A stretch of DNA of 64,000 bases from Chelativorans alearensis. GTDB lineage: Bacteria; Pseudomonadota; Alphaproteobacteria; Rhizobiales; Rhizobiaceae. Position 1 is the first letter of the stretch. The number at the start of each line of letters is the position of its first letter. Where the stretch lies: contig NZ_WQNI01000016.1 of NCBI RefSeq assembly GCF_010993735.1, positions 1 through 64,000 of the forward strand, given 5' to 3'. This document shows, in pieces, positions 1 to 64,000 of the stretch. The notes under the pieces are model-generated. The model did no database searches. It saw only the letters and a list, made by a program, of their open reading frames with translations, and was not told the DNA's origin. Made by a program: the position numbers and the translations under genes.

Positions 1-2
1 CC

Positions 3-518
3 GACCTGGCCGCCGCAGCGCGCAGAGCGAGGGCGGGAGCCAGGCGCGCCGCCGCTCCCGCCCGTCCGCGAAGCGTGAGCCTGCCGCTTTTCGACCCGCT
101 GCGGCATCCCCCGAGCCCTGGGCTTGCCGAAGGGGGCCGCGGCCGCCATGGGCCGGCGCGCGCCGTCCCGCGCATCCTGTTTCCCGGCCTCACCGAGCCG
201 TCTCCCCTCCCGCAGCCGCCCTCCCGCGACGATCCGGTAAGCGCCGCGCGTCTTGGCCAGCGGCTGGCGGCACTGGTCGCCGCCCTTGACGATCTGCCGG
301 GGCAGGCCAGGCGCTTTGCCCGCTGGAAGGCGCGCCGCGATCTGGGGCTTGTGCGCCGCACCGCACCGCTGCGCGGCGGCCGGCCGCCCGGCGGACGGCT
401 CTCCCGCTTCGACCCGTCCGCCACTATCCGCCCCCGCAATATCCGCGAGGTCGACGAAATCCTCGTTCATGCCCATTCGCTGGCCGTGGACGCGCTTGCG
501 AGCCCCGATACGTCATGA
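3..518 (+). CDS. Hypothetical protein, probably 5'-truncated by the window edge
   Basis: The reading frame is open from the first bases of the window to the TGA at 516-518. An internal GTG at 75 could start a 147-residue protein, but the Ala/Arg-rich upstream frame suggests the gene begins outside the window. The visible part is rich in Pro, Arg and Ala. It ends in a better-ordered stretch with a helical section (VAALDDLPGQARRFARWKAR) and a tail containing VDEILVHAHSLAVDAL. I recall small rhizobial unknowns with a similar tail, but this is not a functional assignment. No catalytic motif or membrane segment is visible. Confidence 0.55.
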   Translation, partial: DLAAAARRARAGARRAAAPARPRSVSLPLFDPLRHPPSPGLAEGGRGRHGPARAVPRILFPGLTEPSPLPQPPSRDDPVSAARLGQRLAALVAALDDLPGQARRFARWKARRDLGLVRRTAPLRGGRPPGGRLSRFDPSATIRPRNIREVDEILVHAHSLAVDALASPDTS

Positions 519-647
519 CGCGTGGGCCGCGGACGCGTTCAGAAAGTCGAGCATTCCAACAAGCCAGACGGGGTAAGATCCGGGCGTGGCAAGGATGGAA
601 CACGGCCGACCTGCCCACCGAAGCCCGAAGGGCGAAGGTGGGAGGCC

Positions 648-732
648 AAGGCGGCGACCGCCGCCCGCCCGACTTTTCGGGCGCCCCCGCGGAGGCCAGC
701 GAGCCCGGACTTGTCCGGGGGAGCGCTCGGCC
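648..732. repeat. Direct repeat, copy 1
   Basis: Positions 648-711 are identical to 760-823, starting AAGGCGGCGACCGCCGCC. Both copies are followed after a few differing bases by CCGGGGGAGCGCTCGGCC (here 715-732). The unit contains a small hairpin around CCCGACTTTTCGGG. It looks like a dispersed intergenic element that has duplicated in tandem. Confidence 0.85.
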
Positions 733-759
733 GCACGGCCGCGAGCGAAAGGAACCAAC

Positions 760-845
760 AAGGCGGCGACCGCCGCCCGCCCGACTTTTCGGGCGCCCCC
801 GCGGAGGCCAGCGAGCCCGGACTCGATCCGGGGGAGCGCTCGGCC
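760..845. repeat. Direct repeat, copy 2
   Basis: This is the second copy of the 648-732 unit, offset by 112 bp. The first 64 bases are identical. The copies then differ (TTGT against TCGAT) before sharing the final 18 bases at 828-845. The sequence right after it (GCGTGGCGAGGATG near 865) recurs in inverted form in the intergenic field near 28.1 kb, which suggests a mosaic element family. Confidence 0.85.
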
Positions 846-963
846 GTGAGCGAAGGGAAACCAGCGTGGCGAGGATGAAACGCGTCCCTGCCTACCCAAG
901 GCGTGAAGGAGAAGCGATGACCATGAGCCGCATTTACAGCCCCGGCCGGCCGTCCGCGCCGCC

Positions 964-1845
964 TCAGCGCGTCACCCTTTCCAGAAAGCGCTCGACGGCG
1001 GCGGTCGCCGCGTCGCCGGGCCGGCCGAGCCGGCTGGCGATGGAGCCATGGGTGTAGCGGCCGCCGTCGAAGACCTCGACGTAGGCGCCGCGGCTTCTCA
1101 ACAGATTGGCGTAGCCGTTGGTGAGCGCACGGCGGCGCGCGCCGTCGGAGCCCGAATGCAGGAAAAAGTGCGGCGGAAAGCCGGCACTGCGCCTGGCGTA
1201 AGTGACAGGCGACCAGCGCACCCAGTTGTCCGGATCGGAGCCGAAGGCGTCGATGTAGGGATAGCCGAGCGAGCCGCGCATGCCGGCATAGGCAACCATG
1301 TCGTAAGCCTGGACGTCGTTGGGGATGACGCCCCGCACCTCGCCCACCATGCCGCGCGCCGCCGTCAGCGCCACCAGATGGGCACCGGCCGAATGGCCCA
1401 TCAGAACGATGCGGTTGGGATCGCCGCCATAGCGGCGGATATTCGTGCGCACCCAGGAAACGGCATCGGCAAGATCGCGCGCCTGGCCGTCGATGGTGGT
1501 GGCCGGCACCTTGCGGTAGTCGATGGCGACCAGCAGATAGCCTTTGGCGTTCAGCCATCCGGGCAGGGAATAGACCCTCTTGCGGTCGCCCTTCACCCAG
1601 CCGCCGCCATGGGCGTAGATGACAACCGGCTTCAACCCGCTGGACGCCTTGAAGAGGTTCAGTTGCAGGACGCTGGCGCGAACGGGCTCCTCGGCGGGCG
1701 TGTGGATATCGAGCTGCAGCCCGCCGCTGTAGACCACGCCGTCGTGCAGCATGGCGCCGCTGGCCGGCAGCGCCAGCGCGAGGAATGTCAGAAAGCCCGT
1801 CACGGCCAGCTTCAGCGCCGACCGTCGATTGATCGCGTAAGGCAT
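964..1845 (-). CDS. Exported alpha/beta hydrolase (esterase/lipase-like)
   Basis: A 293-residue serine hydrolase of the alpha/beta fold that probably cleaves an ester in the periplasm; the substrate is unknown. The start at 1845 is preceded by a strong AAGGGGGA site. The longer upstream frame has no comparable site. The N-terminus carries twin arginines (residues 7-8) before a hydrophobic stretch ending LPASGA, a plausible export signal. The oxyanion motif HGGGW is at 79-83 and the nucleophile elbow GHSAG at 150-154 (Ser152). Asp234 and His266 are candidate triad partners. The arrangement resembles the hormone-sensitive-lipase/BD-FAE-like group. It is transcribed divergently from the secreted unknown at 1985. 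Confidence 0.85.
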   Translation of the reverse strand: MPYAINRRSALKLAVTGFLTFLALALPASGAMLHDGVVYSGGLQLDIHTPAEEPVRASVLQLNLFKASSGLKPVVIYAHGGGWVKGDRKRVYSLPGWLNAKGYLLVAIDYRKVPATTIDGQARDLADAVSWVRTNIRRYGGDPNRIVLMGHSAGAHLVALTAARGMVGEVRGVIPNDVQAYDMVAYAGMRGSLGYPYIDAFGSDPDNWVRWSPVTYARRSAGFPPHFFLHSGSDGARRRALTNGYANLLRSRGAYVEVFDGGRYTHGSIASRLGRPGDAATAAVERFLERVTR

Positions 1846-1984
1846 GGTCCCCCTTTTAATCAATCGGCGTTCATCATGATTTGCGTCCGCAAATTGACAC
1901 AGGAAAGGCCGCCAGTCATCTTTCCGGCGGAATATTACCTGACATAAACAGAAGTTACCGTAACCGCTACGTGGGGAACGCCGC

Positions 1985-3175
1985 ATGGAACGCCACCGCC
2001 TCTGCCTGAAATCCGCAATCCTCGCCGGCGTCCTCGCGGCGGTGAATGCGCCGGCCGCCCTTGCCCTTGAGGCGGAGGATGTCGGCGCGCGCCTGAAAGG
2101 GCTGATGACCAAGCAGCAACTCGAATTGACCTATGACGGCGCCAGCATGGACGGCGCCGACGTGATTCTGGAGGGTGTGGCCGTGAAAAGCACGGCCGGC
2201 GAGACCGCCGTTCCTATCGGCGACGTGACGCTGCGGAACGTCACCGAGGAGGCGGACGGTGCGCTGCGGGCCGACGCCGTCGACGTGGACGACGTCACGT
2301 TCGAGGAGAGCGGCAGGACGTTCAGATTCTCCGGCTTCACCATGACGGGCTTGATCCTGCCCGAAAACGCCGGCTCTAAGGCCATCGACGGCGTGATGCA
2401 CTATGATCAGGCGGGGCTTGCGCGCCTGGAGATCGAGGGCAAGGACGGGTTCGCCGCCTCCTTCGAGGACATCCGCACCGAGGTCGCCGTCGCCGACGAC
2501 GACACGATGACGTTCGACGGCGCGATGGGCTCCTTCCTGCTCGACCTACGGTCGGTCAAGGACGGCGCCCGCGCCATCCAGACGCTGAAGGACATGGGCT
2601 ACGAACGGATCACCGGCAGCGGCAGCGCGACGGGAAGCTGGCGCCCCTCCGACGGGCGGACCACGCTGTCACGCTATGAGGTGACAGCGGACAATGCCGG
2701 AACGCTGAGCCTGATGGCGGATTTCGACGGCTATACGCCGGAATTCATCCAGGCGATGGAGGAGATGACAAAGGGTGGGAACGCCGGCGGCGGGGAGAAC
2801 AACACCGCGCAGGGCATGGCCATGCTCGGCATGATGCAGCAGCTCACCTTCCACGGCCTGACGCTGCGCTTCACGGACGATTCTTTGACCGGCCGGGCGC
2901 TCGACTACGCGGCCAAGCAGCAGGGCGGCAAGCCGGAGGACATCATCGCCCAGGCGAAGGCCGTCATCCCGATGCAGCTCACGCCCTATCTCGGCGCCGA
3001 GCTGACCCAGAACCTGACCCAGGCCGTCGGCACTTTCCTCGAAAACCCGGAGACCCTGGAAATCAGCGCCAAGCCGGAAAACCCGGTTCCCTTCGCCATG
3101 CTGATGGGCGCGGCCATGGGCGCGCCCGAACTGCTCATCAAGCAGATCGGGCTCATGGTCACGGCGAACGAGTAG
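1985..3175 (+). CDS. Secreted hypothetical protein
   Basis: A 396-residue protein with a clear Sec-type signal (positively charged start, hydrophobic core, ALA-like cleavage site near residue 27). The mature part is acidic and rich in short alternating segments (for example VTLRNVTEE, VDVDDVTFEES), compatible with a beta-rich periplasmic or outer-membrane-associated fold. A Gly/Asn-rich linker lies near residue 265. No catalytic motif is recognised. It converges on aspS with a 14-bp gap. The family is unknown to me. Confidence 0.8.
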   Translation: MERHRLCLKSAILAGVLAAVNAPAALALEAEDVGARLKGLMTKQQLELTYDGASMDGADVILEGVAVKSTAGETAVPIGDVTLRNVTEEADGALRADAVDVDDVTFEESGRTFRFSGFTMTGLILPENAGSKAIDGVMHYDQAGLARLEIEGKDGFAASFEDIRTEVAVADDDTMTFDGAMGSFLLDLRSVKDGARAIQTLKDMGYERITGSGSATGSWRPSDGRTTLSRYEVTADNAGTLSLMADFDGYTPEFIQAMEEMTKGGNAGGGENNTAQGMAMLGMMQQLTFHGLTLRFTDDSLTGRALDYAAKQQGGKPEDIIAQAKAVIPMQLTPYLGAELTQNLTQAVGTFLENPETLEISAKPENPVPFAMLMGAAMGAPELLIKQIGLMVTANE

Positions 3176-3189
3176 GGAGGTCGCGCGCC

Positions 3190-4977
3190 TCAGTCCTTCT
3201 TGAGCGGCGCGAGCCTGATATGCAGTTCGCGCAGCTGCTGGGGCGTTGCCTCCGACGGTGCACCCATAAGCAAGTCCTGGGCCTGCTGGTTCATGGGGAA
3301 CATGGTCACCTCGCGCAGGTTCTTCGCGCCCACCAGAAGCATGACGATGCGGTCGATGCCGGCCGCCATGCCGCCATGCGGCGGCGCGCCGTACTGGAAG
3401 GCGCGGTAGAGGCCGCCGAAGCGCTCCTCCACGTCCTGCCTCGAAAAGCCGACGATCTCGAAGGCCTTCACCATCACCTCCGGCAAGTGGTTGCGGATGC
3501 CGCCGGAAGCGATCTCGAAGCCGTTGCAGACAAGGTCGTACTGGTAAGCCTTGATCGACAGCGGCTCCTCGCCCTCCAGCGCCTCCAGCCCGCCCTGCGG
3601 CATGGTGAAGGGGTTGTGGCCGAAGTCGACGCGCTTCTCGTCCTCGTTCCACTCGAAGAAAGGGAAGTCGACGATCCACGCGAGCTCGAAGCGGTCGCGG
3701 TCGACGAGGTCCAGCTCCTCGCCGGCGCGCGTGCGCGCAGCGCCCGCGAAGGCGGCGAACTTCTTCGGGTCGCCGGCAACGAAGAAGCAGGCATCGCCAT
3801 CCTCGAGCCCGAGCTGGGTGCGGATCGCCTCGGTGCGCTCCGGCCCGATGTTCTTGGCGATCGGCCCGGCGCCCTCAAGCGCCTCGCCCTCCTTGCGCCA
3901 GAAGATGTACCCCAGCCCCGGCTGTCCCTCGCCCTGCGCCCACGAGTTCATGCGGTCGCAGAAGGCGCGGGAGCCGCCGGTCTTGGCCGGGATCGCCCAC
4001 ACCTCGGCCTTGGGGTCGTTGGCGAGAATGTTCGCGAAGACCTTGAAGCCGGAACCGCGGAAATGTTCCGACACGTCTTCCATGACGATGGGGTTTCTGA
4101 GGTCCGGCTTGTCGGTGCCGTATTTGCGCATGGCCTCGCCGTAGGGGATGCGCCGAAACGTCTCGGTCACCGGCTTGCCATTGGCGAAGGCCTCGAAGAC
4201 CTCGCGCATCACGGGCTCCATCGTCTGGAACACGTCCTCCTGCTCGACAAAGCTCATCTCCAGATCGAGCTGGTAGAACTCGCCCGGCAGCCGGTCGGCG
4301 CGCGGGTCCTCGTCGCGGAAGCAGGGCGCGATCTGGAAATAGCGGTCGAAGCCGGAGACCATGATGAGCTGCTTGTAGATCTGCGGCGCCTGCGGCAGCG
4401 CATAGAACTTGCCCTCGTGCAGCCGCGAGGGCACGAGGAAGTCGCGCGCGCCCTCAGGCGAAGAAGCGGTGAGGATCGGCGTCGAGAATTCGGTGAAGCC
4501 GGCTTCCGCCATGCGCGCGCGCATGTCGGCGATGATCCTGGTGCGGGCGACGATGTTCCTGTGCAGCGTCTCGCGGCGCAGATCGAGGAAGCGGTATTTC
4601 AGCCGGATGTCCTCGGGATAGTCCGGTTCGCCGAAGACCGGCAGCGGCAGCTCGCTTGCCTGGGACAGCACCTCGATCTGGCGCGCGAAGATCTCCACCT
4701 CGCCGGTCGGCAGGTTCGGGTTCACCGTCTCTTCCGTGCGTGCCTTCACCTCGCCGTCGACGCGGATCACCCACTCGCCGCGCACCTTCTCGGCGGTGCC
4801 GAAGGAGGGCGAATCCGGGTCGGCGACAATCTGCGTGATGCCGTAATGGTCGCGCACATCGATGAAGAGCAGGCCGCCATGATCGCGCACGCGGTGGACC
4901 CAGCCGGAAAGGCGGACGGTCTCGCCCACGTCGGATTTTCTCAATTCTGCGCAGGTATGGCTGCGGTAGCGGTGCAT
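3190..4977 (-). CDS. aspS: Aspartyl-tRNA synthetase
   Basis: A 595-residue class II aminoacyl-tRNA synthetase that charges tRNA-Asp in the cytosol. The N-terminal OB-fold anticodon-binding domain begins [12 protein letters not shown] and contains [19 protein letters not shown]. Class II motif 2 ([19 protein letters not shown]) and motif 3 (GIDRIVMLL) are present, with the bacterial GAD insertion domain between. The length suits bacterial AspRS. The start at 4977 was chosen because MHRYRSHTC is the usual N-terminus; the frame runs 25 codons further upstream without a plausible start. It is divergent from rnd. Confidence 0.97.
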
Positions 4978-5147
4978 TATCTCTGGTCCGTGTCTGAAGG
5001 TAACTGTGAACGGGCGCGGGCCGGCCTCGTCAAACCGGCGCGAAAAGCGCATGCGCGTCCCATTTTGTCAAGGCGGGGCGGCGGCGCGGCGAAAACCGGG
5101 CGATACAATTTCTTCACATTTCGGGCGGCAACGCCTAAAGAGAGTGC

Positions 5148-6323
5148 ATGGAACTCATCAAAACCCGCAAAGAGCTGGAAACGGCGGTCGCCGCGCTCGA
5201 AAAATCCGATTTCATCACCATCGACACCGAATTCATTCGTGAGACCACCTTCTGGCCCGAGCTGTGCCTGATCCAGATGGCGGCGCCCGGTGTGACCGCG
5301 ATGGTCGACCCGCTGGCCCCGGGGATGGACCTTACGCCCTTCTTCGGCCTGATGGCGAACGAGAAGGTGACAAAGGTCTTCCATGCCGCCAGGCAGGATA
5401 TCGAGATCATCTACAAGCTCGGCAACCTCATCCCGCATCCCATCTTCGACACGCAGGTGGCGGCGATGGTGTGCGGCTTCGGCGACAGCGTTTCCTACGA
5501 CCAGCTCGTCTACCGCATCACCGGCGAGCACCTCGACAAGGCCTCACGCTTCACCGACTGGCGCCATCGGCCGCTGTCGCAGAAGCAGCTCGACTATGCG
5601 CTGGCCGACGTCACCCACCTCATCCCCGTCTACGAGCACCTCGAGGCCCAGCTGGAGCGTGAAGGCCGCGCCCACTGGCTGAAGGAGGAGATGGGCGTGC
5701 TGACGGCGGCGGAAACCTACGATCCGCACCCCGACGACGCCTGGAAGCGGCTGAAGCTGCGCGTGCGCAAGCCAATCGAACTCGCCGTCCTGCAGCATGT
5801 GGCGGCCTGGCGCGAGCGCGAGGCGCGCGAGCGTAACGTGCCGCGCGGCCGCGTCTTGAAGGACGACGCCATCTACGAGATCGCCCAGCAGCAGCCGGAG
5901 GACGCCGCCGCGCTTGGCCGGCTGAGAAGCACGCCCAAGGGCTGGGAGCGTTCGGCCCCCGCGGCGGGCCTGCTCAAGGCCGTCAACGCCGCCCTCGCCC
6001 TGCCCAAGGAAGAGCTGCCGAGGCTGCCCAAGCCCCAGCACGCCCCGGAAGGGGCGGCCGCCGCGGCCGAGCTCATCAAGGTGCTGCTCAAGCTGGTGGC
6101 CGAGAAGGAAAGCGTGGCCACCAAGATGCTCGCCTCCAGCGACGACATCGATCGCATCGCTGCCGACGGCGAGAAGGCGCAGGTGCCCGCCCTTTCGGGC
6201 TGGCGGCGCGAGGTGTTCGGCGAGGAGGCGCTAAAACTCCTGCGCGGCGAGATCGCCCTCAGATTCGCCAACCGGCGCATCGAGACGTTTTCGCCCGGCG
6301 AGCGGGCGGCAGCGGCGGAGTGA
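5148..6323 (+). CDS. rnd: Ribonuclease D
   Basis: A 391-residue 3'-5' exoribonuclease involved in tRNA 3'-end maturation. The DEDDy exonuclease motifs are visible: DTEF near residue 27, FHAARQDIEII in the middle, and the YALADVTHL motif with the characteristic Tyr. A C-terminal HRDC region (residues about 210-290) follows. The length is typical of the family. The 5' region is shared with the divergent aspS gene, which begins 170 bp away. Confidence 0.95.
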   Translation: MELIKTRKELETAVAALEKSDFITIDTEFIRETTFWPELCLIQMAAPGVTAMVDPLAPGMDLTPFFGLMANEKVTKVFHAARQDIEIIYKLGNLIPHPIFDTQVAAMVCGFGDSVSYDQLVYRITGEHLDKASRFTDWRHRPLSQKQLDYALADVTHLIPVYEHLEAQLEREGRAHWLKEEMGVLTAAETYDPHPDDAWKRLKLRVRKPIELAVLQHVAAWREREARERNVPRGRVLKDDAIYEIAQQQPEDAAALGRLRSTPKGWERSAPAAGLLKAVNAALALPKEELPRLPKPQHAPEGAAAAAELIKVLLKLVAEKESVATKMLASSDDIDRIAADGEKAQVPALSGWRREVFGEEALKLLRGEIALRFANRRIETFSPGERAAAAE

Positions 6324-6376
6324 GCGGATTCGGCCTCGTGTGCTTCAAATCCCGGAACGCGACTTGAGATAGGAGG

Positions 6377-6405
6377 CCATTTGTAATACGGTGTATTACA
6401 AATGG
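6377..6405. promoter_or_regulatory. Palindromic operator of the toxin-antitoxin pair
   Basis: A perfect inverted repeat with 13-bp arms (CCATTTGTAATAC and GTATTACAAATGG) separated by GGT. It ends 9 bp before the antitoxin start codon and overlaps the likely core promoter and ribosome-binding region. Ribbon-helix-helix antitoxins typically bind such TGTAATAC-type palindromes to repress their own operon. Autoregulation is inferred from position and symmetry. Confidence 0.8.
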
Positions 6406-6414
6406 AGAACGGCT

Positions 6415-6675
6415 ATGTCGAAACCCGCTCTTTCCGATCCGATTACGCTCCGTCTACCGGAGGATGTTCTGACGGCCATCGAACAAATCGCGGAAACCTG
6501 CGACCGATCCCGCAGCTGGGTGATGGTGAGAGCCTTAAAGGTGTATCTGGCCGGTGAAGGAGCCGACATTCTCGCCGTGCGGAAAGGCCGAAACGAGGTG
6601 GCCAGCGGTGACGTGCACGACATGGACGATGTGCTTCGCGAGATCGACGAGATCATCAGGCGCAAGGTTGCCTGA
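6415..6675 (+). CDS. Ribbon-helix-helix antitoxin (CopG/ParD-like)
   Basis: An 86-residue DNA-binding antitoxin. The N-terminus contains the ribbon-helix-helix pattern: beta strand PITLRLPEDV, then helix TAIEQIAETCDRSRSWVMVRAL. The C-terminal part (VHDMDDVLREIDEIIRRK) should wrap the toxin. The start at 6415 follows a GGAG site; the longer frame from 6391 would begin inside the operator. The stop TGA overlaps the toxin ATG by one base, so the two genes are translationally coupled. Codon use is somewhat less GC-biased than in neighbours, fitting horizontal acquisition. Confidence 0.88.
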   Translation: MSKPALSDPITLRLPEDVLTAIEQIAETCDRSRSWVMVRALKVYLAGEGADILAVRKGRNEVASGDVHDMDDVLREIDEIIRRKVA

Positions 6676-7019
6676 TGAGGGTGCGCCTGTCCGGAAGCGC
6701 CCGCACCTATCTTCGAGCAGAAGCAGCCTACCTCAGAAAATATAGCCCGAGAGCGGCGAAGACCTTCCTCGACCGGATGGCCGAGGCACGTAAGAACCTA
6801 GCTCGGTTTCCAGAACTTGGCCGTGGAATTGAGAGCCTACCTATTTCCGGCTCTCACCGCCTCGTCGTCGGCGATTATCTCCTTGACTATGATTTGGTCG
6901 ATGGAGACGTCGTTATCGTTTCCATACGCCACGGCCAGCAGAAGCCGCTGACTCAGGAAACCGACGAAGACTTCGACTACGAGGACGGTGCTTCAAGACC
7001 ATCCGACCGCGGACCATGA
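6675..7019 (+). CDS. ParE/RelE-family toxin
   Basis: A 114-residue protein with the ParE/RelE pattern. An N-terminal segment (VRLSGSARTYLRAEAAYLRKYSPRAAKTFLDRM) is followed by ARFPELGRG and the C-terminal core HRLVVGDYLLDYDLVDGDVVIVSIRHGQQ. The IRHGQQ ending is characteristic of the family. ParE members poison gyrase and RelE members cleave mRNA; sequence alone does not decide which applies. An acidic tail of about 20 residues extends beyond the usual end. The start overlaps the antitoxin stop. It converges on ppx. Confidence 0.85.
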   Translation: MRVRLSGSARTYLRAEAAYLRKYSPRAAKTFLDRMAEARKNLARFPELGRGIESLPISGSHRLVVGDYLLDYDLVDGDVVIVSIRHGQQKPLTQETDEDFDYEDGASRPSDRGP

Positions 7020-7044
7020 GAGCACCGACCCGAAATGCCTGCTC

Positions 7045-8565
7045 TCATTTCCCCACATCCAACACCAAATTCAGCCCCGTCACCCTGGCCAGATGCGCCA
7101 TGCGGCCGTGCGGGCGCTCGCCCATCAGGGCGGCGTGGGAGCGCGGGACCAAGAGGGCGATGGAGCTGTCATCGCGCTTTTCCCACTTGAGCTGCGGGAT
7201 GATGCCGGGCATCGAGGCCGTGAGCAGATAGACCACGCGCAAAAGCCCGCCCAGGAGCCGCGCCCGCTCCACATAGCGCGGCGTGGCGAGCTTGCGCATC
7301 TCCGGCGAAAGCGCGTCGTCGAACAGGCCTTCATGGCGGAAGAGAATGGCAAGCGCGATGAAGGCGCGGCCGGGATGGTCGACGCCGATGAAGGAGCCGT
7401 GGGAAATGATGTTGAGCGACTGCGTGCCGCGGTATTCGGGGTGGGCGCGCCAGCCGATGTCGGCCAGAAGGCAGGCCGCGCGGCGGTAGCGCTGCTCCTC
7501 CTCCGTTTCCTCGATGCCGAAGGCGGCAAAGGCCGTGCCCGACCACTCGGCGAGTTCGCGCGCATGCGTGACGGAGCGCGAGCGCAGAACGGCCAGTTCC
7601 TCGGCCGCCGAGAGCAACGGGTCGGCCTGCCGTTCCTCCTCCCCAAGCAGCGAATGGACAAACCCCTCGCGCACACCGTTCGCCGAGATGACGATCTTCG
7701 CCGGCCTGGCCGCGCGAATCACCTCCAGGAGCACGGCAGCGCCGTAGGGCAGCAGCGAACGGCGGTTCTTCGATACCCGCTCGATGCCCTTCATCTTGTC
7801 GATGTCGCCCTTGGCGACGCGCTTCAGGAAGGCGGCGTCCTCCTTGGGGTCGACCTCGTAGTGGTGCATCACCGGAAGCGGATAGCCGGTGACGTTCATG
7901 TGGAGGCGGGCAAGGTTTCGCCACGTGCCGCCGACACAGTAGAAGGCACGCCCCTCCCCCTTCCCCAGCCATTCGGCGCGTGCAAGCTCGCCGCGGGCGA
8001 TGCGTGCGGCATCGCTCATCGAGGCGCCGGCCATCTCGCGCAGTTTCAGACCGCCGAGGGGGGTCGTGATCCCCTCTCCCATCGTCTCGCCGCGGACGTC
8101 GACGAGTTCGAGGCTGCCGCCGCCGAGATCGCCCATGATGCCGTCGGCATCATGGAAGGCGGCGATAACGCCGAGGGCGGCGTAGCGCGCCTCCTCGCGG
8201 CCGGAGAGCACGCGGATCCTGGTGCCCAGGATCCTTTCGGCGCGGTGGATGAAATCCGGCCCATTGGTCGCTTCGCGTGCGGCGGCGGTGGCGAGCACGT
8301 GGAGCGATGCGGCGCCCGCCTGCTCGGAGAGCGCGCGGAAACGGCCGAATTCATCGACGGCGCGCGTCACGCCGTCGGGATCGAGCTCGCCTGTCGTCAC
8401 GATACCGCGGCCGAGGCCCGCCAGCATCTTCTCATTGAACAGCACGGTCGGCGAACGGGCGACGCCCTCGTAGATCACCAGACGAATCGAATTCGAGCCG
8501 ATATCGATGACCGCAATGGGACGCCGGTTCGGCAACCGGCCCTGGGATACGGCTGCGCCCACCAC
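7045..8565 (-). CDS. ppx: Exopolyphosphatase
   Basis: A 506-residue member of the Ppx/GppA family of the ASKHA fold, which releases orthophosphate from polyphosphate ends. The phosphate-binding motif DIGSNSIRLVIYE lies at residues 20-32 and the second glycine motif GDLGGGSLELVDV near residue 145. A C-terminal helical HD-like region follows. It sits 2 bp downstream of ppk on the same strand, the classic ppk-ppx pairing of polyphosphate synthesis and breakdown. Confidence 0.95.
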   Translation of the reverse strand: MVGAAVSQGRLPNRRPIAVIDIGSNSIRLVIYEGVARSPTVLFNEKMLAGLGRGIVTTGELDPDGVTRAVDEFGRFRALSEQAGAASLHVLATAAAREATNGPDFIHRAERILGTRIRVLSGREEARYAALGVIAAFHDADGIMGDLGGGSLELVDVRGETMGEGITTPLGGLKLREMAGASMSDAARIARGELARAEWLGKGEGRAFYCVGGTWRNLARLHMNVTGYPLPVMHHYEVDPKEDAAFLKRVAKGDIDKMKGIERVSKNRRSLLPYGAAVLLEVIRAARPAKIVISANGVREGFVHSLLGEEERQADPLLSAAEELAVLRSRSVTHARELAEWSGTAFAAFGIEETEEEQRYRRAACLLADIGWRAHPEYRGTQSLNIISHGSFIGVDHPGRAFIALAILFRHEGLFDDALSPEMRKLATPRYVERARLLGGLLRVVYLLTASMPGIIPQLKWEKRDDSSIALLVPRSHAALMGERPHGRMAHLARVTGLNLVLDVGK

Positions 8566-8567
8566 CG

Positions 8568-10769
8568 CTAGCCGGCGACGGCCTTCTTGGGCCGCTTGAA
8601 GGCGGCGATGCGCTTGGGCGCATGCGACTTCAGCGCGACGCCACGGCCCGACAGGCTGGGATTGGTCATGAAATATTCCTGAGCGTTGAAGGCTTCCTCT
8701 CCGTCCTGCGGCGCGATGCGCCGCGAGGTGCCGTCAGGCAATACTTCGAAACTCTGCTGATTGTCCATGATGTTTCCCAGCATGATCTGGCCCAGAACCT
8801 GCTCGTGCACGGTCGGGTTGGTGATGGGGACCATGGTCTCGACCCGGCGGTCGAGATTGCGCGGCATGATGTCGGCCGAGGAGATGTAGACGATCGCGTC
8901 GTCCGACGGCAGACCGCGGCCGTTGCCGAAGCAGTAGATGCGGCTGTGCTCCAGGAACCGGCCAACGATGGACTTCACCCGGATGTTCTCCGAAAGGCCC
9001 GGCACCTGGGGGCGCAGGCAGCAGATGCCGCGCACCACAAGGTCGATCTCGACGCCGGCGCGGCCGGCCTCGTAAAGCGCGTCGATCACCTGCGGGTCGA
9101 CGAGCGAATTCATCTTCATCCAGATCTGCGCCGGCCGGCCCGCCTTGGCATGCTCGATTTCCGCCTGGACATGCTCGAGGATGCGATTCCTCAAGCTGAA
9201 CGGAGAGACCGCCAGCTTCATGTCCACATCCGGCTCGGCGTAGCCGGTGATGAAATTGAAGACCTTGGCCACGTCGTGGGCGATCGCCGGATCGACGGTG
9301 AAATAGGAAAGGTCGGTGTAGATGCGCGCGGTGATCGGATGGTAGTTGCCGGTGCCCAGATGCACGTAATTGCGCAGGCGCCGGCCCTCGCGGCGCACCA
9401 CAAGCGACATCTTGGCGTGCGTTTTCAACTCGATGAAACCGAAGACGACCTGTACGCCGGCGCGCTCCAGGTCGCGCGCCCAGCGGATATTCGCCTCCTC
9501 GTCGAAGCGGGCCTTCAGCTCCACGAGCGCGGTGACCGACTTGCCCGCTTCCGCCGCGTCGATCAAGGCGCGCACGATGGGGCTGTCGTTGGAGGTGCGG
9601 TAGAGCGTCTGCTTGATGGCCACCACTTCCGGGTCCTGCGCGGCCTGGCGCAGGAACTGCACCACGACATCGAAGCTCTCATAGGGATGGTGGACGACGA
9701 TATCCTTCTCGCGGATGGCCGCGAAACAGTCGCCGCCATGGTCGCGGATACGCTCGGGGAAGCGCGGGTTGTAGGGCGGGAACTTCAGGTCGTCGCGCGG
9801 CAGTTTGACGATTTCGGAAATCTGGTTGATGGCGAGCGGCCCGTCGAGCACGCTGATGCGCGAGGACGGCACGCCGAGCTCGGTCGCCACGAAATCGCGC
9901 AAGCCCTGGGGCATGGTGCTTTCGAACTCGATACGGATCACCGAACCCCTGCGCCGGCGCTTGAGCGCGCTCTCGAACAGCCGCACGAGGTCCTCCGCCT
10001 CCTCCTCCACCTCGATATCGCTGTCGCGGATGATGCGGAAGGTGCCGGAGCCGTTGACCTTATAGCCGGGAAACAATTTGCCGATGGACATCTCGACGAT
10101 GTCCTCCAGCGCGATGAAGCGCACCGTCTTCGGCCGCTCCGGCAGAGCGACGAAGCGCTGCAGCGTGACCGGCAGGCGCAGAAGCGCCGTCATCCTCTCC
10201 TTGTTGCCCAGATGCTGCAGGTCGAGGGCGACCGAAAAGCCGAGATTGGGGATGAAGGGGAAGGGGTGCGCCGGGTCGATGGAAAGCGGGGTGAGCACCG
10301 GGTAGATGGCCTCCAGAAAGTGCTCCTCGACCCACTTCCTGTCGTCGCGCGTCAGCGCCTCCGGGCGCACGATCTCGATGCCTTCCTTCCTCATGAGCTC
10401 CAGAAGGCCGGCAAGGCTTGCATGCTGGTCCACCTGCAGGCGGCTCACCTCGCGCAGCACGTGCTCGAGCTGCTCTTCCGGCGTGCGCCCGTCGGCACTC
10501 CTGGTGGCGATCCCCTCGCGCACCTGGCCGGCGAGCCCGGCCACGCGCACCATGAAGAACTCGTCCAGATTGTCGGCCGAGATCGACAGGAACCGCACGC
10601 GCTCAAGGAGCGGGTGGCTGACGTTCTGGGACTCCTCGAGCACCCGCCGGTTGAACTGCAGCCACGAGAACTCGCGGTTGACGAAACGATCGGGGCTCGA
10701 GCGCGCAATCTCGTCCGCCGTCCCGGGCTGGGTCGGGAATTCACTCTTGACCGGCTTCAGTTCGTTCAT
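8568..10769 (-). CDS. ppk1: Polyphosphate kinase 1
   Basis: A 733-residue kinase that polymerises ATP gamma-phosphate into polyphosphate reversibly. The N-terminal domain begins near [19 protein letters not shown]. The phosphorylated histidine is His470 in [11 protein letters not shown]. The conserved C-terminal region includes [17 protein letters not shown] and the [15 protein letters not shown] motif. The length is normal. It is followed immediately by ppx, and the pair is probably co-transcribed. Confidence 0.97.
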
Positions 10770-10925
10770 GGCCTGCTCGCTTTTATTGTCCTACCTCCGG
10801 GCGGCCCGATCCACCCCATACTACGTCGTGACAGGGTTTTGCGACAGTTTCATATCACGGACTTGCAAAGAAGGTATTTATGCTTCAAACGCACCCGGAT
10901 AGACGGCGACAGCGGGAGAAAAGAA

Positions 10926-11171
10926 ATGGCGGGCTTTGAGACACCCCATTTCCACAACACGAACGGCTACCGGGCGGTCGAAATCGGCGTCAAGGAGTTC
11001 ATGTGCGTGGGCGCCAACCCGCCGAACGACCATCCGCATGTCTTTCTCGACATGGGCGACGATGAGGAGCGCATCTGCCCCTACTGTTCGACGCTGTATC
11101 ACTATAACGCCAAGCTGGAAGCACATGAAACGGTGCCCGAAGGCTGCCTTTTCCGCGAGGAAGCGGTCTAG
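10926..11171 (+). CDS. Zinc-finger protein, NDUFS6-like (zf-CHCC)
   Basis: An 81-residue protein. The candidate zinc ligands are Cys27, His36/His38, Cys51 and Cys54, in the order C-x(8-10)-H-x(12-14)-C-x2-C of the zf-CHCC family. That family includes the mitochondrial complex I subunit NDUFS6 and its alphaproteobacterial relatives. The start at 10926 follows a GGAGAA site. It is a stand-alone gene divergent from ppk. A role at respiratory complex I is inferred from the family. Confidence 0.85.
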   Translation: MAGFETPHFHNTNGYRAVEIGVKEFMCVGANPPNDHPHVFLDMGDDEERICPYCSTLYHYNAKLEAHETVPEGCLFREEAV

Positions 11172-11255
11172 GGTGTTTCGCGATCGCGATACGGCCGGGC
11201 TCGCCCCTCGCCGTTTATCCGATGAACCTCGACAAAAACTCGCCGGCGGCCCGCT

Positions 11256-12452
11256 ATGACCGGCCGCCGCATCGCCATCGCCGGGGCGGGGATCGCCGGG
11301 CTGACGGCAGCGCTTTGCTTTGCGGCAAAAGGGTTTTCCGTCGCCGTTTTCGAGCGCGCCGAAACACTTCAGGAAGTGGGCGCGGGCCTGCAGCTTTCGC
11401 CCAATGCCACCCGCATCCTCGCCCGCCTCGGCGTGCTGGAGAGCCTCGGCAGGAACGCGGTCCGGCCGCGCGCCATCCTCCTCAAGGATGCAGCAAGGCT
11501 TTCCACGCTGGCCGGTGTCACTCTCGGCCAGAAGGCGGAGCGGCGCTGGCAGGCGCCTTATCTGGTCGCCCACCGCGCGGACCTGCAGAAGGCGCTGCTG
11601 CAGCGGGTGCGTGACAACCCGGCGATCCGCCTGGAACTGGGCACCAAGGTTCGGGACGCCGCCTTGCGGGACGGCGGAACCGTCGCCACCGTGGCGAAGG
11701 CCGGGCAGGCCGGCGAGGTTGCCTGCGACCTGCTCATCGGCGCCGACGGGGTGTGGTCGCAGCTGCGGGCATGCATCGGCGGCCGGCAAAGCCGCTTCAC
11801 CGGCTTTGCCGCCTTCCGGGCCATCCTGCGCGGAGGCGCGGCGAGCGATCAGGCGGTGGGCACGCTTGCCCCCGACGCCGTCACCGCTTTCCTGGCGCCC
11901 GACTTCCACCTCGTCGCCTATCCGGTGAGCGGCGGGGCGGATCTCAATCTGGTGCTGGTGACGCGCAGCGCGGAGATAGGGCGTGGCTGGGCGAACGCCG
12001 CCGACATGGCGCACCTTCTGGCGGCAACCCGGCGGGCTGCCCCTGCCCTTTCCGACATTGTCCGGCTGGCCGGGGCCTGGACGGCCTGGCCCATTCACGA
12101 GGTGCAGCCCGGAGGGCCGTGGACGAATGCGGGCCTGGCCCTCATCGGCGACGCGGCGCATGCGCTCAGCCCCTACGCCGCCCAGGGCGCAGCCATGGCC
12201 ATCGAGGATGCAGCGCTCCTGGCGGAGCTGACCGCCGCCGGCGGCGACATGCCGGGCGCGCTCGCCGCCTACGAGCGCCTGCGCAAGCCGCGCCTTGCCC
12301 GCGTGGCCCGCCGCGGCGCCTTCAACCGCTTCGTCTGGCATGCCGGCGGGCCGGTCGCGCTGGCCCGCGACGTGGCACTCCGGCTGAAGAGCGAGGAGAG
12401 CCTGGCGGCGGATCTCGACTGGCTTTACAGCTATGACGTGGAGGGCGTTTAA
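11256..12452 (+). CDS. FAD-dependent monooxygenase (salicylate-hydroxylase-like)
   Basis: A 398-residue group A flavoprotein monooxygenase. The N-terminal Rossmann motif is IAIAGAGIAGLTAAL, the DG motif is near residue 165 (LLIGADGVWSQLR), and the second FAD motif is near residue 297 (GLALIGDAAHALSPYAAQGAAMAIED). These three motifs define the PHBH/UbiH-like class that hydroxylates aromatic rings using NAD(P)H and oxygen. The substrate cannot be read from the sequence. It converges on aapP with a 21-bp gap. Confidence 0.9.
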   Translation: MTGRRIAIAGAGIAGLTAALCFAAKGFSVAVFERAETLQEVGAGLQLSPNATRILARLGVLESLGRNAVRPRAILLKDAARLSTLAGVTLGQKAERRWQAPYLVAHRADLQKALLQRVRDNPAIRLELGTKVRDAALRDGGTVATVAKAGQAGEVACDLLIGADGVWSQLRACIGGRQSRFTGFAAFRAILRGGAASDQAVGTLAPDAVTAFLAPDFHLVAYPVSGGADLNLVLVTRSAEIGRGWANAADMAHLLAATRRAAPALSDIVRLAGAWTAWPIHEVQPGGPWTNAGLALIGDAAHALSPYAAQGAAMAIEDAALLAELTAAGGDMPGALAAYERLRKPRLARVARRGAFNRFVWHAGGPVALARDVALRLKSEESLAADLDWLYSYDVEGV

Positions 12453-12473
12453 GCCGCCCCGCGACTGACGCCC

Positions 12474-13283
12474 CTAATGCAGGATCTGCGACAGGAACAG
12501 CTTGGTGCGCTCGTGCTGCGGGTGGTCGAAGAATTCGGCCGGCGTGTTCTGCTCGACGATCTGGCCCTGGTCCATGAAGATCACCCGGTTGGCCACCTGC
12601 CGCGCAAAGCCCATCTCGTGGGTGACGCAGATCATGGTCATGCCCTCCTGGGCAAGGTCCACCATGGTGTCGAGCACCTCCTTGATCATCTCCGGATCGA
12701 GCGCCGAGGTCGGCTCGTCGAACAGCATGATGCGCGGGTTCATGCAGAGCGCGCGGGCGATCGCCACGCGCTGCTGCTGGCCGCCGGAGAGCTGGCCGGG
12801 ATACTTCTTCGCCTGCTCGGGAATCCTGACGCGCTCCAGATAGTGCATGGCGATCTCTTCCGCCTCGCGCTTCGGCGTCTTGCGCACCCAGATGGGGGCG
12901 AGCGTGCAGTTCTCCAGGATGGTGAGGTGCGGGAACAGGTTGAAGTGCTGGAACACCATGCCGACCTCGCGCCGCACCTCGTCGATCTTTTTCAGATCGT
13001 TGGTGAGCTCGATGCCGTCGACGACGACCCTGCCCTTCTGGTGCTCCTCCAGCCGGTTGATGCAGCGGATCATGGTGGACTTGCCGGAGCCTGAAGGGCC
13101 GCACACGACGATACGCTCGCCGCGCATGACCTTCAGATTGATGTCGCGCAGCACATGAAAATCGCCATACCACTTGTGCATGTCGACGATCTCGATCGCC
13201 ACGTCCGTGTCGGAGATATGAAGTTTCTTCGGATCGATCTTGATCTCCTGCGGGTCGACCACGTTCACGTTCTGCGTTGCCAT
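12474..13283 (-). CDS. aapP: General L-amino-acid ABC transporter, ATP-binding protein
   Basis: A 269-residue ATPase that drives uptake of polar amino acids through AapQM. Walker A (GPSGSGKST) is at residues 62-70, the signature is LSGGQQQR, and Walker B is [12 protein letters not shown]. The sequence is typical of the polar amino-acid (PAAT/HisP) class. The start at 13283 (MATQNVNVV) has an AGGGAAAAGG site. It is the last gene of aapJ-aapQ-aapM-aapP. Confidence 0.96.
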
Positions 13284-13314
13284 CGCCTTTTCCCTTGAAG
13301 GGCCTTCAAGGCCG

Positions 13315-14808
13315 TTATCGGTTGTGGCCGGTGTGTAGCCGGCGCTCGGTATAGATAGAATAGCGCGACATGCCGAAGCAGAAGAGCCAATAGACGAATG
13401 CCGCGAAGACGAGGCCGGTGGCAGCCGTCGTCGGGGTGATCCAGTTGGGATCGGAAAAGCCGCGCCGCACCGTGCCCAGAAGGTCGGCAAGGCCGATGAT
13501 GTAGACCAGGCTCGTGTCCTTGAAGAGGCCGATGAAGGTGTTGACGATGCCGGGGATCACCAGTTTGATCGCCTGCGGCATGACCACCAGGCGCATCATC
13601 TGCCAATAGCCGAGGCCGAGCGCCTGGGCGCCTTCGTACTGGCCCTTGGGAATGGCCTGCAAACCGCCACGCACCACCTCGGCCATGTAGGCGGCGGAAA
13701 ACAGCGCCACGCCGATGAGGGCCCGCAGAAGCTGGTTGAAGCTGACCCCTTCCGGCAGGAAAAGCGGGATCATGAAGGCCGACATGAAGAGCACGGTGAT
13801 CAGCGGCACGCCGCGCCAGAACTCGATGAAGATAATGGAGAACAGGCGCACGGCCGGCAGGTGCGAGCGCCGCCCGAGCGCCAACAGGATGCCGAGCGGC
13901 AGCGAGGCGGCGATGCCGGTGAGCGCAACCACCAGCGTCACCAGAAGCCCACCCCACCGATTGGTGGCCACCGGGCTCAAGCCGAAATCGCCGGCAAGCA
14001 GCACCACGAGCGCCAGGACGAGGAGCGGCGGGGCGAGCGTGCGCAGAGCCACCGCCCGTCCGTCCTCGCCGGACCACGCCGCAACGAGGCTCGAGGTAAT
14101 CGACGCCAGCGCCGTCAGGAACGCCAGCAGGGACAGGACCGAGAAGCGGAAGACGAGCAGGTCCATCTGCCCGCTCCAGACGATGTTGGAGGCGAGGAGA
14201 AGGACCATCGCCAGCGCAGCAAGCCAGGTCGCCGCCCTCAGGAGCCTGCGCGAAGCGGTGACGTTGGCGGCCGCGAAACTGGCGGACGCAAAGGCGGCCA
14301 GCGCGAACAGGAAAGCGATCCAGCCGCCGCCGATGTCGAACTGACCGCCCGTCAAGAGGACGAGGGCGACGAAGGGGAAGGCGACCATCAGAAGAAGCGC
14401 GTTCAGCCGCTTTTGCGGCACCGACGGGATCGCCAGCGGCAACGCCAGGGCCACCAGGAGGACGATGACCAGATCAACGCGCCAGCGCTCGCCGAGCGGA
14501 AAGAGCCCATACATGAACTGGCCGAGCTTGGCATAGACGAAAGCCCAGCACGCGCCCACCGCCTGGCCTTCCCCTGCCAGGCAGGCTTCCCGGTTGGCGC
14601 CGACGAAAACCGCCGACAGGAACGCCCACTGGATCAGGTTCCACGCCGCCCAGATCGAGAAGAGTCCGAGCACCACCGTGAGGGCCGAATCGAGCGGCGT
14701 CGCGAAAAGGTTCTTGCGCAGGACGCCGGTGAGGCCGACCTCGCTCGGTGGCGGCGGCAGCGGCTCCTTCTGCTCCTTGGCGACATAGGCTGCAACTTGT
14801 TCTTCCAC
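13315..14808 (-). CDS. aapM: General L-amino-acid ABC transporter permease, enlarged AapM
   Basis: A 497-residue inner-membrane permease. The C-terminal half has the binding-protein-dependent permease signature ([30 protein letters not shown]), which contacts AapP. The N-terminal half includes [11 protein letters not shown] and [17 protein letters not shown], typical of AapM. AapM proteins are usually about 380-400 residues. Here roughly residues 160-270 are additional, comprising three or four hydrophobic segments (for example around 163-180, 193-210, 218-240 and 258-272) inserted before the usual GDFGL segment. The reading frame is intact. Confidence 0.94.
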
Positions 14809-14818
14809 GGCCCGCCTC

Positions 14819-16015
14819 CTATCGCTCGATCAGCGCCATGCGCGCGTTGAACCAGTTCATGAACGCGGCCACCGCGATGCTCAGGCCCAGATAGACGACC
14901 ATCCAGATCGCCACCACCTCGACCGACTGCCCGGTCTGGTTGAGCACGGTCGAGCCGACGGCGACCAGCTCTGGATAGCCGACGGCAAGGCCCAGCGAAG
15001 AGTTCTTCGTCAGGTTGAGATACTGGCTCGTCAGCGGCGGGATGATGACGCGGAAGGCCTGCGGCACGATGACCAGCCTCAGCGACTGCCTGCGCGTCAA
15101 CCCTAGTGCCGAAGCCGCCTCAGTCTGCCCCCACGAGACGGCGAGGATGCCGGCGCGCACGATCTCGGCGATGAACGAGGCCGTGTAGAAGGAAAGCGCC
15201 AGGAACAGGGCCAGGAATTCGGGCTTCACCTGCAAGCCGCCGACAAGGTTGAAGCGGGTCGCTTCAGGATATTCGAAGACAAAGGGAAAGCCCGTCAGCG
15301 CAAAGACGACCAGCGGCAGGCCAAGGATCAAGCCGATACTCGGCAAGAGCGTCGGCCGCTGCTCGCCCGTCCTCATTTGCCGCTGCCTGTTCATCCGGGA
15401 AAGGACGATGGCGCCGGCAACGCCGACGACGAAGGCGATCAACGCCAGGACGGCCTCCGGATCGAACCGCATCGCCGGCGTCTGCAGGCCGCGGTTGGAA
15501 AGAAAGGCCCCGAACGGCAGATCGATGGCCTGCCGCGGCAGCGGCAGGACGGACAGAACGCCGAAATACCAGAACAGGATGACCAGAAGCGGCGGGACGT
15601 TGCGGAAGACCTCGACATAGATCGTGCTCAAGCCGCGCACCAGATAGTTGCGCGACAGGCGGCCGATGCCGACGATAAAGCCGACGATCGTCGCCAGAAC
15701 GATACCGGAGCCGGCGACGATGATGGTGTTGGTGATGCCGACCAGCAACGCCCGGCCATAGCTCGAGTTGCTGGTGTAGTCGATCGGCACCTGGCCGATG
15801 TCGAAGCCCGCCCTCGTCGACAGGAAACCGAGGCCGGAGGCAATGTTGGCCTGTGCGAGGTTGCGCACGGTGTTGTTGATGAGCCATGCGGCGAACGCCA
15901 GTATGGCGATGATCATCACGATCTGGATGATCAGCCCGCGTGTCCTGGGGTCGCGCATGAGTGCGACGCGCGGCTCGCGAATGCTTTGGGTGTCAGCCGT
16001 CATTTGATCCGCCAT
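14819..16015 (-). CDS. aapQ: General L-amino-acid ABC transporter permease
   Basis: A 398-residue membrane permease partner of AapM. The ABC-permease EAA-like loop is [31 protein letters not shown] large extracytoplasmic segment (about residues 60-80 and 165-245) is typical of AapQ. ATG at 16015 is chosen. An in-frame TTG six bases upstream and an ATG at 16003 are alternatives, and none has a strong ribosome-binding site. It is separated from aapM by 10 bp. Confidence 0.95.
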
Positions 16016-16071
16016 AGGCAATGGCGAAGGCCCGGCCGCGGAGACCGGCCCGCCGTTGCTTTGTCAGGCAA

Positions 16072-16101
16072 GGGAGCCGCGCCTTAGCGGGCGCGGCTCC
16101 C
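16072..16101 (-). terminator. Hairpin between aapJ and aapQ
   Basis: A perfect 12-bp stem (GGGAGCCGCGCC and GGCGCGGCTCCC) with a 6-base loop lies 11 bp after the aapJ stop. There is no T-run on the minus strand. It is therefore better read as an mRNA-stabilising or partially terminating hairpin, which would raise binding-protein output over the permease genes. Confidence 0.75.
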
Positions 16102-16112
16102 CGCTCACCTGA

Positions 16113-17132
16113 TCAGCGGACCGGCGGCGCGTACTGCAGGCCGCCCTTGGTCCACAGCTCGTTCTGGCCGCGCTGGATCCTGAGCGGCGTGTCGGGGCCA
16201 ACATTACGCTCGAAGATTTCGCCGTAATTGCCGACGGCCTTGATCACGTTGACCATCCAGTCGTTGGACAGGCCGATATCCTGGCCGAAGGTCCCGTCCG
16301 TACCGAGGAGACGGCGGATATTCGGATCGTCGGAGTTCACCATCTCATCGACATTGTCCTGGGTCACACCCAGTTCCTCGGCGTTCAGCAAGCCGAAATG
16401 CACCCACTTGACGATGTCGAACCACTGCTCGTCGCCCTGGCGGACCACGGGACCCAGCGGCTCCTTGGAGATGATCTCCGGCAGGACGACATGCTCCTCG
16501 GGGTTGGCAAGTTCGAGACGCGTGGCGTAGAGGCCCGAGGCATCCGTCGTCAAGACGTCGCAGCGGCCCTGCTCGTAGGCGGCATTGACGTCCGACTGGG
16601 ACTCGATGACGACCGGGTTGAACTCCATGTTGTTGGCACGGAAGTAGTCGGTCAGGTTCAGCTCGGTCGTCGTGCCGCTCTGCACGCACACGGTGGCGCC
16701 GGAGAGCTGCAGCGCCGAGGTCACGTTCAGCTCCTCGCGCACCATGAAGCCCTGGCCGTCGTAGTAGTTGACGCCGGCGAAGTTGAGGCCGAGGGCGGTG
16801 TCGCGGTTCATCGTCCAGGTCGTATTGCGCGCCAGGAGATCGACCTCGTTGTTCTGCAGGGCGGGGAAGCGCTGGACCGCGGACAACGGCGAGTACTGCA
16901 CCTTGCTGCCGTCGCCCTCGAACACGGCGGCTGCCACCGCCTTGCAGTAGTCGACGTCGAGGCCCTGCCATTCACCCTGGTCGTTCTGGGACGCAAAGCC
17001 CGGCAGGCCGGTATTGACGCCGCAACGCAGGGCGTCCCTGTTCTTCACGTCGTCGAGCGTGGCTCCGGAGGCCGGAACCGCTGCCAGCGCGATCACGGCC
17101 GAGCCGAGCAGTGCCTTGATGGAATTGTTCAT
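16113..17132 (-). CDS. aapJ: General L-amino-acid ABC transporter, periplasmic binding protein
   Basis: A 339-residue solute-binding protein with a Sec signal (MNNSIKALLGSAVIALAAVPASGA) and a mature PAAT-type domain: CGVNTGLPGFASQND, then WQGLDVDYCKAVAAAVF and NNEVDLLARNTTWTMNRD. The last is typical of AapJ. It captures amino acids in the periplasm for AapQMP. It is the first gene of the operon, and the 250-bp stretch upstream, shared with divergent metC, should hold the promoter. Confidence 0.97.
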   Translation of the reverse strand: MNNSIKALLGSAVIALAAVPASGATLDDVKNRDALRCGVNTGLPGFASQNDQGEWQGLDVDYCKAVAAAVFEGDGSKVQYSPLSAVQRFPALQNNEVDLLARNTTWTMNRDTALGLNFAGVNYYDGQGFMVREELNVTSALQLSGATVCVQSGTTTELNLTDYFRANNMEFNPVVIESQSDVNAAYEQGRCDVLTTDASGLYATRLELANPEEHVVLPEIISKEPLGPVVRQGDEQWFDIVKWVHFGLLNAEELGVTQDNVDEMVNSDDPNIRRLLGTDGTFGQDIGLSNDWMVNVIKAVGNYGEIFERNVGPDTPLRIQRGQNELWTKGGLQYAPPVR

Positions 17133-17383
17133 GATTATTGACCCTTTTTTTTCGTACAGGGTTCATCCCCTACTGATTTTTGTGCGGAAGCCGGCGCAGG
17201 CCGTCTGTCGGGACGACATCGGACGCACGCTTCCTTCTCCCAAGCACGTTTTCCATCGAATGCCATAAATCAGCGCGGGTCAAGAGCCAATGCCGCACGT
17301 GCGAGATGCCTGTATCTGTCTGGCAGTCTTGAGAAACCGGCGCGAAGCTTCTATGCCGGACCGGTGCCCGGCGAGGCACGAGG

Positions 17384-18571
17384 ATGGGCGAGGTTTACGG
17401 CATGGCGCGAGACGGGCGGAAAGACGGCATCAACACGAGGCTCGCCCATATGGGCAACGATCCGGGCGATTTCTTCGGCTTCGTCAACCCGCCGGTGGTG
17501 CATGCCTCGACCGTGCTTTTCCCCGACGCGGCCACCATGGCCTCGCGCAAGCAGAAATACACCTACGGCACGCGCGGCACGCCGACCACCGATGCGCTGG
17601 CCAAGGCGATGGACGAACTGGAAGGCTCGGCCGGCACCATCGTCGTGCCTTCGGGGCTCGCCGCCGTCTGCGTGCCGCTCCTGGCGTTTCTTTCGGCGGG
17701 CGACCACGCGCTCATCGTCGATTCGGTCTATCACCCTACCCGGCGCTTCGCCGATACGATGCTGAAGCGGCTGGGCGTGGAGATCGAATATTACGATCCA
17801 CTCATCGGCGCGGAGATCGCGCGGCTGATGAAGCCCAATACGAAGGTCGTCTTCACCGAATCGCCCGGCTCCAACACCTTCGAGATGCAGGATATCCCGG
17901 CCATCGCCGCGGCGGCCCGCCAGGGCGGCGCCGTCGTCATGATGGACAACACCTGGGCCACCCCCCTCTTCTTCCGCCCGCTCGACCACGGCGTCGACAT
18001 CTCCATCCACGCGGCGACCAAGTATCCGGCCGGCCATTCCGACGTCCTGCTCGGCACCGTGTCGGCCAACGAAGCCTGCTTCGAAAGGCTCTATGACACC
18101 TTCCTCACCCTCGGCGCCTGCGCCGGCCCGGACGACGTCTACCAGGTGCTGAGGGGCCTGCGCACCATGGGTGTGCGGCTTGCCCGCCACCAGGAGAGCG
18201 CGCTTGAGATCGCCCGTTGGCTGGAGGCGCAGGAAGGCGTGGCGCAAGTCCTCCACCCGGCCCTTGAATCACACCCCGGCCACGCGACCTGGAAGCGCGA
18301 CTTCTCCGGCGCCAGCGGCATCTTCTCGTTCGTGCTCGACGGCGGCGGCGAACGCGAGGCTCATGCCTTCCTCGACGCCCTCGACATTTTCGGCCTCGGC
18401 TACTCCTGGGGCGGCTTCGAAAGCCTTGCCGTCCACGTCTTCCTCGGCGACCGGACGGTGGCCAGGGACACCTATGCCGGCCCCGTCATCCGCCTGCAGA
18501 TCGGGCTGGAGGACGTGGAGGATTTGAAAAGAGATATCGAGAAGGGGTTGCGGGCGGCCCTGAGCGACTGA
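17384..18571 (+). CDS. metC: Cystathionine beta-lyase
   Basis: A 395-residue PLP enzyme of the Cys/Met-metabolism family that cleaves cystathionine to homocysteine, pyruvate and ammonia in methionine synthesis. The PLP lysine is Lys213 in SIHAATKYPAGHSDVLLG. YTYGTRGTPTTDAL and WGGFESL are family features. ATG 17384 is used here. ATG 17402 (MARDGRKDG), with a GCGAGG site 8 bp upstream, is an equally good start. It is divergent from aapJ. Confidence 0.94.
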   Translation: MGEVYGMARDGRKDGINTRLAHMGNDPGDFFGFVNPPVVHASTVLFPDAATMASRKQKYTYGTRGTPTTDALAKAMDELEGSAGTIVVPSGLAAVCVPLLAFLSAGDHALIVDSVYHPTRRFADTMLKRLGVEIEYYDPLIGAEIARLMKPNTKVVFTESPGSNTFEMQDIPAIAAAARQGGAVVMMDNTWATPLFFRPLDHGVDISIHAATKYPAGHSDVLLGTVSANEACFERLYDTFLTLGACAGPDDVYQVLRGLRTMGVRLARHQESALEIARWLEAQEGVAQVLHPALESHPGHATWKRDFSGASGIFSFVLDGGGEREAHAFLDALDIFGLGYSWGGFESLAVHVFLGDRTVARDTYAGPVIRLQIGLEDVEDLKRDIEKGLRAALSD

Positions 18572-18614
18572 AGCTCCACAGCTCTTGTCCTGCGGAGCCC
18601 CGCGCGAATCAGCA

Positions 18615-18691
18615 TGGCGACCCCGGCAGGGCTCGAACCTGCGACATTCGGTTTAGAAGACCGATGCTCTATCCAGCTGAGCTACGGGGCC
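18615..18691 (-). tRNA. tRNA-Arg (anticodon TCT)
   Basis: On the minus strand a full cloverleaf is readable. The acceptor halves GGCCCCG and CGGGGTC pair with one G-U. The D-arm is GCTCAGCTGGATAGAGC, the anticodon stem TCGGT/ACCGA holds loop CTTCTAA (anticodon TCT), and the T-arm contains GGTTCGAGCC. The discriminator is G and CCA is encoded. It reads AGA codons. Confidence 0.95.
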
Positions 18692-18710
18692 GGGCGCGGA
18701 CGAGACGGGT

Positions 18711-19052
18711 TCAGTGCGTCCACGGAATTTTGCGGTCATAGCGGAAATTCTCCGCATAGGAAACCTGGCGCCGCTTCGGCGCCTTCGCCTCCTCGAGGCG
18801 GAATGGGATGCCGTGTTTCTGCGCATAAGCCACGGCCTCCTCCTTGGTGGCGAAGGTCAGGTGCACCTGGCTCCTGGCGTCAGAGGTGCTGGTGTAGCCC
18901 ATCAGCGGGTCGATGCGGCGCGGGGATTCGGGCTCGAACTCCAGCACCCAGTGGCCGGTCTTGGCGGTGCCGGACTGCATGGCGGTTCTGGAAGGGCTGT
19001 AGATGCGCGCGGACACGTTTGTGACCCTCACTCTCGGTTCTGTTCGTTCCAT
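18711..19052 (-). CDS. NDUFS4-like complex I accessory protein (ETC_C1 family)
   Basis: A small protein of up to 113 residues with the NDUFS4 pattern: ARIYSPSRTAMQSGTAKTGHW, then WVLEFEPESPRRIDPLMGYTS, TFATKEEAVAYAQKHG and the ending SYAENFRYDRKIPWTH. These are hallmarks of the complex I 18-kDa/NDUFS4 family and its alphaproteobacterial relatives. The start is uncertain: ATG 19052, or GTG 19016 (VSARIYSP) behind a GAGGG site, which fits relatives better. It lies between two tRNA genes on the same strand. Confidence 0.88.
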   Translation of the reverse strand: MERTEPRVRVTNVSARIYSPSRTAMQSGTAKTGHWVLEFEPESPRRIDPLMGYTSTSDARSQVHLTFATKEEAVAYAQKHGIPFRLEEAKAPKRRQVSYAENFRYDRKIPWTH

Positions 19053-19078
19053 ACCGGCCTTCGCGGGCCGGGGGGTAG

Positions 19079-19155
19079 TGGTCGGAGCGGCAGGATTCGA
19101 ACCTGCGACCCTCTGCTCCCAAAGCAGATGCGCTACCAGGCTGCGCTACGCTCCG
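19079..19155 (-). tRNA. tRNA-Pro (anticodon TGG)
   Basis: On the minus strand the acceptor halves CGGAGCG and CGCTCCG pair fully. The anticodon stem TCTGC/GCAGA encloses TTTGGGA with anticodon TGG. The T-arm has GGTTCGAATCC, the discriminator is A and CCA is encoded. Confidence 0.95.
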
Positions 19156-19177
19156 TGGCGCTGAATTCCCTATAGTC

Positions 19178-19831
19178 TCACGATGTGCGGAGCAAGTCCC
19201 CGGTGCGGCTTTCTTTGAGCTGGAACGCCCGCACACGCGCCTGGCCGGCAAAAAGCCACAGGGCGGCCGCCAGTTCCGCGAGTTCCTCGATGAGCATCGA
19301 GTGGCCGCCGATCCAGCCGTTCAGCACACCGCCATGGCCTTCGGCAATGGTCGCGACGGCGACGCATATAAGCGCCAGCAGCGCCTCGAGCCATGGCGCG
19401 GCACCGGCGCGGATCACGTCTGCCGCCTTATCCACAAGGCGATGGCGCATGACGATATAGACGACGGCCACACCGATCAGGGCGACAAGGGGGTAGACCA
19501 CCGGTTTGTACCACAGGTGGTCGGAAGAGAATATCGGCCCGTCATTGGTCATCTGGGTGGGCGGATAGAACACCGCGCCCCAGCTCAGTTCGCGCGCCAG
19601 AAGGATAAGCCACAGAGGTGCCGCTGCGCGCCACAGCCATTTCCACTTCCGCTCTTCCGACCGGTGCTGGTAAAGGAGCGCGGCCACCATGCCGACCAGA
19701 AGGACGAGCGAGCCCACGTTCTCGACGGGCTGGTTCTCCCAGGCCGTCCAGTTCGGCAATATCTGTGCGAGGGGGTACACCCCCACCGTCGCCAAAACGG
19801 CTACGGAGAAGGACAGCCTGAGACAAAACAT
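19178..19831 (-). CDS. Hypothetical integral membrane protein
   Basis: A 217-residue protein with about six hydrophobic segments: around residues 5-25, 39-54, 66-82, 110-128, 144-162 and 178-195. Charged residues sit inside or next to membrane segments: RELSWG near residue 80, and HSMLIEELAELAA near residue 180. I do not recognise the family. It lies between tRNA-Pro and hdaA on the same strand. Confidence 0.75.
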   Translation of the reverse strand: MFCLRLSFSVAVLATVGVYPLAQILPNWTAWENQPVENVGSLVLLVGMVAALLYQHRSEERKWKWLWRAAAPLWLILLARELSWGAVFYPPTQMTNDGPIFSSDHLWYKPVVYPLVALIGVAVVYIVMRHRLVDKAADVIRAGAAPWLEALLALICVAVATIAEGHGGVLNGWIGGHSMLIEELAELAAALWLFAGQARVRAFQLKESRTGDLLRTS

Positions 19832-19898
19832 GGTTTCATCTAGTCGACGGCCGCAGCCCGTTCAAGCGCGCGGCGAGGGAATCAACCGCGAAATCGCA

Positions 19899-20585
19899 TC
19901 ACCCCGTTTCCATGGCGCCGACGACGTCCGCCGCCAACGCCCGCGTGATGCGCGTCTTGCGCTCGAGCGCGGCGCGGTCGAGGTGTTCCACCACCTGTTG
20001 CGCCGCCGACAGCGAGCGCTCGATGCGGCGCACCAGAAACTGCACCACATGCGGCTCCACCGCCACCTGACGGTCGGCGAAGAGCTTCACGATGACGCCG
20101 GCCAGAAGCACGTCGTCCGGCTCGTCGATCTCCACCAGCGCCGCCGCCTTGAGGCGCGAGAGAAGGTCGGGCAAGCGCACGCCCCAGGCGGCGGGAAAAC
20201 GCCGGGCGGTGAGAAGCAGGTGGGTATCGGCACCCTTCACCGTATTGATGAGGTGGAAGAGGCCGGTCTCGTCGCGTGCAGCGCTATCCGCGTCGTCGAC
20301 GAATACGGGCCCATGCTCGGCCGCGGCAAGGGCCGCGGCGTCGATCTCGCCGGCGGCCACCTGCCGGGCGCCGGAATGAGCGCGCCAGATCGCCGCCAGA
20401 TGCGACTTGCCCGCCCCCGCCGGCCCCGCCAGCACGGTGACGGGTGACGGCCAGTCGGGCCACCCCTCCACCAGCGCCACGGCGCGCGCGTTGGCCGGCG
20501 TGACAACGAGGTCGTCGCGCGAGCGCGCTTCTTCATGCGCAAGGTCGAGCGGCAATTGCCGCGGCGGAGGCCCCTTTCGTGTCAT
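19899..20585 (-). CDS. hdaA: DnaA-related replication regulator (Hda-like)
   Basis: A 228-residue AAA+ protein resembling DnaA domain III without the DNA-binding domain. It should promote hydrolysis of DnaA-bound ATP on the sliding clamp and limit re-initiation. The N-terminal clamp-binding-like motif QLPLDL is at residues 10-15, the P-loop GPAGAGKSH at 54-62, the Walker B-like VFVDDAD follows, and a lid region has RRIERSLSAAQ. It overlaps the upstream transporter gene by 4 bp (ATGA). The hda/perM/purMN neighbourhood also occurs in enterobacteria. Confidence 0.9.
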   Translation of the reverse strand: MTRKGPPPRQLPLDLAHEEARSRDDLVVTPANARAVALVEGWPDWPSPVTVLAGPAGAGKSHLAAIWRAHSGARQVAAGEIDAAALAAAEHGPVFVDDADSAARDETGLFHLINTVKGADTHLLLTARRFPAAWGVRLPDLLSRLKAAALVEIDEPDDVLLAGVIVKLFADRQVAVEPHVVQFLVRRIERSLSAAQQVVEHLDRAALERKTRITRALAADVVGAMETG

Positions 20586-21757
20586 TTGCCGCCGTTCTTC
20601 GCATCCGCTTCGGGCGGCTTGTCACCGCTGTAGAGGGGAGAGGCCATGTAGCGTCCCAACGCGAAGCGCACGAGCACGGCGATCGCCGCGGCGGTCGGAA
20701 CGGCGATCAGAAGCCCGGCGAAGCCGAACAGATAGCTGAACGCGAAAAGCGAGAACATCAGCCACACCGGGTGGAGCCCCACGCTGCGGCCCATCAGCCA
20801 TGGATGGAGGAGATTACCCTCGATGAACTGTCCTGCGAAGAAGATCGCCGCCACCGCCGCCACCCAATACCAGTCCGGCCAGAACTGCACGACGGCCACC
20901 CCCACCGACAGGGCCAGCCCCACCAGCGAGCCGACAAAGGGAATAAAGCTGATGAACCCGGCGAAAAGCCCGATCAGCAGGCCGAAATTGAGGCCCACCG
21001 CCGTCAGCCCGGCGGCATAGAGAATGGCGAGGATAAGGCACAGTGTGCCCTGCCCGCGCACGAAGCCGGCAGTCGATGCATTGATGTCGCGAGCGATCTG
21101 GCGCACCGTCTCCAGGTGCTCGCGCGGCACCCAGCTGTCCACCTTCTCGATCATGCGGTCCCAGTCGAGCAGCATGTAGAAGGCAACCACTGGCGTGACG
21201 ACGAAAAGGCTCGCCAGGTTGACCAGCGCCAGGCCGGAGCTCCAGATCGACCTGAAAAGGGTGGCGAGGAAACCGGTGCCTTGCGCCAGAAGCGAGCTCA
21301 GCCCCTCCTGTAGGGCCTGCGGATTTACGCCCACCGCCTCCTCGAACCACCCGGGATCGAGGCTCGTGATCAGGGCCTGGAGGCGGGAAAGATAGTCCGG
21401 CAAGCGCTCGGCGAACTCGATCAGCTGGTTGCCCAGTACCGGAATGACCACCATCAGCGCCAGCGCGAGCGCAACGACGAAGGCGACCAGGATAACGATG
21501 GTCGCGGCCAGCCGCGACAGGCCAATCCGCTGCAACCGGTCGGCCACGGGGTCGAGGAAATAGGCCAGCACCATGCCGGCCAGGAAGGGCAGCAGGATTG
21601 AGCTGAAGACATAGAGGAAAAGGACAAGAACGCTTGCGGCGATGAGCCAGAAGACGGCCTGCCGGACGAGCCCACCACTCTCCGGCCCACCACGCTCCGG
21701 CCCACCACTCTTGGGCGCCCTGTCAGCCTCGTCCTTGTGGGGTGCCGGTGTCGACAT
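20582..21757 (-). CDS. AI-2E family transporter (PerM-like)
   Basis: A 391-residue inner-membrane protein. After a hydrophilic Gly/Pro-rich N-terminus with a short repeat (SGGPERGGPESGG), it shows the AI-2E pattern. Paired N-terminal membrane helices come first, then LIEFAERLPDYLSRLQ, a central amphipathic region, VVAFYMLLDWDRMIEKVDSWVPR and the GLLIGLFAGFISFIPFVGS loop. Substrates differ among members of this family, so none is assigned. It overlaps the preceding phosphatidyltransferase gene by 35 bp and hdaA by 4 bp. Confidence 0.9.
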   Translation of the reverse strand: MSTPAPHKDEADRAPKSGGPERGGPESGGLVRQAVFWLIAASVLVLFLYVFSSILLPFLAGMVLAYFLDPVADRLQRIGLSRLAATIVILVAFVVALALALMVVIPVLGNQLIEFAERLPDYLSRLQALITSLDPGWFEEAVGVNPQALQEGLSSLLAQGTGFLATLFRSIWSSGLALVNLASLFVVTPVVAFYMLLDWDRMIEKVDSWVPREHLETVRQIARDINASTAGFVRGQGTLCLILAILYAAGLTAVGLNFGLLIGLFAGFISFIPFVGSLVGLALSVGVAVVQFWPDWYWVAAVAAIFFAGQFIEGNLLHPWLMGRSVGLHPVWLMFSLFAFSYLFGFAGLLIAVPTAAAIAVLVRFALGRYMASPLYSGDKPPEADAKNGGK

Positions 21758-22286
21758 AACCGCCCATGTGCTTGATCCAGGACACGAGATAGGCCGCGCC
21801 GGAAGCTGCGGTCAAGAGCCCGCAAAGATAGACCAGGCCATCATAGAAGATACCCAGCGTGAAGGAGAGCGACAGGCTGGCCAGAACCAGCGCGGCAAGC
21901 AGCAACTGCGCCAGCGTGTTTGCCTTCGACACGAGGAGCGGCTTCATGGCCACCGGGTTTCCCATGACGGTCGACAGCACCACGCCTCCGACGATCAGCG
22001 CATCGCGCGAGACGGCGGCCACCACCAGCCACAGCGGCAGGTGGCCCATATAGCCGAGCACCACGAAGACGCTGACGAGCAACAGCTTGTCGGCGATGGG
22101 GTCGAGATAGGCGCCGAGCTCGCTGCGCTGGTCGAACTGGCGGGCGATGAAGCCGTCGACGCCGTCGGAGACGGCCGCGGCGAGGAAGCCGGCGAAGGCC
22201 CAGTCCACCTCCTCCGCCAAAAGCGCAAAGACGACCGCCGGCACAAGCAGGAACCGGAAAAGCGTGATGATGTTGGGAATGGTCAA
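21723..22286 (-). CDS. CDP-alcohol phosphatidyltransferase
   Basis: A 187-residue integral membrane enzyme of phospholipid synthesis. The complete catalytic motif D-G-x2-A-R-x8-G-x3-D-x3-D is visible in VDGFIARQFDQRS and GAYLDPIAD. A TTG start at 22286 (read M-T-I-P-N-I-I-T) with AGAGGC just upstream is chosen. The frame is open for 65 more codons, but they look non-coding and relatives start at this motif. The alcohol acceptor is unknown, though glycerol-3-phosphate is likely. It is a second member of the family beside pgsA at 36935. Confidence 0.87.
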   Translation of the reverse strand: MTIPNIITLFRFLLVPAVVFALLAEEVDWAFAGFLAAAVSDGVDGFIARQFDQRSELGAYLDPIADKLLLVSVFVVLGYMGHLPLWLVVAAVSRDALIVGGVVLSTVMGNPVAMKPLLVSKANTLAQLLLAALVLASLSLSFTLGIFYDGLVYLCGLLTAASGAAYLVSWIKHMGGYVDTGTPQGRG

Positions 22287-22480
22287 GCCTCTGTCTCCAC
22301 CGTCTCCCGTCCCGCCGTTCCTCGCGCCTTTCGCGGCATAGATGGCCGGCCGTTCCCGCCGCTTCAAGAGAAAAGAATTGATCCACAGGCAGGTACGCGG
22401 GGTATATCTTGCCTGTGCGCCGAACGCCACGCTTCTTGCGGTCGCATGCTGCTTCGTGCCAATAGCCGGGAGAAGTGCCA

Positions 22481-23557
22481 ATGGGGCAATCGATGAGCGA
22501 CAGGAAGAATGGATTGAGCTACGCCGATGCCGGAGTGGACATCGACGCCGGCAACGCCCTCGTGGAAAGGATCAAGCCGCTGGTGCGCTCCACGCGCCGG
22601 GCGGGCGCGGACGGCGAGATCGGCGGCTTCGGCGGCCTGTTCGATCTCAAGGCGGCCGGCTTCTCCGACCCGGTCCTGGTGGCCGCGAATGACGGTGTGG
22701 GCACCAAGCTGAAGGTCGCCATCGAGGCGGACAAGCACGATACCGTGGGTATCGATCTCGTCGCCATGTGCGTCAACGATCTCGTCGTGCAGGGCGCGGA
22801 GCCGCTTTTCTTCCTCGACTATTTCGCCACCGGCAAGCTCGATCCGGCCCAGGGGGAAGCGATCGTCTCCGGCATTGCCGAGGGGTGCCGCCGCGCAGGC
22901 TGCGCGCTGATCGGTGGTGAGACGGCGGAGATGCCGGGCATGTACCGGGACGGCGACTACGACCTTGCCGGCTTTGCCGTGGGCGCTGCCGAGCGCGGCC
23001 GGCTTCTGCCGACAGACGACATCGTGGAGGGCGACGTCATCCTCGGCATCGCCTCCTCCGGGCTGCACTCCAACGGCTTCTCGTTGGTGCGCAAGATTGT
23101 CGCGCAAAGCGGCCTTTCCTGGGATGCTCCCGCTCCCTTCGACACAGATCGGACGCTCGCCGAAGCCCTTCTGGAGCCGACACGCATCTATGTGAAGCCA
23201 CTGCTTGAGGCGATCTCCGATACGCACGGCATCAAGGCGCTGGCGCACATCACCGGCGGCGGCTTTCCCGAAAACCTGCCGCGCGTCCTGCCGGAGGTCT
23301 ACGCGGCGGAAATCGACCTTTCCGCCATCGAGGTGCCGCCGGTTTTCTCGTGGCTGTCGGGCGAAGGCAGGGTGCAGGCGGAGGAGATGCTGCGCACCTT
23401 CAATTGCGGTATCGGCATGATTGCCGTCGTGGCGGCGGGCCAGGCCGCGCAGGTGGCCGCAGTTCTGCAGCAGGCGGGCGAGCATGTGGAAACGCTCGGC
23501 AGCGTCGTGGCGCGGCGCGAGCGAGGCGTGATCTACCGCAGAGAGCTCGACCTATGA
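22481..23557 (+). CDS. purM: Phosphoribosylformylglycinamidine cyclo-ligase (AIR synthetase)
   Basis: A 358-residue ATP-dependent enzyme that closes the imidazole ring to form aminoimidazole ribonucleotide in purine synthesis. Family features include [15 protein letters not shown], the ATP-binding [10 protein letters not shown], and [14 protein letters not shown] 22481 has a GGGAGA site 7 bp upstream. A GTG at 22475 and an ATG at 22493 are also in frame. Its stop overlaps the purN start (ATGA), so the two are translationally coupled. Confidence 0.96.
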
Positions 23558-24261
23558 CGAAGAAGAAGACGGCGATCCTCATTTCCGGCCGCGGCACCAA
23601 TATGAGCGCCCTCATCCGCGCCTCCGCCGAGAGCGACTATCCGGCCGAGATCACCGGCGTCGTCAGCGACCAGGCGGACGCGCCGGGGTTGGCCGCCGCC
23701 GAGGCTGCCGGCATCCGCGCGGTGGCGGTGCCGCGCACGGAGCACGCCGACAAGGCCGCGCACGAGGCTGCACTGGACGAGGCGCTCGCCGCCCAGGGAG
23801 CGGAGATCGTCTGCCTGGCCGGCTTCATGCGGCTTTTGAGCCCCGATCTCGTCGCTCGCTGGCAAGGCAGGATGATCAACATCCATCCCTCGCTCCTGCC
23901 GCTCTTCAAAGGATTGTCGAGCCACGCTAAGGCGCTGCAGGCGGGCATGCGCGTCCACGGCTGCACGGTGCACTTCGTCACCGCGGAGACGGATGACGGC
24001 CCGATCATCGCCCAGGCAGCGGTGCCGGTGCTTCCCGACGATACGGAAGAGCGGCTTGCCGAGCGTGTCCTGAAGGCGGAGCACCGGCTCTATCCCCTCG
24101 CCCTGGCGCTGGTCGCCTCCGGCAAGGCGCGCATGGAAGGCGGCAAGACGGTGTTCTCCGCAGCGGGGGACATCGGCTGGGGCGGACGCGCCAGCCTGCT
24201 GGTGCCCTCCTCGGTGGAAGAAGCGGTGAACCTTGAGGACCTGGCGCGGCGCACGCCCTAG
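23554..24261 (+). CDS. purN: Phosphoribosylglycinamide formyltransferase
   Basis: A 235-residue folate-dependent transformylase in purine synthesis. The N-terminal phosphate-binding motif is [15 protein letters not shown]. The catalytic Asn-His region is seen in [14 protein letters not shown], and the later Asp region is [13 protein letters not shown]. The start overlaps the purM stop by 4 bp. The protein is slightly longer than the E. coli enzyme, with a short C-terminal extension. Confidence 0.96.
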
Positions 24262-24296
24262 GCGGCTTTCATGGTACGGCGAAGCCGGCCGCCATC

Positions 24297-24560
24297 TCAA
24301 ATGCGCGCCTTCCTCGGCAGATGGCTCAGGAAGCCGGCGGGGTCGACCTCGTCCCAGCTGCCGTCCAGCGCCTCGTAAATCCGCTCCGGATCGAAGCCCA
24401 TGTCGCTGATGAGGCGTGGGTCCAGACGAGAGATTGCGACCATCGCCCGGCGCTCCCGGCGATGGAGCCGCATGGCGCGCCAGCCCACCAGCAGCGTGCC
24501 GAGAAAATCGTACCTGACGCGTTCCTGGCGGAATTTTTCGGAGATAGCTGTCGTGGACAT
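24297..24560 (-). CDS. DUF1127 protein
   Basis: An 87-residue basic protein. The C-terminal half has the DUF1127 signature (RERRAMVAISRLDPRLISDMGFDPERIYEAL). Small DUF1127 proteins in alphaproteobacteria have been linked to RNA metabolism and adaptation to stress or phosphate; no role is proven here. The start at 24560 is fixed by a strong GGAAGGAG site. The promoter region contains two LacI-type operators, so it is probably controlled by the divergent lacI-type gene. Confidence 0.88.
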   Translation of the reverse strand: MSTTAISEKFRQERVRYDFLGTLLVGWRAMRLHRRERRAMVAISRLDPRLISDMGFDPERIYEALDGSWDEVDPAGFLSHLPRKARI

Positions 24561-24612
24561 TTTGCACGCTCCTTCCCAGGCGATTGCACTCCTTCCAGTG
24601 CAACCACATACA

Positions 24613-24626
24613 TTGGACCGGTTCAA
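24613..24626. promoter_or_regulatory. LacI-type operator 1
   Basis: TTGGACCGGTTCAA is a near-perfect palindrome centred on CCGG. The central CG with A/T-rich flanks is typical of LacI-family sites. It lies 53 bp upstream of the DUF1127 start. Its centre is 33 bp from operator 2, about three helical turns. Confidence 0.8.
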
Positions 24627-24645
24627 ACCTTGGCTAAGCTGGCTC

Positions 24646-24659
24646 TTGGACCGGTTCAA
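24646..24659. promoter_or_regulatory. LacI-type operator 2
   Basis: This is identical to operator 1 (TTGGACCGGTTCAA). It lies between operators 1 and 3, with its centre 49 bp from operator 3. Confidence 0.8.
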
Positions 24660-24694
24660 ATAATATACGCTCCGAAACGCTCGTCAAGCAAAAT

Positions 24695-24708
24695 TTGAAC
24701 CGGTTCAA
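24695..24708. promoter_or_regulatory. LacI-type operator 3
   Basis: TTGAACCGGTTCAA is a perfect 14-bp palindrome, 46 bp before the lacI-type start codon. Its left half (TTGAAC) could be the -35 of the regulator, with CTAAAT near 24718 as -10. Binding there would autorepress. Confidence 0.83.
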
Positions 24709-24754
24709 GATCTATGCTAAATCAAGAGCTTAGAAACCGGCTGAAAGAGGAAGC

Positions 24755-25825
24755 ATGGCGAAGATCGATTTCGCAAAGGCCCCCACGCTGCACGACGTGG
24801 CCAAGGCGGCGGGCGTTTCCAAGGGTACGGCCTCCAACGTCTTCAACAGGCCCGACATCGTGCGCGAGGAAGTTCGCGAGCGGGTTCTAGAAGCAGCAAA
24901 ATCGATCGGCTATCGCGGCCCGGACCCGAAGGGGCGGATGCTCAGCGCCGGCAAGGTGAACGCCATCGGGGTCGCCACGGTGGAGCCCCTCGCCTACTTC
25001 TTCGCAGATCCGTACGCGCGCGTCCTGATGGCGGGCATCACCGAGGCCTGCGACGCCAACGGCACCGGCATTTCGCTGGTCTCGGCGGCGAACGAGGAAG
25101 AGCTTGCCTGGAACGTGCACAGCGCGCTTGTCGACGGCTTCATCCTTTTCTGCCTCAAGGGCGCGGACCGGCTGATCGCGCTGTCGCGCGAGCGGCAACT
25201 GCCCTTCGTGGCGCTGGATTTCGGCACCAAGGACGATGCCATGTCGGTGGTCAGCATCGACAACATCGAGGGCGCAAGCCGCGCCGCCCGCCATCTGGCC
25301 GAACTCGGCCACCGCCGCTTTGCCGTTCTCTCCATGGAGTTCATCGAGGGCAGCTACGGCAGGGCGACGATGGAGCGGGTGAACGCCGCAAGCTATTCGA
25401 CCTCGCGCGACCGCGTGAGGGGCTATTTCGAAGCGCTGGAGGCGTTCGGCATCGACACGGGCAATGTGCCGATCTTCGAGACGTTGTGCGACAGGGAGAC
25501 CGTCCACTCGGCGCTGGAGGAGATCTTTGCCTCGCCCTCCCCGCCGACGGCGATCCTCGCGCAATCGGACAGGATCGCATTCTTGGCGCTCGACTGGTTC
25601 AAGGCGAAGGGGATCTCCGTGCCTGCCGACGTCTCCATCGTCGGCTTCGACGGCGTGCCGGAAAGCGCCACCTCCACCCCTCCCCTTACGACGATCCGGC
25701 AGCCGATTGCCGAAATCGGCCGCCGGGCCGTGCGGGCGATCCTGGACCATGCCGGCGAGACCTGGCGGGAGAAGATCGACACGGAGCTCGTCGTCCGCGG
25801 GTCGACGGCGCCGCCGCGGGATTAG
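24755..25825 (+). CDS. LacI-family transcriptional regulator
   Basis: A 356-residue repressor. The LacI helix-turn-helix with hinge is at residues 11-60 (TLHDVAKAAGVSKGTASNVF, then VRERVLEAAKSIGYR). A periplasmic-binding-protein-like effector domain follows, including VDGFILF, HLAELGHRRFAV and PADVSIVGFDGVPES. The ligand is probably a sugar or similar small molecule but cannot be read from the sequence. Three matching palindromes upstream argue for autoregulation and control of the DUF1127 gene. Confidence 0.95.
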   Translation: MAKIDFAKAPTLHDVAKAAGVSKGTASNVFNRPDIVREEVRERVLEAAKSIGYRGPDPKGRMLSAGKVNAIGVATVEPLAYFFADPYARVLMAGITEACDANGTGISLVSAANEEELAWNVHSALVDGFILFCLKGADRLIALSRERQLPFVALDFGTKDDAMSVVSIDNIEGASRAARHLAELGHRRFAVLSMEFIEGSYGRATMERVNAASYSTSRDRVRGYFEALEAFGIDTGNVPIFETLCDRETVHSALEEIFASPSPPTAILAQSDRIAFLALDWFKAKGISVPADVSIVGFDGVPESATSTPPLTTIRQPIAEIGRRAVRAILDHAGETWREKIDTELVVRGSTAPPRD

Positions 25826-25884
25826 AGCAATTCCAGGAAAAGTGGAAGCCGGTTTTCCGTCCGGAATTGTGACAAAACAATGAG

Positions 25885-27990
25885 TTAGGGAGCCGCCCTC
25901 ACCCACACCTTGGTGTCGTGAAACGCAGCGCCGCCGTGCGGTGCGATGGCGTCGGCTCCCGTCAGCACGTTGATGCCCTCGCCGCGCTCGTGGGCACCGT
26001 TGGGCCAGATGCCTTCGGCGATGACGATGCCGCGGCGCATGCCGTCGAAGAGCTTTGCGTGCAGCACCACCTCGCCACGCTCGTTTCCCACCTCGACGCG
26101 GTCGCCCGCGGCGATGCCTAGCCCCGCCGCATCGTCGGGATGCAGCATCAGCTCCGGCCGTCCCTCGCGCTTTTTCGAGCCGGGCGTCTCGGTGAAGCTC
26201 GAATTCAGGAAGGTGCGGGCCGGCGAGGTGGCGAGCCGGAAGGGATGCGCAGCATCCGCCGCCTCGATGAAGTCCACATGGTCGGGAAATTCGGGCAGGC
26301 GCGCGTAAGGGCCCTGGATACCGATCGATGCCGGCGGGCGCGTCGGTCCGGGCGTGCCTGCCCAATCCGGACGGAAGCGGAACTTGCCGCCCTGGTGGGC
26401 GAAGCCGCCGATGAAGTGCGCCGTGTCGAAATCCGGCTGCACATCGGCCCAGCGGTCGTGGCGGAAGCTGTCGAAGGTGCCGAGGCCGCGCCGGCCGAGC
26501 ATCCAGTCCAGATGCTCGCGCGCCGAAAGGCCGAAGCCCGGCTTGTCCGCGACACCCAGGCGTTTGGCGAGCTCCTCGATGACGAAGAGGTTCGGCCGCG
26601 CCTCGCCCGGCGGGTCGATGAGCTTGGGGCCGAGCAGGATGTGCTGATGGCCGCCGCCGCGATAGATGTCGTCATGCTCCAGGAACATGGTGGCCGGCAG
26701 CACGACATCGGCGAGCATGGCCGTATCGGTCATGAACTGCTCGTGCACGCACACGAAGAGGTCGTCGCGCAGGAAACCCCGCTTCACGAGCCGCTGCTCG
26801 GGCGCCACATTGGCCGGGTTGGTGTTCTGGATCAGCATGGCGGTCACGGGCGGGCCGCCGTGGAGCGCCGCCTTCTCGCCGGTGAGAACGCGGCCGATCT
26901 GCGACTGGTCGAGCGCGCGCACGGAAGGATCGCGCAGGGCGTGCCCCTCGATAAGCGACTTGTCGAGGCCGAAGATCGACGAGTTGGAGTGGAAAGCGCC
27001 GCCGCCCTCGTATTTCCAGCAGCCGGTGACGGCGGCAATGGAAAGCGCCGCATGCATGTTGACGGCGCCGTTGCGGTTGCGCGTGAAGCCGTAGCCGAGG
27101 CGGAAGTAAGTGCGCCTGGTCTCACCCACGAGCCTGGCGAAAACCTCGATCTCGGCCGCCGGCACGCCTGTGATGGCTTCTGCCCATTCGGGCGTGCGGG
27201 TGGAAAGATGCGCTTCGAGCCCCTTCGGGTCGTCCGTGTACCGTTCCAGATATGCCCGGTCGGCGAGATTGTCGCGGAAGAGCACGTGCATGACCGCGCA
27301 GGCGAGCGCGCCGTCGGTGCCCGGATTGACGACAAGGCCAAGATCGGCCTGCTTCATGGTGGCGTTGTCGTAGACGTCGATGACGACGATCTTCGCCCCG
27401 CGTTCCTTGCGCGCCCGGATGGCGTGGGTCATCACGTTGACCTGGGTGGCGACCGCGTTGGTGCCCCAGATGACGACGCAATCGGCCTTGGCCATCTCGC
27501 GCGGGTCCGGCCCGCGCAGGTCTCCGGTGCCCATGACGTAGCCGGCCCAGGCGGGGTTTGTGCAGATGGTGCCGAAGAAATCGGAATAGCGCTTGGCGTG
27601 GCGCAGGCGATGAATCGAATCGCGCTGCACGAGGCCCATGGTGCCGGCATACTGATAGGGCCAGACAGTCTGGCTGCCGAACCTTTCCTCGGCCTTCAGG
27701 AATTCCTCGGCCACGCGGTCGAGCGCGGCGTCCCAGCTCGCCTCGCGCCACGCCCCCTCCCCCTTGGCCCCGGTGCGCACCAGCGGCTTCAAGAGGCGGT
27801 CCGGATGATGCACGCGCTCGGCATAGCGCGCCACCTTGGCGCAGATGACGCCGGCGGTGTAGCTGTTGTCCTTGGCGCCGTGCACGCGCTTGACGCGCCC
27901 ATCGACGATCTCGATATCGAGCGCGCAGGTGGAGGGGCAGTCGTGCGGGCAGGCCGAATGGCCGATGTGGATGTTCGCGTGTGTGTTCAT
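25885..27990 (-). CDS. Molybdopterin oxidoreductase (DMSO-reductase superfamily)
   Basis: A 701-residue catalytic subunit with a bis-molybdopterin guanine dinucleotide cofactor. An N-terminal [4Fe-4S] site has Cys14, Cys18 and Cys22 in CPHDCPSTC and a fourth at Cys50 (GVICAKVARY). Later family features include VVIWGTNAV and the C-terminal molydopterin-dinucleotide-binding domain (ELMLHPDDAAGLGIAAGDRVEV). No Tat signal is visible, so it is probably cytoplasmic. No electron-transfer or membrane subunit is adjacent. The substrate is not assigned; annotators often call this group formate-dehydrogenase-like. Confidence 0.88.
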   Translation of the reverse strand: MNTHANIHIGHSACPHDCPSTCALDIEIVDGRVKRVHGAKDNSYTAGVICAKVARYAERVHHPDRLLKPLVRTGAKGEGAWREASWDAALDRVAEEFLKAEERFGSQTVWPYQYAGTMGLVQRDSIHRLRHAKRYSDFFGTICTNPAWAGYVMGTGDLRGPDPREMAKADCVVIWGTNAVATQVNVMTHAIRARKERGAKIVVIDVYDNATMKQADLGLVVNPGTDGALACAVMHVLFRDNLADRAYLERYTDDPKGLEAHLSTRTPEWAEAITGVPAAEIEVFARLVGETRRTYFRLGYGFTRNRNGAVNMHAALSIAAVTGCWKYEGGGAFHSNSSIFGLDKSLIEGHALRDPSVRALDQSQIGRVLTGEKAALHGGPPVTAMLIQNTNPANVAPEQRLVKRGFLRDDLFVCVHEQFMTDTAMLADVVLPATMFLEHDDIYRGGGHQHILLGPKLIDPPGEARPNLFVIEELAKRLGVADKPGFGLSAREHLDWMLGRRGLGTFDSFRHDRWADVQPDFDTAHFIGGFAHQGGKFRFRPDWAGTPGPTRPPASIGIQGPYARLPEFPDHVDFIEAADAAHPFRLATSPARTFLNSSFTETPGSKKREGRPELMLHPDDAAGLGIAAGDRVEVGNERGEVVLHAKLFDGMRRGIVIAEGIWPNGAHERGEGINVLTGADAIAPHGGAAFHDTKVWVRAAP

Positions 27991-28922
27991 GGGTCGAGAC
28001 TAGCCGTTTTACGCGCCGGCGCGTAGACCCAGTTCGGCCAAAAATGTTTGCGCCAACCATTCATGCCGTTGATGCCCCTCCCCGCGGGCGCGCGTCATCC
28101 TCGCCACGCCCGCTTTCGCGTCTGGCTATTGGGTAAGTGGGAAGCGGGGCGCGTCTTCGGCACCGCACAAGGCGCTCGGAAGCGCCTCAAATAAGGCGCG
28201 TCCAACGCGCCCCGCCGGCCGCTGTCCCGACGTCGACCGGTCAAGAGGGTTCCTTTCGCCCTTTCGGGCACCCAGGACGGTCACACGCAGTGAAGCGACC
28301 TGAGCCATGGAACCCCCGCGGCTTCTCCGCGCCCTGCACCACCCGCCTTGCGACGGACGTTGCAGGGCTCCGGCCTGCTGCGGGCCCTCATCATGCCTCC
28401 GGGTTCCGATCCCGAAGGGGGAGGCTGCCGCCGCCCTCCCGAACACCCGGTGCGCATCCGGTTCCCGCGAGAGCGATGGGGAGGATTGTAAGGGGGCTGG
28501 AGGGAGGGGGGATAAAAAGGGCGAAAAAAGTTTGAGAAATTTTGCGATTGTGAATGGGATCAATGGGTTGGCGGATTCCGGCCATTGGATTTTATCCCCG
28601 TTTGGAGATTGGCGCCGTTTCCCCCTCACCGACCCCGCTTCGCGGGCCCACCTCTCCCCCACTGTGTGGGGGAGAGGAATCGCCGGCCGCGATGACTGGC
28701 GCCACTCCTCTCCCCTGCTTTGCGGGGGAGAGGTGGGCCCGCGAAGCGGGGTCGGTGAGGGGGTAACCGGCGCCTGCTTGACCGAAGGCGCGGCGCCGGC
28801 GGTGAAAATTTAACGCTTGGTCGCCGTGATAAAGGGCCTGGCTGGGTGGAGAGCGGAAACCTACCGCGGACGCGCGGAATAGCCGCTTGGCGGACTTTTG
28901 CAGTCGTTCGACGAGCCGCCTG
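27991..28922. other. Long intergenic stretch with mosaic repeats
   Basis: No supported gene lies in this stretch of about 930 bp. It holds GC-rich palindromic modules (for example GCGCTCGGAAGCGC near 28170), fragments shared with the 0.5-0.9 kb repeat region, and the 40-bp inverted repeat at 28621-28763. Open frames here cross the palindromes and lack ribosome-binding sites. Confidence 0.65.
28621..28763. repeat. Large inverted repeat with nested hairpins
   Basis: Positions 28621-28660 are the exact reverse complement of 28724-28763 (40-bp arms starting CCCCCTCACCGACCCCGC), with 63 bp between. Smaller hairpins lie at the inner ends: CTCTCCCCC with GGGGGAGAG at about 28652-28676, and a second around CTCTCCCC...GGGGGAGAG at about 28708-28732. 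This resembles palindromic REP-type intergenic elements of rhizobia. Confidence 0.88.
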
Positions 28923-29381
28923 TTAATCGAGCGACAACGTCATACCCCTCTTCACCGTTTTGAGCGCGATGAGGCTCTTGTACTTTCGAATGAACGACTG
29001 CTGCTCTGCCATCAGCCGGTCAATGAAAGCGTTGTATTCCTCGAGGTCCCGTACGGCGACCAGAAGAACGAAATCCATGTCACCGGTGACATACCAGCAG
29101 GACTGCACCTCCGGCGCGCGGTCCACCCATCGATGAAACGTCTCCAGCGTGTGTCGATGCTCGTTCTGGATCTCGAGTTCAACAAGGATGGATTGGGTAC
29201 GGTCCACGGCTTTCGGGCTGACCACCGCCACAATCTTCTCTATCAGGCCGCTGCGCTTCAGCTTGCCGATGCGGCGCTCGACTGCCGAGGGAGATAAGCC
29301 GACCGCATCGGCGATTGCCTTGGCAGGAAGGTCGGCATCTTCTTGCAGGGTTGCCAGTATGGTCCGGTCTATCTCGTCCAA
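28923..29381 (-). CDS. Lrp/AsnC-family regulator
   Basis: A 152-residue regulator. The N-terminal winged helix-turn-helix is IDRTILATLQEDADLPAKAIADAVGLSPSAVERR, and a C-terminal RAM/effector domain (VDRAPEVQSCWYVTGDMDFVLLVAVRDLEEY) typically binds an amino acid and mediates oligomerisation. It is transcribed away from the PLP enzyme gene at 29472 with a 90-bp gap. The neighbour is therefore the probable target, controlled by its own substrate. Confidence 0.93.
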   Translation of the reverse strand: MDEIDRTILATLQEDADLPAKAIADAVGLSPSAVERRIGKLKRSGLIEKIVAVVSPKAVDRTQSILVELEIQNEHRHTLETFHRWVDRAPEVQSCWYVTGDMDFVLLVAVRDLEEYNAFIDRLMAEQQSFIRKYKSLIALKTVKRGMTLSLD

Positions 29382-29471
29382 TGCGCCCTCCTGGGAAAAA
29401 CCTCGGATAATCCGCGAGCAATAGAGCCCTTGCGCGGTTTCTCCGCGTCTCTACACGATTATCATTCCGGC

Positions 29472-30437
29472 ATGACGACACAAGCACCTTTGTCTTGCAC
29501 GAATATCGAAGAGGCCCGCAGCCGGATCGACCCGGTGTTCCTGAACAGCGGGACCTTGTCCTTTGCCGAATCGGGCCTCGATCTGATCGTCAAGGATGAG
29601 ACCAAAAATCCGATCCGCAGCTTCAAAGGCCGCGGGACGGGCTGGTTCCTCGCCAATCTCGACGATGACAAAGCCCCTCTTGTCACGGCCTCGGCCGGGA
29701 ACTTCGGTCAGGGACTTGCCTACAACGCCGCGCGGGAGGGAAGACCGCTGGCGGTCTTCGCCAGTGTGCATGCCAACCCGTTGAAGATCGAGGCCATGCG
29801 CCGGCTTGGGGCAAAGGTCGTCCTCGACGGAAAGGACTTCGATGCGGCAAAGGAGAGCGCCAAGCTCCATGCTGCCAAACACGATCTCATGTTCGTGGAA
29901 GACGGCGCGAGCGCCAGCATCGCCGAGGGCGCAGGCACAATCGCAACGGAGCTTACGGAAAGCAGTCCGGTTATCGATGCCATATTCGTGCCTCTCGGCA
30001 ACGGCGCACTGGCAGCAGGCATCGGGTGCTGGTTCAAGTCGCGATCACCGCGGACGAAGGTGGTCGCAGTCGCGGCCCGCGGAGCCCCCTGCATGGCGCT
30101 GTCATGGAAGGCGCGCAAGGCAACCTCAACACCGGAGGCCCGCACCATCGCCGACGGGATCGCCGTGAGAACGCCTGTGCCGGCAGCGGTTTGCTGGCTT
30201 CAGGACGCGATTGACGATGTCGTGCTGGTCGATGATGACCAGATCCTCGCGGCGATGCGCTTTGCCCATGAAAACTGGGGACAGATCGTCGAGCCGGCGG
30301 GAGCGGCGGGCCTCGCCGGAATTCTCGCCGGGCGAACGGAACTCCGGACGTGCCGCGTTGCGACCGTGCTCTGCGGGGCCAATTTGACATCCGAGCAGAT
30401 CAGCAACTGGCTGCCTGCCGCGACGAGCGAGATATGA
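29472..30437 (+). CDS. PLP-dependent threonine/serine dehydratase-like enzyme
   Basis: A 321-residue fold-type II PLP enzyme. The PLP lysine lies in the motif NPIRSFKGRG (about residue 50), followed by TASAGNFGQGLAYNAA (substrate loop) and the phosphate-binding PLGNGALAAGIG. This pattern fits threonine/serine dehydratases and related ammonia-lyases; the exact amino acid is unknown. ATG 29472 is chosen because the longer frame runs through the divergent promoter. Pairing with an Lrp-type regulator suggests inducible amino-acid breakdown. Confidence 0.85.
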   Translation: MTTQAPLSCTNIEEARSRIDPVFLNSGTLSFAESGLDLIVKDETKNPIRSFKGRGTGWFLANLDDDKAPLVTASAGNFGQGLAYNAAREGRPLAVFASVHANPLKIEAMRRLGAKVVLDGKDFDAAKESAKLHAAKHDLMFVEDGASASIAEGAGTIATELTESSPVIDAIFVPLGNGALAAGIGCWFKSRSPRTKVVAVAARGAPCMALSWKARKATSTPEARTIADGIAVRTPVPAAVCWLQDAIDDVVLVDDDQILAAMRFAHENWGQIVEPAGAAGLAGILAGRTELRTCRVATVLCGANLTSEQISNWLPAATSEI

Positions 30438-30567
30438 AATGCCGCTTGGCCACCGACTGGGTGGTCCGGCCTCAGACACCCCCGGCCTGCCGTGCACGGT
30501 GAGACAGGGCTCGGCATCGCCGGCCGTTTGTGCTGCCGAAACGCGGCGGCATGAAGCCAGGAAATCG

Positions 30568-30810
30568 ATGGAGCACACGATGGATATTTCCTTGTTGGTT
30601 GCAGCGCATCTGTCGGCGGGCAACCAACCGACATTTGACCCTGAAGAATTCGATCTGGCTATGCGCAAAGCCGACGAGCGGCGTGAACGGTGGTTGGAGC
30701 GACTGGCCTGGATCAAGCTAGCGATGGCAATGCTGCGCCGCGATCCGGAGCCTTCAACCAAACCGGACATGACCATGCGGATGAACCAGAACATCCGGCC
30801 TGCGGTATGA
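30568..30810 (+). CDS. Small hypothetical protein
   Basis: A possible 80-residue protein starting at ATG 30568 behind AGGAA, 130 bp after the dehydratase gene. ATG 30580 (MDISLL) is an alternative. The centre is helical and charged (DPEEFDLAMRKADERRERWLERLAWIKLAMAML), with a Met-rich tail. Codon use looks like coding sequence, but no family is recognised. Confidence 0.45.
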   Translation: MEHTMDISLLVAAHLSAGNQPTFDPEEFDLAMRKADERRERWLERLAWIKLAMAMLRRDPEPSTKPDMTMRMNQNIRPAV

Positions 30811-31009
30811 GTGTTGAGCGCCAGGCTTGGCCAGCGGCCGCCTCGATGGCGCTTCAACAAGCGCGCATCGGAACACCTCGCTCGCTGTGAGGACGAGACA
30901 AACGAGGGCGCGCGGGCTACAACCTACACGGCGGCATCTTGACCGCCGTGCGCGGGTGGCGGAAACTGCGGCCGGCGCTCACAGAGTCACCATCGGGAGA
31001 GATTCGCTC

Positions 31010-31447
31010 ATGGCACGCCTACCGGCCCTTTTCGCAGGCCTTGCCGCTTTCATGGCGGCGGCCATGCCGCTGCTTCCGGCGCAAGCTGCCGACGCTATCG
31101 GCATCTACGCCGCGGACGACCCCATCTGCGCGCATCAGAGCGTGCGCGGAGCCATCGTGAACCGCTTCCGCTATCAGGTGATGCATGTGCCGAATCTACC
31201 CGATGTCGGCATCGTCGATTTCTATGGCGCGCGGGGGACACGCTATGAGCCGGCAACGGCGAGCAGCCCCATCGAGCGGCGCTACTGCGCGGCGACCGTG
31301 CGGCTGACCGACGGGCAGGACAGGCCGATCTGGTATCTGATCGAATACGGCCAGGGCTTTGCCGGCCTCGGCGACAATGTGGAATTCTGCGTCTCCGGCT
31401 TCGACCGCTGGAACGTGTACAACGCCGAATGCAGCGTGCTGCGCTAG
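31010..31447 (+). CDS. Secreted hypothetical protein with four cysteines
   Basis: A 145-residue protein with a Sec signal (MARLPALFAGLAAFMAAAM, cleavage after AQA) and a compact mature domain of about 118 residues. Four Cys (in DPICAHQ, RRYCAAT, VEFCVSG and AECSV) could form two disulfides in the periplasm. ATG 31010 follows GGGAGA. Function is unknown. It lies 88 bp before the RNase T2 gene, and both products look exported. Confidence 0.75.
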   Translation: MARLPALFAGLAAFMAAAMPLLPAQAADAIGIYAADDPICAHQSVRGAIVNRFRYQVMHVPNLPDVGIVDFYGARGTRYEPATASSPIERRYCAATVRLTDGQDRPIWYLIEYGQGFAGLGDNVEFCVSGFDRWNVYNAECSVLR

Positions 31448-31535
31448 CGCCGCGGTTGCCTTTCCCGTTGCGCCCCTTCGCGCCCCCCTCTGGCCTGAGC
31501 TTGCCGAAGGGGCGCCGACATTTCTCGCAACTGAA

Positions 31536-32207
31536 ATGCTAGGCAGACGCTTTCTCCGCCGGGCAATCACGGCCGCCCTTCTCGCCATCGCGCCCTTCCC
31601 CACCTTTTCCGGCGAGCGGGGTGCCGAGCCCGGCGTTTTCGACTTCTACGTCCTGTCGCTTTCCTGGTCGCCCAGCTACTGCGCGGCGGAGGGTGCGGAG
31701 GCGAACGAGCGGCAATGCGGCAGTGGGCGGCCCTATGCCTTCGTCGTGCACGGGCTGTGGCCGCAGTACGAGCGCGGCTATCCCGAGTTCTGCCGCGGCC
31801 GCCAGCCCGGCCGGGTGCCGGACCGGCTGGTGCGGGACCATCTCGACATCGTGCCGTCAGTGGGGCTGATCGGCCATCAATGGCGCAAGCACGGCTCCTG
31901 CTCCGGCCTTGGACATGCCGACTATTTCGCGCTCACGCGCGCGGCGCGCGAACGGGTTTCCGTGCCGGCGGAATTTTCGCGACTCGCGGCGCCGCGCATG
32001 GTGGCGCCGGATGCGGTGGAGGAGCTGTTCATCGCCGCCAATCCGGGGATGGAGCCGGAGGGCATCGCGGCCACCTGCGACAGGCGGTATCTGCGCGAGG
32101 TGCGCATCTGCATGACGCGGGACCTGCGGTTCCGCGCCTGCCGGGAGGTGGACCGCAAGGCGTGCCGGCTGGACAGGGCGCTTATGCCGCCGGCGCGGGG
32201 TGGATAA
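31536..32207 (+). CDS. RNase T2-family ribonuclease
   Basis: A 223-residue exported protein. Residues 1-27 look like a signal peptide with basic start MLGRRFLRR. Both T2 motifs are present: CAS1 as VVHGLWPQY with His72, and CAS2 as GHQWRKHGSC with His114, Lys118 and His119. RNase T2 enzymes cleave RNA without metal via 2',3'-cyclic phosphates. In this CAS2 the residue before Trp is Gln115, where family members usually have an acid-base Glu. Many Cys residues suggest disulfides. It is followed at once by a terminator. Confidence 0.88.
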   Translation: MLGRRFLRRAITAALLAIAPFPTFSGERGAEPGVFDFYVLSLSWSPSYCAAEGAEANERQCGSGRPYAFVVHGLWPQYERGYPEFCRGRQPGRVPDRLVRDHLDIVPSVGLIGHQWRKHGSCSGLGHADYFALTRAARERVSVPAEFSRLAAPRMVAPDAVEELFIAANPGMEPEGIAATCDRRYLREVRICMTRDLRFRACREVDRKACRLDRALMPPARGG

Positions 32208-32209
32208 AA

Positions 32210-32234
32210 AAAGCCGGGCACGAGGCCCGGCTTT
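32210..32234. terminator. Bidirectional terminator
   Basis: A 10-bp stem (AAAGCCGGGC and GCCCGGCTTT) with loop ACGAG, flanked by A-rich sequence on the left and T-rich on the right. It lies between the RNase T2 stop and the convergent porin gene and could serve both. Confidence 0.85.
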
Positions 32235-32292
32235 CGTGTCGGCGGTCAAGCCAACGCGTTCTCTTGTCGCAATTCCGGGGCCCGGAATTGCT

Positions 32293-32961
32293 CTAGAACT
32301 GCATACCGATACCGACAAGGACCTTGTGGCTGTTGGCGTCGACATCGTAGCTGGCGCCGCCGACGTCAAAGGTCTCGCTGCCCAGATCCGTGTAGCGGTA
32401 CTCGAGCCGCCCGAAGGCCTGCTCGGTCAGCTTCACGTCGGCACCGGCACCGGCCGTCCAGCCCCACAGGGTCTGCTTGTCGGAGGAGGCGCCGTCGGAC
32501 AGTTCGTGACGGCCACCGGCACCGCCGGCAGTGGCGTAGAGCAGGATGTTATCCGTGGCCGCGACGCCGAGGCGGGCACGCAGCGTGCCGTCGACACCGC
32601 CTTCCGTATCGAGACCGGCATCGCTACCGTCCATGCCGTTGTAGCCGATGTCACCCTCGACACCGTATACGAAGGTGCCGGACTGCCAGTTCCAGCCGGC
32701 AAAGACGTTACCGACGAAGCCGTCGGTGTCGATGTCGGTGGTCACGCCGCCAAGCTCGGCTTCCGTGCTGCCGCCGAAGCCGTAGCCTGCGGCGACACCC
32801 GCATAGGGGCCGGCCCAGGTGGCCACTGGCGCCACTTCCATGGGCGCGGCGGGCGGTGCCGGAGGCTGCTCCAGAACCGCGTCAGCGGCAAAGGCCGGGA
32901 TGGCCGCCGCAGCAAACAGGCCGGCCGCAGCCGTGCCTAGCATCAAACTCTTGACTCTCAT
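32293..32961 (-). CDS. Omp25-like outer-membrane beta-barrel protein
   Basis: A 222-residue porin-like protein. The signal peptide (MRVKSLMLGTAAAGLFAAAA, cleavage near AFAAD) is followed by a Pro/Ala-rich linker (PPAPPAAPMEVAP) and an 8-strand barrel pattern: WAGPYAGVAAGYGFGG, FAGWNWQSGTFVYGVEGD, WTAGAGADVKL and FGRLEYRYTDLGS. It ends in Phe (GIGMQF), the usual BAM signal. The start is set by AAGGAG before ATG 32961. It is a paralogue of the next gene. Confidence 0.92.
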   Translation of the reverse strand: MRVKSLMLGTAAAGLFAAAAIPAFAADAVLEQPPAPPAAPMEVAPVATWAGPYAGVAAGYGFGGSTEAELGGVTTDIDTDGFVGNVFAGWNWQSGTFVYGVEGDIGYNGMDGSDAGLDTEGGVDGTLRARLGVAATDNILLYATAGGAGGRHELSDGASSDKQTLWGWTAGAGADVKLTEQAFGRLEYRYTDLGSETFDVGGASYDVDANSHKVLVGIGMQF

Positions 32962-33190
32962 CGTGTGAACTCCTTGCCACATCTGCAGTTCGGGGAGGCG
33001 GTGTCTGCCGGGAAGTCGGCAAAAACGCCCCGATGTGCCCCAACCGCCTGCCTACACATCCATTTCGTGCGGCCTGCGGTTCCGCCTATGGCGAGGGAAA
33101 AAGACGCCAAAGATGGCCGCATGATGGCTTTCGGCGAGGACAGGCTCTTGCGGGTCTTTCGCTGTTGCTGAAAGGACACACAAACGGAAC

Positions 33191-33213
33191 GAGCCCGGCC
33201 TCAGGCCGGGCTC
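33191..33213 (-). terminator. Hairpin terminator of the second porin gene
   Basis: A 10-bp stem (GAGCCCGGCC and GGCCGGGCTC) with a 3-base loop lies 22 bp after the porin stop on the minus strand. It is followed by a moderately T-rich stretch (GTTCCGTTTG). Confidence 0.75.
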
Positions 33214-33235
33214 GATCGTCCGATCCGCGCTGGAA

Positions 33236-33898
33236 CTAGAAGGAGATGCCGAAGCCGACCAGCATCTTATGCTGCCTGGTGGTGTTGGTGACGGGGATTC
33301 CGCCGATATCGAACTTCTCCTTCCCGAAGTCGGTATAGCGGTATTCCAGCTTCGCGAAAGTGCGCTTGGTGAGCTTCACATCGGCACCGGCGCCGGCGGT
33401 CCAACCCAGCATGACCTTGGTATCGGAGTTGCCCGCACCATCGTCGTAGCTTCTCGGCTGGACAGCTCCTCCCGCCGTGCCGTAGAGCAGGACGTTGTCG
33501 GTGACGGCATAGCCGATGCGCGGGCGCACGGAGGCGGTGTCGAGGGCCCACTTCTTCTTCCCGTTCCGCACGTTCTCGCTTTGCCTGCCAATGCCGACGT
33601 CGCCCTCAACGCCGTAGACGAAGTTGCCGGACTGCCAGTTCCAGCCGGCGAAGACGCCGCCGATGAGGCCCTTTTCGTCGTGCTTTCCGGACGCGTTGCC
33701 GCTGGTCACTTTCGAATCGCCGGAGAAGGCGTAGCCCACGGTGGCACCGGCATACCCGCCGTTCCAGCCCGACGGCGCGGACACGGCGGGCGGCGCCGGA
33801 ATGTCGGCCGGGGGCAGGATAACCGCATCCGCAGCATTGGCCGCATTAGCAAAGGCGAGGAGTGCTGCGCATGGAAGCAGCGTACGTACGATCTTCAT
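33236..33898 (-). CDS. Omp25-like outer-membrane beta-barrel protein (paralogue)
   Basis: A 220-residue protein with the same plan as its neighbour: signal peptide (MKIVRTLLPCAALLAFANAA), Pro/Ala linker, barrel strands (NGGYAGATVGYAFSG, FAGWNWQSGNFVYGVEGDVG, WTAGAGADVKLTKRTFAKLEYRY) and terminal Phe (GFGISF). The two genes are tandem on the minus strand but separately terminated, about 270 bp apart. Such proteins link or coat the outer membrane in rhizobia and brucellae. Confidence 0.92.
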   Translation of the reverse strand: MKIVRTLLPCAALLAFANAANAADAVILPPADIPAPPAVSAPSGWNGGYAGATVGYAFSGDSKVTSGNASGKHDEKGLIGGVFAGWNWQSGNFVYGVEGDVGIGRQSENVRNGKKKWALDTASVRPRIGYAVTDNVLLYGTAGGAVQPRSYDDGAGNSDTKVMLGWTAGAGADVKLTKRTFAKLEYRYTDFGKEKFDIGGIPVTNTTRQHKMLVGFGISF

Positions 33899-34138
33899 AA
33901 AATCACCCATCGATCAAAGTATTAGTGAAAACTGTCAAACTTCACCAAAAACAGCTCACACGGCGAAGCATAGTGCGATAACGGCTGTGAATGCGGCGGA
34001 AGTTCGGCCTTTTGTTATTTGTAAAAACTGTATCATCCCTCGCCATCCACCCTTCCGCTGCCGCGGCAAGGCTGTCTGGAAGGTGCTATAAATACGCGGC
34101 GCTACACCATATATAAGCCGCGGAGAACGGGTGAACGG

Positions 34139-34903
34139 ATGCGGCAGACGGATAAGTGCGCCCTCGTGACAGGCGGGGCGAAAAGGATCGGCAGGGCCAT
34201 CGCGCTCGATCTGGCGGCACACGGCTTCAGGGTCGCGATCCATTGCGCCATGTCCCGCGAGGAAGCCGACCAGTTGGCGGCGGCGATCATAGCCGAGGGC
34301 GGCCAGGCGTGCGTGCTGCAGGCAGACCTTGCCGACACGAAGCAGGCCGAGATGCTGGTGGACGAGGCGACGGTGGCGCTGGGATCGGTCGGGCTCGTGG
34401 TCAACAATGCCTCCGTCTTCGAGGAGGATTCGGTGACCGACTTCACCGAAGAGGTCTGGGACCGGCACTTCGCCATCCACGTGAAGGCGCCAGCGGTCAT
34501 CGCCAAGAGCTTCGCGCAGGCACTGCCGCAGGGGGAGGAAGGCTTGATCGTCAACATGATCGACCAGCGCGTCTGGAAGCCGACGCCGCGCTTCTTCAGC
34601 TACACGCTGTCGAAATCGGCGCTGTGGACGGCCACGCGCACCATGGCGCAGGCGCTGGCCCCGCGCATCCGCGTCAACGCCATCGGCCCGGGCCCGGCAC
34701 TGCCCAACGAGCGCCAGGACGAAGAGGATTTCCGGCGCCAGACCAAGGCGCTCATCCTAGAGCGGGGGCCGGAATTGCCGGAATTCGGCGCCACGATCCG
34801 CTATCTGTGGGAAACGCCGTCGGTGACGGGACAGATGATCGCGCTCGACGGCGGACAGCATCTGGCCTGGCAAACGCCGGATGTCGCCGGAGTGACCGAA
34901 TGA
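34139..34903 (+). CDS. Short-chain dehydrogenase, FolM/pteridine-reductase-like
   Basis: A 254-residue NAD(P)H enzyme. The cofactor motif is [12 protein letters not shown], in which GGAKRIG resembles pteridine reductases, then NNASVFEED and the YTLSK catalytic Tyr-Lys pair. The usual catalytic Ser position reads NMIDQ, with Asp instead, as in pteridine-reductase/FolM relatives. A role in reducing dihydrofolate or a pterin is inferred. It overlaps uvrC by 4 bp (ATGA). Confidence 0.82.
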
Positions 34904-36861
34904 GCACATCCGATCTTTCCCCGGAGATGAGCCCCCTGCCCGGCAAGACCGTCGAATGGGACAGCGCGGGTGCCGACAGTGCCGCCGTCGGTGCTGAGGT
35001 GATCCAGGCGGTCGTCAAGCGCCTGCCCAACGCGCCGGGCGTCTACCGCATGATGAACGCGGCGGGCGACGTGCTCTACGTCGGCAAGGCGCGCAGCCTG
35101 AAGAAACGGGTGACGAACTACGCTCAAGGGCGCGGCCACACGAACCGCATCACGCGCATGATTCGCGAGACGGCGTCGATGGAGTTCGTCGTCACGCGCA
35201 CCGAGACGGAGGCGCTTCTTCTTGAGGCCAACCTCATCAAGCGCCTGCGCCCGCGCTTCAACGTTCTCCTGCGCGACGACAAGTCGTTTCCCTATATCCT
35301 CTTGACCGGCGACCACCCTGCCCCGGGCATCTTCAAGCATCGCGGCGCGCGCTCCAAGAAGGGCGATTATTTCGGCCCCTTCGCCTCGGCCGGCGCGGTG
35401 GGGCGGACCATCAACTCGCTGCAGCGGGCTTTCCTCATCCGCACCTGCACGGATTCGGTCTTCGAAAGCCGCACGCGGCCTTGCCTCCTCTACCAGATCA
35501 AACGCTGCTCCGGCCCGTGCACGGGCGAGATCAGCGAAGAGGACTATGCGGCGCTGGTGGCGGAGACGAAGGCGTTTCTTTCCGGCCGCTCCAGCAAGGT
35601 GAAGGCGGATATCGCCACGGCCATGCAGGAGGCCTCCGAGGCGCTGGACTTCGAGCGGGCGGCGGTCTACCGCGACCGGCTTTCCGCGCTCAGCCACGTG
35701 CAAAGCCACCAGGGCATCAACCCGCAAGGCATCGAGGAGGCCGACGTTTTCGCCATCCACCAGGAAGGCGGGCAGAACTGCATCCAGGTCTTCTTCTTCC
35801 GGACAGGGCAGAACTGGGGCAACCGCGCCTATTTTCCAAAGGCCGACCCCGCGCTCGGGCCCGGCGAGGTGCTCGGCTCCTTCCTCGCCCAGTTCTACGA
35901 CGACAAGCCCTGCCCGCGCGCCATCCTCCTGTCGCACACGGTCGAAGACCAGGCGCTCCTGGCCGAGGCGCTGTCGACGCGGGCGGGACGCAAGGTCTCC
36001 GTCTCGGTGCCGCAGCGCGGCGAGAAGAAGGACCTTGCCGGGCATGCCCTGCGCAACGCGCGCGAGGCGCTGGGGCGCAGGCTCGCCGAAACCTCGTCGC
36101 AGACGCGGCTTCTGGAGGGATTTGCCGAGACCTTCGGGCTGGAGGCCGCGCCGCGGCGCATCGAGGTCTACGACAACTCGCACATCATGGGCGCCAACGC
36201 CGTCGGCGCGATGGTCGTGGCGGGCGCCGAAGGCTTCGTGAAGAACCAGTACCGCAAGTTCAACATCCGCTCGACCGAGATCACGCCCGGCGACGACTTC
36301 GGCATGATGCGGGAGGTGATGCAGCGGCGCTTCTCCCGGCTTATCAGCGAACAGGGCCTGCCGGGAAACGGCGCCGACGGCGGGGCGGAGGCGGACACCT
36401 TCCCCGCCTGGCCGGACGTCATCCTGATCGACGGCGGCAAGGGACAGATGTCGTCCGTGCGGCAGATCCTCGACGATCTCGGCATCGCCGACCTCGTCAC
36501 GGCGATCGGCATTGCCAAGGGGCCGGACCGGGACGCCGGGCGCGAGCGATTCTTCATGGAAGGAAAGCAGCCCTTCTCGCTGCCGGTGCGCGATCCCGTT
36601 CTCTATTTCGTGCAGCGGCTGCGCGACGAGGCGCACCGCTTCGCCATCGGCTCGCACCGGGCGCGGCGCAAGAAGGAGATGGTGAGGAACCCGCTCGACG
36701 AGATCGCCGGCATCGGACCGGGGCGCAAACGGACGCTTCTGCACCATTTCGGCACGGCGAAGGCAGTCAGTCGGGCGGGCGTCGAGGACCTGATGGAGGT
36801 CGACGGCATCTCCGAATCCATCGCCCGGCTGATCTACAACCACTTCCACGAGGGCAGATAG
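34900..36861 (+). CDS. uvrC: Excinuclease ABC subunit C
   Basis: A 653-residue endonuclease that makes both incisions in nucleotide-excision repair. The GIY-YIG nuclease domain is at about residues 40-125 ([10 protein letters not shown]...[13 protein letters not shown]). A UVR motif follows ([21 protein letters not shown]), then the RNase-H-like domain ([21 protein letters not shown]) and C-terminal helix-hairpin-helix ([22 protein letters not shown]). The start at 34900 overlaps the upstream SDR stop. The N-terminus carries about 35 extra residues before the nuclease domain. Confidence 0.97.
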
Positions 36862-36934
36862 TGCTTTACCGGCCGAAGGAGCCCATATGTCAGCTTGACC
36901 CGCACGCCGCGGCGTCCGATGTGAAAGGCCATCC

Positions 36935-37546
36935 ATGAGCCAGCAAACCATGCAACAGCCGCAAAGCGCCTTCAATCTGCCCAACCTGCTCACCTATGCG
37001 CGCATCATGGCGGTGCCGCTGATCGTCCTGTGCTTTTTCCTCGAAGGGCGGCTGCAGTCGAGCGACTTCGCGCGCTGGACGGCGCTCGGCATCTTCCTGG
37101 CGGCCAGCATCACCGACTATCTCGACGGGTATCTCGCCCGCACGTGGCAGCAGACCTCGAATATCGGCAAGATGCTGGACCCGATCGCCGACAAGCTCCT
37201 GGTGGCCACCTGCCTCCTGCTTCTGGCCGCCGACACGGACCGCACCATCGCCGGATGGACGCTGTGGGCGGCGATCATCATCCTGTGCCGGGAGATCCTC
37301 GTCTCCGGATTGCGCGAATATCTGGCCGCGCTCAAGGTGAGCGTTCCGGTGACGCAACTTGCCAAATGGAAGACGACCATCCAGATGCTGGCGATCGGCT
37401 TCCTGCTTGCCGGCCCCGCCGGCGACAAGGTGGTGCCCTATACGACCGAGGCCGGCATTGCGCTTCTATGGTTCTCGGCGCTGGTGACGCTTTACACCGG
37501 GTACGACTATTTCCGTGCCGGGCTGAAGCATATCATCGAGGAATAA
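36935..37546 (+). CDS. pgsA: CDP-diacylglycerol-glycerol-3-phosphate 3-phosphatidyltransferase
   Basis: A 203-residue inner-membrane enzyme that makes phosphatidylglycerolphosphate. The CDP-alcohol motif is complete: Asp61, DG at 64-65, AR at 68-69, then Gly78, Asp82 and Asp86 (ITDYLDGYLART, GKMLDPIAD). Several membrane helices and CREILVSGLREYLA are typical of PgsA. It lies downstream of uvrC, an arrangement common in proteobacteria, and just before moaD. Confidence 0.96.
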   Translation: MSQQTMQQPQSAFNLPNLLTYARIMAVPLIVLCFFLEGRLQSSDFARWTALGIFLAASITDYLDGYLARTWQQTSNIGKMLDPIADKLLVATCLLLLAADTDRTIAGWTLWAAIIILCREILVSGLREYLAALKVSVPVTQLAKWKTTIQMLAIGFLLAGPAGDKVVPYTTEAGIALLWFSALVTLYTGYDYFRAGLKHIIEE

Positions 37547-37551
37547 CGGCC

Positions 37552-37803
37552 ATGAAACTCGTCTATTTCGCATGGGTGCGCGAGCGCATCGGCCGGGAGA
37601 CCGAAACGGTGGCCCTGCCGCAAGAGGTGGAGACGGTGGCCGATCTTCTTGCCTGGCTGAAGGGGCGCGGCGACGGCTATGCGGCGGCGCTGGAGTATCC
37701 GGAGGTGATCCGCGTCGCCGTCGACCGCGAGCATGTGGAGCACGAGGCCAAGCTGCCGGCCGACGGCGAGGTGGCGCTGTTTCCGCCGATGACGGGAGGC
37801 TGA
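37552..37803 (+). CDS. moaD: Molybdopterin synthase small subunit
   Basis: An 83-residue ubiquitin-like sulfur carrier ending in the required Gly-Gly (FPPMTGG). The C-terminal thiocarboxylate donates sulfur in molybdopterin formation with MoaE. The beta-grasp start (MKLVYFAWVRERIG) is characteristic. It begins 5 bp after pgsA and ends 2 bp before moaE, so all three are probably one transcript. Confidence 0.95.
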   Translation: MKLVYFAWVRERIGRETETVALPQEVETVADLLAWLKGRGDGYAAALEYPEVIRVAVDREHVEHEAKLPADGEVALFPPMTGG

Positions 37804-37805
37804 CC

Positions 37806-38279
37806 GTGGCGGAGCATTGCCAGCCCCTCGTGCGCGTTGAGGCCAACGATTTCGACATCGCCGCCGAGATCGACCGGCTGACGGCGGGGCGCCAGGACGT
37901 CGGCGCGGTGGTGACCTTCACCGGGCGCTGCCGCGACGAGGGCGGGCGGCTTGCGGCACTCGAACTCGAACACTATCCCGGCATGGCCGAGGCCGAGATC
38001 GGCCGCATCGCGGATGAGGCAGCGGAGCGCTGGCCGCTCACCGGGCTCACCGTCATCCACCGCTTCGGCAAGCTCCGGCCGGGCGAGAACATCGTCCTGG
38101 TGGTGGCGGCGTCGACGCACCGCAAGGCGGCGCTGGAAGCGGCGGATTTCCTCATGGACTTTCTCAAATCGCGCGCCCCCTTCTGGAAGAAGGAGCATCC
38201 GGCGGGTGGCGAGGATGGCAGGTGGGTGGAGGCGAAGGCGCAGGACGAGGAGGCGCTTGGGCGCTGGGGGAAGGTTTGA
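37806..38279 (+). CDS. moaE: Molybdopterin synthase large subunit
   Basis: A 157-residue catalytic subunit that converts precursor Z to molybdopterin with MoaD. Conserved features: DVGAVVTFTGRCRDEG, ALELEHYPGMAE, TVIHRFGKLRPGENIVLV and the catalytic-lysine region SRAPFWKKE. The GTG start at 37806 is set by GGGAGG 6 bp upstream. The product supports molybdoenzymes such as the one at 25885. Confidence 0.95.
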   Translation: MAEHCQPLVRVEANDFDIAAEIDRLTAGRQDVGAVVTFTGRCRDEGGRLAALELEHYPGMAEAEIGRIADEAAERWPLTGLTVIHRFGKLRPGENIVLVVAASTHRKAALEAADFLMDFLKSRAPFWKKEHPAGGEDGRWVEAKAQDEEALGRWGKV

Positions 38280-38304
38280 CGGGAGGCGCCGAGGCGCTGC
38301 CCTC

Positions 38305-38400
38305 GTCATCCCGGAAAGCCGAAGGCTTGTCCGGGATGACGCGCGTCGCGTGGGGTGAGGTGGCTGCCTCGTCCGTGGTCCTCGGGTTTAACCCGAGGAT
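38305..38400. repeat. Two intergenic hairpin elements
   Basis: The first hairpin (38305-38340) has arms GTCATCCCGG/CCGGGATGAC plus inner AAGCC/GGCTT. The second (38378-38400) pairs TCCTCGGGTT with AACCCGAGGA. Both contain the ATCC(C/T)CGG-type core of common alphaproteobacterial REP elements and lie between moaE and the convergent ndk. Confidence 0.7.
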
Positions 38401-38451
38401 GACCCGAGGCCCCATGCCTGAACGGTCAAGCCGGCAAAACGCTCAAATAAA

Positions 38452-38475
38452 AAGCCGGAGGCGTGCCCCCGGCTT
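38452..38475 (-). terminator. ndk terminator
   Basis: On the minus strand a GC-rich stem (AAGCCGGGGG with CCTCCGGCTT, one mismatch) is followed by TTTTTATTT, 46 bp after the ndk stop. This is a standard rho-independent terminator. Confidence 0.8.
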
Positions 38476-38520
38476 CTTGAATCTTCTCAACCGCTTGCAG
38501 CCGAAAGCTGCAGGATCGAT

Positions 38521-38943
38521 TCAGCCGACCAGCTCGACGTCGGAGAACCAGTAGCGGATCTCCTCGGCCGCCGTCTCCGGCGCGTCGGAGCCGTGGACGG
38601 AGTTCTCGCCGATGGAATTGGCGAAGAGCTTGCGGATGGTGCCCTCGGCGGCGTCGGCCGGGTTGGTGGCGCCCATGATCTCGCGGTTTTTGGCGATGGC
38701 GTTCTCGCCTTCCAGAACCTGCACCACGGTGGGGCCGGAGGACATGAAGGTGCACAGCTCGCCGAAGAAGGGCCGCTCCTTGTGGACGGCGTAGAAACCC
38801 TCGGCCTGGCGGCGGCTCATCCACACGCGCTTGGAGGCGACGACCCTCAAGCCCGCATCTTCGAACATCTTGGTGATGGCGCCGGTCAGGTTGCGTGCCG
38901 TGGCGTCCGGCTTGATCATGGAGAAGGTGCGTTCAATCGCCAT
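38521..38943 (-). CDS. ndk: Nucleoside diphosphate kinase
   Basis: A 140-residue enzyme that equalises nucleoside triphosphate pools. The phosphorylated residue is His117 in [12 protein letters not shown]. The N-terminal [11 protein letters not shown] and the [14 protein letters not shown] strand are typical. The start at 38943 follows an AAGGACC-like site. The length matches the family. Confidence 0.97.
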
Positions 38944-39020
38944 TTCAGGTCCTTGCGTTTGACGGGAAAGAATTGAGATGGCGGGTCTATAGCGGTGCGG
39001 AAGGCCCGTGTGAAGAGCGA

Positions 39021-39713
39021 TCACGCCGCGGCAGGCACGCTGCGGCCGAGGCCACTGTGAAGGTCGAGACAGCGGGCGAACCACTCGGCCACCGGATCGT
39101 CTGGCGCCAGGAAGGAAAAGGGCGAGGCCACGCGCGCCCATTGCAGGGCGCCGGCGACGATGTAATCGGCAAAGAGCGGGCCGTCGCCGCCGATGAAGGG
39201 CTGATGCTCGAAGAGCGTGCGCAGCGGCGCGAGGGACGTGCGGAAGCCTTCGAGCTTCGCCTCGCGGCCGGCCGGCACCTCTTCCAGCGCCTTGCCGAAG
39301 CGTGCCTCCCGGCTTTCCCGGAAATAGGCCTGGTCGTCGGCGCCGAGCAGGCCGTGGATATCCGTCAGCGCCGCCTCACCGATGAAGGTGTGGAGTGTGA
39401 GCTGCGACCAGCGTTCGACGAAACGCGCCGTCGCCTTGCCCCCTTCCCCGGCGAACAAGGTCGGCCGGTCCGGATAGGCTTCCTCCAGGTAAAGGGCGAT
39501 GGCGAAGGAGTCCCTCACCACGCGGTCGCCGTCGCGGATGAGGGGCACGGTCTTCGTGGCGCCGTTCTCGATGCCGGCGATCTCGGTGAAGCGGGTGGGA
39601 ACGGCCTTGAAGGAAAGGCCCTTGTGGGCAAGTGCGAGCGCCACCTTCCAGCAATGCGGGCTGAAGGGGCGGCGCTCGTCGCTTCCAACCAAGTCGTAGA
39701 GCAGGATCGTCAT
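39021..39713 (-). CDS. Glutathione S-transferase-like protein
   Basis: A 230-residue protein with a thioredoxin-like N-terminal domain: [22 protein letters not shown], then [28 protein letters not shown], where VPL and DS are the glutathione-contact positions. An all-helical C-terminal domain follows. The active-site Ser/Cys lies near SPHC. ATG 39713 has GGAGAG 8 bp upstream; ATG 39719 is also in frame but sits on that site. The substrate is unknown. Confidence 0.88.
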
Positions 39714-39871
39714 TGGCATCTCTCCATTCGGACCCTCGGCTTACCTCGCATCGAGCGAAGGTTCCAATCGCTTTTTTTCGAGGCAAAGATGCATGGAATT
39801 GATGGGTGGCGGCGGGAAGGATGCGCTAATCATGGGGCGTTGCAAGAGCAGGCCAAGAGCGGGAAAGCACC

Positions 39872-40384
39872 ATGAAACAACATTTCGAGATGATGGCGGC
39901 CTATAGCCGGTGGGCGAACGGCCTTATCTACGAGGCCGCGGCCGGTTTGAGCAAGGAAGATTTTGCGCGCGACGTGGGCGCCTTCTTCAAGTCCATGAAG
40001 GGCACGCTCAACCACATTCTGGCGGCCGACCGCATCTGGATGAAGCGCTTCACCGGCAAAGGCGGGGCGCCGGCAAGGCTCGACACGATCCTTCATCCGG
40101 CCCTGCCGGCGCTGAGACAGGCGCGCGAGGCGGAGGACGAGCGCATCGCCGACTGGATCGCCGGCCTTGACGAGGACGCGCTGCAAGGGCGGTTCACCTA
40201 CATGACGATCGTCAACCCGCGCACGATCTCGCAGCGCCTGGCGCCAGCGCTGACGCATTTCTTCAACCATCAGACGCACCATCGCGGCCAGGCGCACATG
40301 ATCCTGTCGGTGTTGGGGAAGGAGCCGCCGTCGATGGATATCACCTATTTTCATAGGACGCCGGAAGGCAGGGGGTATGCCTGA
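39872..40384 (+). CDS. DinB-family metal-binding protein
   Basis: A 170-residue four-helix-bundle protein. The DinB/YfiT-type metal triad is suggested by His48 (LNHILAADRIWM) and the pair in FFNHQTHHRGQAH near residues 130-134. AYSRWANGLIYEAA at the N-terminus is typical. Some relatives are thiol-dependent hydrolases or transferases; no substrate can be assigned here. It is a monocistronic gene. Confidence 0.88.
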   Translation: MKQHFEMMAAYSRWANGLIYEAAAGLSKEDFARDVGAFFKSMKGTLNHILAADRIWMKRFTGKGGAPARLDTILHPALPALRQAREAEDERIADWIAGLDEDALQGRFTYMTIVNPRTISQRLAPALTHFFNHQTHHRGQAHMILSVLGKEPPSMDITYFHRTPEGRGYA

Positions 40385-40495
40385 GGGGTGCTTGGGGGGT
40401 CGACGCGACGGGTGCCGCCCATTTAGGCGATTACTCTGCACTTCACCAGCAAGGGGCTTGCAAGTGGCGGCGGCCTCGGCCTAAACCCCGCGGTC

Positions 40496-42373
40496 ATGCT
40501 TACGATCAACGACCTTTCATTACGCGTCGCCGGGCGGCTGCTCATCGAGCATGCCTCGCTCACCCTGCCGGCTGGCACCAAAGCGGGGCTTGTGGGCCGC
40601 AACGGCACCGGCAAGACGACGCTGTTCCGCGCGGTCACCGGCGAGCTTGCGCCGGAGACGGGCGCGGTGGGCCTGCCGAAGGGAACGCGCATCGGCCAGG
40701 TGGCGCAGGAGGCGCCGGGCACGGAAGAGCCGCTGATCGACATCGTGCTGAAGGCGGATACCGAGCGCGAGCGCCTGATGCGCGAGGCGGAAACGGCTGA
40801 GGACCCGCACCGCATCGCCGAGATCCATGTGCGGCTTGCCGACATCGACGCCCATTCCGCGGAAGCGCGGGCGGCTTCCATCCTTTCCGGTCTCGGGTTC
40901 GATGCCGAGGCGCAGAAGCGGCCGGCCTCCTCCTTCTCCGGTGGCTGGCGCATGCGCGTGGCGCTTGCGGCGGTACTGTTCGCCGAGCCGGACCTGCTGC
41001 TCCTCGACGAGCCGACCAACTATCTCGACCTTGAAGGCACGATGTGGCTGGAGAGCTACCTGATGCGCTATCCGCATACGGTGCTTCTCATCAGCCACGA
41101 CCGCGACCTCTTGAACAATGCCGTTTCCTCGATCGTGCATCTGGAGCACAAGAAGCTCACCTTCTGGCGCGGCGGCTACGACCAGTTCGCCCGGCAGTAT
41201 ACGGAAAAGGCCGAGCTGCAGGAGAAGACGCGCGCCAAGCAGGAAGCGCAGCGCAAGCATATGGAGGCCTTCGTCGAGCGCTTCCGCTACAAGGCCTCGA
41301 AGGCGAGGCAAGCGCAGTCGCGGCTCAAGGCGCTGGCGCGCATGCAGCCGATCGGCGCGGCGGTGAACGAGCATGTGCGGCCTTTCCGCTTTCCCAATCC
41401 GGCCAAGGCCGTCGCCTCCCCCATCGTCGCCCTCGAGGGCGGGGCGGTCGGCTATGAGCCGGGCAAGCCTGTCCTGAAGAACATGTCGCTGCGCATCGAC
41501 GAGGACGACCGCATCGCCCTTCTGGGCTCCAACGGCAACGGCAAGTCCACCTTCGCCAAGCTGATCGCCGGCAGGCTCGGCCTCGAAAGGGGCACGATGA
41601 CGCTGGCGCCGGGGCTGAAGGTGTCGATCTTCGCCCAGCACCAGCTCGATGACCTTCGCCCCGACGAGAACGCGCACCAGCATGTGCGCCGGCTGATGCC
41701 GGAGGCGCCGGAGGCCAAGGTCAGGGCGCGCGTTGCGCAGTTCGGCCTGTCGACGGAGAAGATGGACACGCCGGCGCGCGACCTTTCGGGCGGCGAGAAG
41801 GCGCGGCTTCTGATGGGGCTTGCCTCCTTCGAGGCGCCGCATCTTTTCATCCTCGACGAGCCGACCAACCACCTCGACATCGACAGCCGCGAGGCGCTGG
41901 TCGATGCGCTCAACACCTACGAGGGCGCGGTCATCCTCATCAGCCATGACCGGCACCTGATCGAAGCGTGCGCGGACCGCCTGTGGCTGGTCGGCGATGG
42001 CACTGTGCGCCCCTACGAGGGCGACATGGAGGACTACCGCGCGCTGACCACCGGCGGGGCGAGCCGCAACCGCGAGAAGCGCGAGGCGGAAAAGGCTTCG
42101 AAAGCCGAGCGCCGGCGCGAAGCGGCAAGACGCCGGGCCGAACTCGAGCCGCTGGCCAAGGAGATCAAGGCGACGGAAGGCCTGATCGAGCGTACGCGCA
42201 AGCGCCTCGAAGCCATCGAAGCGCAAATGGCCGATGCCGGCCTCTACGAGCGCGACCCGGGCAAGGCCTCCGCGCTCGCCAAGGAGCGCGCCGAGCTTGC
42301 GCGAACGGTGGAGCGGCAGGAGGAGAAATGGCTGGCGCTCTCGGCGGAGTACGAGGGGGAGATGGCGGAATGA
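40496..42373 (+). CDS. ABC-F family ATPase
   Basis: A 625-residue cytosolic protein with two ATPase domains and no membrane part. The first Walker A is GRNGTGKTT with signature SSFSGGWRMRVAL. The second is GSNGNGKST with signature DLSGGEKARLL. A linker (about residues 230-290) and a charged C-terminal coiled coil follow, closer to YheS/Uup than to EttA. These proteins act at the ribosome or in DNA-branch metabolism. The stop overlaps the next gene's start (ATGA). Confidence 0.93.
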   Translation: MLTINDLSLRVAGRLLIEHASLTLPAGTKAGLVGRNGTGKTTLFRAVTGELAPETGAVGLPKGTRIGQVAQEAPGTEEPLIDIVLKADTERERLMREAETAEDPHRIAEIHVRLADIDAHSAEARAASILSGLGFDAEAQKRPASSFSGGWRMRVALAAVLFAEPDLLLLDEPTNYLDLEGTMWLESYLMRYPHTVLLISHDRDLLNNAVSSIVHLEHKKLTFWRGGYDQFARQYTEKAELQEKTRAKQEAQRKHMEAFVERFRYKASKARQAQSRLKALARMQPIGAAVNEHVRPFRFPNPAKAVASPIVALEGGAVGYEPGKPVLKNMSLRIDEDDRIALLGSNGNGKSTFAKLIAGRLGLERGTMTLAPGLKVSIFAQHQLDDLRPDENAHQHVRRLMPEAPEAKVRARVAQFGLSTEKMDTPARDLSGGEKARLLMGLASFEAPHLFILDEPTNHLDIDSREALVDALNTYEGAVILISHDRHLIEACADRLWLVGDGTVRPYEGDMEDYRALTTGGASRNREKREAEKASKAERRREAARRRAELEPLAKEIKATEGLIERTRKRLEAIEAQMADAGLYERDPGKASALAKERAELARTVERQEEKWLALSAEYEGEMAE

Positions 42374-43074
42374 GCTCGACCGTCATCGGCTTCGACGCCG
42401 ACGACACGCTGTGGCAGAACGAGCGCTTTTACCGGCTCACGGAGGCGCGCTTCGCCGAGCTTCTGGGCGATTATGCCGAGCCCGACCATCTTTCAGCGCG
42501 GCTTCTTGAGGCTGAGAGGCGCAATCTCGGCAAGTACGGCTTCGGCATCAAGGGCTTTACCCTTTCGATGATCGAAACGGCGATCGAGGTGACCGAGGGG
42601 CGCGTGCCGGCGCAGACGATCAAGGGCATTCTGGAGGCGGGGCGCGAGATGCTCGACCACCCGGTCGAGACGCTGCCGCATGCGCGCGAAACGCTGGAGA
42701 ACCTTGCGGGACGGTACCGCATCGTGCTGATCACCAAGGGCGACCTGTTCGACCAGGAGCGCAAGCTGGCGGCTTCGGGCCTCGGCGACTTCTTCGACGC
42801 GGTGGAGATCGTCAGCGACAAGAATCGTGCCGTCTACGAGCGCGTCTTCGCGCAACATGGCGACGGCGCCGGCAAGGCGATGATGGTTGGCAACTCGATG
42901 AGATCGGATGTGCTGCCGGTGATCGAGGCTGGGGGATGGGGCGTGTTCGTGCCGCATGAACTGACCTGGGCGCACGAGCACGCGGAGGCGCCGGAAGGGG
43001 TGGAGCGCTTTCGGCGGATCGAGCATCTTGGGGAGTTGGAGGGGGTGCTTGGGGAGATTGGGTTGGGACGGTAG
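42370..43074 (+). CDS. HAD-superfamily hydrolase
   Basis: A 234-residue phosphatase-like protein. Motif I is GFDADDTLW (nucleophile Asp8, acid Asp10), motif II ITKGD, motif III the conserved lysine in VSDKNRAVYERV, and motif IV GNSMRSDVLPV. A helical cap lies between motifs I and II. The substrate is unknown. Coupled to the ABC-F gene by a 4-bp overlap, and convergent with holC after 31 bp. Confidence 0.9.
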   Translation: MSSTVIGFDADDTLWQNERFYRLTEARFAELLGDYAEPDHLSARLLEAERRNLGKYGFGIKGFTLSMIETAIEVTEGRVPAQTIKGILEAGREMLDHPVETLPHARETLENLAGRYRIVLITKGDLFDQERKLAASGLGDFFDAVEIVSDKNRAVYERVFAQHGDGAGKAMMVGNSMRSDVLPVIEAGGWGVFVPHELTWAHEHAEAPEGVERFRRIEHLGELEGVLGEIGLGR

Positions 43075-43105
43075 GTTCGCTGGTGCTCTTTCGCCGGCAG
43101 CCCCC

Positions 43106-43558
43106 TCACCCCTTCCTCTCCCAGCGCCGGTCCGGGCCCTGCTGCCAGTAGGTGACGGCGTGGCCGGCGGCCTTCATGGCTTTCCAATGGGAGCGGGCGG
43201 CGTCGAGTTGGGCCGTATCGTGGCCGTCGAAGAGGAAGACGGCGCGCGCGTAGCCGTCGAGGGAGCCGGGTTCGGCACCGTCGACCAGGAAGCGGATCGT
43301 TGCGCCGTTCAGGTTTTCGGGGCCGGTGGTCAGAAGCACCGGCTGCTCGGCCGCATTCGGCTCGCGGTCGGTGCCATGCGGCACGAAGCTGTCGTCGCGG
43401 AAGGTCCACAGCCGGGCGTCCATGGCATCGCGGCGCTCCTCGCCGGCCGTCTGGACGGCGACCTTCCACCCCCGCTCCAGGCTCTTCTCCACGAGCGGGG
43501 GCAGCGCCTCTTCCAGCGTCGATTCGGTCAGGTGATAGAAGAGGACCTCCACCCTCAC
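43106..43558 (-). CDS. holC: DNA polymerase III chi subunit
   Basis: A 150-residue clamp-loader accessory protein. The N-terminus [31 protein letters not shown] and the later PEN...[12 protein letters not shown] and [10 protein letters not shown] strand are typical of chi. The GTG start at 43558 overlaps the pepA TGA (GTGA), so the two are translationally coupled. A second GTG two codons later is possible. The pepA-holC pairing is conserved in proteobacteria. Confidence 0.92.
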
Positions 43559-45051
43559 CTCTCGTAGTGGTCGGCCACCAGCCGGTCGAGCAGGCGCACG
43601 CCGTAGCCCGAGGCCCAGGACTGGTTGATCTCGGAGGATGGCGAGGCCATGGCCGTGCCGGCGACATCGAGATGCGCCCAGGGCGTGCTGTCGACGAAAC
43701 GCTTCAAGAACTGGGCGGCGGTGATGGAACCGGCGTGGCGCCCGCCGGTGTTCTTCATATCGGCGTTCTTGGTGTCGATGAGCTTGTCGTATTCCTTGCC
43801 CATCGGCATGCGCCAGACCTTCTCGCCCGTCACGGTTCCGGCCGCCGTCAGGCGCTCGGCAAGCGCGTCGTCGTTGGAGAACAGGCCGGCATGGCTGTTG
43901 CCCAGCGCAACCAGGATGGCGCCGGTCAGCGTCGCCAGATTGACCATGAACTGGGGCTTGAACTCCTCGTTGCAGTACCACAACAGGTCGGCCAGAACGA
44001 GGCGGCCCTCGGCGTCGGTGTTGATGATCTCGATCGTCTGGCCGGACATGGAGGTGACGATGTCTCCCGGCCGTTGCGCGTTGCCGTCGGGCATGTTCTC
44101 GACGAGGCCGATGATGCCGACGGCGTTCACCTTTGCCTTGCGGGCGGCGAGCGCGTGCATGAGGCCGACGACGGTCGCCGCCCCTGCCATGTCGCCCTTC
44201 ATGTCCTCCATGCCGGCGGCGGGCTTGATGGAGATGCCGCCGGTGTCGAAGACGACACCCTTGCCGATGAAGGCGACGGGCTTCTGCTTGGCCTTGCCGC
44301 CGTTCCAGCGCATGACCGCCATGCGCGGCGGGCGGACAGAGCCTTGCGCCACGCCCAGAAGCGCGCGCATGCCGAGCTTCTTCATCTCCTTCTCGGTGAG
44401 GATATCCACCTTGACGTCGAGCTCCTCCAATTCCTTGGCGCGTGCCGCGAACTCCACCGGACCCAAAACGTTGGGCGGCTCGTTGACGAGGTCGCGGGCC
44501 AGAAGCACGCCGTCACCCACGGCGGAGGCCTCGGCGAAGGCCTTTTTCGCAGCCGCTGGATCAGCACACTGGATGGTGAACTTCACCGCTTTGTCGGCGG
44601 GCTTGGGCGTGCCGTTCTCCTCCTTGCGGGTCTTGTACTTGTCGAAGGTATAAGAGCGCAGCACGATGCCGAGGGCGATCAGCGCCACGTCGCGGGCACT
44701 CGCCTCGGCGCCGGCGACCTCCGCGACGACCGTCACTTCCGTTGCGTTCCTGGCGGCGGCCGAAGCGGCGCCGCCGATCTTCAGCCAGGCCTGTTCATCG
44801 AGCGCATCCGTCTTGCCGGCGCCGACGGCGGCAAGACGATCGAAATCCGTACCCTGCGGCGCCAGCGCCTCGACGCTTGCCGCCAGCTTGCCGGAGAAAT
44901 CCGCCGCCGCGAAAACCTTGGGCAGGATGTCGGCCGGGTCGCACGCCCTTGCCGCCTCGCCGAACTTGCCGCCCTCCGGCGCCAATACGATGACGCTGCC
45001 TTTCTTGGGCGCAGCGAATTTGGCGAAGGCGACGGTCGGTTTGTCTGTCAT
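43555..45051 (-). CDS. pepA: Leucyl aminopeptidase
   Basis: A 498-residue M17 metallo-aminopeptidase. The di-zinc signature NTDAEGRL is at residues 344-351. Metal and active-site regions include [22 protein letters not shown], with Lys and Asp ligands. The N-terminal non-catalytic domain occupies about residues 1-170. It acts in peptide turnover. It precedes holC and is divergent from lptF across a repeat-rich gap. Confidence 0.96.
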
Positions 45052-45160
45052 GGAGCTTCCTGTCCGGTAGGGTTTGCGGGCTGGCGCGATCTTGGCGGTT
45101 TTAAGCGAATTGACAAGGGGGTGGAAAGGGATAAGCCTTTAAACTGTGCCATCAGAGTAG

Positions 45161-45216
45161 TAGCTTGTGGCTGACTTTTCCAAACAAATGGGTAGCATCT
45201 GTTTGGGTCAGACCAC
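45161..45216. repeat. 56-bp repeat copy A with imperfect palindrome
   Basis: It starts TAGCTTGTGG and ends GGGTCAGACCAC. The core palindrome at 45180-45206 pairs CCAAACA with TGTTTGG around a diverged centre. It matches copy B (45278) in all but a few bases, period 117 bp. Just after it ACCACTAGTGGT (45212-45223) is a separate perfect 12-bp palindrome. Confidence 0.85.
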
Positions 45217-45227
45217 TAGTGGTGCGA

Positions 45228-45256
45228 TCCTGACAGATGGTCCCCATCTGTCAGGA
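45228..45256. promoter_or_regulatory. Palindrome between the two repeats
   Basis: Perfect 13-bp arms TCCTGACAGATGG and CCATCTGTCAGGA with a 3-base centre. It shares the ACAGATGG/CCATCTGT core with the palindrome in copy B but has different flanks. Size and symmetry suit a dimeric repressor operator (TetR-like spacing); no cognate regulator is encoded nearby. Confidence 0.65.
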
Positions 45257-45277
45257 CAAATCGCCCCGCCAGATTAA

Positions 45278-45333
45278 TAGCTTGTGGGCTGACTTTTCCA
45301 AACAGATGGTACCATCTGTTTGGGTCAGACCAC
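45278..45333. repeat. 56-bp repeat copy B with perfect palindrome
   Basis: The same unit as copy A. Its centre at 45298-45323 is a perfect, loop-free 26-bp palindrome with half CCAAACAGATGGT. Outside it, CTGAC and GTCAG then GTGG and CCAC extend the symmetry imperfectly. It ends 183 bp before the lptF start. Confidence 0.85.
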
Positions 45334-45516
45334 CGGAAGTGCGGCAGGGAATCGTTAACCGCGTTCTTTTCCGCTTCGTTAGGCCTGTCCGCGACAGACT
45401 GGCATGGGGACAATCTCTGCCGAACCGTTCAAACCGGCGGATCCGCGTTGTACCACCACGGCGTACGGGAGCCGCGCGCCATATAGTGGCCGTCAACACA
45501 GGTGACACATCTGCCG

Positions 45517-46698
45517 ATGAAGGTGATCGAGCTCTACATCCTGCGGCGCACGCTATCGATTTTCGCTGCTTCGCTAGCGTGGGTGCTTCTCATCGTGTGG
45601 ACGACCCAGGTGCTCAACCGCATCGACCTGGTGACGAGCAGCGGGCAGTCGGCTGCGACCTTCTTCGTGGCCGGCGCGCTGACGCTGCCGGCCGTCATCC
45701 CCATCGTCATGCCGTTTGCCATCGGCATCGCCGTCGCCCATACGCTGGCGACAATGAACGCGGATTCGGAATTGGTGGTCATCGGCGCCGCCGGGGGCCC
45801 GCGCCACACCGTTATCCGGCCGATCCTGCTGATCGCCATCGCCACCAGCATCGCCGCCTTCGCCGTCAACAACACGCTGGAGCCCTATTCGCGCCAGGCG
45901 CTGCGCCAGATCCTGGCCAGCGCGAACGCCGACCTGATCTCCACTGTCCTGCAGGAGGGCAGCTTCCAGAAGATGGACGACGGGGTGTTCGTGCAGATCT
46001 CCGAGCGCCTGCCGGACGGGCAACTGGGAGGCATCTTCGTCGCTGACACCCGCGAAAAGGGCATGAAGCTGATTTACCACGCACGCCGTGGCCTGACGGT
46101 GGAGCGGGAGGGCGGCAGCATTCTCGTCATGCAGGACGGCGAGGTGCACCGGCAATCCGACAACGGCGACGTCTCGGTGATCCGCTTCGAGGCTTACGCG
46201 TTCGATCTGTCCCAATTCACCCGTGGTGCCGATACGCCAACGCTTTACCGCAAGGACCGTTATCTCACCTACCTTCTCAACCCGGATCCGAACGACAAGG
46301 CCTATGCGACGAACCCGCAAAGCTATCGCGCCGAACTGCACAAGCGGCTTACCGACTGGCTCTATCCCATCGTCTTCGCGCTCATAGGCATCGCCGTGGC
46401 GGGCGATGCCCGCTCCTTCCGCGAGGCACGGGTGCATCCCATGATCACCACCCTGGCAATCGGCCTCCTGGTGCGCTGGATGGGCTTTTATGCCAGCAAC
46501 GAGGCGGAGACGAAGCCGTTCTTCTCCTTCGTCCTTTATGCCGTGCCCCTCGGTATGATCGCCGTGTGCACAGGTTTCATCGCCACCAACCGCATGATGG
46601 AGCTGCCGACGAGTTGGACGGAAAAGCTGCACGAGCGTCTCCAGAGCGTTCGTGACGATCTTTCCCGGCGGTTCGGCTGGGCGCGGAGGCGCGCATGA
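45517..46698 (+). CDS. lptF: LPS export permease LptF
   Basis: A 393-residue inner-membrane component of the LptB2FGC extractor that pulls LPS from the membrane. Three N-terminal membrane helices, a periplasmic jellyroll-like domain (about residues 125-290) and three C-terminal helices are visible. Features include YILRRTLSIFAASLAWV and NTLEPYSRQALRQI. ATG 45517 is preferred; a GTG 15 bases upstream is in frame. It overlaps lptG by 4 bp. Confidence 0.93.
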   Translation: MKVIELYILRRTLSIFAASLAWVLLIVWTTQVLNRIDLVTSSGQSAATFFVAGALTLPAVIPIVMPFAIGIAVAHTLATMNADSELVVIGAAGGPRHTVIRPILLIAIATSIAAFAVNNTLEPYSRQALRQILASANADLISTVLQEGSFQKMDDGVFVQISERLPDGQLGGIFVADTREKGMKLIYHARRGLTVEREGGSILVMQDGEVHRQSDNGDVSVIRFEAYAFDLSQFTRGADTPTLYRKDRYLTYLLNPDPNDKAYATNPQSYRAELHKRLTDWLYPIVFALIGIAVAGDARSFREARVHPMITTLAIGLLVRWMGFYASNEAETKPFFSFVLYAVPLGMIAVCTGFIATNRMMELPTSWTEKLHERLQSVRDDLSRRFGWARRRA

Positions 46699-47780
46699 TC
46701 GGCAAAACGCTCGGCGGCTATTTCTTTCGCCGCTACACAGCCATCACGGTGTGGAACTTCGTCGGCATCGCCGCGCTCGTCTTCATCGTCACCTTTACCG
46801 AGATTGCCGGACGGGCGGGCGACCTCGAAGGCTTTTCGGCCCAGTGGGCGCTGGGGCTTGCCGCCTTGCAACTGCCCATCATCATGCAGCAGGTCGTGCC
46901 CTTCGTCGGGCTGATCTCGGCAATGGCCACACTCATCAGCCTGAACCGCAAATACGAATTGGTGGTCGCGCGCGCGGCCGGCATCTCCGCCTGGCAGTTC
47001 CTGACGCCGATCGCCCTCGGCGCCTTCATCTTCGGCCTGCTTGCGGTGCTCGTCCTGAACCCCATCGCGGCGGCTGGGTTCTCCAGGGCACAGACGGTCG
47101 AAGCCGAGGTGCGTGGCGCCAAGACCAGGGCAAATACGGACAACGAGCGTTGGATCAAGCAGCGGACCGAATCAGGCGAGACGGTCATCGGCGCGGATGC
47201 CGCCCTCGAAGGCGGTACAGAGCTGGTGCGGCCGGTGTTCTTCATCATGGATCAGGAGGACCGGATCGTCGAAAGGCTGGACGCTCGCCGCGCATGGCTC
47301 CGTGACGGCCACTGGGAACTGAACGATGTGACCAGGCGGCGCGACGGGAGCGCCCCGGAGACCCTGGAAACCGTCGATGTACCGACGAACCTGCAGCCCG
47401 AGTTCGTCGGCCAGCAGCTCTCACCGCCCGAGGCGGTGTCGGTTTTCGCGCTTCCAGCGAAGATCGAGGTGGCACGCTCTTTTGGTTTACGCGCCAATGC
47501 TTTCGCCATGCATTTTCATTCTTTGCTGACGCTGCCTCCCCTCCTCGTGGCCATGACGCTGATCGCGGCGACGGTTTCCATGAGATTTGCACGGATGGGG
47601 CAATCGGTGACGGTGATTCTGGGTGGCGTCCTTGCCGGCTTTCTGCTTTATGTCGTTTCGGTTTTGGTCAAGGCGTTTGGCAGCGCCGGATTCGTGCCGC
47701 CCTTCGTGGCAGCGTGGGTGCCGGTGGTCGTAGCGATGTTTTTCGGAGTAACCTTCCTGTTGTTCAAGGAGGACGGATAG
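46695..47780 (+). CDS. lptG: LPS export permease LptG
   Basis: A 361-residue partner of LptF with the same fold. The N-terminus reads LGGYFFRRYTAITVWNFVGIAALVF, with LISLNRKYELVVARAAGISAW as the cytoplasmic coupling segment contacting LptB. A periplasmic domain and three C-terminal helices follow. The ATG overlaps the lptF stop, and its own stop overlaps the lptD GTG by one base. Confidence 0.94.
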   Translation: MIGKTLGGYFFRRYTAITVWNFVGIAALVFIVTFTEIAGRAGDLEGFSAQWALGLAALQLPIIMQQVVPFVGLISAMATLISLNRKYELVVARAAGISAWQFLTPIALGAFIFGLLAVLVLNPIAAAGFSRAQTVEAEVRGAKTRANTDNERWIKQRTESGETVIGADAALEGGTELVRPVFFIMDQEDRIVERLDARRAWLRDGHWELNDVTRRRDGSAPETLETVDVPTNLQPEFVGQQLSPPEAVSVFALPAKIEVARSFGLRANAFAMHFHSLLTLPPLLVAMTLIAATVSMRFARMGQSVTVILGGVLAGFLLYVVSVLVKAFGSAGFVPPFVAAWVPVVVAMFFGVTFLLFKEDG

Positions 47781-50149
47781 TGGCGGGGGAAGCGGTGACG
47801 GGGGGCCGCAAGGCCTCTCCGACGCGTCGGCGACGCGTCGGATTGGGTGTGGCGCTTGTCGCCCTTATCGCGACTGCTTCCGTCGCCACCGCGCAGGTGG
47901 ACGGATTCGATAGGAGCGAGTTGCCGCGGGATGCGCAGATGCTGCTGTCCGCCGATACGCTCGTCTACGACAACGACCGCAACACGATCAGTGCCGTGGG
48001 CGGCGTCCAGATCGAATATGCCGGCAACCGGCTGGTGGCCCAGCGCGTCACCTACAACCGCGCGACTTCGCGCGTGATCGCCAGCGGCAACGTCGAGATC
48101 ATCGAGGAAGACGGCAACCGCATCTATGCCGACCGGATCGACGTCACCGACGATTTCAGCGAGGGTTTCGTCAACGCGCTCAGGGTGGAGACGGTCGACG
48201 AGACCCATTTCGCCGCGGAAAGCGCGGAGCGTTCGGGAAACAGGCTGACCACCTTCAACAAAGCCGTCTACACCGCATGCGAGCCCTGCGAGGAAAATCC
48301 GGACAGGCCGCCGCTGTGGCAGATCAAGGCGCAGAAGATCATCTGGGACGGAGAGGCCAAGACGGTGCGCTTCGAGCGCTCGCGTTTCGAGTTCTTCGGC
48401 GTGCCGATCGCCTTCCTACCCTATTTCGAGATCGCCGATCCGACGGTGAAGCGCAAGTCCGGCTTCCTCATGCCCAGCATCAGGGGCGGCAGCGAGTTGG
48501 GTGTCGGGCTGAAGGTGCCGTATTACCTGGCGCTGTCGCCGACCTACGATCTCACCGTCGCGGTTACCGGCTATACCAAGCAGGGTTTCCTCGGCGAGGC
48601 CGAGTGGCGCCAGCAATTCGACAACGGTCAATACAACCTGAAGATCGCCGGCATCCACCAGAGGAGCCCCGAGGAATGGGGCATCAGCGAGGTCGACCGC
48701 CACGAGACCAATCGCGGCATGATCGGCTCCACGGGTCGCTTCGACATCAACCCGCGCTGGGCCTTCGGCTGGGACGTGTTGGCGCAGACGGACAAGAACT
48801 TCTCCAAAACCTACGGCATCGAGGGTTTCTCGGACACGGTGCATCGCTCGGAGGTCTATCTGACCGGTCTCAACGACCGCAATTACTTCGATTTGAGGGG
48901 CTATCATTTTCAGGTGCAGGAGAGCCGGCTCGACAGCCATTCACTTGCGCGCAACGACAAGCAGCCCTGGGTGGCGCCCAACCTGGACTACTCTTACACC
49001 CCCGACGAGCCGGTTGCCGGCGGCGAGTTGAATCTTGATGTCAACGTGCAGGCGCTGCACCGCAGCGACGGCATGTACGGCACCAAGCTGCAGGGGCTGG
49101 AAGGCAATTCCGGACGGCTGACGGCGGAGGCCGAGTGGAAGCGCTCCTTCGTGACCAGCATGGGGCTGGTGCTTACGCCGATGCTGCACGCCCGCGGCGA
49201 CGGCATCTACAGCGACCTGTCGGCCGGCGCCCAGACGGAAGTCGAGGCGTTCGCGATCAACGGCCAACAGACGAACAGCGACATACGCTCCGCCTACTAC
49301 AGGTCCATGGTGACCGCCGGCCTGGAGGCGCGCTGGCCGATCCTGTTTTCCACCGCCAGCGCCTCGCATGTGCTGGAACCGATGGCGCAGATTTTCGTGC
49401 GGCCGGACGAACCCTATAATGGCAGGCTGGGTATCCCAAACGAGGACGCCCAATCGCTCGTCTTCGATGCCTCGACGCTGTTCGAACGCGACAAGTTTTC
49501 CGGATACGACCGCATCGAGGGCGGCACCAGGGCTAATCTCGGCATCCGCTATTCGGGCATGTTCGCGGGCGGCTGGACGGCCCACGGCCTGTTCGGCCAG
49601 TCCTATCATCTGGGCGGCGTGAACTCCTATGCCTCGCCGGACCTCGTGAACGCCGGCGCCTATTCGGGCCTCGACACGGATGTGTCGGACTACGTCGGCC
49701 TGATCGGCTTCACGGCGCCGAACGGTTTCTCCGCTTCCCTGGCGGGGCGTTTCGACGAAGAGACGTTCGAACTGCGCCGCACGGACGTGCGGGCGGGGGC
49801 CAGCCTGGGCCCGCTGAGCGTGAATGCGCAATACGCCTTCATCCAGAGCCAGCCACTCTACGGCTTCGATGAAGACCGCCGGGAGATCGGCGGGAGCGCT
49901 TCGCTGCGCTTCAACGAAAACTGGCGCGGCTTTGCATCGGCGACCTACGATCTGGAAACCAACGTGCTCGTGAAAAACTCGTTCGGCTTCGCCTATGACG
50001 ATGAGTGTTTCATCTATACGATGAGCTTCAGCCAGAAACGCAGCCGCAGCACCGACGAGCCGGAGAACACATTTGGTTTCACCGTTGCGCTGCGTACGCT
50101 CGGCGAGTTCGGCAGCAGCTCGGGCGCGCTCACGCAGTTTGCGGAATAG
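47780..50149 (+). CDS. lptD: LPS-assembly outer-membrane protein LptD
   Basis: A 789-residue outer-membrane translocon that inserts LPS with LptE. An N-terminal signal (RRRRVGLGVALVALIATASVATAQ) is followed by an OstA/LptA-like jellyroll domain at about residues 55-170 (SADTLVYDNDRNTISAVGGVQ, GNVEIIEEDGNRIYADRI) and a long C-terminal barrel. Cys residues in TACEPCEENP may form disulfides. The GTG start at 47780 is fixed by AGGAGG 7 bp upstream. Confidence 0.95.
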   Translation: MAGEAVTGGRKASPTRRRRVGLGVALVALIATASVATAQVDGFDRSELPRDAQMLLSADTLVYDNDRNTISAVGGVQIEYAGNRLVAQRVTYNRATSRVIASGNVEIIEEDGNRIYADRIDVTDDFSEGFVNALRVETVDETHFAAESAERSGNRLTTFNKAVYTACEPCEENPDRPPLWQIKAQKIIWDGEAKTVRFERSRFEFFGVPIAFLPYFEIADPTVKRKSGFLMPSIRGGSELGVGLKVPYYLALSPTYDLTVAVTGYTKQGFLGEAEWRQQFDNGQYNLKIAGIHQRSPEEWGISEVDRHETNRGMIGSTGRFDINPRWAFGWDVLAQTDKNFSKTYGIEGFSDTVHRSEVYLTGLNDRNYFDLRGYHFQVQESRLDSHSLARNDKQPWVAPNLDYSYTPDEPVAGGELNLDVNVQALHRSDGMYGTKLQGLEGNSGRLTAEAEWKRSFVTSMGLVLTPMLHARGDGIYSDLSAGAQTEVEAFAINGQQTNSDIRSAYYRSMVTAGLEARWPILFSTASASHVLEPMAQIFVRPDEPYNGRLGIPNEDAQSLVFDASTLFERDKFSGYDRIEGGTRANLGIRYSGMFAGGWTAHGLFGQSYHLGGVNSYASPDLVNAGAYSGLDTDVSDYVGLIGFTAPNGFSASLAGRFDEETFELRRTDVRAGASLGPLSVNAQYAFIQSQPLYGFDEDRREIGGSASLRFNENWRGFASATYDLETNVLVKNSFGFAYDDECFIYTMSFSQKRSRSTDEPENTFGFTVALRTLGEFGSSSGALTQFAE

Positions 50150-50230
50150 AAGGATCGGCGATCCATGCCACGGTTTTGCCTCTCGCGGCGCGTATGGAGG
50201 GAAAAGCCGAGTTCGAATGGTCAGTATGTC

Positions 50231-51184
50231 ATGAAGAATAGAGAAAAAACCCCGCTGGCGGGCAGGCCCCGCCTTCTGACGGCGGCGCTCCTGGCGGCGG
50301 CATTGTCGGCGGTTGCCATGGCGCCGATGGCCCCCGCGATGGCGGCGGAGATCCGCTATGTCGTCAACGACAAGGCGGTGACGAGCTACGATATCCAGCG
50401 CCGGGTCGCGCTTTTGCAGCTGATGCGGCGGAACGGCAACCTGAACGAGCTCGCCGCGCAGGAGATGATCGACCAGGCACTGCGCCAGCAGGAGATAGAG
50501 CGGGCGCGGGTTCCGGTCACGGAAGAAATGGTCAACCAGTCCTACGCGGGCTTCGCCTCCTCCAACAACCTTTCGCAGGCGCAGCTGGACCAGATTCTGG
50601 CTCAGTCGGGTGTGACGAAGGAACACTTCAAGGAGTTCATGCGCACGCAGATCGGCTGGGGCCGCCTTCTACAGGCGCGCCAGCGCTCCGGGAATTCGCT
50701 GACCGAGCAGGACGTGGTGCACAGGATGCTGCAGCAGGGCGGACAGAAGCCGACGGCGACCGAATACATGCTGCAGCGGGTGATCTTCGTCATCCCGTCC
50801 GCCGAGCGATCGCAGCTGCTCGCCAAGCGCAAACGGGAGGCACAGGCCATGCGCGACCGCTTCCAGAGCTGCGATACAAGCATTCAGTTCGCCAAGGGGC
50901 TGATCGACGTGACCGTGCAGGACATGGGCCGCGTTTTGGCGCCGGAGCTGCCGGCGGAGTGGAAGGAACAGGTGCAGAGCACCAGCCCCGGCAGCGCCAC
51001 GCCCGTGCGCGAGACGGAACGCGGCGTCGAGTTCATTGGCGTGTGCAGCGCGCGCGAGGTCTCGGACGACCATGTGGCACAGATGGTCTTCCAGAGCGAG
51101 GAACAGAGCGACGGAACCGTCCAGCAGCTGTCGGAGGAACTGATGACGGAGCTGCGCGAGAAAGCGCGCATCGCCAAGCGCTGA
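50231..51184 (+). CDS. surA: SurA-like periplasmic chaperone
   Basis: A 317-residue exported protein. The signal peptide ends near PAMAAE. The SurA N-terminal chaperone domain runs from about residue 40 to 155 ([54 protein letters not shown]). The rest looks like a single degenerate parvulin-type domain ([12 protein letters not shown]...IGVCSARE), against two in E. coli SurA. Its place between lptD and pdxA supports a role in outer-membrane protein folding. ATG 50231 is preferred over an upstream start at 50165. Confidence 0.88.
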
Positions 51185-51209
51185 CGGCGCTCAAGGCTGC
51201 GGCTGCCTC

Positions 51210-52238
51210 GTGACCGGACCCGCCCCCTCCCCGCTGGCGCTGACGATCGGCGAGCCCGCCGGTATCGGACCGGAGGTGCTGCTCGGCGCGTGGCTGGCGC
51301 GCGAGGCGCAGGGACTGCCGTCCTTCTACGTTCTGGGCGATCCGGCGCTGATCGCGGCGCGGGCGCGGCGGCTGGCGCTCGATGTCCCGCTCGTCGAGGT
51401 TTCGCCGGAGGATACGGCGGCGCATTTTGCGACCGCGCTTCCCGTGGTGCCGCTGGAGAACAGGCTGGCCGACACGCCCGGCACGCCATCCGGGGCCAAC
51501 GCCGCCGGCGTGGTCGAGGCGATCGCGCGCGCCGTGGAGGACACGCTTTCGGGCCGTGCGGCCGCCATCGTCACCTGCCCCATCGCCAAGAAGGCGCTCT
51601 ACGACGCGGGCTTCCAGTATCCCGGCCATACGGAATATCTCGGCCATCTGGCGGAAGAGGCGACCGGCAGGCCGGCCACCCCTATCATGATGCTGGCGGG
51701 GCCGGACCTGCGTACCGTGCCGGTGACGGTGCATCACGCGCTGAACGAGGTGGCGGGAAGCCTGACCCGGCAAGCAATCGAGACAGCGGGCGAGATCGTC
51801 GCCCGCGACCTTGCCGAGCGTTTCGGCATCCCCTCCCCGCGGCTTGCCGTCTCCGGCCTCAACCCGCATGCCGGCGAAGGCGGTGCGATGGGCAGAGAGG
51901 ATATCGACATCATCGCGCCGGCCATCGCGGCCCTGCGCGAGAAGGGCATCGACGCCTTCGGTCCGCTGCCGGCGGACACGATGTTTCACGCGGCGGCACG
52001 GAGGAACTACGACGCCGCCCTTTGCATGTATCACGACCAGGCGCTGATCCCGGTGAAGACTCTCGCCTTCGACGATACGGTGAACGTGACGCTGGGCCTG
52101 CCCTTCATCCGCACCTCGCCCGACCATGGCACCGCCTTCGACATCGCCGGAAAGGGTATTGCCCGCCCCGACAGCCTGATCGCGGCCATCAAGCTCGCCC
52201 GGCGGCTCGCCGACAATGCGGAAAAACGCGCACCATGA
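51210..52238 (+). CDS. pdxA: 4-hydroxythreonine-4-phosphate dehydrogenase
   Basis: A 342-residue NAD-dependent enzyme of pyridoxal phosphate synthesis. It shows [36 protein letters not shown], the metal-binding His region [20 protein letters not shown], and [16 protein letters not shown] with [15 protein letters not shown] 51210 is the start. It overlaps rsmA by 4 bp (ATGA). Confidence 0.96.
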
Positions 52239-53062
52239 CGATGGACGGGTTGCCGCCGCTGCGCGACGTCATCCGGCGGCACGGGCTTTTCGCCAAAAAG
52301 GCGCTCGGCCAGAACTTCCTCCTCGACCTCAATCTGACGCGCCGCATCGCCCGCACGGCGGGCCGGCTCGAGGATGCGACCGTCATCGAAGTGGGGCCGG
52401 GGCCCGGCGGGCTGACGCGGGCGCTCTTAAGCGAGGGGGCCTTGCGCGTGATCGCGATCGAGCGCGATGAACGCTGTATCGCGGCACTGGAGGAGATCGC
52501 CGGGCATTATCCCGGCCGTCTGGAGATCGTGGCCGGCGATGCGCTGAAGACGGACTTCGCAGCCCTTGCGGCGGGTGCGGAGCCGGTGAAGATCGTCGCC
52601 AACCTGCCCTACAACATCGGCACGGAGCTTCTGATCCGCTGGCTGACGCCGGAGCGCTGGCCCCCGTTCTATGCGTCCATGACGCTGATGTTCCAACGCG
52701 AGGTGGCGGAGCGCATCGTCGCGCGGCCGGGCAGCGGCTATTACGGGCGGCTCGGCGTGCTTGCCGGCTGGCGGGGGCAAGCGCGGATCGCCTTCGACGT
52801 CCCTCCCCAGGCCTTCACCCCGCCCCCCAAGGTGACGTCGTCGGTGGTGCACATCGTGCCGAACGCCGAGCCGCTGCCGGTCGAGGCGGGAAAGCTGGCG
52901 CGGGTGACGGAAGCGGCCTTCGGCCAGCGGCGCAAGATGCTGCGCCAGAGCCTGAAGAGCCTTGGCGGCGAAGCCTTGCTTGCAAAAACTGGGATCGACG
53001 GGACGCGGCGGGCGGAGACGCTCGGCGTTGAGGAGTTCGTGGCGCTGGCGCGGCTTTTATAA
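52235..53062 (+). CDS. rsmA: 16S rRNA dimethyladenosine methyltransferase
   Basis: A 275-residue enzyme that dimethylates two adjacent adenosines near the 3' end of 16S rRNA during 30S maturation. The SAM-binding motif is [16 protein letters not shown], the acidic ribose contact is IAIERDERC, and catalytic motif NLPYNIGT is present. [11 protein letters not shown] at the N-terminus is a family hallmark. Its start overlaps pdxA, the usual pdxA-rsmA order. Confidence 0.97.
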
Positions 53063-53243
53063 GGGCGCTTATGCCGGGGGCTGGGCAGGGGCTCGGGTTG
53101 AATTTTGATTCTCGGCCCGTTGCTACGGTCGGCAATAGGCGGGGCAGGTCTCAATTGAGCCCGGAGCGGTCGTTCCCCGTAGAGGGTTTCTTCGTCGAGG
53201 AATCGGCGGGCGGCGATCCACCCGCCGGATCCTTGTCGATTGG

Positions 53244-53555
53244 CTAGGCGTCACCCTTGATCCATTGCGGTGTGATCGTGCGAAACTCCGACGGTCCGGC
53301 GAGCAGCGCGGCCGTCTCCCGCTCATAGTCCGGATACCAGGGCTGTTTGACGAAATCGCCCGTTCCGGCCTCGTCAGTATAGAGCTGGTAGGCGACGATC
53401 GCATCGGGATCGGTGTCGTCGAAGCCGTAGACATAGGCGACCTGGCCACTGGCGCCTTCGATATAGGCGCGCGCATATTTCTCCCAGATGCGCTTCACCT
53501 CGTCTCGCTTGCCGGGCTGCGCCTTGTGCCTGATGTACAGTGCTTTCGTGCTCAT
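53244..53555 (-). CDS. Antibiotic-biosynthesis-monooxygenase-fold (ABM) protein
   Basis: A 103-residue protein resembling the dimeric ferredoxin-like ABM/quinol-monooxygenase fold: ALYIRHKAQPGKRDEVKRIWEKYA, then YVYGFDDTDPDAIVAYQLYTDEAGTGDFVKQPWYPDY. The typical first strand and a following helix are clear; the catalytic residues of this loose family are not fixed. It lies downstream of the ECF41 sigma gene on the same strand, and a matching promoter element lies 66 bp before its start. That makes it the likely target of the sigma factor. Confidence 0.8.
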   Translation of the reverse strand: MSTKALYIRHKAQPGKRDEVKRIWEKYARAYIEGASGQVAYVYGFDDTDPDAIVAYQLYTDEAGTGDFVKQPWYPDYERETAALLAGPSEFRTITPQWIKGDA

Positions 53556-53620
53556 GATCTTCTCCTCGAACTTCGCGGCGCTTGGCCGCTAATGGCTGGG
53601 CTCCATGCCCATGCTCGTGT

Positions 53621-53647
53621 GACGTTCGAGGGGAGGTGTTTGTGACG
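53621..53647 (-). promoter_or_regulatory. Candidate ECF41 promoter of the ABM gene
   Basis: On the minus strand CGTCACA (53647-53641) is separated by exactly 16 bases from CGTC (53624-53621). The known ECF41 consensus is TGTCACA-N16-CGTC, so only the first base of the -35 differs. It lies 66 bp upstream of the ABM start at 53555. Confidence 0.65.
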
Positions 53648-53783
53648 CCGTGAGGAAAGAATCGCTGACGGGATATTGTGGCCTCTGATGGGGAGACCGT
53701 TCTGGAAAGAACCCGGCGAGGGCATCTGCCCTCGCCACGCCAGTATTCGCCGGCGATCGGCGTGCCACCCGATCCCTCAATGG

Positions 53784-54725
53784 TCAGTGAATTGATACCT
53801 CGCCCACGCCAGCGAGCTTGTCGGGATTGCGCACGATGAAGATGTCGGTGATGCGGTCCGAGCTGTCGAAGGCGAACGAGACCGTGGCAACAACCTTGCC
53901 ACCTTCCTTCAGCATCAGTCCCCGCGCACCATTGAGCTCGGCGAAGCTCCATTCGTAGGCTGCCCACCATCCGGTCAGCCGCTCTGTCAGGAACGCCAGC
54001 ACGGCGTCGCCTTCCAGGATGTCGGCCACCGTCGCAACCTTGCCGCCGCCGTCGGCGGTCAGGCGCACGTCGCTGGCAAGCATCGCGACCAGGCCGCCGG
54101 GCCGCCCCGTGCGGATGGCATCCTCGAAGGCGGTCAGCAATTCCTCCTGCCGTTCGCGCGTCGGCTGGTATCTCACCTGATCGTCACCGATGCGCGCCTT
54201 GGCCCGTGACACTAGCTTGCGGCACGCCGGCTCGCTCATATCCAGCGACGCCGCGATATCGGCATACGACATCTCGAATATCTCGTAGAGCAGATAGGCC
54301 GCCCTTTCCTTCGGCGTCAGGCGTTCCAGCATCAGCAAGAAGGCGGTCGAGAGAGACGATGAAAGTTCCATTTGCGCCTCCGCTTCGCTGTCGACAAGCG
54401 TGTGGACCGGCTCGGGCAGCCAGTTGCCGACATAGTCCACACGGCTGCGATAGGCGGCGCGAAGCATGTCGATGGCACGACGGGTGCAGGCGGTGGTCAG
54501 CCAGGCACCCGGAGAGCTGACGGTGGCTATGTCGGTCTCCTGCCAGCGAAGAAACGTGTCCTGAACCGCATCCTCGGCCTCAGCCCGCGAGCCGAGGATC
54601 CGGTAGGCAATACTGAGCAGCCGGGGCCGCGCGTGCTCGAATATCTCGGCTTGTGTCCGCGTCAGATCCTCGGGCATACCTGCCTGCTTCTGCAACCCGC
54701 CGGGTCGCTTTGCATTGCGTGTCAT
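53784..54725 (-). CDS. ECF41-family sigma factor
   Basis: A 313-residue extracytoplasmic-function sigma factor with a fused regulatory C-terminal domain. Region 2 is at about residues 28-92 (HARPRLLSIAYRILGSRAEAEDAVQDTFLRW) and region 4 at about 128-185 (LTPKERAAYLLYEIFEMSYADIAASLDMSEPACRK). ECF41 hallmarks are WLPEP (102-106) in the linker, DGGGK (225-229) and NPDKL (300-304) in the SnoaL-like extension. No separate anti-sigma gene is present, as expected. ATG 54725 is used; ATG 54677 is an alternative. Confidence 0.93.
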   Translation of the reverse strand: MTRNAKRPGGLQKQAGMPEDLTRTQAEIFEHARPRLLSIAYRILGSRAEAEDAVQDTFLRWQETDIATVSSPGAWLTTACTRRAIDMLRAAYRSRVDYVGNWLPEPVHTLVDSEAEAQMELSSSLSTAFLLMLERLTPKERAAYLLYEIFEMSYADIAASLDMSEPACRKLVSRAKARIGDDQVRYQPTRERQEELLTAFEDAIRTGRPGGLVAMLASDVRLTADGGGKVATVADILEGDAVLAFLTERLTGWWAAYEWSFAELNGARGLMLKEGGKVVATVSFAFDSSDRITDIFIVRNPDKLAGVGEVSIH

Positions 54726-54767
54726 CGACAACCTTTATCCCATATTGCGTATGCCCATGCCCTGTTT

Positions 54768-54794
54768 GACGATCCAACAGATCAGTTTGTGACA
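54768..54794 (-). promoter_or_regulatory. Candidate ECF41 promoter of the sigma gene
   Basis: On the minus strand TGTCACA (54794-54788) and CGTC (54771-54768) are separated by 16 bases, an exact match to the ECF41 consensus. The -10 element is 42 bp upstream of the sigma start, so the sigma factor probably drives its own transcription. Confidence 0.8.
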
Positions 54795-55110
54795 CCCTCC
54801 GATTCTATTTTAACCCTCTGCGCGGAGAATGATGAACGGAACAAAGTTCACCGGTCGGCAAGTGGGCGCCACAGGAGTCCTACGCCGTGGCTTTTCAAGG
54901 AAGACTGCTTCACCACCTGATTCTGGCGTTACGGCTTGACCTCGCGACGGTCGGCTATAGGTCGCGTTTTGCCGTAGCGCCGCGCCGAACGAAGGGCAGA
55001 CAAGGGTCGAAACACGTCCGTGCCAGCCGCCAATCCGAATGTCGCAAAAGTCCGCAATCATGCCATTCCGGCAGGTGAGGTGAAAGCCCACCTACCACCG
55101 GCCCCCGGCC
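54795..55110. other. Intergenic stretch without a recognised gene
   Basis: Sequence between the ECF41 sigma promoter and the gmk stop. Only short antisense-type frames without ribosome-binding sites are present. No tRNA or repeat was found. Confidence 0.6.
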
Positions 55111-55767
55111 TTACTCCCCCTTCTCCTCCAACAGCCCCGCCACAAAATCAAACAGCCCCGGCAGGCGGTCGCGGCGGAGGCGTTCGGCGGTGATGATGGC
55201 GCGCACGCTTGCGAAGGCGCGGTTCAGATCGTCGTTGACGATGACGTAGTCGTATTCCCGCCATTGCTCGATCTCGAAGCGGGCGTTCTTCAGCCGCGTC
55301 TCGATGACGTTCTGCGGATCCTCGGCGCGGCGCTTCAGTCGAGCCAGAAGCTCCTTCATCGTCGGCGGCAGGACGAAGATGGAGACGACATCGCCGCGCA
55401 TCTTCTCGCGCAGCTGCGCCGCGCCCTGCCAATCGATGTCGAACAGCATGTCGCGGCCTTCGGCGATCGCCTCCTCGACCGGCTTCTTCGGCGTGCCGTA
55501 GAGGTTTCCGTGGACCTCCGCCCACTCGAGGAGATCGTCGTTGTCGCGCAGCATCTCGAAGTCGCGCTGGGACTTGAAATGATAGTGCACGCCCTCGATC
55601 TCGCTGCCGCGGCGCGGCCGCGTGGTCACGCTGACCGAGAGCTCGAAGCCCGGCACTTTTTCGAGGATCGTGCGGGCGATGGTGGACTTGCCGGCGCCGG
55701 ACGGCGACGACAGGACAAGCATCAGGCCCCTGCGGCGGATGCCGTTGGAAGAAAGGTCCGGTTCCAT
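55111..55767 (-). CDS. gmk: Guanylate kinase
   Basis: A 218-residue enzyme that phosphorylates GMP to GDP. The P-loop is [10 protein letters not shown] near residue 20. The GMP-binding region has [21 protein letters not shown] and [15 protein letters not shown], and the lid/core has [12 protein letters not shown]. Located 6 bp after yicC on the same strand, the usual yicC-gmk pair. Confidence 0.97.
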
Positions 55768-55773
55768 TGCCCG

Positions 55774-56661
55774 CTACTCCAGATTCTGCACCTGCTCCCG
55801 GAACTGGTCGACGACCGCCTTCAATTCGAGGCCGATCGCCGTCACGGAAGCGGCGTTGGATTTGGAGCACAGCGTATTCGATTCGCGGTTAAATTCCTGC
55901 GCAAGAAAATCGAGCTTGCGCCCGATCGGCCCGCCAGTGGCGAGAAGCGCACGGGCGGAGGCGACATGGGTCTTCAGCCGGTCGATCTCTTCGCGGATAT
56001 CGGCCTTGGTGGCGAGGAAGGCCGCTTCCTGGTTGAGGCGGTTCTCGTCGAGGGCGGGCGCGGCATCCATGAGAAGCCGCACCTGCTCTTCGAGGCGGGC
56101 GCGGATATTGGCGGGCTCGCGCGAAGTGTCCGCTTCCGCCCGCAGGGTGAGCGCCTCGATTGCGGCGAGGTGGCCTTCGAGGACGACGCCGAGCGATACG
56201 CCCTCCTCGCGACGTGCCGCCGCCAGCTCGTCCAGCGCCGTATCCAGCGCCCGCAGGGCGAGCTCGTCGAGCCGTGCGCGGGCCTCTTCGTCGGCGCTGG
56301 CATCGGGCATCTCCATGACCCCGCGCAGCGCCAGAAGGCCATCGGCCGTCGCCGGGGCGGCGCCGTGTTCCCGCTCCAGCCGGTGGGCGAGTTTGGCCAC
56401 CTCGGCTAGGAACGCCTCGTCGACCACGGGGCGACGCAACGCCTCGCCGCGCGTAACGGAAAGGCTCGCCTGTATGTTGCCGCGGGAAAAGCGCTTGCCG
56501 ACAGCGCCTTTGGCCGCCTGCTCCAGCCGCTCGAAGCCCGGCGGCAGGCGCAGGCGCGCCTCCAGCCCACGGCCGTTGACCGAGCGAAGCTCCCAAGTGA
56601 CCGCGGCCATCTCGTCGACGAGCCCGGCGCGGGCAAAGCCCGTCATGCTTTGTAGTGCCAT
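55774..56661 (-). CDS. yicC: YicC-family endoribonuclease
   Basis: A 295-residue protein of the YicC/YloC family; some members are endoribonucleases that destabilise small RNAs. The N-terminus MTGFARAG with WELRSVNGRGLEARLRLP and the C-terminus RKLDFLAQEFNRESNTLCSKSNAA are signatures. ATG 56661 follows GGGAAG; a GTG four codons upstream is possible. The gene lies between mltG and gmk. Confidence 0.94.
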   Translation of the reverse strand: MALQSMTGFARAGLVDEMAAVTWELRSVNGRGLEARLRLPPGFERLEQAAKGAVGKRFSRGNIQASLSVTRGEALRRPVVDEAFLAEVAKLAHRLEREHGAAPATADGLLALRGVMEMPDASADEEARARLDELALRALDTALDELAAARREEGVSLGVVLEGHLAAIEALTLRAEADTSREPANIRARLEEQVRLLMDAAPALDENRLNQEAAFLATKADIREEIDRLKTHVASARALLATGGPIGRKLDFLAQEFNRESNTLCSKSNAASVTAIGLELKAVVDQFREQVQNLE

Positions 56662-56703
56662 CTTCTTCCCCACCGCCTGCGGTGCCTGCCGCGAGCGGCC
56701 GCG

Positions 56704-57921
56704 TCAGTTGCGCTCATCGCCCTCTTGGGCATCGTTCTCGGCGGCCTCCGCCTCGGCCCTCCGTTCGCGCTCGATCTTGCGCCAGCGCGCCACGTTCTCG
56801 TTGTGCTCTTCGAGTGTCGTGGCGAAGACGTGTCCGCCCGTGCCGTCGGCGACGAAGTAGAGTTCGTCCGTCTGCGACGGATTGGCCACCGCCTCCAGCG
56901 CGGCACGGCCCGGATTGGCAATCGGCGTCGGCGGCAGGCCGTCGACCAGATAGGTGTTGTAGGGCGTTTCCTTGGCAAGGTCGGAGCGGTAGATGGGGCG
57001 GTCGGCCGGTTTGCCCTCGCCGCCGAACAGCCCATAGATGACCGTGGGGTCGGATTGCAGGCGCATGCCCCGCTCCAGCCGGTTGAGGAAGGCGGCGGCC
57101 ACGCGCGAGCGCTCGTCGGCCTGGCCCGTCTCCTTCTCGACGATGGAGGCCAGTGTCACGAATTCGTCGATGTTCTGCAGCGGATGGTTCTCGGCGCGCC
57201 TTTCCCAGATGCTCTGGACGAGTTCTTCCTGCTGGGCTCTCAGCTTGGCGATAACCTCCTTGCGCGGCATGCCACGGGTGAAGCGCAGCGTGTCGGCGGC
57301 GAGGCTTCCCTCGGGAGGCGTTTCCTCGGGTATCTCGCCCGACAGTTCCTGGGTTGCAGCCACCGCCTTGAACACCTGGGCGACCGTACGCCCCTCGGGG
57401 ATGGTGAGCGAATAGAGCACGGACTTGCCGCTCTCCAGAAGCTCCATGATCTCGGCCATGGAAGCGCCGGCCTTGATCTCGTATTCGCCGGCCTTGAGGC
57501 TAGCGTCGGCGCCATGCACGCGCAGGCCGATGAGGAAGATGCGCTGGTCGCTGATGAGGCCCTGGCGCTCCAGCATCTCGGCGATCTCACGCACGCCGGT
57601 ATTGGGCCGAATGAGGATCGTCTCGGCCGCCGTCGACGGTCCCGGGCTCTCGAATTCGCGCTTGCCGAGATAGAGGACGACGCCGGTGACGATCACCAGG
57701 AAGACGACGGAAGAGACGACGAAATTCAGAAACACGACAAACTGGTTGCGCGACTGGCGCGAGCGCTTGGGCGGAGGTGGCGTTCCCGCCTCGGGGCGCA
57801 GCGCCTCGCGCGCCGACCTGGCGGCGAGCGGCCTTGCCGCCTGCTCAGACCTTCTGCCGAAATTGTCCGATTCTTCCGTCATCGCGTCAGCCGTCTCCTC
57901 TCCCGCGATCAGCGGATTCAT
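56704..57921 (-). CDS. mltG: Endolytic transglycosylase MltG
   Basis: A 405-residue inner-membrane lytic transglycosylase that cuts nascent glycan chains. A cytoplasmic Pro/Arg-rich N-terminus precedes one membrane helix (about residues 65-85: FVVFLNFVVSSVVFLVIVTGVVLYL), a LysM-like segment and the YceG catalytic domain. The catalytic Glu lies in ASIVEKET (residues 262-265), followed by FLNRLERGMRLQSDPTVIYG and ETPYNTYLVDGLPPTPI. The start is uncertain (ATG 57921 or 57882). The position between fabF and yicC is standard. Confidence 0.94.
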   Translation of the reverse strand: MNPLIAGEETADAMTEESDNFGRRSEQAARPLAARSAREALRPEAGTPPPPKRSRQSRNQFVVFLNFVVSSVVFLVIVTGVVLYLGKREFESPGPSTAAETILIRPNTGVREIAEMLERQGLISDQRIFLIGLRVHGADASLKAGEYEIKAGASMAEIMELLESGKSVLYSLTIPEGRTVAQVFKAVAATQELSGEIPEETPPEGSLAADTLRFTRGMPRKEVIAKLRAQQEELVQSIWERRAENHPLQNIDEFVTLASIVEKETGQADERSRVAAAFLNRLERGMRLQSDPTVIYGLFGGEGKPADRPIYRSDLAKETPYNTYLVDGLPPTPIANPGRAALEAVANPSQTDELYFVADGTGGHVFATTLEEHNENVARWRKIERERRAEAEAAENDAQEGDERN

Positions 57922-57984
57922 CGCCACAAAGTGAGGCACAATAGCGTCAAATTTCCGGCGTCAAAGCCCCGATCGCACGCGCGA

Positions 57985-59241
57985 TCAGGCTTCGAAGCGC
58001 CGGAACACCAGCGAGGCGTTGGTGCCGCCGAAGCCGAAGGAGTTGGACAAGGCCACGTCGATCTTGCGCTTGCGCGGCTTGTGCGGGACGAGATCGATCA
58101 CCGTCTCGGCTTCCGGGTTGTCGAGATTGATGGTCGGCGGTGCCACACCGTCTCTGATGGCCAGGATCGAAAAGATCGCCTCGGCGGCACCCGCGGCCCC
58201 GAGAAGATGCCCGATAGAGGACTTGGTGGACGACATCGACACCTTGCCCGCCGCGTTGCCCATCAGGCGCTCGACCGCCTTGAGCTCGATGGTGTCGGCC
58301 ATGGTGGAGGTGCCATGGGCGTTGATATAATCGACGTCGGCCGGCGTCAGGCTGGCACGCTTGATCGCCGCGCTCATGCAGCGGAACGCGCCATCGCCGT
58401 CCTCGGCGGGTGCCGTGATATGGTAGGCGTCACCCGTCAGGCCGTAGCCGACCACCTCGGCGTAGATCTTGGCGCCGCGCGCCTTGGCGTGCTCCAGTTC
58501 CTCGAGCACGACCACGCCGGCACCCTCGCCCATGACGAAACCGTCGCGGTCGCGGTCATAGGGGCGCGAGGCCTTTTCGGGCGTGTCGTTGAAGCGGGTG
58601 GAAAGCGCCTTGCAGGCGGAGAAGCCGGCAATCGACAGGCGGGTGACGGGCGATTCGGCGCCGCCGGCCAGCATCACATCGGCATCGCCCAGCATGATGA
58701 GGCGCGAGGCGTCGCCGATCGCGTGAGCGCCGGTGGAGCAGGCGGTGACCACGGCGTGGTTCGGCCCCTTCAAGCGATGGCGGATCGACACCTGGCCAGA
58801 AACCAGATTGATAATATTGCCGGGAATGAAGAACGGACTGATGCGGCGGGGGCCGCGCTCACGCAGAATGAGTGCGTTTTCGGCGATGCCCTCGATGCCG
58901 CCGATGCCGGAGCCGATCATGACGCCGGTGGCGTAGCGGTCGGCTTCGGTTTTCGGTTCCCAGCCCGAATCGGCCAACGCCTGGTCGGCGGCGGCGATGC
59001 CGTAGATGATGAAATCGCCGACCTTGCGTTGCTCGCGCGGCTCCAGGAAGGCATCCGGATCGAACGCCCCCTCCCCCTCGCGCGGGATGCTGTTGGCAAC
59101 TTTGCACGGCAGGTCGTCGACCTCGAACTGGTCGATGCGCCTTGCCGCGCTCTTGCCGGAAAGCAGGCTCTTCCAGCCCAGCTCGGCGCCAAGGCCAAGC
59201 GGCGAGAGGAGCCCGATGCCGGTGACGACGACGCGTCTCAT
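57985..59241 (-). CDS. fabF: 3-oxoacyl-ACP synthase II
   Basis: A 418-residue condensing enzyme of fatty-acid elongation. The catalytic Cys is Cys168 in VVTACSTGAH. The two histidines lie in NAHGTSTMADTIE and SIGHLLGAAG, and NSFGFGGTN is near the C-terminus. ATG 59241 (MRRVVVTGIG) matches the usual N-terminus; an ATG seven codons upstream is in frame. It follows acpP. Confidence 0.96.
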   Translation of the reverse strand: MRRVVVTGIGLLSPLGLGAELGWKSLLSGKSAARRIDQFEVDDLPCKVANSIPREGEGAFDPDAFLEPREQRKVGDFIIYGIAAADQALADSGWEPKTEADRYATGVMIGSGIGGIEGIAENALILRERGPRRISPFFIPGNIINLVSGQVSIRHRLKGPNHAVVTACSTGAHAIGDASRLIMLGDADVMLAGGAESPVTRLSIAGFSACKALSTRFNDTPEKASRPYDRDRDGFVMGEGAGVVVLEELEHAKARGAKIYAEVVGYGLTGDAYHITAPAEDGDGAFRCMSAAIKRASLTPADVDYINAHGTSTMADTIELKAVERLMGNAAGKVSMSSTKSSIGHLLGAAGAAEAIFSILAIRDGVAPPTINLDNPEAETVIDLVPHKPRKRKIDVALSNSFGFGGTNASLVFRRFEA

Positions 59242-59297
59242 TTTTACGGAATGTCCCGCCATTGTGGCAGTTTCAGCCGGGAGCCAGCGCGCCGGCG

Positions 59298-59534
59298 TCA
59301 GGCAGTCGCCTTGTCGATGTACTTCACCGCGTCACCGACGGTGAGAATCGTCTCGGCCGCGTCATCAGGAATTTCGACGCCGAACTCTTCCTCGAAAGCC
59401 ATCACCAGTTCGACGGTGTCGAGGCTGTCCGCGCCGAGATCGTCGATGAAGCTGGCCTGTTCGATGACCTTTTCGGCGTCGACGCCAAGATGCTCGACAA
59501 CGATTTTCTTGACGCGTTCTGCAGTATCGCTCAT
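59298..59534 (-). CDS. acpP: Acyl carrier protein
   Basis: A 78-residue acidic carrier. The phosphopantetheine serine is Ser37 in [20 protein letters not shown]. The composition and DSLDT motif are diagnostic. Cytosolic, and shared by the fatty-acid and lipid A pathways. It lies between fabG and fabF. Confidence 0.98.
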
Positions 59535-59570
59535 GTGGGAACCCTCGACTTCATGAATTTCCGGTCTTCG

Positions 59571-59592
59571 TTAGCGGCAGGCTTGCCGCTAA
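59571..59592 (-). other. Hairpin between fabG and acpP
   Basis: A 9-bp stem (TTAGCGGCA and TGCCGCTAA) with loop GGCT lies 36 bp upstream of acpP in the 253-bp fabG-acpP gap. No T-run follows. It could stabilise the abundant acpP mRNA or partially terminate the fabG transcript. Nothing else is recognised in this gap. Confidence 0.6.
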
Positions 59593-59787
59593 TCAAGCTG
59601 AAAAGATGACCGGATCAACGGCTTTCTCGCCCTTCACCAGCCGTCCTCGCCTTCTTTGATAGACAGCCAGCCGTACCGCGCGCGCCATATCACGATGCAG
59701 GGCAGGCGCCAAGCCGCTCCGTCAGAACCGTTTGATATTCTACTGCGGCGGGCACCTGTCGCGCCGCAGCGAATTCTCAAGCGGTCT

Positions 59788-60525
59788 CTAGATCATCACC
59801 ATACCGCCGTTCACATGGATCGTCTGGCCGGTTACGTAGCCGGCTTCCGCGGAAGCCAGATAGACGACCGCGGAGGCGATCTCCCCGCCGGAGCCCATGC
59901 GCTTCATGGGAATGACACCCATGATGGCGTCGCGCTGCTTCTCGTTCAGCTTCTCGGTCATGGCCGATTCGATGAAGCCGGGGGCAACGCAGTTGACGGT
60001 GACGTTGCGGGTGGCGATCTCCTGGGCCAGCGATTTGGAAAAGCCGATGAGACCGGCCTTGGAGGCGCAGTAGTTGGCCTGGCCGGGGTTGCCGGTGACG
60101 CCGACCACGGACGAGATGTTGACGATGCGGCCGAAGCGGCGGCGCATCATGGGGTGGGTCAGCTCGCGCGTGAGGCGGAAGGCGGAGGTAAGGTTGACCT
60201 CCAGCACCGCGTCCCAGTCCTCGTCGCTCATGCGCACGAACAGGCCGTCGCGGGTGATGCCGGCATTGTTGACGAGGATGTCGACGCCTTCAAGCTCCGA
60301 TTCCGCTTTTGCGGCCATGGCCTTGACTTCGTTGCGGTCGGACAGGTTGGCGGGAAATATCCGCGCGCGCTCCCCAAGCTCGCCTGCAAGGCTCTCCAGC
60401 TTCTCGACGCGCGTGCCGTGCAGGCCGACGATGGCGCCCTGTGCATGAAGAGCACGGGCAACGGCCTCGCCGATGCCGCCGGATGCTCCGGTGATGAGCG
60501 CCTTGCGGCCACTGAGATCGAACAT
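59788..60525 (-). CDS. fabG: 3-oxoacyl-ACP reductase
   Basis: A 245-residue NADPH-dependent short-chain dehydrogenase of fatty-acid elongation. The cofactor motif is ITGASGGIGEAVARAL and the structural motif NNAG is present. The catalytic triad is Ser139, Tyr152 and Lys156 (NYCASKAGL). ATG 60525 (MFDLSGRK) is the usual start. It follows fabD by 47 bp. Confidence 0.97.
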   Translation of the reverse strand: MFDLSGRKALITGASGGIGEAVARALHAQGAIVGLHGTRVEKLESLAGELGERARIFPANLSDRNEVKAMAAKAESELEGVDILVNNAGITRDGLFVRMSDEDWDAVLEVNLTSAFRLTRELTHPMMRRRFGRIVNISSVVGVTGNPGQANYCASKAGLIGFSKSLAQEIATRNVTVNCVAPGFIESAMTEKLNEKQRDAIMGVIPMKRMGSGGEIASAVVYLASAEAGYVTGQTIHVNGGMVMI

Positions 60526-60572
60526 GACCTTGTCCTTCTTCGAATCTGCCCGGGAAATTCCTACCACAACGC

Positions 60573-61514
60573 TCAGGCGAGCGCCTTGATCGCCGCGTCT
60601 ATATCCACTGGCGCATTGACCGCGATCGCCTCGATATCCCGGTTGATGCGGCGGGCAAGGCCGGTCAGCACCTTGCCCGAGCCGATCTCGTAGAGCGTGC
60701 CGACGCCGTTCCCGCCGAACCACTCCACCGTCTCGCGCCAGCGTACACGGCCCGTGACCTGCTCGACCAGGCGGGCGGCGATCTCGTCGGGATCGCGGAG
60801 GGGAGTGACCGTGACATTGGCGAGGACAGGCACGGCAGGGGCGCTCTTGGCCACACCGGCCAGGGCTTCGCGCATGCGCTCGGCGGCAGGCGCCATGAGG
60901 GCGGAGTGGAAGGGGGCGGAGACCGGCAGCATGATGGCGCGCCTTGCCCCCCTGTCGGTGGCAAGCCTCGCCGCCTCCTCCACGGCGGGCGCGGCGCCGG
61001 AGATGACAAGCTGGCCGCCGCCATTGTCGTTGGCGACCTGGCAGACCGTGCCCTTTCCGGCTTCCACGCAGACCGCCTCGACGTCATCCGTCTCAAGGCC
61101 GATGATGGCCGCCATGGCACCCTCGCCCACCGGGACGGCGGCCTGCATGGCGTTGCCGCGGATGCGCAGGAGGCGGGCCGTGTCGGCAAGCGAGAAGGTG
61201 CCGGCCGCGCAAAGGGCCGAATATTCGCCCAGCGAATGGCCGGCGACATAGGCGACCTTGTCTTTCAGCGACAGGCCGCCCTTCTCCATCACGCGGATAG
61301 CCGCCATGGAGACCGCCATCAGCGCGGGCTGGGCGTTGGCCGTCAGCGTCAATTCGTCCTCCGGCCCTTCCCACATGAGCTTGGAGAGCTTTTGGGCGAG
61401 CGCCTCGTCCACCTCGTCGAAGACCGCGCGCGCTTCCGGAAAAGCTTCGGCCAGATCGCGTCCCATGCCGACCGCCTGGCTGCCCTGGCCGGGAAAAGTG
61501 AAGGCGATGCTCAT
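60573..61514 (-). CDS. fabD: Malonyl-CoA:ACP transacylase
   Basis: A 313-residue enzyme that loads malonyl groups onto ACP. The active serine is Ser94 in GHSLGEYSAL. The N-terminal FPGQGSQAVGMG and the C-terminal PVLANVTVTP are typical. It is the first gene of the minus-strand fab cluster; its promoter should lie in the 372-bp gap to the ABC transporter gene. Confidence 0.97.
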   Translation of the reverse strand: MSIAFTFPGQGSQAVGMGRDLAEAFPEARAVFDEVDEALAQKLSKLMWEGPEDELTLTANAQPALMAVSMAAIRVMEKGGLSLKDKVAYVAGHSLGEYSALCAAGTFSLADTARLLRIRGNAMQAAVPVGEGAMAAIIGLETDDVEAVCVEAGKGTVCQVANDNGGGQLVISGAAPAVEEAARLATDRGARRAIMLPVSAPFHSALMAPAAERMREALAGVAKSAPAVPVLANVTVTPLRDPDEIAARLVEQVTGRVRWRETVEWFGGNGVGTLYEIGSGKVLTGLARRINRDIEAIAVNAPVDIDAAIKALA

Positions 61515-61886
61515 TGCCGGCTACTCCCACGTGTTTTGCTTGCCCGTTTGGGGCGCACGTGGTGGCGCAACAGCCAGGCCACGTCAAGCCTTTTGCCGGT
61601 GTCCGCGCCGGCGGCGGACACGAGAGGTGGCGGCCGCGCTGATCGGCCTGCCTGTCCTCAAGTGTGCGCAGCTTGCGCTGATCGCCGAGATGAACCCGGC
61701 AAACGATTGATTTTGCGGGATTCTGCGGCGGCCGTGTCAGGAAATGTAACCCTCTCCGAAACGCCGGTATGGCAACCGGAGACCAAGTGGCCTATATGAG
61801 ACCGGCTTTGGCTTTCAGTGCCGTTCGGCGTGCCGCACCGTGGCGCGTATCGAGTGCCGTTCCATTCCCCAGCCATACGGTCTTCC
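61515..61886. other. Divergent intergenic region
   Basis: No gene is supported. A TGGCAA-N17-TATATG arrangement near 61770-61798 is a weak promoter candidate for the rightward ABC genes. The frame that extends the ATPase gene upstream to 61818 lacks a ribosome-binding site. Confidence 0.45.
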
Positions 61887-62812
61887 ATGCAGCACGCGAT
61901 CTCCATTTCCAGACTTTCCAAAGTTTACGATTCGGGTCTTGCAGCCCTGCAAGAGGTCGACCTCGACATCCACAACGGCGAGATCCTCGCCCTGCTCGGC
62001 CCCAACGGCGCCGGCAAGACGACGCTGATCTCCATCGTCTGCGGCATCGTCAACGCGACCAATGGCAAGGTCAGCGTGCAGGGCCACGACATCATCAGCG
62101 AGTTCCGCGCCGCGCGGGAACTCATCGGGCTGGTGCCGCAGGAACTGCACGTGGAGACCTTCGAGACCGTGTGGGACACGGTGAGCTACAGCCGCGGCCT
62201 GTTCGGCAAGAAGCCGAAGCCCGAACTCATCGAGCAACTCCTCAGGGACCTCACCCTGTGGGACAAGAAGGACAATAAGATCCTCGAGCTTTCCGGCGGC
62301 ATGAAGCGGCGAGTCATGATCGCCAAGGCCCTGGCGCACGAGCCGAAGATCCTGTTCCTCGACGAGCCGACGGCGGGCGTCGACGTGGAATTGCGCAAGG
62401 ACATGTGGCAGCTGGTGCGGCGGCTGCGCGAGGAGGGCGGCGTGACCATCATCCTCACCACCCACTATATCGAGGAGGCGGAGGAAATCGCCGACCGGGT
62501 GGGCGTGATCAACAAGGGCCGGCTGATCCTGGTGGAGGAGAAGAACGAGCTGATGCGCAAGCTCGGCAAGAAGCAGCTCACGCTCGAGCTGAACGACGTT
62601 CTGGAATCGCTCCCCGAAGCGCTCGGCCGCTACGATCTCGATCTGGAGAACGGCGGCGAGCGCCTCGTCTACCGCTACGACACGCAGGCAGAGCGCACGG
62701 GCATCGGCTCGCTGCTTGCCGACCTCAACCGGGCGGGAATCTCGATCAAGGACCTCGACACCGAGCAGAGCTCGCTTGAGGACATCTTCGTCACCCTGGT
62801 GGAGGAAACGCG

Positions 62813-62816
<4 letters not shown>
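61887..62816 (+). CDS. ABC-2 type exporter ATPase
   Basis: A 309-residue ATPase of the CcmA/YadG type. Walker A (GPNGAGKTT) is at residues 38-46, the signature is [13 protein letters not shown], Walker B is [12 protein letters not shown] and the switch histidine lies in [13 protein letters not shown]. The C-terminal 90 residues form a regulatory tail. Its stop overlaps the permease start. The cargo is unknown; drug, lipid or polysaccharide export is typical. Confidence 0.94.
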
Positions 62817-63574
<758 letters not shown>

Positions 63575-63588
63575 GGGATGGAGCCGGC

Positions 63589-64000
63589 GTGATTGCCGTG
63601 ATGCCGCCAAGGCTGAAACCGGGCGATACGGTCCGTTTCGTCTCTCCCGCAAGCACGCCTGAGAGGGATCAGATTCTCCGGCGTGCCGAGTTGCTGGAGA
63701 GCTGGGGCCTCAAGGTGGAGTTCGGCGCACGCGCCTTTTCCAGCTTCGCCCGTTTCGCTGGCACCGATGAAGAGCGCCTCGCCGACCTCAACGATGCGCT
63801 CCGGGACCCCAACGTGCGGGGGATAATTGCTACACGCGGCGGCAAGGGCTCCTACCGGATTGCCGACCGGCTCGACTTCGACGCCGTTCGACGCGATCCG
63901 AAGCTGCTCGTCGGCTTCAGCGACATCACCATCCTGCATCTGATGCTTTGGAAGCAGTGTGGGCTGATCGGCGTGCACGGAGCGGTGACCCTTTGGGAGC
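63589..64000 (+). CDS. LD-carboxypeptidase (S66 family), 3' end outside the window
   Basis: The first 137 residues of a muramoyl-tetrapeptide carboxypeptidase that trims recycled peptidoglycan peptides. RLKPGDTVRFVSPASTPERD opens the N-terminal domain. IIATRGGKGSYRIADRLDFD and LLVGFSDITILHLML follow, where the Ser of GFSD is the nucleophile expected in S66 enzymes. GTG 63589 has GGATGGAG upstream; ATG 63601 is an alternative. The frame runs off the window. Confidence 0.88.
   Translation, partial: MIAVMPPRLKPGDTVRFVSPASTPERDQILRRAELLESWGLKVEFGARAFSSFARFAGTDEERLADLNDALRDPNVRGIIATRGGKGSYRIADRLDFDAVRRDPKLLVGFSDITILHLMLWKQCGLIGVHGAVTLWE

Follow-up and report, generated by a model that had tools for sequence, protein, structure and literature searches.

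Described modules that pair an ECF41 sigma factor with a carboxymuconolactone decarboxylase (CMD) include ydfG-ecf41Bli of B. licheniformis and RSP_0606-ecf41Rsp of R. sphaeroides (Wecke 2012, PMC3426412), as well as SMb20029-rpoE9 of S. meliloti (PMC6180224). According to the available passages of these reports, the partner CMD gene was the only target detected for the ECF41s of B. licheniformis and R. sphaeroides (PMC3426412), and the CMD was the single target found for RpoE9 (PMC6180224). RpoE10 of Azospirillum departs from this pattern, being cited in PMC12826043 as a regulator of lateral flagella. ECF41 sigma factors are recognized by a WLPEP motif in the sigma2-sigma4 linker (PMC3426412) and a distal NPDKL motif (PMC7730460), and their extension is described in the excerpts consulted as both inhibiting and supporting activity (PMC3426412, PMC6180224, PMC7730460, PMC8999054, PMC8103513). 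In reporter assays, activity was raised by partial removal of the extension (PMC3426412). Genes for CMDs, oxidoreductases or epimerases are common neighbours of ECF41 genes and are not definitional, with 34% lone and 6% ungrouped (Wecke 2012, PMC3426412). As of 2012 the inducing signal of the ECF41s was unknown although the group was widespread (PMC3426412).

The locus studied here lies in a 64,000-nt stretch of Chelativorans alearensis DNA, which as a whole is referred to as the window. Its sigma gene has as neighbour a gene that encodes not a CMD, oxidoreductase or epimerase, but an ABM-fold protein. This neighbour is what is new about the locus, and it is no bar to ECF41 membership. The genes and the sigma extension are as follows:

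53784..54725, minus strand: ECF41 sigma gene, 313 aa, ATG start at 54725
53784..54167, minus strand: predicted C-terminal SnoaL/NTF2-like extension of the sigma factor, approximately residues 187-313, which holds DGGGK and NPDKL
53244..53555, minus strand: ABM-fold gene, 103 aa, downstream of the sigma gene

The ATG at 54725 is the likely start of the sigma gene, with a TTG at 54731, 6 nt upstream, as the alternative. The two genes are co-oriented and separated by an intergenic gap of 228 nt. The pair is bordered by ksgA (end at 53062), named from a reading of its protein, and gmk (stop at 55111, minus strand), identified as guanylate kinase by Pfam.

Profile searches, the match to SigJ and the motifs bore out the first-pass annotation of the larger gene as an ECF41 sigma gene. 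The NCBIfam SigJ model NF007214 matched the protein with 277.2 bits (cut-off 271), and the Pfam families Sigma70_r2 (PF04542, 52.5 bits) and r4_2 (PF08281, 55.3 bits) were both above their cut-offs. As the score for TIGR02957 (SigX4 subfamily) of 290.8 bits was below the cut-off of 323.25, the protein was filed as ECF41/SigJ and not as SigX4. Its top PDB sequence match was SigJ (5xe7, E 5.7e-37). All three motifs that had been called ECF41 hallmarks are present, WLPEP at residues 102-106 (within YVGNWLPEP), DGGGK at 225-229 and NPDKL at 300-304; the hallmark status of DGGGK is that annotation's own statement, however, and the word is absent from the text of PMC3426412. Among the aligned sigma rows WLPEP was found in 11 of 11 and NPDKL in 10 of 11, the remaining row having NPEKL. 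The predicted model of the sigma factor was of low overall confidence (pTM 0.43), and its extension resembled SigJ 5xe7 and, over approximately 115-130 columns, a SnoaL-like protein and ketosteroid isomerase folds. Pfam SnoaL_2 was absent from the matches of the window sigma factor at E up to 1. Based on the model, the extension is predicted to have the SnoaL/NTF2-like fold of the approximately 100-aa C-terminal extension that characterizes ECF41s.

The description of the small gene product as an ABM-fold protein was likewise upheld by structure prediction, with the Pfam ABM family (PF03992) being borderline for the window protein itself (22.9 bits, 0.2 short of the cut-off of 23.1). Two of four relatives scored above the PF03992 cut-off (the orthologue L018, 29.3; P0003, 30.6) and two below it (L022, 18.9; L023, 16.9). 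The AlphaFold model (pLDDT 79.4) has the ferredoxin-like alpha+beta fold of the ABM family, and its structure matches in the PDB were LsrG, SnoaB, PA0709/ArqI and YgiN. Together, the predicted fold and some of the relatives support the ABM-fold assignment. SnoaB is a cofactor-independent oxygenase according to its PDB title, and the ArqI-GloA2 operon of P. aeruginosa is described in part of one report as answering glyoxal via an unidentified factor (PMC12274486). The excerpts of the literature on LsrG, SnoaB, YgiN and PA0709/ArqI contained no tie to an ECF41 sigma factor. The nearest relatives of the window ABM protein come from Pseudaminobacter, Aquamicrobium, Chelativorans and Mesorhizobium records.

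Both genes are preceded by a candidate ECF41-type promoter, as the first-pass annotation had reported:

54768..54794, minus strand: predicted ECF41-type promoter of the sigma gene, TGTCACA-N16-CGTC
53621..53647, minus strand: predicted ECF41-type promoter of the ABM gene, CGTCACA-N16-CGTC

The element of the sigma gene is the exact ECF41 consensus and that of the ABM gene has C for the first T; their -10 elements end 42 nt and 65 nt, respectively, ahead of the start codon. GTCACA-N16-CGTC occurs twice in the window versus 0.09 expected, a count reached by none of 100 shuffles. In the whole 5.70-Mb genome it occurs eight times on both strands, compared to once for a backwards control pattern, and the exact TGTCACA-N16-CGTC has two copies genome-wide. 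Three of the eight sites are promoters at ECF41 loci, namely the two window elements and one before the second ECF41 locus of the genome, an ECF41-CMD operon. Four of the other five fall within frames, on one strand or the other, that span 110 codons or more and have GC3 >0.72, and ahead of the fifth there is no frame of this kind on its strand. As these five sites could not be placed as promoters of evident genes, we do not propose a larger regulon in this genome. The sequence suggests that the sigma gene would be autoregulated through its own ECF41-type promoter.

A comparison with close relatives, the check put forward in the first-pass annotation, showed that both elements are kept. Close ABM orthologues (75-92% identity to the window protein) were obtained from eight species: the window, P. 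soli, M. sediminum, C. intermedius, Aquamicrobium LANL01G, G003, Mesorhizobium L-8-3 and Advenella FME57. Six loci derived from a pattern-based contig scan and four matches, including the window, from a search of 151 genomes, with C. intermedius and L-8-3, present in both sources, counted once. The element lies 64-66 nt ahead of the ABM start in all eight species and 39-45 nt ahead of the sigma gene in all seven in which the genes are linked, although the number of independent lineages is lower than eight, as M. sediminum and Aquamicrobium are nearly identical at the locus. In the alignment of ABM promoters the -35 element was invariant at six of seven positions and the -10 element at four of four, whereas none of the 45 columns immediately upstream of the element was invariant in the eight orthologues. 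Parts of the spacer edges and of the leader were likewise conserved around the ABM elements. As 12 of the 15 elements read CGTCACA, the -35 element of this clade is best written [C/T]GTCACA. It thus mostly begins with C, compared to T in the published element, and its recognition by the sigma factor may differ in detail. In the three ABM genes lacking an ECF41 neighbour (the start of one, L045, is uncertain), the element was absent within 300 nt.

In Mesorhizobium L-8-3, the one unlinked case, the ABM gene has no adjoining sigma gene and its promoter is intact. The sigma gene of this genome, whose product is 58-60% identical to the window sigma factor, is 3.8 Mb off along the contig and carries its own TGTCACA-N16-CGTC. 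Retention of the ABM promoter after unlinking argues that this promoter is itself in use. Downstream of the L-8-3 ABM gene, in the same orientation, is an MFS transporter gene, whose product is 50% identical to the MFS protein encoded after the CMD-ECF41 pair of another genome (G086); on a Labrenzia plasmid an MFS gene also follows CMD-ECF41. As G086 has a CMD gene before its sigma gene, only a recurring MFS neighbour is claimed. The first-pass annotation had called the locus a self-contained regulon. That wording is slightly too strong, because a second ECF41 shares the promoter class and the ABM gene is unlinked in one relative.

The conservation downstream of the ABM promoter includes a predicted leader structure:

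53575..53614, minus strand: conserved 5' leader of the ABM mRNA, with two predicted tandem hairpins, at 53614-53595 and at 53589-53575, ahead of the ribosome-binding site

In the leader alignment, which consists of eight related rows from which the structure itself was read, 95.8% of cells were paired under the two-hairpin structure, and sliding of the partner strand cut this pairing to 28-46% (at most 46.3%). The covariation score of 0.247 was reached by none of 500 shuffles. Pairs changed on both sides (3 of 12) were matched by 34 of 500 shuffles, and further pair types were no more numerous than in the shuffles (238 of 500). Single leaders had modestly low folding energies (z -0.5 to -2.6 for the seven of eight leaders folded). 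A covariance model of the leader had matches in 10 of 151 genomes, four of which were ABM leaders (70.6-85.9 bits); by eye, the six further matches (24.1-30.6 bits) resembled chance matches to ribosome-binding sites or coding sequence. Rfam gave no match to the leader, and one sub-threshold match elsewhere, within the sigma gene. The hairpins represent a possible second layer of control. The same palindromes may instead be a DNA operator for another regulator, and a regulator-bound DNA palindrome would produce the same signal as RNA hairpins.

The pair and its promoters reside in a stretch of DNA between ksgA and gmk:

53063..55110, no strand: insertion holding the whole module, 2,048 nt between ksgA and gmk
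53122..53139, plus strand: imperfect 18-nt direct repeat flanking the module, left copy
54944..54961, plus strand: imperfect 18-nt direct repeat flanking the module, right copy

In the other same-genus genomes ksgA was located in 15 of 15, and gmk, convergent with ksgA, was within the fetched 1.5-kb flank in 14 of 15. The ksgA-gmk gap (aligned ends) was 22-188 nt in 13 genomes and 744 nt in one, the remaining flank being without gmk; in the genome with the closest KsgA (97%) it was 130 nt. Searching the 2,048-nt stretch against the other same-genus genomes by blastn gave no match at E 1e-3. Elsewhere the pair occupies other positions, 3.5 Mb from ksgA in G003 and on a different contig from it in G009, and the sigma factor of Advenella, a betaproteobacterium, nests within the window sigma clade. 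From these comparisons, the locus is best explained as a compact, horizontally mobile ECF41 module that fills an insertion. The first-pass annotation recognized neither this insertion nor the structured leader. Seven other frames of at least 60 aa in the insertion had no Pfam match at E 0.1; the frame scan left out two short frames (53589-53780 and 54580-54795). By sequence, then, no partner gene other than the ABM gene can be recognised in the insertion, and there is no neighbouring anti-sigma gene among the frames scanned. The core of the flanking repeat, ACGGTCGGCNATAGG, has two exact copies in the genome and none further within one mismatch. This repeat was selected from eight repeat families and is a hint only, because 3 of 200 simulated flanks reached its score. 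A transposon or integron origin was considered and set aside, as the frames scanned held no transposase and the flanking repeat is merely suggestive.

Surveys indicated that ABM is a rare partner of ECF41 sigma factors. In a set of 151 genomes, made up of the window genome and relatives, the ABM gene was present in four and a close sigma gene in seven. In a survey of the class, 64 of 385 genomes gave a total of 66 ECF41 match rows, with at most six candidates scored per genome, and 30 of these rows, one being the window locus, were fetched. The ABM profile matched at none of the 29 other loci, so that widespread ABM partners were rejected, and a CMD match was found at 18 of the 29. Reading by eye covered 10 of the 11 loci lacking a CMD match (L071 was left out): six had a distant CxxC-type protein (L052, L057, L058, L061, L070 and L072), one an NmrA-like protein (L075), one lay at a contig end (L069) and two had no clear partner (L064 and L067). 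The ABM profile itself matched in 4 of the 385 genomes, including the window, and the other three were without a sigma gene and motif nearby. When the Roseobacter ABM protein was searched against 398 genomes of the phylum, the window ABM protein was the sole match. This rarity counts against the reading of the ABM protein as an ECF41 effector.

A second ABM pairing, only distantly related to the first, was found on plasmids. When 72,556 plasmid records were searched by tblastn with the ABM protein, 45 matched, all from Pseudosulfitobacter, and in each of the three records inspected the ABM gene was directly followed by a SigJ gene; the order of the operon is LysR-ABM-SigJ. Public annotation names these two genes "antibiotic biosynthesis monooxygenase" and "SigJ". 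In both records that were examined for the motif, TGTCACA-N16-CGTC precedes the ABM start by 48 nt. The ABM and sigma proteins are 31% and 36% identical, respectively, to those of the window, and the sigma factor has a SnoaL-like extension by Pfam (28.4 bits, cut-off 27). The leader covariance model did not detect the leader of this ABM gene, which has a single hairpin particular to it (z -2.3). A locus of Paracoccus alcaliphilus found with the Pseudosulfitobacter sigma factor (46% identity) has the order LysR-CMD-SigJ, and the S. meliloti pSymB locus (RpoE9 by context) has the order CMD-sigma; therefore, ABM occupies the CMD slot in Pseudosulfitobacter. As judged from sequence, this distant operon, with its exact consensus promoter, lends further weight to the proposal in the first-pass annotation that ABM proteins widen the range of ECF41 targets.

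In a tree of 49 ECF41 sigma factors the ABM label required two changes, and well-supported branches force two. The window clade (seven rows) was in a supported set of ten with two CMD-linked sigma factors and the unlinked L-8-3 sigma factor. The two Pseudosulfitobacter rows were in a supported set of five with the S. meliloti sigma factor, the CMD-linked sigma factor of the window genome and one unlabelled row, and fell beside the CMD-linked sigma factor of S. meliloti. Partner labels were taken from annotation (L077, L078, L096 and L097), from phmmer matches to two CMD proteins (class loci) or by eye; rows without annotation (L079 and L098) counted as other, and CMD labels were later confirmed by Pfam for seven loci (L011, L034, L035, L036, L047, L078 and L096). 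The CMD-linked sigma factors of G086, G013 and G113, whose partners are CMDs by Pfam, have 52-60% identity to the window sigma factor. The Pseudosulfitobacter ABM protein scored 55-69 bits against the window ABM group versus 36-43 against three ECF41-free ABM proteins, the window protein was equally near two of the ECF41-free proteins (68-69 bits), and the ABM tree did not unite the two ECF41-linked groups with good support (77/74).

We consider it likely that the locus is an autoregulated ECF41 module in which an ABM-fold effector replaces the CMD. The computed basis of this reading comprises the protein families and folds, the conserved promoters, retention of the ABM promoter after unlinking, the distant ABM-ECF41 operon, the two forced partner changes and the insertion. 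For transcription by the window sigma factor, the nature of the ligand, the chemistry of the ABM protein and feedback, we infer the following scheme. By analogy, the sigma factor is most likely kept inactive by its own C-terminal SnoaL-like domain via contacts between NPDKL and WLPEP, and binding of a small molecule to this domain would free it. The active sigma factor would read two promoters of one class, its own, for amplification of the signal, and the ABM promoter. The ABM protein would be the effector, in the role usual for a CxxC-type CMD. The ABM protein would most likely oxidise or bind the inducer, closing a negative loop, and the inducer would probably be a quinone-like, phenolic or reactive carbonyl molecule.

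Three other readings of the ABM gene were weighed against this scheme. The ABM protein might be a part of the switch instead of its output, anti-sigma-like or a co-sensor, either by binding to the sigma factor or to its SnoaL domain or by producing or removing the ligand as the sensing step. Its place as the sole recognisable partner in the insertion and the ECF41 pairing in two sigma lineages would fit such a role, as would the ABM-fold protein ArqI, which works by protein contact in P. aeruginosa according to an excerpted report (PMC12274486). However, the partner enzymes of Wecke 2012 showed no signalling role and the ECF41 sigma factor functioned in a host without any ECF41 (PMC3426412). 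Moreover, an ECF41 promoter precedes the ABM gene itself, which can be remote from the sigma gene. These two features suit a target better than an obligate regulator, and we regard a switch component as improbable. Alternatively, the other ECF41 of this genome (contig C32, CMD-linked) might be the main sigma factor at the ABM promoter, or both might act there, so that the regulon would not be insulated; the TGTCACA-N16-CGTC of the same promoter class before the C32 CMD gene would agree with this. We think this a little less probable still, as the window sigma and ABM genes share one insertion and are linked in seven of eight species, the two sigma factors are only 37-39% identical and CGTCACA is the prevalent form in the promoters of the window clade.

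Least credible, and in our judgement very unlikely, is that the ABM gene has no more than a relic of a promoter and is expressed solely by read-through from the sigma promoter. The shared strand, the 228-nt gap and the lack of a proven terminator would permit read-through; the gap holds a terminator-like 10-pair stem (53737-53714) with a short T-rich tail, one of three such sites versus 1.9 expected. Yet the element is nearly perfect in eight of eight species, including one without an upstream sigma gene.

Under the autoregulated module, the partner enzymes provide a clue to the ECF41 signal. With two separate ABM pairings and relatives that have CMDs, the plausible chemistry of the inducer is narrowed and the list of candidates is short. 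We speculate, tentatively and with the odds against it, that ABM and CxxC-type CMD proteins are interchangeable since both handle the class of molecule sensed by the ECF41 SnoaL domain. If this speculation is correct, the twice-repeated swap points to the missing ECF41 inducer, a compound that a peroxidase-like CMD and an ABM oxygenase could each clear, for example a quinol/quinone or reactive carbonyl, and the module with its promoter, leader and repeats would be a mobile detoxification cassette with its own sensor and sigma factor. In addition, a 2-kb pair found at varied genome positions, with no anti-sigma gene found, could serve as a compact sensor-switch cassette.

In the portions of the full-text literature on ECF41/SigJ and ABM available to us, no ABM target of an ECF41 was described; an earlier listing in tabular form is possible. 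Among solved structures, M. tuberculosis SigJ (PDB 5xe7) is the top one for the window sigma factor by both sequence and fold, at approximately 30% identity, and the ABM-fold proteins LsrG, SnoaB, YgiN and PA0709/ArqI have 11-19% identity to the window ABM protein. The Pseudosulfitobacter pseudonitzschiae plasmid operon is similar to the window locus in that an ABM gene adjoins an ECF41 sigma gene with an ECF41-type promoter (the exact consensus there), and differs in that its ABM gene precedes the sigma gene, with an overlap or an 11-nt gap as annotated, whereas that of the window is downstream. Like the ECF41-CMD modules, the window module combines a sigma factor that has a SnoaL-like extension and the WLPEP and NPDKL motifs with one neighbouring target and with promoters of the form TGTCACA-N16-CGTC (the window ABM element being C-first), and no anti-sigma gene was found. 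Unlike them, its partner is an ABM-fold protein whose gene lies downstream with its own promoter and a structured leader and, in the unlinked case of L-8-3, is followed by an MFS gene.

The module, comprising the ECF41 sigma gene and the ABM-fold gene, was found to be flanked by an imperfect 18-nt direct repeat, the 15-nt core of which occurs in exactly two copies genome-wide:

53122-53139, left copy of the direct repeat
54944-54961, right copy of the direct repeat

MFS transporter genes were identified at two loci from two different genomes, and their products were homologous, with 50% identity:

L032 (Mesorhizobium L-8-3) 2312-3769, MFS transporter gene 3' of the ABM gene that lacks an adjoining sigma gene
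L034 (G086) 2575-4002, MFS transporter gene 3' of the CMD-ECF41 pair

At four other alphaproteobacterial ECF41 loci (L058, L061, L070 and L072), a frame of 177-218 aa lies 5' of the sigma gene and has a CxxC motif of the DCGPC or DCGEC type. The CMD query search did not match these frames, and the two examined against Pfam (E 0.01) had no match.

The second ECF41 of the window's own genome and its CMD gene are enclosed by a flagellar cluster (L011, contig C32, 6206-10592), with FlgD-type (PF03963) and FliQ-type (PF01313) genes on one side, an FlhA-type gene (PF00771) on the other, and all of these genes on the same strand. These flagellar neighbours are typed by their Pfam families. Control of the lateral flagella of Azospirillum by an ECF41 (RpoE10) has been reported, as cited in PMC12826043.
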